This document shows positions 1 through 20,549 of a stretch of DNA of 20,549 nt, piece by piece. The stretch spans positions 1 to 20,549 of the IMG/VR virus record IMGVR_UViG_3300030385_001625; one strand, given 5' to 3'. The translations under genes and the position numbers were made by a program. The notes below the pieces were generated by a model. The model was given only the letters and a program-made list of their open reading frames with translations, was not told where the DNA came from and searched no databases. Within the stretch, counting starts at the first letter, position 1; each line of letters begins with the position of its first letter. The stretch comes from a virus.

Positions 1-233
1 CCTACACACGCAGTTGCGATGTCTACTCTTTCAGCCCAATAATCGAATCGACTATCTACGACTTCAACAGTAACATCTTCTCCAGGAACATCAACATATA
101 TTGTTTCTCCCGGAACATCGACGTAAGATACAATTTCATCTGGGTTTACTACGCTTGCTCCGAATAAAGCCCCTACAAGTAATGCTCCTACACACCAAAT
201 TACTATTTGATTTGCGATACCTTTTTTTGTCAT
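1..233 (-). CDS. Membrane-anchored small protein, C-terminus outside window
   Basis: An open frame starts at ATG 233 and runs off the window edge; 77 residues are visible. The start is fixed by a strong AAGGAGGT site at 242-249, eight bases upstream. The N-terminus is basic (MTKKG), followed by one hydrophobic stretch at about residues 10-29, which could be a signal anchor or uncleaved signal. After it comes a short repeated motif VDVPGE (two copies nine residues apart, DNA at about 78-95 and 105-122), then an acidic/valine-rich stretch. It is the last visible gene of the run, after two other small membrane-type proteins. One hydrophobic anchor plus a polar tail would suit a spanin-like or other lysis accessory protein, but no family is recognised. 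Function unknown; the gene itself is well supported. Confidence 0.75.
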   Translation of the reverse strand, partial: MTKKGIANQIVIWCVGALLVGALFGASVVNPDEIVSYVDVPGETIYVDVPGEDVTVEVVDSRFDYWAERVDIATACV

Positions 234-329
234 TTTAGTTTACCTCCTTAATTAGTTAGAATTCCTATGGTTTATTTTCATAGTCAGTTAAATTATTGTT
301 ATGAGGTGTTTCTTATTAAAGATTATGGT
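234..329 (-). promoter_or_regulatory. Intergenic leader with strong ribosome site
   Basis: This 96-base gap precedes the partial gene at 233. It holds the AAGGAGGT ribosome site (242-249). A weak dyad CTATG/CATAG (279-283 and 265-269, nine-base loop) is present but has no T-run, so it does not look like a terminator. An A/T-rich box TTTAATAA at 313-320 resembles the candidate TATA boxes elsewhere in the window, but less well. A promoter here is possible, not shown. Confidence 0.35.
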
Positions 330-524
330 CTACTTGCTTAAATCTGTGTTAGCAACTCTTAAACTATAAAGACCTACGGCACCAAGTATTGGATAAATCC
401 ATGAAGGAATAGTCATACCTAGAGCTTGTAACACTCCGATACCACCTGTTATAATAGCAGTCCATACTGCTTTTGATTTGTACCAAGGTTTAAACTCTCG
501 TACTTGAATTGTACTATCTTTCAT
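330..524 (-). CDS. Holin-like two-helix membrane protein
   Basis: This 64-residue protein has a short polar N-terminus, the motif KPWYKSKAVW (about residues 13-22), and two hydrophobic helices at about 19-37 and 39-58 separated by a proline turn (TIPSW), with a short charged tail. Tailed viruses often carry small proteins with a KPWY-S-K-VW start and two membrane helices, usually annotated as holins or hypothetical membrane proteins. It follows the baseplate/adhesin genes and sits beside another hydrophobic protein, a usual place for lysis genes. No Shine-Dalgarno site is obvious; a five-base gap from the gene upstream suggests translational coupling. Holin is an inference from topology and position; a virion membrane-associated protein is the alternative. 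Confidence 0.6.
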   Translation of the reverse strand: MKDSTIQVREFKPWYKSKAVWTAIITGGIGVLQALGMTIPSWIYPILGAVGLYSLRVANTDLSK

Positions 525-529
525 GATTA

Positions 530-739
530 TTATTTACTAGGAATCAATGCCTTTAGTTTATTTACAACTAACATTATTAAACTTTTACCTAGAACTAATA
601 TTTGGACTACAATATTCTTACATTGTAATACTAATCCCCATACTTCTAGTAATATTTTTTTAAGATTAGTTAAAATACCAATTAAACGGTTCACAAGTTC
701 TTTAATCTCATCTACTAATTCGCTTATTGTTTTTGTCAT
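530..739 (-). CDS. Small amphipathic helical protein, lysis-region
   Basis: This 69-residue protein is almost entirely helical in character. Residues 1-30 have heptad-like spacing of I/L/V with E and K between (TISELVDEIKELVNRL), suggesting a short coiled coil. Residues 30-60 are strongly hydrophobic with scattered lysines, suggesting a membrane-associated or amphipathic helix. It has one of the clearest ribosome sites in the window, AAGGAGGT at 748-755. It lies between the last adhesin gene and the holin-like gene. A role as holin partner or membrane-associated lysis factor would fit; no family is recognised. Confidence 0.6.
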   Translation of the reverse strand: MTKTISELVDEIKELVNRLIGILTNLKKILLEVWGLVLQCKNIVVQILVLGKSLIMLVVNKLKALIPSK

Positions 740-759
740 TCTTTTATACCTCCTTAATA

Positions 760-1506
760 TTATACTGTTCCCTGACCTCCAATTGGTTTATTAGAGAGTA
801 TGACTGGTGAAAGAAATGCGTCTGGTGGAGTTATTTCACTAGGAGTATTTGCTGCGTCATGACACCGAGTTACTATATATAGATATAATTCTCCACTCCA
901 AGTTGCTGTACTTTGAGTAGTACCATCAGCGACTACTGATGCTGTATTTGAGGTAACAGCTATTTGACTTTGCCCGTCAGAATATACGATAAATTGGGTG
1001 TCTTCTATTTTTATTACAAAATTAGCCCCTGCTGATGAAGCACTATAATTCGAGCTACGATTATCAGCATGATTGGCACATAAAAGTAACGAATTAGTAG
1101 GAACACTAAATCCTGCTAAGTTATCTATTCCAGATACATCATCACAAATGTAAAAATAAATATTACCTGTTCTGGCATTACTACTTGTATTCACTGTATC
1201 TGGCATGGTTATTCCACTAAATGAAAAATGAATATAATTATTTCCTCTATTTAAATTATCGGTATTAAATATTTTGGTATAGTTGTAACTATATCCCGCG
1301 GCACCTGTATAATTACTTGTAAAACCTCCACGATGATATTTATTTACTGATGAAGTATGAGTGCCTGGAGTACCAGAAGTAGATAAGTCGGGTCTGTATA
1401 CGGTCCAATTATCTAAATCATCTATATCTGTAGCAGATACAGCCCACATATTTGATTCTTCACTATAATTATAGGATTGATACCTATCTGTGAATTTAAT
1501 TGCCAT
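760..1506 (-). CDS. Putative tail adhesin/spike protein
   Basis: This 248-residue protein has no membrane segment or signal peptide. It is rich in S, T, N, Y and G, a composition typical of secreted beta-sandwich or adhesin proteins. The middle (about 70-200) alternates hydrophobic and polar residues in a beta-strand pattern (for example NYIHFSFSGI and GNIYFYICDD). The start at 1506 is preceded by GAGGTG, and the N-terminal codons overlap the end of the zinc-ribbon micro-gene 1496-1627. It is the last of the chain of surface proteins downstream of the baseplate hub, so a host-contact or tail-tip decoration role is inferred from context. No fold or family can be named. Confidence 0.6.
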   Translation of the reverse strand: MAIKFTDRYQSYNYSEESNMWAVSATDIDDLDNWTVYRPDLSTSGTPGTHTSSVNKYHRGGFTSNYTGAAGYSYNYTKIFNTDNLNRGNNYIHFSFSGITMPDTVNTSSNARTGNIYFYICDDVSGIDNLAGFSVPTNSLLLCANHADNRSSNYSASSAGANFVIKIEDTQFIVYSDGQSQIAVTSNTASVVADGTTQSTATWSGELYLYIVTRCHDAANTPSEITPPDAFLSPVILSNKPIGGQGTV

Positions 1507-1627
1507 TATTATTCACCTCATGTTTCAACATTTGTGGTATTTCACATTGAGGACATTTAGAAATTAAATCCTCTGAAGCTTTATGACTTCCTTTCCAATC
1601 GCATTTTCCGCATTCAAAATCTACCAT
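1496..1627 (-). CDS. 43-residue zinc-ribbon micro-protein
   Basis: This short frame runs from ATG 1627 to TAA 1498-1496 and encodes 43 residues. It has two CxxC knuckles, C6-x2-C9 (CGKC) and C25-x2-C28 (CPQC), separated by 15 residues. This is the spacing of a small zinc ribbon or rubredoxin-like fold. Its start overlaps the end of the upstream gene (stop 1621-1623) and its end overlaps the start of the adhesin at 1506, so it fills the junction exactly. No ribosome site is clear; translational coupling is likely. Zinc-ribbon micro-proteins of this size are frequent in archaea and archaeal viruses. Whether it is a virion part, an assembly factor or a regulator cannot be told. Confidence 0.7.
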   Translation of the reverse strand: MVDFECGKCDWKGSHKASEDLISKCPQCEIPQMLKHEVNNNGN

Positions 1628-1884
1628 TGTTCAACCCCGATAACATCTAAGGTTGTGGTTCCTGAAGCAGTAATAGCTTGAACACTACTTGTTGTACTTA
1701 ATCCTAATTCAATAGACTCTCCTGCGTCCAATGGAAAATGAGAAGTTGTAGCTGCTCCGTTTAAATTAATATGACACGTAGTACCTCCTACATTTCTAAG
1801 AGTTACTAAGTATACGACTGGGCTAAGAGCAAAACTTGCGTTCACCGAACTTACTGCTAAATTACCTATTTGTGCGTTTGCCAT
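1621..1884 (-). CDS. Small beta-rich virion protein, paralogue of next gene
   Basis: This 87-residue protein is beta-rich and glycine/threonine-rich. From about residue 25 to the end it aligns with the product of 1884-2225: shared elements are TTCHINLNGAATTS versus TTCFINLDSAATTS, an aGxxxxl segment, and AITASGTTxxxxIG near the C-terminus. The shared pattern (one strand pair, then an AITASGTT hairpin) suggests a small jelly-roll or Ig-like unit found in phage decoration and tail-tip proteins. The frame starts at ATG 1884 by TAATG-type overlap with its paralogue. A structural decoration role is inferred from composition and position among adhesin genes. Confidence 0.65.
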   Translation of the reverse strand: MANAQIGNLAVSSVNASFALSPVVYLVTLRNVGGTTCHINLNGAATTSHFPLDAGESIELGLSTTSSVQAITASGTTTLDVIGVEQW

Positions 1885-2225
1885 TATGACTTGCCCATCC
1901 CTATCATATTAATATCTGTAGTTCCTGAAGCTGTAATCGCATGAACTGCTGTAACATTTGTATCAATTGACAAAGTTCCTCCAGCATATAAAGTATAATC
2001 TGAAGTAGTAGCCGCAGAATCTAAGTTAATAAAACAAGTTGTTGAACCTGTATTTTTGATTAGTATAGTATCCATTTCTTGAGCAAATGATACACTTCCT
2101 GTAACACTTGTAACTGCTAACGTAGTTTGTTCAAATGCTGTAAAGACATTCCATCCTGCTCTATTTACATCGTATCCGAAGTATACATCTCCGTCTGTCT
2201 TTGGGAATTCACTTATACCTGCCAT
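1884..2225 (-). CDS. Small beta-rich virion protein with extra N-terminus
   Basis: This 113-residue protein carries an N-terminal segment of about 30 residues (KTDGDVYFGYDVNRAGWNVF) not present in its neighbour, then a beta-rich domain that is clearly paralogous to the product of 1621-1884. Key shared residues are TTC-INL, AATTS, AITASGTT and the final IGM/IGV. The start at 2225 has a strong ribosome site (GAGGAGG) lying within the end of the 57-residue gene upstream, whose stop shares a base with this ATG. The pair looks like a local tandem duplication followed by gain or loss of the N-terminal part, which may attach this copy to another virion protein. Function unknown; structural role inferred. 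Confidence 0.65.
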   Translation of the reverse strand: MAGISEFPKTDGDVYFGYDVNRAGWNVFTAFEQTTLAVTSVTGSVSFAQEMDTILIKNTGSTTCFINLDSAATTSDYTLYAGGTLSIDTNVTAVHAITASGTTDINMIGMGKS

Positions 2226-2398
2226 TATTTAGTTTCCTCCTCATATCCTTTATTATCATAATTATATTTTGATTTAAGATTTTTCTTTATTAGCTTTAAC
2301 TTTGTTTTTGTTGATGCTGTTGCGTTTTCTAATAAGATAGATACTACTTTCTCAAGGTATCCAATTCTTTCATTTAAGTTATCAAATCTTCCTGCCAT
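2225..2398 (-). CDS. 57-residue coiled-coil micro-protein
   Basis: A frame from ATG 2398 to TAA 2227-2225 encodes 57 residues. Residues 3-26 have heptad spacing (FDNLNERIGYLEKVVSILLE), typical of a short oligomeric coiled coil. Residues 31-48 are lysine-rich, and the tail is acidic (GYEEETK). It starts one base after the stop of the spike gene 2400-3635 and ends with a TAATG overlap onto the next gene, whose ribosome site lies in its last codons. A short coiled coil beside spike genes could be a trimerisation partner or fibre chaperone. That is an inference; no family is recognised. Confidence 0.65.
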   Translation of the reverse strand: MAGRFDNLNERIGYLEKVVSILLENATASTKTKLKLIKKNLKSKYNYDNKGYEEETK

Positions 2399-2399
2399 T

Positions 2400-3635
2400 T
2401 TAATACCAATTATAGGCTGTCGCCCACTCCGTTATTTTATCAATATCAGTTAAATCTGTTCGGGTATTAACCAATTTCAACCACACATTCGTTCCTGTAT
2501 CTGAATTTCTTTGTATTATCGCATCAGTTATTGTTTCGTAATTGGTGCCACCATCATAGGATATTGAAACGACCAATGTACTTGCTGGGTCAATGATTGC
2601 GTTCCAAATGCTAATTGTATTTGTAACTGTTAATGTTGTATCTTTGAATATTAATGTTGAAGAAGTTGCCCCTTCAGCACTTAGAGTTCCTGCCGCAGTA
2701 AATCGAGGGATTGAATTATCGGTAAAGAAATCAATATCTGTTGGTAAAAATCCTGAAATAGTTGACCCACTACCATTTAATGTTGTGGCAACCCATGAAA
2801 TTGTTCCAGTATGTAATATAATATATCTTCCTTGACCTGATGAATGCCCTGGCCCACTAGCTCCATATATTTGAGCTAAACAATCTGCTGGATTACTATT
2901 TTCATCTGCGGTTAAATCTGTACCCATTTCAAAACTATTTGTATTTTGTGCTTGATTTCTTAGTGTAACCGCAGGTATATACCATGAAGATACACCATGT
3001 GTTGATGAACTATAAAGATTTGACCAACTTGAACAATCAGTATTTCCGCTAGTATCTGAAAAAGTTCCTGTATAATAACCAAATGAATGATTAGCGCCAG
3101 TATATGACGCAGTAGGTAAATTTACATATGTTCCACCTTTACCTACATCATTTGAATGTGATGATTTCATAGCTGTAATATTTGTGAAATCTAAAACTAA
3201 TTGGTCAGTACCGTCTGTACCAAAAAATAAACTTTGAATAATTTTTGCTCGTTGAACTTCGTCTGAATCTCCGCCACCGTCACCATACAAAAGCCATTTT
3301 CCAGAAGATATTTGTAAAAGTTGAGTATCATTAGATGTCCAAGTAATGTTAGCGTCATCTGCTTCGATAATAACATATTCAGTTTTGTCTATATCCGGAG
3401 TATAGTATAAATCATTTGTTGAATCATATACCCAAGTATAATTCACATCAGCACTATCTGTTTGTAAAGTATCAAATAAAAGATTCTTAACTTGTGGAGT
3501 TCCCACAGATGCTAACTTAGCATTCCATCCGTCATAATCTGAATTAAAAAACGCATTCATGGTATTCTTAAATTGTAATCCGTATGCGTTCATTAAATCG
3601 TCTGCTTCAATTATATCGCCTGTATTGACTGTCAT
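2400..3635 (-). CDS. Putative tail spike/receptor-binding protein
   Basis: This 411-residue protein belongs to the adhesin chain downstream of the baseplate hub. The N-terminus (MTVNTGDIIEADDLMNAYG, then a helical stretch with GWNAKL) resembles the N-terminal fibre-start segments of tail proteins that begin with xGDxIxAxDxN. The rest is rich in S, T, G and N with beta-strand alternation and no membrane segment. The C-terminal 90 residues contain VSISYDGGTNYETIT and later an ITEWATAYNWY end. Such GGxNYE strands are common in viral beta-sandwich attachment domains. An AAGGAG site lies within the micro-gene upstream, and its stop shares a base with this ATG. Host attachment is inferred from context; enzyme motifs were not seen. 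Confidence 0.6.
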   Translation of the reverse strand: MTVNTGDIIEADDLMNAYGLQFKNTMNAFFNSDYDGWNAKLASVGTPQVKNLLFDTLQTDSADVNYTWVYDSTNDLYYTPDIDKTEYVIIEADDANITWTSNDTQLLQISSGKWLLYGDGGGDSDEVQRAKIIQSLFFGTDGTDQLVLDFTNITAMKSSHSNDVGKGGTYVNLPTASYTGANHSFGYYTGTFSDTSGNTDCSSWSNLYSSSTHGVSSWYIPAVTLRNQAQNTNSFEMGTDLTADENSNPADCLAQIYGASGPGHSSGQGRYIILHTGTISWVATTLNGSGSTISGFLPTDIDFFTDNSIPRFTAAGTLSAEGATSSTLIFKDTTLTVTNTISIWNAIIDPASTLVVSISYDGGTNYETITDAIIQRNSDTGTNVWLKLVNTRTDLTDIDKITEWATAYNWY

Positions 3636-3760
3636 TACTCTGAGGTCTCCTTATAATTATTTATTCGGGTATCGAAAATTGATTGAATACATTCTGGACA
3701 ATAATGTTTATCTCCGATAGTATGCTCGGTTTGTTCTCCGTGATTATCGCAATTTATCAT
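3635..3760 (-). CDS. 41-residue zinc-finger-like micro-protein
   Basis: A frame from ATG 3760 to TAA 3637-3635 encodes 41 residues. Potential metal ligands are C4-x2-H7 (CDNH) and C21-x2-C24 (CPEC), with further histidines at 13 and 19. The pattern resembles a treble-clef or zinc-ribbon micro-domain. It overlaps its upstream neighbour by ATGA and its downstream neighbour by TAATG, so it fills the junction between two surface-protein genes with no spare bases. A GGAG site about ten bases upstream supports the start. It is not closely similar in sequence to the other zinc micro-protein (1496-1627), but position and size are alike. Function unknown. Confidence 0.7.
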   Translation of the reverse strand: MINCDNHGEQTEHTIGDKHYCPECIQSIFDTRINNYKETSE

Positions 3761-4713
3761 TGTGAATATACTCCTGAACCTTTAATCGCTGGAACTCCGA
3801 ATGATGCTGCTGAACTCGCTGAAGTTAATCTAATTTTATATTTTGTAGGTTCACTTGTTAACGCAGTAAAACTTCCCAAATCTCCGCCTAAAATCCAACC
3901 TGAATCTTCAGTAGCATTTTCTAATCTATGTTCGATTGTCGCTGTTGTTTCTGTTGAAGCTATCATTGATTTACCAGTTAATTTATTTACTGTTGATGAA
4001 AATGTTCCTGTCGGAATATCCATTTCAACAATTGATGAAGTTGAATTTGTAGCAGTAACTTGTGTAGCAGTTATACTTCCAGCCATAAATTCAGAAGATG
4101 GAGTAGTAATAAGTGTACTACTCGCAAAAACGGTTGTATTATCTCGTCCAATTCTTGCTACTCCTCCGGTTCTAGTTATTACGAAATCAACAGTATCTCC
4201 ACTTTCGATAACAGCACCCCAATCTGAAGCCGTTAAAGTGAATGTTTTACTAGTACTAAGTGACGGCGCTGTATCTGATACTTCACATAACACTACTGAA
4301 TTCACTGAAAAAGTGAATTTGAAAGTAGTGGTTCCTGAACTTCCATCTGGTTTATAAATTAATTCAGTAATTATACAATCATCTGTTGCGACAAAAGTTG
4401 AAGTTATACCTGTAGTGTCGGTATCATTATTTGGAGTTTCCGTTTGAGTGGTAACAGTAGTTGACCAGTTTTTACATTTATATGCTCCTGAATATCCAGC
4501 AGTAGTATTTCCTGTATTAACATAATTTTCTCTACCACTTGCGTCAATAAACGCATCAGAAAAAATATCATCTTTATTTAAACTTACGCTTACGCTTCGG
4601 TCGATTTGTTGTCTAATTTTATTTAATATTGGAAAGGTTAATAAGAATGAAAAATTAGCATTAACTTCGGTTGCGTCTGCTACCGTACCGTTCGTAAATT
4701 TATTCCAGGTCAT
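3757..4713 (-). CDS. Putative tail fibre/adhesin protein
   Basis: This 318-residue protein starts with WNKFTNGTVADATEVNANF, a familiar N-terminal signature of phage tail fibre and baseplate-attached proteins (a G-x-A-A-x-V-N-x-N-F segment). A central beta-rich domain (about 95-200) alternates strands such as TFKFTFSVNSVVLCEV and DTVDFVITRTGG, like a carbohydrate-binding or C1q-like sandwich. The C-terminal part (about 230-318) is another beta region ending IKGSGVYSQ. The start at 4713 has GAGG upstream. The gene is three bases from the CBM-like protein upstream, and its stop overlaps the micro-gene 3635-3760. Host-receptor binding is the likely role, inferred from composition and position. 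Confidence 0.65.
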   Translation of the reverse strand: MTWNKFTNGTVADATEVNANFSFLLTFPILNKIRQQIDRSVSVSLNKDDIFSDAFIDASGRENYVNTGNTTAGYSGAYKCKNWSTTVTTQTETPNNDTDTTGITSTFVATDDCIITELIYKPDGSSGTTTFKFTFSVNSVVLCEVSDTAPSLSTSKTFTLTASDWGAVIESGDTVDFVITRTGGVARIGRDNTTVFASSTLITTPSSEFMAGSITATQVTATNSTSSIVEMDIPTGTFSSTVNKLTGKSMIASTETTATIEHRLENATEDSGWILGGDLGSFTALTSEPTKYKIRLTSASSAASFGVPAIKGSGVYSQ

Positions 4714-4715
4714 TA

Positions 4716-5597
4716 TTATATTGCCTCGTGAGTAATTATGAATAACAATTCATCTGTATTACTCTTACTTATTGACGTGAATACGTCCCTACTTATTAAA
4801 AGTTCTGGTGAATCTGTGTTCACCTCTCCTACTTCTGTTAAATTCCATCCATTTGCTTGTAAACTATTTATCAAACATCTTACTGTTACTTTGTTATTTA
4901 CTGTATCAAATGTTGGATACCCTGTTACGAAAGCTGTTTGGTAATCATCAGAACTTGCTAATCTGAAATCATCAAAATTTATTCTGTCTGCTGCTACTGT
5001 ATCTGCTGCTAAATCTACATTATATTCTATTAAAGTATAATCACAGGCAGTTATTACTGGAGTTCCTGTTGTCGAACTAGCTGTAGAGCTATCAAATTTG
5101 AAATAGTTCCATCCGTTTGCTAAACTTCCAATTGCTATATCATATTGATAGTAATCAGATGCTCCTGAACCAAATCTAATACTAATCGCAGTACCTGATG
5201 CTACTAAATCTGTAACATCTGTAATATATACCCAACCCCACAGGTCTTTACTTGTAAAGTCTAAACTTGTAGTTGTTTTACTCATACTTCCTGTTGTTCC
5301 TGATGTTCCTGTTTTAGCTAAACTTAAACTTGCTGTTCCTTCTTTTTTAGTTGTTACATTTACAGCTACTACTGAATCTGTTCCAGCTGCCCAACCAGTT
5401 GTCGCATCAAAACTATCTATTGCTTCAGTACCGTAAATTGGTATTTCAGTTACTAAAGATGTATCTCCTGTTGCTGGTGTTGTAGTTCCTACTCCGATTT
5501 TAATTTTACTCGGTGCTGTTACAGTTGGACTTACCGTGTACGACCTATGCCAAAACGTATTCTTTCCTTCACTTGTAATTACTCCGCCTATTGCCAT
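4716..5597 (-). CDS. Tail protein with carbohydrate-binding-like domain
   Basis: This 293-residue protein has three parts. Residues 1-60 form a leader with GVGTTTPATGDTSL, a motif common in phage tail proteins that attach to the hub. Residues about 60-215 look like a carbohydrate-binding-module jelly roll: a FDATTGW start, a KKEGTASLSL strand, NGWNYFKFD and a final INFDDFRLA strand. This order (duplicate-like strand, W-x-Y-x-K-F-D, D-D-F-R) is typical of CBM-like modules. Residues 220-293 form a small beta C-terminal domain (TVRCLINSLQANGWNLTEVG) ending LLFIITHEA. The GGAGGG site upstream of 5597 supports the start. It directly follows the hub gene, so it may bind host surface glycan at the tail tip. 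Confidence 0.65.
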   Translation of the reverse strand: MAIGGVITSEGKNTFWHRSYTVSPTVTAPSKIKIGVGTTTPATGDTSLVTEIPIYGTEAIDSFDATTGWAAGTDSVVAVNVTTKKEGTASLSLAKTGTSGTTGSMSKTTTSLDFTSKDLWGWVYITDVTDLVASGTAISIRFGSGASDYYQYDIAIGSLANGWNYFKFDSSTASSTTGTPVITACDYTLIEYNVDLAADTVAADRINFDDFRLASSDDYQTAFVTGYPTFDTVNNKVTVRCLINSLQANGWNLTEVGEVNTDSPELLISRDVFTSISKSNTDELLFIITHEAI

Positions 5598-7262
5598 TTA
5601 ATATCCCTCCGTCGCTCCATATACTTTAGTATAAAGTGTCTGCCAAGGTAGTGGGTTATCTTCTCCTAGCTCTGATGTTCCCAATATTGCTCCTGTTGCG
5701 TGACCAAGTACAAAACTTGTAAATGGGTCACCCCAATCTACTTGATTCCATATTCCTAATACACTATTTCCCCATATCATTCCACTTGAACCATAATAAG
5801 CTTGTCCGTATATTCCTTGTGTAGCACTTCCATATATTCCTGAAATTCCTGCTATGTTTCTTCTTTGAATAGTTAACAAAGCACGTTTGAATTTAATTTG
5901 TTTATCTAAACTTATAACATGAATAAGCAAGTCAATATTCTTACTTAATTCAGCTTGAATATCTTTTACTCTTTTAGCTAAATCAACATCCCAATCTTCA
6001 ACTCTTAATATCTTATCTCCTACGATTAATTTATCTCCAGCGTAAGGATAATTCATTTCAATTTTTGCGATAATTAAATGTTTATTGAGAATATTATTAA
6101 CTGTGTCATTACAAAGTACCAATTCTCCTGGTTCAAATGTAATAGCATTTTGAACAACCATTTCAGTTTCTAAAAATGGTGTTGAATATTTATTTAGAAT
6201 AGATGTAGCTCTTTCTATTGCGTCATCTACTGTGATTATATTTTTCTCATAAAATGTTTTTTCTGTTGGAGTTTGGTCAGGACCACCGTACGTTGCTATA
6301 CTTACTGTATTAGAAGCAGTTACTGGAACTGGAATACTGGTAGTATATTGAATTGAGATATTATTTACTCCAAGAACTGGTGGAGTTACAAATGTAAATT
6401 TCTTTAAATCTTCATCTGCTGTAAAATCATAACTTCCACTTGAACCTACTACTCCTCTTACTTGTTCAGTTCCACCGATACTTACATTAGTATCAATAGG
6501 TTTAGAAGCTACATAAAATTCATCATCTGCTCCGTCTCCACTAAATAATTCAATTCGAGTATCTATCTGACTTGCTCCAAAAACAGTAACTTTATTGACC
6601 ATCTCAGTCATATCTTCAATCCATTTAGGAATGTTTGTTACATTAGTTCCTACTTCTAAAGTTGTAGAACTTGTTACTGAGCCTTTTGGTTTAAACTCTA
6701 CTTTTTGAGTTGTTGGGTTATACAGTATTGTGAAATTGACATATTCAGCTAATTGAGTAATTCCTGTAAATACTTCATCATTTCGCATAACAAATTTATC
6801 TAATACAGGATACCCTGCTCCTGTTGTTGGAGTTACTGAACTTGAATCTGCTAATAAAGGAGTGTAAGTATTGATTAAGTCTTTAAATATCTCAGAAATA
6901 ACACCTGCTTCTGGGTCAATATCTTTATCGTAAGATTTGGTTACTTCTGCCTTTATGGTTTCATATAGTCTGTCTTTACACTTAAAAACTAAAAACCCAC
7001 CTTCTGTTTCTGTTTCAATTAAAATACCATCAAATACAAAATCATCAGTAGCTGTTGTGAAACCTCGTTTTACAGTTAATCTGTCTCCATTAGCTATTGT
7101 TACTGCTGACGCAATTCCTGACTGAAATGCTATCTCAGCAGTTTCCATAGAATCACCATAGGTTTGAGTTACTTTATAATTTACAACATAAGAAGTAATA
7201 TCAGTTACAGTTCCACTTGCGTCTGTATGCTCTACTTCAGTAAGCATTGTTTGACTTGTCAT
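5598..7262 (-). CDS. Baseplate hub / tail-tip protein
   Basis: This 554-residue protein is placed right after the distal-tail-like protein, where siphoviruses encode the hub (gp27/Tal-like). Residues 15-110 look like the first hub beta-barrel (SYVVNYKVTQTYGDSMETAEI, then GDRLTVKRGF and a VFDGILIETE segment). Residues 115-240 hold a second hub domain with FKDLINTYTP and NFTILYNPTTQKVEFKPKG. A beta insert at about 238-308 (FSGDGADDEFY to NNISIQY) matches inserts in two other virion proteins here. Residues 340-420 resemble the later hub barrel with FEPGELVL. The C-terminus (475-512) has G-I-Y-G and G-x-W-N repeats. No peptidase or lysozyme motif was seen. Confidence 0.65.
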   Translation of the reverse strand: MTSQTMLTEVEHTDASGTVTDITSYVVNYKVTQTYGDSMETAEIAFQSGIASAVTIANGDRLTVKRGFTTATDDFVFDGILIETETEGGFLVFKCKDRLYETIKAEVTKSYDKDIDPEAGVISEIFKDLINTYTPLLADSSSVTPTTGAGYPVLDKFVMRNDEVFTGITQLAEYVNFTILYNPTTQKVEFKPKGSVTSSTTLEVGTNVTNIPKWIEDMTEMVNKVTVFGASQIDTRIELFSGDGADDEFYVASKPIDTNVSIGGTEQVRGVVGSSGSYDFTADEDLKKFTFVTPPVLGVNNISIQYTTSIPVPVTASNTVSIATYGGPDQTPTEKTFYEKNIITVDDAIERATSILNKYSTPFLETEMVVQNAITFEPGELVLCNDTVNNILNKHLIIAKIEMNYPYAGDKLIVGDKILRVEDWDVDLAKRVKDIQAELSKNIDLLIHVISLDKQIKFKRALLTIQRRNIAGISGIYGSATQGIYGQAYYGSSGMIWGNSVLGIWNQVDWGDPFTSFVLGHATGAILGTSELGEDNPLPWQTLYTKVYGATEGY

Positions 7263-7675
7263 TATTGTCCTTCCACCATTATAATATCATAATCCACTAT
7301 ATTTTTGCTTTGAGTTGTATAAGTCCAACTAAAACTTTGAAGAACTACTGTAAAATTACCTGCTCCTGCTCCTTGAGCATATAAGTCTGAGTGATATGTT
7401 GTTTTGTAAAGAGTTTGAGTTCCATTAACTATTTTTTCAACCCTTTCAATAAAATCATTCATTAATTCTGCTTGAGTATCTGCGGTGAATCTTCCCGTTA
7501 AACTAATTGTTCGTATTACTCCTTCGTTATCAAATAATATTGTTTGATTTGAATCAGACATTGGAAGTGGTAAAGTTTCTACTTCAGCGTTTTTGACCAT
7601 TCTTTCACTTTCAACACTACCTATTACGAATGCTACATTGCTATTTACATTCAAATTTCTTAGAGTGTAAGCCAT
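7262..7675 (-). CDS. Distal-tail-like / baseplate adaptor protein
   Basis: This 137-residue protein lies between tape measure and hub, the usual place of the distal tail (Dit) or LysM-like baseplate adaptor protein. It contains a beta pattern with EVETLPLPMSDSNQTILFD, then GVIRTISLTGRF, a helix (TQAELMNDFIERVEKIVNG), and a C-terminal strand pair VVLQSFSWTY and VDYDIIMVEG. The TLxLP then ISLTG-x-F then helix-with-G arrangement resembles phage tail proteins that begin with a ring-forming beta-sandwich and close with a strand ending in E-G/E-A. A GGAGG site lies about 13 bases upstream inside the micro-gene before it. Family assignment is from position and pattern only. Confidence 0.5.
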   Translation of the reverse strand: MAYTLRNLNVNSNVAFVIGSVESERMVKNAEVETLPLPMSDSNQTILFDNEGVIRTISLTGRFTADTQAELMNDFIERVEKIVNGTQTLYKTTYHSDLYAQGAGAGNFTVVLQSFSWTYTTQSKNIVDYDIIMVEGQ

Positions 7676-7821
7676 TAAAAACTGATTTTCCTCCGTATAT
7701 CTTTGTAAGTTTCCCTATTGAGTTCCTTACTTAATTTTTGAATATCTATTTCTTGAGTTATATCTATCTTTTTTCCGTTCATTTTTTTAAATTCAGCAAA
7801 TATATCATCGAAAAAAACCAT
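7675..7821 (-). CDS. 48-residue charged micro-protein
   Basis: A frame from ATG 7821 to TAA 7677-7675 encodes 48 residues, mainly helical and charged: MVFFDDIFAEFKKMNGKKID, then a lysine/glutamate-rich C-terminal helix (LSKELNRETYKDIRRK). It joins the tape measure gene and the distal-tail-like gene by TAATG overlaps on both sides, so it fills the junction exactly. Small helical proteins between tape measure and tail-tip genes may act as assembly factors or plug subunits, but no family can be named. The ribosome site for the next gene (CGGAGG) is inside its last codons. Confidence 0.65.
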   Translation of the reverse strand: MVFFDDIFAEFKKMNGKKIDITQEIDIQKLSKELNRETYKDIRRKISF

Positions 7822-9104
7822 TATGCTGAAAATACACTCCGTCTACTTATATATCTCCGTATAATATTTATATACCAATTTATTTCTTTTCCATCCATTG
7901 ATTGAAATTCTGATGAAACATTATATAATGACGCCTTAGTTACTCCTATTGACTTTGGAATCTGTGTTTCAAATACTTGACCTATCAAATAACCCGTATT
8001 TAGAAACGCATTATCTGTAACTGATAATGCTTCAGGTATTACAGTTCCATAGACCTGACTCATTAATTCTGATGAAGTTTTTGTGGCTTCGTCACTTTCT
8101 TTTTGTCTATTCATAAAAAAATTAAAAGCTTCTGCGGCGGTTAAAATGGTAAGTGCGACCGCAGCAGCTGGTCCCCCTATTAAGCCTAATCCAACTTTAG
8201 ATGCTCCCTTTTTAAGAATTTGTTTACCAGCTTTTTTACCACCAAAACCTAATAACTTTTTACCACCTTGCCATAACTTCCCAATAAATGATTTGGCTAA
8301 GCTTAATATTAACAAAGCTGCTGCTCCAAACAGTCCTAAACTTGCGACTTCTGTTACTAATTTTAACTTATCTATGTCTTTAATAATTTCCTGGTTGAAC
8401 TCTTCAAATTTATGTGACATTGCTCCAGTTACTGGAGAAAAATCCATGGTTTCTACACCACCTTGAAGTGAAGCGATTACACCGCCCAACATGTTAGCTG
8501 TAGCATTATCTATAGCACCACTTGCCAACAGGTCTTCTACCGACCTGCCTAAACTAAGGTCTATTTCATCTAACAAATTTTTTGAGAACTCTTTAGCGGA
8601 ATTTCCAATAGCTGTCGCCAATTCAGTAAAACCCAATGCGTTTAATACCATTTGAGAAAATCCAGCTAAACTTTGAACAATTAAATCAATAAAACCTGAC
8701 CCAATAATTCTTGCTGATTTTAAAAAATTAGCAGTAGCTAAACCTGGTTTTCCTTCTGCTTGAGCTATTAATCCCATTCTTTGAGCAACTAATGCTTTTT
8801 GAAGATATGGTCTAAGAACTGTTTGAAAGAAAATACCTATTGGTCTGAATAAATAAAGTAATGGAAGTAATGCGACGTATAAAATATCTTTAATTGGACG
8901 TAGAATTAAACTTAGAACTTTAAAAATCGGACCTAGTATTGCTAAAAATCCTACAATTTTAAATAGTGATTTTGGTAAGGCTCCAAGCCCACCTGCTCCT
9001 TTTCCGAAACCTCCAACTCCTATATTTCCCAAACTACCGAGAGATTTCTTTAAGGAAGATGTGTCTGGTACAAACTTTAACTTTACTTTATATTCTTCTG
9101 CCAT
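7821..9104 (-). CDS. Tail tape measure protein (short)
   Basis: This 427-residue protein follows the tail chaperone pair, where tape measure genes lie. The N-terminus has a VKLKFVPDTSSLKKSLGSL start, typical of tape measures, and a glycine-rich linker (29-41). Hydrophobic helices lie at about 46-95, 254-275 and 304-331; the remainder is helical. Such helices are thought to mediate DNA ejection through the host membrane. The protein is short for the family: at the usual 0.15 nm per residue it predicts a tail of about 64 nm. No lytic domain was seen. The ATG at 9104 overlaps the chaperone stop (TAATG), and its own stop overlaps the 48-residue gene. Confidence 0.8.
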   Translation of the reverse strand: MAEEYKVKLKFVPDTSSLKKSLGSLGNIGVGGFGKGAGGLGALPKSLFKIVGFLAILGPIFKVLSLILRPIKDILYVALLPLLYLFRPIGIFFQTVLRPYLQKALVAQRMGLIAQAEGKPGLATANFLKSARIIGSGFIDLIVQSLAGFSQMVLNALGFTELATAIGNSAKEFSKNLLDEIDLSLGRSVEDLLASGAIDNATANMLGGVIASLQGGVETMDFSPVTGAMSHKFEEFNQEIIKDIDKLKLVTEVASLGLFGAAALLILSLAKSFIGKLWQGGKKLLGFGGKKAGKQILKKGASKVGLGLIGGPAAAVALTILTAAEAFNFFMNRQKESDEATKTSSELMSQVYGTVIPEALSVTDNAFLNTGYLIGQVFETQIPKSIGVTKASLYNVSSEFQSMDGKEINWYINIIRRYISRRSVFSA

Positions 9105-9328
9105 TATAACAATTTACCTAATTCTCTTTTTGATTTACCACTCATACTCTTACTCTTATTTACTATGTCAGTCATTTTCATGAATTCTATTACTTCGGAA
9201 GCAGACATTTTATCCACTTCGCTTGGTTGTATTCCTATCGAATATACTAAGTGGAATTTTTGTAAAGCTGAAATTAAAGATACATCTCTAGTCCCATTCT
9301 TTACTGCGAACGCCAACTTCCTTAATCT
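9104..9328 (-). CDS. Tail assembly chaperone T-extension (frameshift product)
   Basis: This open frame lies in the minus-one frame relative to 9322-9621 and ends at 9104. It has no ATG near its start; the first usable codon would be TTG at 9316, with no clear separate ribosome site of usual spacing. It is open up to the slip site at 9328-9334, so it should be expressed as an extension of the upstream protein: 98 codons from the first frame plus 74 residues gives 172 residues. The extension is helical (SALQKFHLVYSIGIQPSEV, then ASEVIEFMKMTDIV) with a basic tail. This matches the G/GT-type pair between tail tube and tape measure genes in siphoviruses, where the T domain binds the tape measure. 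Confidence 0.75.
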   Translation of the reverse strand, partial: RLRKLAFAVKNGTRDVSLISALQKFHLVYSIGIQPSEVDKMSASEVIEFMKMTDIVNKSKSMSGKSKRELGKLL

Positions 9329-9621
9329 TTTGGGTCAGGATTGTTGAGTTTGTCTAGTTCAGTATAAAGATTTTCACCATCTGATGCTGTCAAATTTCGT
9401 ATATTTGAAATTGTGATATCAAATGCTGCTTCCTTTATGCCTTTTAGTAAAGCGAATTCCTTTAATTTTCTAACATTAATCGTCGTATTAAGTTCTCCGC
9501 CTTTTCCCGTTACCTCTGTCGATTGCTCTAATAATTCGTTCTTCTCTCCGAAAGTTAATTCTTTGAGAATTACATTTACAGGAGCGTCTTTCCAAGATAC
9601 TTCTACTGTTTTAGTTTTCAT
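9322..9621 (-). CDS. Tail assembly chaperone (G-type)
   Basis: This 99-residue protein is encoded between the tail tube and tape measure genes. It begins with a beta segment (KTVEVSWKDAPVNVILKELTFGEKNELLEQS), the usual start of tail chaperones in which a conserved x-x-L-x-F-x-E-x-x-x-L pattern is followed by helices. The C-terminal half is helical and ends LNNPDPKD at the slip site. It is expected to coat or scaffold the tape measure during tail assembly and to be absent from the finished tail. No ribosome site is evident; the start lies two bases from the tube gene stop, suggesting coupling to the highly expressed tube gene, which would keep chaperone in excess. Confidence 0.75.
   Translation of the reverse strand: MKTKTVEVSWKDAPVNVILKELTFGEKNELLEQSTEVTGKGGELNTTINVRKLKEFALLKGIKEAAFDITISNIRNLTASDGENLYTELDKLNNPDPKD
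9328..9334 (-). promoter_or_regulatory. Minus-one ribosomal slippery site C_CCA_AAA
   Basis: Read on the minus strand in the zero frame, codons GAC-CCA-AAA-GAT-TAA end the first chaperone gene. The bases C_CCA_AAA form a perfect X_XXY_YYZ heptamer three bases before the stop codon TAA (GAT lies between). Slipping back one base gives CCC-AAA-AGA-TTA-AGG and continues into the 9104-9328 frame. Position at the end of the G-type gene and between tube and tape measure genes is that of known tail-chaperone frameshifts. No strong downstream hairpin was seen. Frameshifting itself is inferred. Confidence 0.75.
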
Positions 9622-9623
9622 TA

Positions 9624-10577
9624 TTATAGTGCTGTTGCTGTATTATCAGTTGCTACTACGCTACTGAATGATTTACAGAACGCCGTCATATCTTCAGTTA
9701 TCACTTCATTGGTTGATGTTGGTAAGCTTTCTGAATCGAAATACAAATCTGTCAATGTTACTACAATCTGTCTTTGTGCTGTACCTGCTGCGCCATTATT
9801 AAATGTTAGAACAGCTGTTGCTTGACTTGCGATTGTATCATCTTTTGGGCTTCCATCTTGTCCATAGAAATCATCTAAGTTTGTAGGTCCGTTCCATTTA
9901 ACTGTGAAATTTAGATTGAAATTTCTTTCTCCAGGTTGAATTGATGATAAAAATCTACTTCCTAGTGAATATACTGGTAGTAAACCATTTGTCATTTCTA
10001 ATTCAACATTATCTAAAAAACCGACACTTGTACCTACTGATAGAGTTCCTTGTTGAAAGAAGAATACATCATATGCTGATTCTACTTGTTTTGAATCTAA
10101 AGTGCTATCTTCTGTTTCAGTTTTATAACTTCCATCAATTGTAAGTTGTGCTGTTTCTCCAACACTACATGATAATTTGATGCTCTCTGCTTTACATCCT
10201 AATAATACTTGATTGCTATCAGTATCACTATCAATTCCTAATATGGTGGAGAATGAATCTGGAAGTGCTGTTGTGCTATTCCATGTATGTGTATATGGTC
10301 CTGCTCCAGCGTCTGCTGGTGTTCCAAATAACATATTAAACCACCAAGGATTTGATAAGGATGTAGTAATTGAGAAACCACCTTCATATTGTCCTGGTTG
10401 AACTGCGTTAATATCTCTGTCTCCAATACCTCTAACTTTTTGGAATGTATTACTTCTATTGATCGTAATATTTTGTCCTACTCCGAAAACTTTATTTTTA
10501 CTTCCTGATTCAGTTCCGTAACTAGACTCCCATCCATAAAGTGTAAATGCTTGTGAACTGCCTGTTGGGTTTGCCAT
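9624..10577 (-). CDS. Major tail tube protein
   Basis: This 317-residue protein precedes the chaperone pair, the standard position for the tube protein. The N-terminus resembles phage tube proteins: SSQAFTLYGWESSYGTESGS followed by GVGQNITINRSNTFQKV. Later a GxFSITTSLSNPWWFNMLFG segment and a C-terminal strand region (AQRQIVVTLTDLYFDSES) appear; the fold would be the tube beta-sandwich with loops. Residues about 55-65 (GQYEGGFSI) match the family's strand that precedes a W-F-x-x-x-L-G helix. Expression should be high: the A-rich leader holds AAGGAGGT just before a TAATG start. It is larger than many siphovirus tube proteins (about 150-250), so an added surface domain is possible. Confidence 0.8.
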   Translation of the reverse strand: MANPTGSSQAFTLYGWESSYGTESGSKNKVFGVGQNITINRSNTFQKVRGIGDRDINAVQPGQYEGGFSITTSLSNPWWFNMLFGTPADAGAGPYTHTWNSTTALPDSFSTILGIDSDTDSNQVLLGCKAESIKLSCSVGETAQLTIDGSYKTETEDSTLDSKQVESAYDVFFFQQGTLSVGTSVGFLDNVELEMTNGLLPVYSLGSRFLSSIQPGERNFNLNFTVKWNGPTNLDDFYGQDGSPKDDTIASQATAVLTFNNGAAGTAQRQIVVTLTDLYFDSESLPTSTNEVITEDMTAFCKSFSSVVATDNTATAL

Positions 10578-10717
10578 TATTTTTTACCTCCTTTTTTCTT
10601 TTGTTTTTGTTCGACTTCAAAGTTGAAGTCTGCTGTTATATGCGAATTCTTGTACGCTGTCAGCATATTGACTATACTCTGACCATTAATTTCGTCTGTA
10701 TCTATTTTTATTTTCAT
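10577..10717 (-). CDS. 46-residue micro-protein leading the tail tube gene
   Basis: A frame from ATG 10717 to TAA 10579-10577 encodes 46 residues: a beta-like start (MKIKIDTDEINGQSIVNML), then ADFNFEVE, and a lysine-rich tail (KQKKKGGKK). GAGGTAA lies upstream of its ATG. Both ends overlap neighbours by TAATG. The last codons encode the AAGGAGGT site for the tube gene, so the low-complexity lysine tail may partly reflect RNA-level selection. The product could be a real small virion or assembly protein, or mainly a leader that keeps ribosomes near the tube start. No family recognised. Confidence 0.6.
   Translation of the reverse strand: MKIKIDTDEINGQSIVNMLTAYKNSHITADFNFEVEQKQKKKGGKK
10613..10630. 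repeat. Eight-base dyad ahead of the tail tube start
   Basis: The sequence holds a perfect inverted repeat: GACTTCAA at 10613-10620 and TTGAAGTC at 10623-10630, with two bases between. As RNA this would give a seven-pair stem with a four-base loop. It is followed on the minus strand by an A-rich stretch and AAGGAGGT, not by a T-run, so it does not look like a terminator. It might serve as an RNA stability or processing element, or be chance within coding sequence. Confidence 0.4.
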
Positions 10718-11379
10718 TAGTTTACCTCTACAACATTTAAGATATTGAAATCTGCGTTTTGTTGTACGATTTCGTTATTTCTATCTGTTGAAATTATTAG
10801 AGCATCAATAGCATTAGGTGTTATATAATCAAAATTGTAAAAAGCATCTTTGTTACTTCTTATCGAATTTCTGATAGTATTTACTTTTTCTAATACTGAT
10901 TTCATTCCTGCGTCAAAAACTACTGTACTTACTAATAACGCTGAATTATCTGAATCACCGCCTAAACCCATAGGTGATGAAGTTACACTAATAATATTAA
11001 CTGCTACTCTTGGATAGCTTGAAAGTTTTAAGTCAGCTCTAGGATAATCTGGATAAATTCTATCAGTTGAACCATAATCATACTGAATTGATATATTGTT
11101 AGTACCAGAAGCAGGAGGACTAGTAAAGGTGATACGACCAGGATTACTTCCATCAAAATCGATAGAATAGTCCGTACCGTATGATTGAGTGACTGCGGTG
11201 ATTTGAATGAGTCTAACATTTTTAACATTTGAATTTGATAGGTCGAAATCCACATCACTAGCATTACCTGAAAAGGTTTCAGTAGTTGTAGTTACGCCTC
11301 GAGTCGCCGTGCTAAGAATATCTTGATTTCTTAAAAAGTTTACTAACTCCTTCTCGTATTCAAATAAGTTTATTGCCAT
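10717..11379 (-). CDS. Tail terminator/completion-like protein with inserted beta domain
   Basis: This 220-residue protein is encoded between the HK97-gp10-like neck protein and the tube protein, where the tail terminator normally lies. The N-terminal helix (INLFEYEKELVNFLRNQDIL) and the C-terminal half (from about 115: a KLSSYPRVAVNIISV strand, a helix with VLEKVNTIRNSIR, and an IDALIISTDR end) together look like a terminator fold. Between them, residues about 33-101 are a separate beta domain running from ETFSGNASDVDF to GTNNISIQY that also occurs in the hub protein. The domain looks inserted and may extend outward from the tail neck. A candidate promoter lies in the 71-base gap upstream; AGAGG directly abuts the ATG, too close for a usual ribosome site. 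Confidence 0.6.
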   Translation of the reverse strand: MAINLFEYEKELVNFLRNQDILSTATRGVTTTTETFSGNASDVDFDLSNSNVKNVRLIQITAVTQSYGTDYSIDFDGSNPGRITFTSPPASGTNNISIQYDYGSTDRIYPDYPRADLKLSSYPRVAVNIISVTSSPMGLGGDSDNSALLVSTVVFDAGMKSVLEKVNTIRNSIRSNKDAFYNFDYITPNAIDALIISTDRNNEIVQQNADFNILNVVEVN

Positions 11380-11450
11380 CCTCTTGGATATTTAAAGCCA
11401 CTTAGCTAATAATAATATCTATCTGCTTTTATATAAAGAATTCTGTATAT
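11380..11450 (-). promoter_or_regulatory. Candidate promoter A (TATA-like box)
   Basis: This 71-base gap precedes the tail terminator-like gene. The minus strand holds TTTATATA at 11430-11437, preceded by ATATACAGAATTC and followed by AAAGCA. The same order (ATATACAGA, spacer, A/T box, AAGCA) is found in candidate promoter B at 13321-13350. If the box is an archaeal TATA element, the start of transcription would fall near 11407-11412, giving a leader of about 30 bases. A second box TTTAAATA (11390-11397) is too close to the ATG for this role. No bacterial -35/-10 pair was evident. Confidence 0.5.
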
Positions 11451-11765
11451 TTATTTAAAAATAGTTTTGAATATTTTATCTAATCTTTGAGATACAACAA
11501 ATATTGCTGGTCTTAAAAATGGTATTGGTTTCATTTTCCAAGTTCCAAATTCAACAAACTTAGCATAAGATACTTCTTCGGTGAATCCTGCTCCTACCCA
11601 CACTGTATCTCCATCTACTCCGCTTTGAATTGAAGCCTTCAGATTTCCCGTATCTACTGGAACTCGCTTAACTGCTTCAAATTCTAAAGTATGTGCTACG
11701 GTTTCTTTAAACAACTCCATTTTATTTTGTATGTCTGGAATTAATTTATTTATATCTTTAACCAT
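11451..11765 (-). CDS. HK97-gp10-like neck/tail-completion protein
   Basis: This 104-residue protein shows the family pattern clearly: an N-terminal helix, then AVKRVPVDTGNLKASI (residues about 31-46), a strand with TVWVGAGF, then SYAKFVEFGTWKMKPIPFLR and a closing helix. In this family the PVDTGNLK loop and the YAxFxExGTxxMxxxPFLRPA segment are the hallmarks. Length is close to the usual 110-140. It helps join head and tail and follows the head-closure gene by one base. No ribosome site is obvious, so coupling is likely. Confidence in the family is high. Confidence 0.85.
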   Translation of the reverse strand: MVKDINKLIPDIQNKMELFKETVAHTLEFEAVKRVPVDTGNLKASIQSGVDGDTVWVGAGFTEEVSYAKFVEFGTWKMKPIPFLRPAIFVVSQRLDKIFKTIFK

Positions 11766-11766
11766 T

Positions 11767-12132
11767 TTAACTTAGAAGATGTAGGGAACACATATCAAAC
11801 ATAGGTGTCGCACCATCAGGGTTTCGTGTAATGACCGTTCCTATTCTATAATCGTTTGAATCGTGAGTTACTTTATCGTTTCTGGCTACACTATCTGTTG
11901 TTTTTGCCATCATATAAGCATCGGCTTTTTCTAATACACCTTCAACATCATATTCTCTGATTGTATTTTTTCTTAAAAATATAACTGTGATTGATGTTCC
12001 AACCGCATAAGTAAGAGTTCTTTCTCCTGTGATATTGCTTATTGTTTTAGTAACTGTTTGAATAGTTACACTTTGTCCTAAATCTCCGAGTATAAAAGTT
12101 GTAAAATCAGCAGTCTTTATTCCGCTTACCAT
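11767..12132 (-). CDS. Head closure (stopper) protein
   Basis: This 121-residue protein lies between the connector and gp10-like genes, the place of the head closure/stopper protein. The pattern fits: an N-terminal region leading to QSVTIQTVTKTISNITGERTL, an SITVIFLRKN strand, a central A-D-A-Y-M-M segment, and DKVTHDSNDYRIGTVITRNP, followed by a C-terminal strand. The D-K-V-x-x-x-x-x-x-Y-R-I strand near the end is typical of these small beta-barrels. It should close the portal after DNA packaging. It starts next to the connector stop with only a weak AGGT upstream. Confidence 0.7.
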   Translation of the reverse strand: MVSGIKTADFTTFILGDLGQSVTIQTVTKTISNITGERTLTYAVGTSITVIFLRKNTIREYDVEGVLEKADAYMMAKTTDSVARNDKVTHDSNDYRIGTVITRNPDGATPMFDMCSLHLLS

Positions 12133-13305
12133 TTACGTTACCTGCCATTTAATCTCTCTACCTACAATATCTATTAATCCGATTTGGTATTTTCCTCTTT
12201 CGCCTGGTTGACTTCCCCAAATTCTCTTTTGGATTTCAATAATAGCTGCTCGCATATTTGTATAAGGTTCTCCTTTACTTATGCTCATTTCAGGTATTGT
12301 GTAAGCAGTTACATCGTCAAAGCTTCCACCAATTAATCTAACTAAACAATTGAGTGCTGTCATATTTGCTGTTAAATCTCTGACATTGTAAGGAACAGTG
12401 GCACTTCCAATATTATATCTAATTTTAACATTTTTAGTGCCATTTGGTATTGTAGAACTGATAAATGTAAGTTTTCCTATTTCACTAATTCTTACTGCTC
12501 TTGCGTTTACCCACTTACTAATTTCGTCAGCTGCGTAGACTTCTTCAAGAGCTGGTTGTGTAGTATAAGCTCCGCCTGTGATTCTAATTCTAATAAAATA
12601 TAAAGTATCTGAAGAGTCAACTGTTGTTTGTTCCCAATTTCCTGGAGCTGACCATTCTAATTGTCCGTTTGCTAATAATTTTTCAACACCAGTAAAGCTT
12701 TCAGTTACTGTTAAAGTTGACCAAGTTGCTCCGTCATAGTATTCAGTTACTACTGCTATATTATTATCTACAGGAGTATTTCCTAAATAAACATTTAACT
12801 TTTCAAATCTATTGCTTAATCCAAAGTAAATAGCATCATTAGTTGTTGGAACTGCTGCGAAAGCGTTAAAGGTAGCTGTATCAGGAGAATTAGCATCACT
12901 TGTATTATCAGTAAATACTCCTCCGTTATCAGACAATACTGAGCTGAAACTACCTACGGCGTTTATTAAGAAATAAACTCTATCAAGTCTTTGAACAGGA
13001 TAAAAATTTAATACAATATTATCTTTATGATATGGTTCTTGAGCAATAAGAATTGCTCCTTCGTTCCAGTTATAACCACCAGCAGCACCTGCTGTAGTGT
13101 CTGTAAATCTACTTGTTTGATAATCATTTCTGCTTCCATCTGAGTATTCAATAATATCTTTGCTTGTTCCCCAATATTTATTGGTGGTACTTTCTATAAA
13201 ATTCTCAGCTTCGTCGATAAATTTGTTAACATCAGCAACGCTTACTTCAGTTGAAGTAAAACCGCCCACTCTGTACACATCATCGCTGTCACAATATGTT
13301 GGCAT
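12133..13305 (-). CDS. Head-tail connector with large inserted beta domain
   Basis: This 390-residue protein has the connector (gp6/gp15-like) N-terminus: CDSDDVYRVGGF and a helix VADVNKFIDEAENFIEST followed by KYWG. The matching C-terminal helices (LTANMTALNCLVRLIGG, then MRAAIIEIQKRIWG) lie at about 310-365. Ordinary connectors are 90-150 residues, so roughly 200 residues are inserted. Residues about 150-258 form one module with TEYYDGATWSTLTV, LEWSAPGNWEQ and LYFIRIRITGG, a pattern seen in other phage surface proteins. Another piece at about 277-297 (KLTFISSTIPNGTKNVKIRY) resembles the inserts in the terminator and hub proteins. Candidate promoter B lies upstream with the ATG about 29 bases from the box, consistent with a leaderless start. 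Confidence 0.7.
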   Translation of the reverse strand: MPTYCDSDDVYRVGGFTSTEVSVADVNKFIDEAENFIESTTNKYWGTSKDIIEYSDGSRNDYQTSRFTDTTAGAAGGYNWNEGAILIAQEPYHKDNIVLNFYPVQRLDRVYFLINAVGSFSSVLSDNGGVFTDNTSDANSPDTATFNAFAAVPTTNDAIYFGLSNRFEKLNVYLGNTPVDNNIAVVTEYYDGATWSTLTVTESFTGVEKLLANGQLEWSAPGNWEQTTVDSSDTLYFIRIRITGGAYTTQPALEEVYAADEISKWVNARAVRISEIGKLTFISSTIPNGTKNVKIRYNIGSATVPYNVRDLTANMTALNCLVRLIGGSFDDVTAYTIPEMSISKGEPYTNMRAAIIEIQKRIWGSQPGERGKYQIGLIDIVGREIKWQVT

Positions 13306-13427
13306 ATTTAAGTATTGCTGTTGCTTTTATTTAATAGTGTCTGTATATTTAAATAAATTAAGCTGCGTTATACTGTTGACTATCCCTGTTCGAGAAATTA
13401 CGGTAGAAACTAAAGACCAAGATAGAC
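13306..13427 (-). promoter_or_regulatory. Candidate promoter B (leaderless type)
   Basis: This 122-base gap lies between the fibre cassette and the connector gene. On the minus strand it holds TTAAATAA at 13327-13334, preceded by ATATACAGACACTA and followed by AAGCAACAG. The first base of the box is 29 bases upstream of the ATG, and no Shine-Dalgarno site is present, which fits an archaeal TATA box with a leaderless transcript. A second box TTTAAATA lies at 13346-13353. The ATATACAGA...AAGCA arrangement is shared with promoter A. The remaining gap up to 13427 holds no open frame of note. Confidence 0.5.
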
Positions 13428-14324
13428 TTACGATGTTAATACACTCTTCCATGTAGTTCCATCATAGAATTTTAATGTATTACTATCTCCTGAGTCAATA
13501 GCTAAAGTTCCAGTTGATGGAGTACTTGGTAAAGTTTGAGCTTTAAGTGTGAAAGTATCATTTCCGGCGTCTACTTTAATTAAATCAGCTACATTATCGC
13601 TACTAATTGAAAAATCAATATCCTCGCTATTTGGATTTACTTTAATCATGCCCTCAGTTACGTTTGTTCCGCTTGAAGCTGTAGTTTGAATGCTAAATCC
13701 TTCTTTGCTGAATGAATTTGTGCTTGCGCCTAACCAAAATGAAGTTGTATTAAATGAACCTGCGTGTCCGAATCTTATTGATTCATTACCGTAAAAATCG
13801 GTATTTCCATCTTGATTTATAAATAAAAATGCTGAACCACTTGTTGTTCGTAATTCTAATTGAGAATCTCCTGCTGCGTCGGTTGAATTAACTAACATTC
13901 CAGCTGTACCCGTAGTTGTATTTGTTAAGCTAATTGTTCCAGTTCGAGTTAAATCTCCAGTTCCAGTTATGTTTCCAGCTACAGTTATGTTTCCAGTTAT
14001 TGCTGAATCTCCTGTTCTTGTAATATCTCCTGTTCCCGTTATGTTTCCAGTTAGTGCTAAGTTTCCTGTTCTGGTAATATCACCTGTTCCAGTTATGTCT
14101 CCCGTAATGGCTGAGTCTCCCGTTCGAGTAATATCTCCTGTACCTGTTAAATCACCTGTAATTGCTAAGTTTCCGCCAAGAGTACTGTTTCCGGTTATTG
14201 CGGCTCCACCCGCAGATATTGTTAATCCATTAGAAATTGTTGCTGCGTTTAAAATAGAAATATCCCAAGCATCTATACTGGCTTTTCCGTCAAGTCTTAC
14301 ACCTTGAATTTCCCAATTTGTCAT
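13428..14324 (-). CDS. Hexapeptide-repeat fibre protein
   Basis: This 298-residue protein has an N-terminal segment (WEIQGVRLDGKASIDAWDIS), then about 16 tandem six-residue repeats (residues about 39-134) of the form G-[DN]-x-x-x-T, arranged as 18-residue units. Such repeats build triple beta-helix shafts of viral fibres. A globular middle domain follows (about 135-262). The end, residues 265-298, carries PSTGTLAIDSGDSNTLKFYDG, a signature shared with the fibre protein at 18075-18908. The start follows the repeat protein stop by one base; GAGGAAG lies about 15 bases upstream. It is a fibre by sequence pattern; attachment to head or tail cannot be told. It is the last gene of the cassette. Confidence 0.7.
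   Translation of the reverse strand: MTNWEIQGVRLDGKASIDAWDISILNAATISNGLTISAGGAAITGNSTLGGNLAITGDLTGTGDITRTGDSAITGDITGTGDITRTGNLALTGNITGTGDITRTGDSAITGNITVAGNITGTGDLTRTGTISLTNTTTGTAGMLVNSTDAAGDSQLELRTTSGSAFLFINQDGNTDFYGNESIRFGHAGSFNTTSFWLGASTNSFSKEGFSIQTTASSGTNVTEGMIKVNPNSEDIDFSISSDNVADLIKVDAGNDTFTLKAQTLPSTPSTGTLAIDSGDSNTLKFYDGTTWKSVLTS
13923..14210 (-). repeat. Tandem hexapeptide repeats (18-residue units)
   Basis: Residues 39-134 of the fibre protein repeat G-[DN]-x-x-x-T about sixteen times. Within it, four 18-residue units (51-68, 69-86, 87-104, 105-128) follow the scheme GxxxxTGDxTGTGDxTRT; the last carries a six-residue insertion (VAGNIT). The 54-base DNA periodicity is visible, but silent positions vary. 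Expected structure: a rod-like triple beta-helix shaft whose length could change by loss or gain of units. Confidence 0.8.
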
Positions 14325-14325
14325 T

Positions 14326-17300
14326 TTACGGAGTTACTTCCTCTACTACGACTCTCAGCCCCCAATCTACTTGAGCTACTGCGTTAGTCCATATAATATC
14401 TAAAGACTCTCCTATTGTTGAATCGATTATAATTTCACCATCTGGATGCCAAGAAAGGTCTGTTACTCCTAATGTTCCTGGATTTACACTCCAATAAGTT
14501 ACATTTGCTAATGGTGCGGCTAGTGAACCTAATGATACTATGAAATCGTTAGCTGTTGGTATTCCTCCGAATTTACAAGTAATTCCTAATAATCTAAACT
14601 TTGTTAATATTGGTCCTGAAATTGCTGAATTCCAAGCTATACTATTTTGAGGTAGTCCTGCTGATTGTTCAGTATAAGGTGTTATTCTTCCTCTGGCACT
14701 AACTGTCCATGCTCCTGACTGAGTAGCTGCTACAGTTCCGTCTACAGTTAAACTTCCTCCGTTATCATCTACTGATAATACTCCAGTTGAATTATTAGCT
14801 AGTGTTACTCGTTGAGCTGCGGCTTCTGTTCCACCACCTACTACAGATAAAGTTGAATTGTCGACGGTTATTGAGTTACCACCGTCATCTATACTCACAT
14901 CATTAGTTATGGTAGTTACTGTAGCTACGGTAGCTATATCCCCTATTGAATTAGTACCTGTTGGTAGTGATGCTACTACATCTACTTGAACATTACCGCT
15001 TGAGTCTGTTTTTATTTTCTGATTAGAACTTCCATCATATCCGTAAACAAGAACGCTATCATCTGCTGCGTCTAAGTCTACTTCTACATTAATTCCTTTG
15101 ATGACATTTACATCTAATCCAGTATCTGCTCCGACTGTGGTTTTAGTTACTGTTGCTAAAGCATCTGTATTAGTTTCAATGTCTGTTACTTTGGTTGCTA
15201 TTGTGGTTGTATCTGTATCTATACTGGAAAGTGTAGCCTCAGTAGCTGCGCCTGTTGGTAGTGAGATAGTTCCTGATATATCCGTTACATTCCAAGTCCC
15301 GCTTTGAGTAACTGCCCCAATAACATTTGAGCCTGTAGGAATAGCTTCTCCTAAGAATACTCCAAGCTCACGGTCTGCGTTTATCTTGAAAGCTCCGAAG
15401 TCTCCTGAATCAATTGTATCGGTAGTAAAGAATCCACCAACCATTAATCCTTTGTCTGAACCTACGGCGAAAGCACTATCATCTACATAATCTCCTTCGA
15501 TATTTGCGATTATAGTACCACTTGCTACATTTACATCCAACGCTGTTCCTGTACTGGTTACACCAGCTAATGCGTCTGTATTAGTCTCAATATCTGTAAG
15601 CTTTGTATTTGTAGTAGTAAGTTTTGTATCGATGCTTCCTGTGTCTGTTTCTACTGCTGCCAAAGTTACTTCAGTTGCTGCTCCTGTAGGTAAAGGTAAA
15701 GCAGTAGCGTCTATAGTAATAGAGTTACCACCATCTTGAATATTAACCGCACTTGCTCCAGAAGCATTATCTACAGTAACATTATGACCGTCTGCTAATT
15801 GTTTAGCAGCAGTTGCTGCTCCAGTTGGAAGACTAATTGTTCCACTTATATCACTAATGTCCCACGTTCCACTCTGTGTGACTGCTCCTATTACATTAGA
15901 ACCAGTTGGTAAAGCTTCACCTACAAATACTCCTAACTCTCTATCGGCATTTAATTTGAATACCCCGAAGTCGCCACTGTTTATTGTATCAGTAGTAAAT
16001 ACACCACCTACAGCTAATCCTTTATCGCTTGTTACTGTAAAGGCAGAATCATCCACGTAATCGCCTTCTATGTCTGCTGTAATTGTAACTGCTGAAGCTG
16101 CTATATTAACATCTAAAGCGTTGGCTGTTGAAGAAATTGAAGTGCCAGAACCGTCTTGTAGCTTTATGCTCTTATCCCAAAGGGTATGTCCACCAGAGCC
16201 AGGAATCGCTATTCCCATTATTGCTTGTGTGTCAGTTCCAGCACCTGTATCAAGGTCATCGGTATCTATCTCGGTTACTCCGACTGTTCCATCGACTGTG
16301 ATGCTACCGCCATTATCTGAAATAGGCATTTCGCCCCCAGCGGTAATTGAAAGGTCATTTGTTCCATCTGTTATTTTCGCCTTTCCGATTATATTTGTAC
16401 CTGCGTTTAATCCTACGTTCCAAGTACCTGATTGCGTAACTGCTAATGTTGCGTTAGTTACGTTGGTATCTACTGTATTTTCTACAGTTGTTGCTAATTC
16501 TCGACTTGCGTTGAGTTTGAATACACCGAAATCCCCAGAGTCTATTGTGTCAGAAGTAAATATACCTCCTACTGCCAGACCTATATCTGTTCCTACGGTA
16601 AATGCTGAATCGTCTACATAATCTCCTTCTATATTTGCGGTAACAGTTCCACCAACTAAGTTTACATCTAATCCTTGGTCTGCGCCTACCGTAGTAGAAG
16701 TAATAGCTGTTCCTGAACCATCATAAAGATTAGTTTTGATATTATTTGTTATTGAAGTTAATGTAGTTAATGTAGCTATGTTTCCAATACTGTTTGTTCC
16801 TGTTGGAATACTTGAAGCTAAATCTACTTGAAGTTGACCTGAAGCATCTGTTGATAGTTTTTTATTGTTAGCTCCATCCCATCCGTATACTAAAATATCG
16901 TCTGTACTTTCGGATAAAGCTGGTTGAGTTAAAACATCTACTTGTAGATTTCCTGAGACATCTGTTTTGATTTTTTGGTTAGAACTACCGTCCCATCCAT
17001 ATACTAAAATTGAATCATTAGATTCGTCTATTGTTACTGCTAATGTTCCTGAAGCAATATTAATATCTAAAGCACCCCCTGTGCTTCCGATGGAAGTTCC
17101 TGCTCCATCACTTAAATTAACATCTACTGGATTTGTAATGCTTGTAAGTGTAGTGAGTGTCCCTATATTCCACGTACCACTTTGAGTAGCACTTACTGTT
17201 CCATCTACGGTTAAGCTACCTCCTGCGTCATCAACACTTAAAGTAGTTCCACCATCATCAACGGTAATAGAATTACCACCGTCATCAATACTTACATCAT

Positions 17301-17790
17301 TAGTAATTGTGGTTAATGTGGTTACTGTTCCTATATTCCATGTGCCTGATTGTGTAACGGCTACTGCGTTTGTTATTGAATCTACTTTTAATTGACCATT
17401 ACTTGCGACTGATAAAAATTGTAGGTCTGTACCATCTGTTCCTAAGACTACATTTCCTACTTGTGCGGCTACTGTTGTTCCGTCTGTGTATTGAGAACCG
17501 CTTCCAATTGAACCTGCGTTTTCTACAACAACCGAAAGTTCTCTATCCGCATTTATTTTAAATACTCCAAAATCACCAGAATCGATTGAATCTGTTGTAA
17601 AGATTCCACCCATAGCATTTCCTTTATCGGACGCTACAGTGAACGAGCTATCATCAGTATACTCTGTGGCTGAAGAACCTCCTCCGCCTCCACCAACTGT
17701 CCTTACGACATCTACCATTACGGCAGGTTCAGAGCCTACTTGCTTAAACTTCTCAAATTCTCTATCGTCCCGATTTCCAGGTAATGCCAT
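14326..17790 (-). CDS. Giant modular repeat adhesin (1154 residues)
   Basis: This is the largest protein of the window. Residues 1-20 (MALPGNRDDREFEKFKQVGS) match the N-terminus of the 154-residue protein at 18908-19372. A glycine linker follows (33-38). The body (40-1050) is built of three repeat types: module A, four copies of about 40 residues (46-85, 393-432, 580-619, 770-809; core GDFGxFKxNAxREL); module B, three copies of 28 residues (259-286, 297-324, 911-938; core LVYGWDGSSNQKIKTD); and six short TQSGTW-type motifs. Residues about 1060-1154 form a C-terminal domain also shared with the 154-residue protein (TCKF, PDGEIII, LDIIWTN). No catalytic motif, membrane segment or signal was seen. 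It looks like a long surface fibre or adhesin in a cassette beside the capsid gene. No clear ribosome site. Confidence 0.7.
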   Translation of the reverse strand: MALPGNRDDREFEKFKQVGSEPAVMVDVVRTVGGGGGGSSATEYTDDSSFTVASDKGNAMGGIFTTDSIDSGDFGVFKINADRELSVVVENAGSIGSGSQYTDGTTVAAQVGNVVLGTDGTDLQFLSVASNGQLKVDSITNAVAVTQSGTWNIGTVTTLTTITNDVSIDDGGNSITVDDGGTTLSVDDAGGSLTVDGTVSATQSGTWNIGTLTTLTSITNPVDVNLSDGAGTSIGSTGGALDINIASGTLAVTIDESNDSILVYGWDGSSNQKIKTDVSGNLQVDVLTQPALSESTDDILVYGWDGANNKKLSTDASGQLQVDLASSIPTGTNSIGNIATLTTLTSITNNIKTNLYDGSGTAITSTTVGADQGLDVNLVGGTVTANIEGDYVDDSAFTVGTDIGLAVGGIFTSDTIDSGDFGVFKLNASRELATTVENTVDTNVTNATLAVTQSGTWNVGLNAGTNIIGKAKITDGTNDLSITAGGEMPISDNGGSITVDGTVGVTEIDTDDLDTGAGTDTQAIMGIAIPGSGGHTLWDKSIKLQDGSGTSISSTANALDVNIAASAVTITADIEGDYVDDSAFTVTSDKGLAVGGVFTTDTINSGDFGVFKLNADRELGVFVGEALPTGSNVIGAVTQSGTWDISDISGTISLPTGAATAAKQLADGHNVTVDNASGASAVNIQDGGNSITIDATALPLPTGAATEVTLAAVETDTGSIDTKLTTTNTKLTDIETNTDALAGVTSTGTALDVNVASGTIIANIEGDYVDDSAFAVGSDKGLMVGGFFTTDTIDSGDFGAFKINADRELGVFLGEAIPTGSNVIGAVTQSGTWNVTDISGTISLPTGAATEATLSSIDTDTTTIATKVTDIETNTDALATVTKTTVGADTGLDVNVIKGINVEVDLDAADDSVLVYGYDGSSNQKIKTDSSGNVQVDVVASLPTGTNSIGDIATVATVTTITNDVSIDDGGNSITVDNSTLSVVGGGTEAAAQRVTLANNSTGVLSVDDNGGSLTVDGTVAATQSGAWTVSARGRITPYTEQSAGLPQNSIAWNSAISGPILTKFRLLGITCKFGGIPTANDFIVSLGSLAAPLANVTYWSVNPGTLGVTDLSWHPDGEIIIDSTIGESLDIIWTNAVAQVDWGLRVVVEEVTP
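14977..17016 (-). repeat. Module B repeats within the giant adhesin
   Basis: Three 28-residue copies at 16933-17016, 16819-16902 and 14977-15060, core LVYG[WY]DGxxNxKxxTDxSG followed by x-Q-V-D-[VL]. The first two are adjacent (30-base spacer); the third lies far downstream, interleaved with module A. After the second and third copies a shared PTGTNSIGxIAT tail appears. Interleaving of A and B modules indicates growth by modular duplication. Confidence 0.8.
15364..17655 (-). repeat. Module A repeats within the giant adhesin
   Basis: Four copies at 17536-17655, 16495-16614, 15934-16053 and 15364-15483. Each encodes about 40 residues beginning D-D-S-x-F and containing GGxFTxDxIxSGDFGxFKxN and REL. 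The spacing between copies is 1041, 561 and 570 bases. The last two copies continue into a matching downstream stretch (PTGSNVIGAVTQSGTW, then ISGTISLPTGAAT). Protein conservation is strong while many silent positions differ, so the copies are not recent DNA duplications. Confidence 0.85.
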
Positions 17791-17808
17791 TTGATTATTA
17801 ATTTGAAC

Positions 17809-18075
17809 TTACAACCAGCTTGGTTCGGTTGGAATATTGTCGTAAGCATCATTAGCATCTGGATATGCTGTAGGTAAATCTCGCCATGCTTGTCTGTAAG
17901 CTTTTAATTCGGTTTGTTTTTCAGTTGTTAAATTATCGAATCGGTCAGATAGCATCCATAAATCTGTTTTTTGAAGTAAGCCTATTCTAATTGACTTTAT
18001 ATCTCCCCAACTTGCGTCAAAGGTTTCAGTCTTTATTTTAACATCGTCTCTAAAAATGAATCTTTTAATTACCAT
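17809..18075 (-). CDS. Tail fibre assembly chaperone-like protein
   Basis: The start is taken as ATG 18075 (88 residues), whose A is shared with the stop of the fibre gene upstream (TAATG); an upstream in-frame ATG at 18132 would lie deep in that gene and adds an unlikely sequence. Residues about 25-70 match the phage tail assembly chaperone pattern (Phage_tail_APC type): IRIGLLQKTDLWMLSDR, then a helix and YRQAWRDLP, followed by a proline-rich end IPTEPSWL. These proteins are often encoded next to fibre genes and help fold or attach fibres. Here it sits between the fibre at 18075-18908 and the giant adhesin, implying that one of these is a true fibre. Family match is by motif. Confidence 0.75.
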   Translation of the reverse strand: MVIKRFIFRDDVKIKTETFDASWGDIKSIRIGLLQKTDLWMLSDRFDNLTTEKQTELKAYRQAWRDLPTAYPDANDAYDNIPTEPSWL

Positions 18076-18908
18076 TATGAATATACCACTACTATTCGAG
18101 GAACGGTTGGTGTCCCTCCACCAACACTCCAACCCGTTTCGGCATAAGGTCCTGCGTCAAATACACCGCCTACTGCGGGAGTTCTCCAAAGAATACAATA
18201 GGTATTATTAAATTGAGAAGTACCAACTGTGTTTCCATAAGTTCCTTGAATTGCTTGTTTACCCATTATTTGTAAAGAATCAGGTGTAGTCATTAACGCT
18301 ACATCTGTTGAATAAACCATTGCTGTCCAATACCATGTTCCTGCGGTGAGTGTTACACCGGCAGGTGACCAAGAATATACTCCTGTTGTTGTTCCGATTG
18401 CTCCGAAATTATTTGAATCTAATAAAGTACTAGGTAATCCTGTGTCACTATTCGCACTATAAAGTGCTACTTTCCAATCTGTGGTTCCGTTACCTCCACC
18501 AACTCTCCAGTTCACTGAATCTACGGTTCCACCTCCGAAACTATAAAATGGATAAAAATTTACATCATTTGTATTATAATTTGCTTTATAGTCATAATTC
18601 GTATGTAGTCCATTATTAGGATACATCGGCCATGCGAATTGAGAATAACCTGAACCCGATGCTTTGTAATCAATATAAAATGTTTCTGGTCCGCTATTTG
18701 CTGGCATTCCTGCTGCCCCGCCGCCACCACCTGCGTCGGTCCATGTAGTTCCATCATACCATTTTAGTTTGTTGGAATCTGCTGAATCTATTGCTAGTTC
18801 TCCAGTAGATGGACTGCCTGAAAGTGCTGCTGCGTCTTTAACTAATTTATTTTTAACTGTAATATTATCGGCGTCTATTTGTTCTTTTCCAGAAATTCTT
18901 AGTGTCAT
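18075..18908 (-). CDS. Fibre protein with C-terminal receptor-binding-like domain
   Basis: This 277-residue protein begins with a short fibre stem (LRISGKEQIDADNITVKNKL). Residues 33-58 hold PSTGELAIDSADSNKLKWYDGTTW split here by its end, the tail-fibre signature also found at the C-terminus of the fibre at 13428-14324. A glycine linker (60-64) leads to a Y/W/N/G-rich domain (about 75-277) with beta-strand alternation and aromatic pairs (GTWYWTAMVYS, NNTYCILWR), as in receptor-binding tips. GAGGT lies ten bases upstream of ATG 18908, which overlaps the preceding stop. Together with the chaperone-like gene after it, this is the best fibre candidate of the cassette. Confidence 0.7.
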   Translation of the reverse strand: MTLRISGKEQIDADNITVKNKLVKDAAALSGSPSTGELAIDSADSNKLKWYDGTTWTDAGGGGGAAGMPANSGPETFYIDYKASGSGYSQFAWPMYPNNGLHTNYDYKANYNTNDVNFYPFYSFGGGTVDSVNWRVGGGNGTTDWKVALYSANSDTGLPSTLLDSNNFGAIGTTTGVYSWSPAGVTLTAGTWYWTAMVYSTDVALMTTPDSLQIMGKQAIQGTYGNTVGTSQFNNTYCILWRTPAVGGVFDAGPYAETGWSVGGGTPTVPRIVVVYS

Positions 18909-19372
18909 TATAATACCTCATAAGTTACAGTTACTCCGTATGTTCGAGTCTCTGTGTTTGTGAATGTTATATCTAAATCTTCAGTGGTTCCTAAAATTAT
19001 TAATTCACCATCTGGAATATATGCTATATCTGTTGCTGTTGAGGCTGAAGGGTCTACACTTAAAATTTCAGTTGTATAAGCTGCTGTTGAATTTGATTTC
19101 TTGATTACAAAGTTTTCAGAAGTTGTTGGTGCTGCTGAAAAATGACATGTAACGCTTAATATCTTCCATTGGGCAGATGCTCCAGGTGCTAAATTAATAG
19201 ATATTGCTCCGCTTCCTGTAGTTTCATTCAAAGAAATTGATCGAGGTGTTGAAGTTGCTGAAATATTTGTTCCGTTTGGATTTACCACCGCTACAGCAGG
19301 TAAATTTGCTACTGTTGTGCTTTCAACAAATTTTTGAAACTCTTTATCGGTTCTATTATCTGGTATTGCCAT
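18908..19372 (-). CDS. Mini-adhesin sharing both ends with the giant repeat protein
   Basis: This 154-residue protein starts with AIPDNRTDKEFQKF, matching ALPGNRDDREFEKF of the 1154-residue protein. Its residues about 64-154 match that protein's last 95 residues: VTCHF/ITCKF, PTTSENFVI/PTANDFIV, YIPDGELII/HPDGEIII and LDITFTN/LDIIWTN. It lacks all repeat modules, so it is a minimal form of the same architecture. The N-terminal dozen residues may be an attachment or assembly tag, and the C-terminal beta domain a cap or decoration unit. It is the first gene of the cassette, behind candidate promoter C and without a Shine-Dalgarno site. Confidence 0.7.
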   Translation of the reverse strand: MAIPDNRTDKEFQKFVESTTVANLPAVAVVNPNGTNISATSTPRSISLNETTGSGAISINLAPGASAQWKILSVTCHFSAAPTTSENFVIKKSNSTAAYTTEILSVDPSASTATDIAYIPDGELIILGTTEDLDITFTNTETRTYGVTVTYEVL

Positions 19373-19426
19373 ATTATTTTAATAAATATATACTAACCTT
19401 ATATTTAAAGTTAGTTCTATATTTAT
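19373..19426 (-). promoter_or_regulatory. Candidate promoter C with flanking dyad
   Basis: This 54-base gap precedes the fibre cassette. The minus strand holds TTTAAATA at 19402-19409, preceded by ATATAGAACTAAC. The box starts 37 bases upstream of ATG 19372 and there is no Shine-Dalgarno site, consistent with a very short leader. The box is bracketed by an exact hexamer dyad, ACTAAC (19410-19415) and GTTAGT (19392-19397), which could be an operator or a chance hairpin. The AAATATAGA element upstream of the box resembles ATATACAGA in candidates A and B. Confidence 0.5.
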
Positions 19427-19663
19427 TTAATCCTTCTCCTCTACTTCTTCTGCTTCTTTTTTATCTTCATCCAATTTAGTCTTTTTCTTTTTAGCTACTT
19501 TTTTAGCAGGTTTGCTTACAACCAATTCAAAGTATTCGTTAGCATATTTTGTTCCAGCAGGTATTTTCTTTATTTCCCCACCGTCAAAGTCTAACCACTT
19601 TCCTTTGCTAAGCTGAATTGCTCTATAGTAGCTCATCTTGTTTTTTACTTGTATATCTTTCAT
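19427..19663 (-). CDS. Small protein with charged lysine/glutamate tail
   Basis: This 78-residue protein has a compact N-terminal half (MSYYRAIQLSKGKWLDFDGG, then EIKKIPAGTKYAN and an EYFELVV strand) and a C-terminal tail of alternating lysine and acidic residues from about residue 52. The N-terminal part has the look of a small SH3-like barrel. GAGGAAAG precedes ATG 19663. It lies between the capsid-proximal beta proteins and the fibre cassette. Charged tails of this type appear in small head-associated proteins, but no family can be assigned. Confidence 0.6.
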   Translation of the reverse strand: MKDIQVKNKMSYYRAIQLSKGKWLDFDGGEIKKIPAGTKYANEYFELVVSKPAKKVAKKKKTKLDEDKKEAEEVEEKD

Positions 19664-19676
19664 TTTTAGTCTTTCC

Positions 19677-19913
19677 TCAGAATCCGTGAATAAGAATATT
19701 CACGTAGTCATCATTTGTTCCTGTAATAGTTAACGTACTACCAGTCCAAGTAAATGTTGTTGCGTTAGTACCTTCTGCTACTGCTGATACAAATTGAAGG
19801 GTATTGAACCTTTCTGAAATGTATGTGCTTGTTGCGCCTGTTAATTGTACTCTAACTACTTCACTACCTGGGTCTTCACTACTTGCGTGAACTATGTTGT
19901 CTACACTTGCCAT
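19677..19913 (-). CDS. Small beta-rich capsid-proximal protein
   Basis: This 78-residue protein is beta-rich: VVRVQLTGATSTYI, LQFVSAVAEG, TFTWTGSTLTITG and a closing YVNILIHGF strand. The last part resembles the end of the product of 20006-20296 (SGTTVTLDAGG, then YALLVLGQ), so the two may be distant relatives. It follows a hairpin terminator and has AAGGAG (19927-19933) ahead of its ATG. Decoration or minor capsid protein is a guess from size, composition and nearness to the capsid gene. Confidence 0.6.
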   Translation of the reverse strand: MASVDNIVHASSEDPGSEVVRVQLTGATSTYISERFNTLQFVSAVAEGTNATTFTWTGSTLTITGTNDDYVNILIHGF

Positions 19914-19954
19914 TTTTTTTCTTTAGTCTCCTTAATATTTTAATTTTATCTCTT

Positions 19955-19989
19955 AAAAAAAGAGAAAGGAGAACCAAAGTCCCCCCTTT
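19955..19989 (-). terminator. Hairpin plus T-run terminator
   Basis: Reading the minus strand, AAAGGGG (19989-19983) pairs with CTCCTTT (19971-19965) in a seven-pair stem with one G-U pair and an 11-base loop, followed by CTC and seven T (19961-19955). This has the form of an intrinsic terminator just after the capsid and decoration-like genes. It may be partial, allowing read-through at lower level into the remaining module. Confidence 0.65.
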
Positions 19990-20005
19990 ACATTTATGTG
20001 CTTGT

Positions 20006-20296
20006 CTAAGCTTGTCCTAGTACCAATAAAGCATATTGGTGATTTGTTGTTCCGCCACCTGCGTCTAGTGTAACTGTTGTTCCACTAATCGTAGCTACGA
20101 CTGAATCACCAGTGGTTACATCATTTGCCCATACAACATCTACTGTGTTGATTGGAGCTGATAACCCTGTTGCTGCTGTATCTGAAAGGTCTATTGTATC
20201 TGCTGAATCCGCTGTTGCTGGAGTCAAGACACAAACTAGTAGTCTATCGTTGCCTGGTACAGTATTATGTCCTGTACTTCCTGTAATTGCTGCCAT
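20006..20296 (-). CDS. Putative capsid decoration protein
   Basis: This 96-residue protein directly follows the probable major capsid gene. It is rich in T, D, A and V, with beta-strand alternation (RLLVCVLTPAT, NTVDVVWAND, VVATISGTTVTLDAGG) and ends YALLVLGQA. Many tailed viruses encode a small beta-rich decoration protein immediately after the capsid gene, and both share a strong AAGGAGG-type site here. It is followed by the terminator, which would let these two genes be made at high level. The role is inferred from place and composition; the sequence does not match a named family that I recognise. Confidence 0.6.
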   Translation of the reverse strand: MAAITGSTGHNTVPGNDRLLVCVLTPATADSADTIDLSDTAATGLSAPINTVDVVWANDVTTGDSVVATISGTTVTLDAGGGTTNHQYALLVLGQA

Positions 20297-20314
20297 TTTT
20301 TATCCATTTCCTCC

Positions 20315-20549
20315 TTATGCTATCGCGTATATCATAGCACAGAATTGTTCTGCTTGTAATACCAAACTTCCATACCATTTAAGCATGAATTTGTTGCTAT
20401 CACTAGTTCTTGCTAAGTCTTGATATGTCAAGTCTTGTAGAACTGCCATGAATAGGACGCTAGTGTCCAATACAAATAATCTTCGGCTTCCACTTGTGGT
20501 TGAAAGGAATTTAGTAAAAATTACTGGGATTCCTTCAAATTCATAAGTT
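20315..20549 (-). CDS. Probable major capsid protein, C-terminal part only
   Basis: The visible frame enters from the window edge and ends at TAA 20317-20315, giving 77 residues. It reads YEFEGIPVIFTKFLST, then RRLFVLDTSVLFMAVLQDLT and a closing helix-strand region with KFMLKWYGSLVLQAEQF. The G-I-P-V-I strand, the L-x-x-x-x-L-D-T loop and the final W-x-G-x-L-V-L-Q-A strand fit the axial and peripheral domains at the end of HK97-fold capsid proteins. Position before a small decoration-like gene, and ahead of connector and tail genes, agrees. The N-terminal arm, and any protease or scaffold gene, lie outside the window, so a minor head protein cannot be excluded. Confidence 0.6.
   Translation of the reverse strand, partial: TYEFEGIPVIFTKFLSTTSGSRRLFVLDTSVLFMAVLQDLTYQDLARTSDSNKFMLKWYGSLVLQAEQFCAMIYAIA

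Follow-up and report, generated by a model that had tools for sequence, protein, structure and literature searches.

The stretch of DNA analysed here (the window) comprises a virus record of 20.5 kb whose structural genes lie on the minus strand, and the features relevant to this study are as follows.

20315..20548, minus strand: MCP of the SU10_MCP type, C-terminal 77 residues (the full gene is in contig L002)
20006..20296, minus strand: 96-aa all-beta head protein, candidate decoration/cement protein (sequence comparison and model)
19677..19913, minus strand: 78-aa beta-rich head-module protein (two copies in L007)
19427..19663, minus strand: 78-aa lysine-rich head-module protein (ORF list, comparison with relatives)
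18908..19372, minus strand: 154-aa short adhesin, with the anchor segment NRTDKEFQKF joined straight to a C-terminal jelly-roll-like domain, without a stalk
18075..18908, minus strand: 277-aa fibre, partner of the 154-aa adhesin
17809..18075, minus strand: 88-aa tail-fibre-assembly chaperone-like protein (PF16778)
14326..17790, minus strand: 1154-aa long adhesin, with the anchor NRDDREFEKF, a repeat stalk (unit DDSAFTV...GDFGVFK, four copies) and a C-terminal jelly-roll-like domain
13428..14324, minus strand: 298-aa fibre that contains an 18/54-nt tandem repeat and accompanies the long adhesin in relatives
12133..13305, minus strand: 390-aa head-tail adaptor candidate, the downstream border of the cassette (similarity to the L010 adaptor)
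3757..5597, minus strand: post-hub tail fibres of 293 and 318 aa, a tail-linked contact system

An earlier note on this DNA had placed a five-gene, 6-kb adhesin/fibre cassette between capsid and connector genes, and our analysis bears this out, since the ORFs are real and both borders could be identified. Contig L002, which overlaps the window with 99.4% identity over 2338 bp, carries in order TerL, a portal with a MuF domain, products of 69 and 201 aa, the prohead protease, the MCP and products of 96, 78, 78, 154 and 277 aa; its portal matches Phage_portal plus Phage_Mu_F and its protease Peptidase_S78 (Pfam), and the MCP of this head type (type A) matches SU10_MCP (PF17236) with an E-value of 2.7e-23 and 83.3 bits against a curated cut-off of 24.1 (Pfam). 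The 96-aa head protein is kept in all relatives of head type A, and stands at 31% in L007 and L010. Fold comparison of its model (pLDDT 84) yielded general beta folds and nothing more specific, the best Z being 7.2 to tail-fibre and pyocin-fibre domains, so that the label of decoration protein is a guess; a search of PDB sequences gave no relatives of it. On the other side, the 390-aa product is related (33%) to the 472-aa adaptor of L010, which matches the PHROG head-tail adaptor; used as the sole search query it found no relatives, and together with L010 it found L010's own record and one doubtful match, L040. Beyond it lie Hc1-like, HK97-gp10-like and tail tube genes. Given the L002 head genes on one side and the adaptor and tube genes on the other, the 6 kb of adhesin/fibre genes truly part the head from the connector.

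The cassette proteins and the post-hub fibres

The cassette reads as two adhesin and fibre pairs, a short one (154 and 277 aa) accompanied by the chaperone-like protein and a long one (1154 and 298 aa). The two adhesins have in common an N-terminal segment (MAIPDNRTDKEFQKF and MALPGNRDDREFEKF; BLASTP E 6e-5, hence not chance) and a C-terminal domain (33% identity, BLASTP E 7e-9), and the stalk of the long adhesin holds four copies of a DDSxFTV...GDFGxFK unit, at residues 44, 391, 578 and 768. The two fibres, of 277 and 298 aa, have in common a 47-residue motif (57%) and the motif PSTGxLAIDSxDSNxLKxYDGTTW. In the model of the 154-aa protein, residues 43-154 form a beta-sandwich (pLDDT about 70-84), and the N-terminus is unstructured apart from one short helix at the motif, which fits a segment that folds on a partner. 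The top row of the VIA-align comparison for the C-domain was a turret chain of HFTV1 (8qpg_TD; Z 9.9, rmsd 2.7, 96 residues), tied within one Z unit with unrelated jelly rolls; as these score nearly alike, the turret match is merely compatible with a relationship. Moreover, no PDB chain, HFTV1 turrets included, matched the 154- or 1154-aa protein in sequence. A foreign origin of the cassette, considered because of its higher GC, was rejected: GC3 is alike (0.15-0.25 versus 0.14-0.30 elsewhere), and the rise in GC thus stems from a protein composition rich in Thr, Ser, Gly, Ala and Asp.

The chaperone-like gene announced in the earlier note is present, but its product has 88 aa and not 107, since the in-frame ATG lies at 18075, where it overlaps the stop codon at the end of the 277-aa gene. 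The product scores 30.1 bits against Pfam PF16778 (Phage_tail_APC; cut-off 26.6) and also matches PHROG tail-fibre-assembly families.

The second fibre set reported after the hub (760-5597) is indeed there and is unlike the cassette in sequence, BLASTP between the two sets giving no match at E <= 0.01. The 293-aa fibre and the hub are found together in L049, and L010's record has an N-terminus like that of the 318-aa fibre. Since two post-hub members thus recur beside the hub in tail-sharing relatives, the two fibre sets are different modules. Within the post-hub region, two small proteins (87 and 113 aa; window 1621-2225) are encoded in tandem and related to each other (44%, E 7e-16). L010's record (L035 6681-8453) also contains a 590-aa phosphoesterase-like ORF with an apparent intein-like insertion (HCFDEETELLTKRGFLKVDDIKEGD...).

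Position of the adhesin in related viruses

A scan for the adhesin repeats gave 16 loci; with the window, the adhesin follows the MCP gene in 15 records, which amount to fewer independent cases since several of those with a type B head are near-identical, and it follows the portal gene in two (L057 and L058). In those of the 15 records, window included, that extend as far as the connector, it also precedes the connector. The records comprise head types A (window, L003, L005, L006), B (L044, L050-L053, L056, L059), B' (L046-L048; MCP identity to B 53-59%) and C (L049). Their connectors belong to at least three types (w390, c119 and c208); between the MCPs of types A, B and C no sequence similarity was detectable. 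No relative of the adhesin was found after the tube or the hub in the scanned loci. Comparing gene order in relatives was a check put forward in the earlier note, and the cassette adjoins the MCP gene (or the portal gene) in every related record that shows its position. It does not move with the tail genes only: it stays beside the capsid genes, and capsid and connector/tail genes are exchanged independently around it.

Several records depart from the arrangement of the window. In L057 (8477-13457) and L058, a 765-aa relative of the adhesin and an 893-aa gene stand straight behind the portal gene, at a different site of the head module. In L016 and L022, with an MCP of the Phage_capsid_2/4 kind, the product of the second gene behind the MCP has the anchor motif at its N-terminus; the anchor and a large C-terminal region form one 784-aa protein in L016 (9411-11765) and separate genes (154 aa and 340+ aa) in L022 (1-2223). 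In MW202601, a virus for which a 'phage stabilization protein' is annotated, a relative of the repeats lies between the MCP gene and the gene of that protein. The cassette site of the distant relative L010 (11799-12752) is taken by a 317-aa protein that apparently starts with a signal peptide or transmembrane segment, and adhesins are absent there. L006 (15114-15473) and L047 (7093-7416) have a very basic HNH-like small gene between the fibre and connector genes, preceded by three small genes, two of them apparently coiled-coil.

The closest case is L003 (MCP 99%), in which the long adhesin is kept at 93% DNA identity and a 422-bp stretch with one 122-aa gene (11935-12357) stands in place of window 17792-19474, that is, of the 154-, 277- and 88-aa genes; the exchange is clean, with flanking stretches of 89% and 93% DNA identity. 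Since the chaperone block is absent in L003 and no chaperone was found in L006, the 1154/298 pair can do without it. Hence, the proposal that the chaperone assists the whole set holds poorly for the long pair, and the 277-aa fibre, judged from the order of the ORFs, is its likely client, which the 88-aa protein most likely folds.

Relatives without the cassette and the likely host

Annotated relatives of the type A MCP are mostly haloarchaeal (HHTV-2 29%, HCTV-2 25%; best E 2e-14), with weaker matches to some Rhizobium phages and one faecal phage. For the portal (597 records, mostly bacterial), the most significant among the matches listed was Halorubrum tailed virus 28 (E 1e-25), and the best matches of the tail tube were HCTV-16 (E 5e-18) and HCTV-1 (E 9e-18). 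The type B MCP matched HGTV-1 only (E 2e-4), and the nearest annotated relatives of type C are HVTV-1/HCTV viruses and one Methanofastidiosa virus (E 2e-43). Most relatives of the head and tail-tube proteins belong to haloarchaeal viruses, which makes an archaeal host probable, and the virus would be a tailed virus of archaea. A marine origin may be guessed from IMG study numbers. In HHTV-2 and HCTV-2 short genes lead from the MCP gene to that of the tail tube, none of them adhesin-sized, and HGTV-1, HVTV-1 and HCTV-1 likewise have no adhesin-sized gene behind the MCP. Provirus copies were sought in cellular genomes by MCP alignment, and none of the 40 pattern matches was a relative. Matches to the anchor pattern were also discarded: the six in genome contigs were all chance reading frames or stop-truncated, and in viral contigs most of those away from the named loci were due to chance or to portal-MuF genes.

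Anchor segments, C-domains and fibres

Six genomes with both borders known allowed 15 pairwise comparisons. The anchor (the first 30 adhesin residues) had a mean identity of 70% in the two pairs with the same head and different connectors, 22% in the four pairs with the same connector and different heads, and 30% in the nine pairs in which both differ. The last 95 residues of the adhesin (63, 64 and 59%, in the same order) and the first 25 residues of the fibre (58, 61 and 50%) were without such a pattern, and the identities of these two correlated with each other at 0.98 over the 15 pairs. These comparisons suggest that the short N-terminal segment, whether NRxDxEFxKF or another, tracks the head genes and not the connector, and that the C-terminal domain of the adhesin is swapped freely, jointly with the next fibre gene. 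An anchor that follows the head, together with outer parts that are exchanged, is the pattern expected of a capsid-matched anchor. Given that the 5' end of the adhesin gene lies nearest to the MCP gene, recombination inside the repeats could produce the same tracking by mere linkage. Linkage does not seem to be the whole cause, however, because the distance between the fibre gene and the connector is similarly small (tens to about 1000 bp) and the fibre gene does not track the connector.

The DREFxKF motif is common to heads whose MCPs have no detectable similarity, and the N-termini of B and B' differ; hence, the partner of the anchor would not simply be the MCP sequence. A simpler claim drawn from L006 and L010, that the cassette moves with the MCP, was abandoned, as L046, L047 and L049 show moves between capsid types; since the cassette also crosses capsid types, only its N-terminal segment appears to follow the head. 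Stretches with 98% DNA identity to the adhesin repeats of the window occur in L050 (10763-11010, 248 bp) and L048 (9382-9552, 171 bp), and such identity between viruses with unlike heads indicates that the exchange is recent. The IMG sample number of L050, 3300023192, is also that of L002.

Where the cassette proteins may sit on the virion

We consider it fairly probable that the cassette encodes capsid-bound head fibres, used for a first contact besides the tail fibres. This is what the earlier note had suggested; the position of the cassette and the tracking of the head by the anchor speak for it, and the physical location, oligomeric state and function of the proteins are what we infer from the genes. 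Both adhesins (154 and 1154 aa) would dock on the capsid by their first ~30-40 residues; the repeat region would make up a long stalk in the 1154-aa protein, and each of the two would expose its C-terminal domain as a beta-sandwich. The fibre encoded after each adhesin (277 and 298 aa) would add a further fibre, possibly carried on the adhesin C-domain. The capsid-borne system may then serve a first, reversible attachment, and the post-hub tail fibres the committed step.

The same genes might encode tail fibres or side fibres that merely lie at the boundary of the head and connector modules, which we regard as unlikely. The chaperone matches tail-fibre-assembly families and the repeats of the 298-aa protein match tail-fibre PHROGs, as such a reading would have it, and gene position is no proof of place in the virion, given that in HFTV1 the genes of the turrets (gp30/31) stand apart from that of the MCP (gp19; PMC12494034). 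However, a common connector type does not raise anchor identity, the scanned loci hold no relative of the adhesins after the tube or hub, and the tail module already has its own, sequence-unrelated fibres. Appendages of the neck or collar, attached to portal or adaptor proteins as in phi29 or the lactococcal neck passage structures, would suit a cassette that adjoins the adaptor gene and, in L057/L058, an adhesin relative that adjoins the portal gene; neck passage structure proteins with carbohydrate-binding modules do exist (PMC6669499). Such an appendage would need an anchor matched to the connector type, and this was not found in pairs sharing that type; on the contrary, the anchors of L006 and L047 are 13% identical despite connectors that are 92% identical, and those of L046 and L047 are 83% identical despite different connectors. 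Hence, we think a neck or collar location quite unlikely, with the reservation that attachment to the portal itself is compatible with the data, because portal and MCP types travel together.

It is highly improbable, in our opinion, that the products decorate the capsid so as to stabilise or shield it instead of serving adhesion, even though the jelly-roll-like C-domain resembles a trimeric cement protein (KHP40, Z 8.7) and the cassette comes after the small beta head proteins. Long repeats of variable copy number, a fibre behind each adhesin and a chaperone are typical of host-contact proteins, as is the fast exchange of distal parts between capsid types.

Should the cassette indeed encode a module of head fibres, adhesion by the capsid would be common among related viruses, differently built and exchanged between unlike capsids. 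The anchor segment, stalk repeat, socket and fibre would give a sequence handle for finding similar systems and for asking whether two-step adsorption is common in archaeal tailed viruses. We tentatively speculate that archaeal tailed viruses share an exchangeable head-fibre system, consisting of a head-matched anchor, a repeat stalk that varies in length, a jelly-roll-like socket and, docked on it, a matched second fibre; this system would be one that is swapped among unlike capsids and supports adsorption by the head and then by the tail.

Comparison with known systems

In phi29, gene 8.5 comes after the MCP gene 8, and its product gp8.5 is a dispensable head fibre (Pfam PF11133). The cassette resembles this arrangement in that a fibre gene adjoins the MCP gene, but none of its proteins matched PF11133 at E <= 0.1. 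The 88-aa protein is akin to Phage_tail_APC (PF16778) in scoring above the Pfam cut-off and in standing behind a fibre gene; in contrast to that family, its gene lies in the head-connector interval and not in a tail-fibre cluster. Head spikes of the Rhodobacter gene transfer agent provide, in the summary given by PMC9973310, capsid-borne adhesion followed by tail attachment. By this description, the order of capsid adhesion and then tail is like the role proposed for the cassette. We know of no repeat-stalk or chaperone cassette in the Rhodobacter gene transfer agent.

HFTV1, a Haloferax siphovirus, touches its host head-first in 50-70% of particles (PMC9973310), and for its turrets a carbohydrate-binding module has been proposed, the turret head protein having no homologues found in other haloarchaeal viruses (PMC12494034). 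The likeness to the cassette lies in a head-borne contact device (gp30 base, gp31 head) and in the jelly-roll-like domain (the tied match with Z 9.9); a repeat stalk, on the other hand, is not described for the turrets, and their genes are away from that of the MCP. In crAss001, residues 1-38 and 1-58 attach the head fibres to hexons of the capsid (PMC10172136). Unlike the virus described here, crAss001 is a bacterial podovirus, and in the cassette one anchor motif occurs in a short and a long protein. Nevertheless, the crAss001 proteins gp21 (a trimer) and gp29 (a dimer) have short N-terminal segments that resemble the putative anchors of the cassette adhesins, and each virion bears two different head fibres (PMC10172136).
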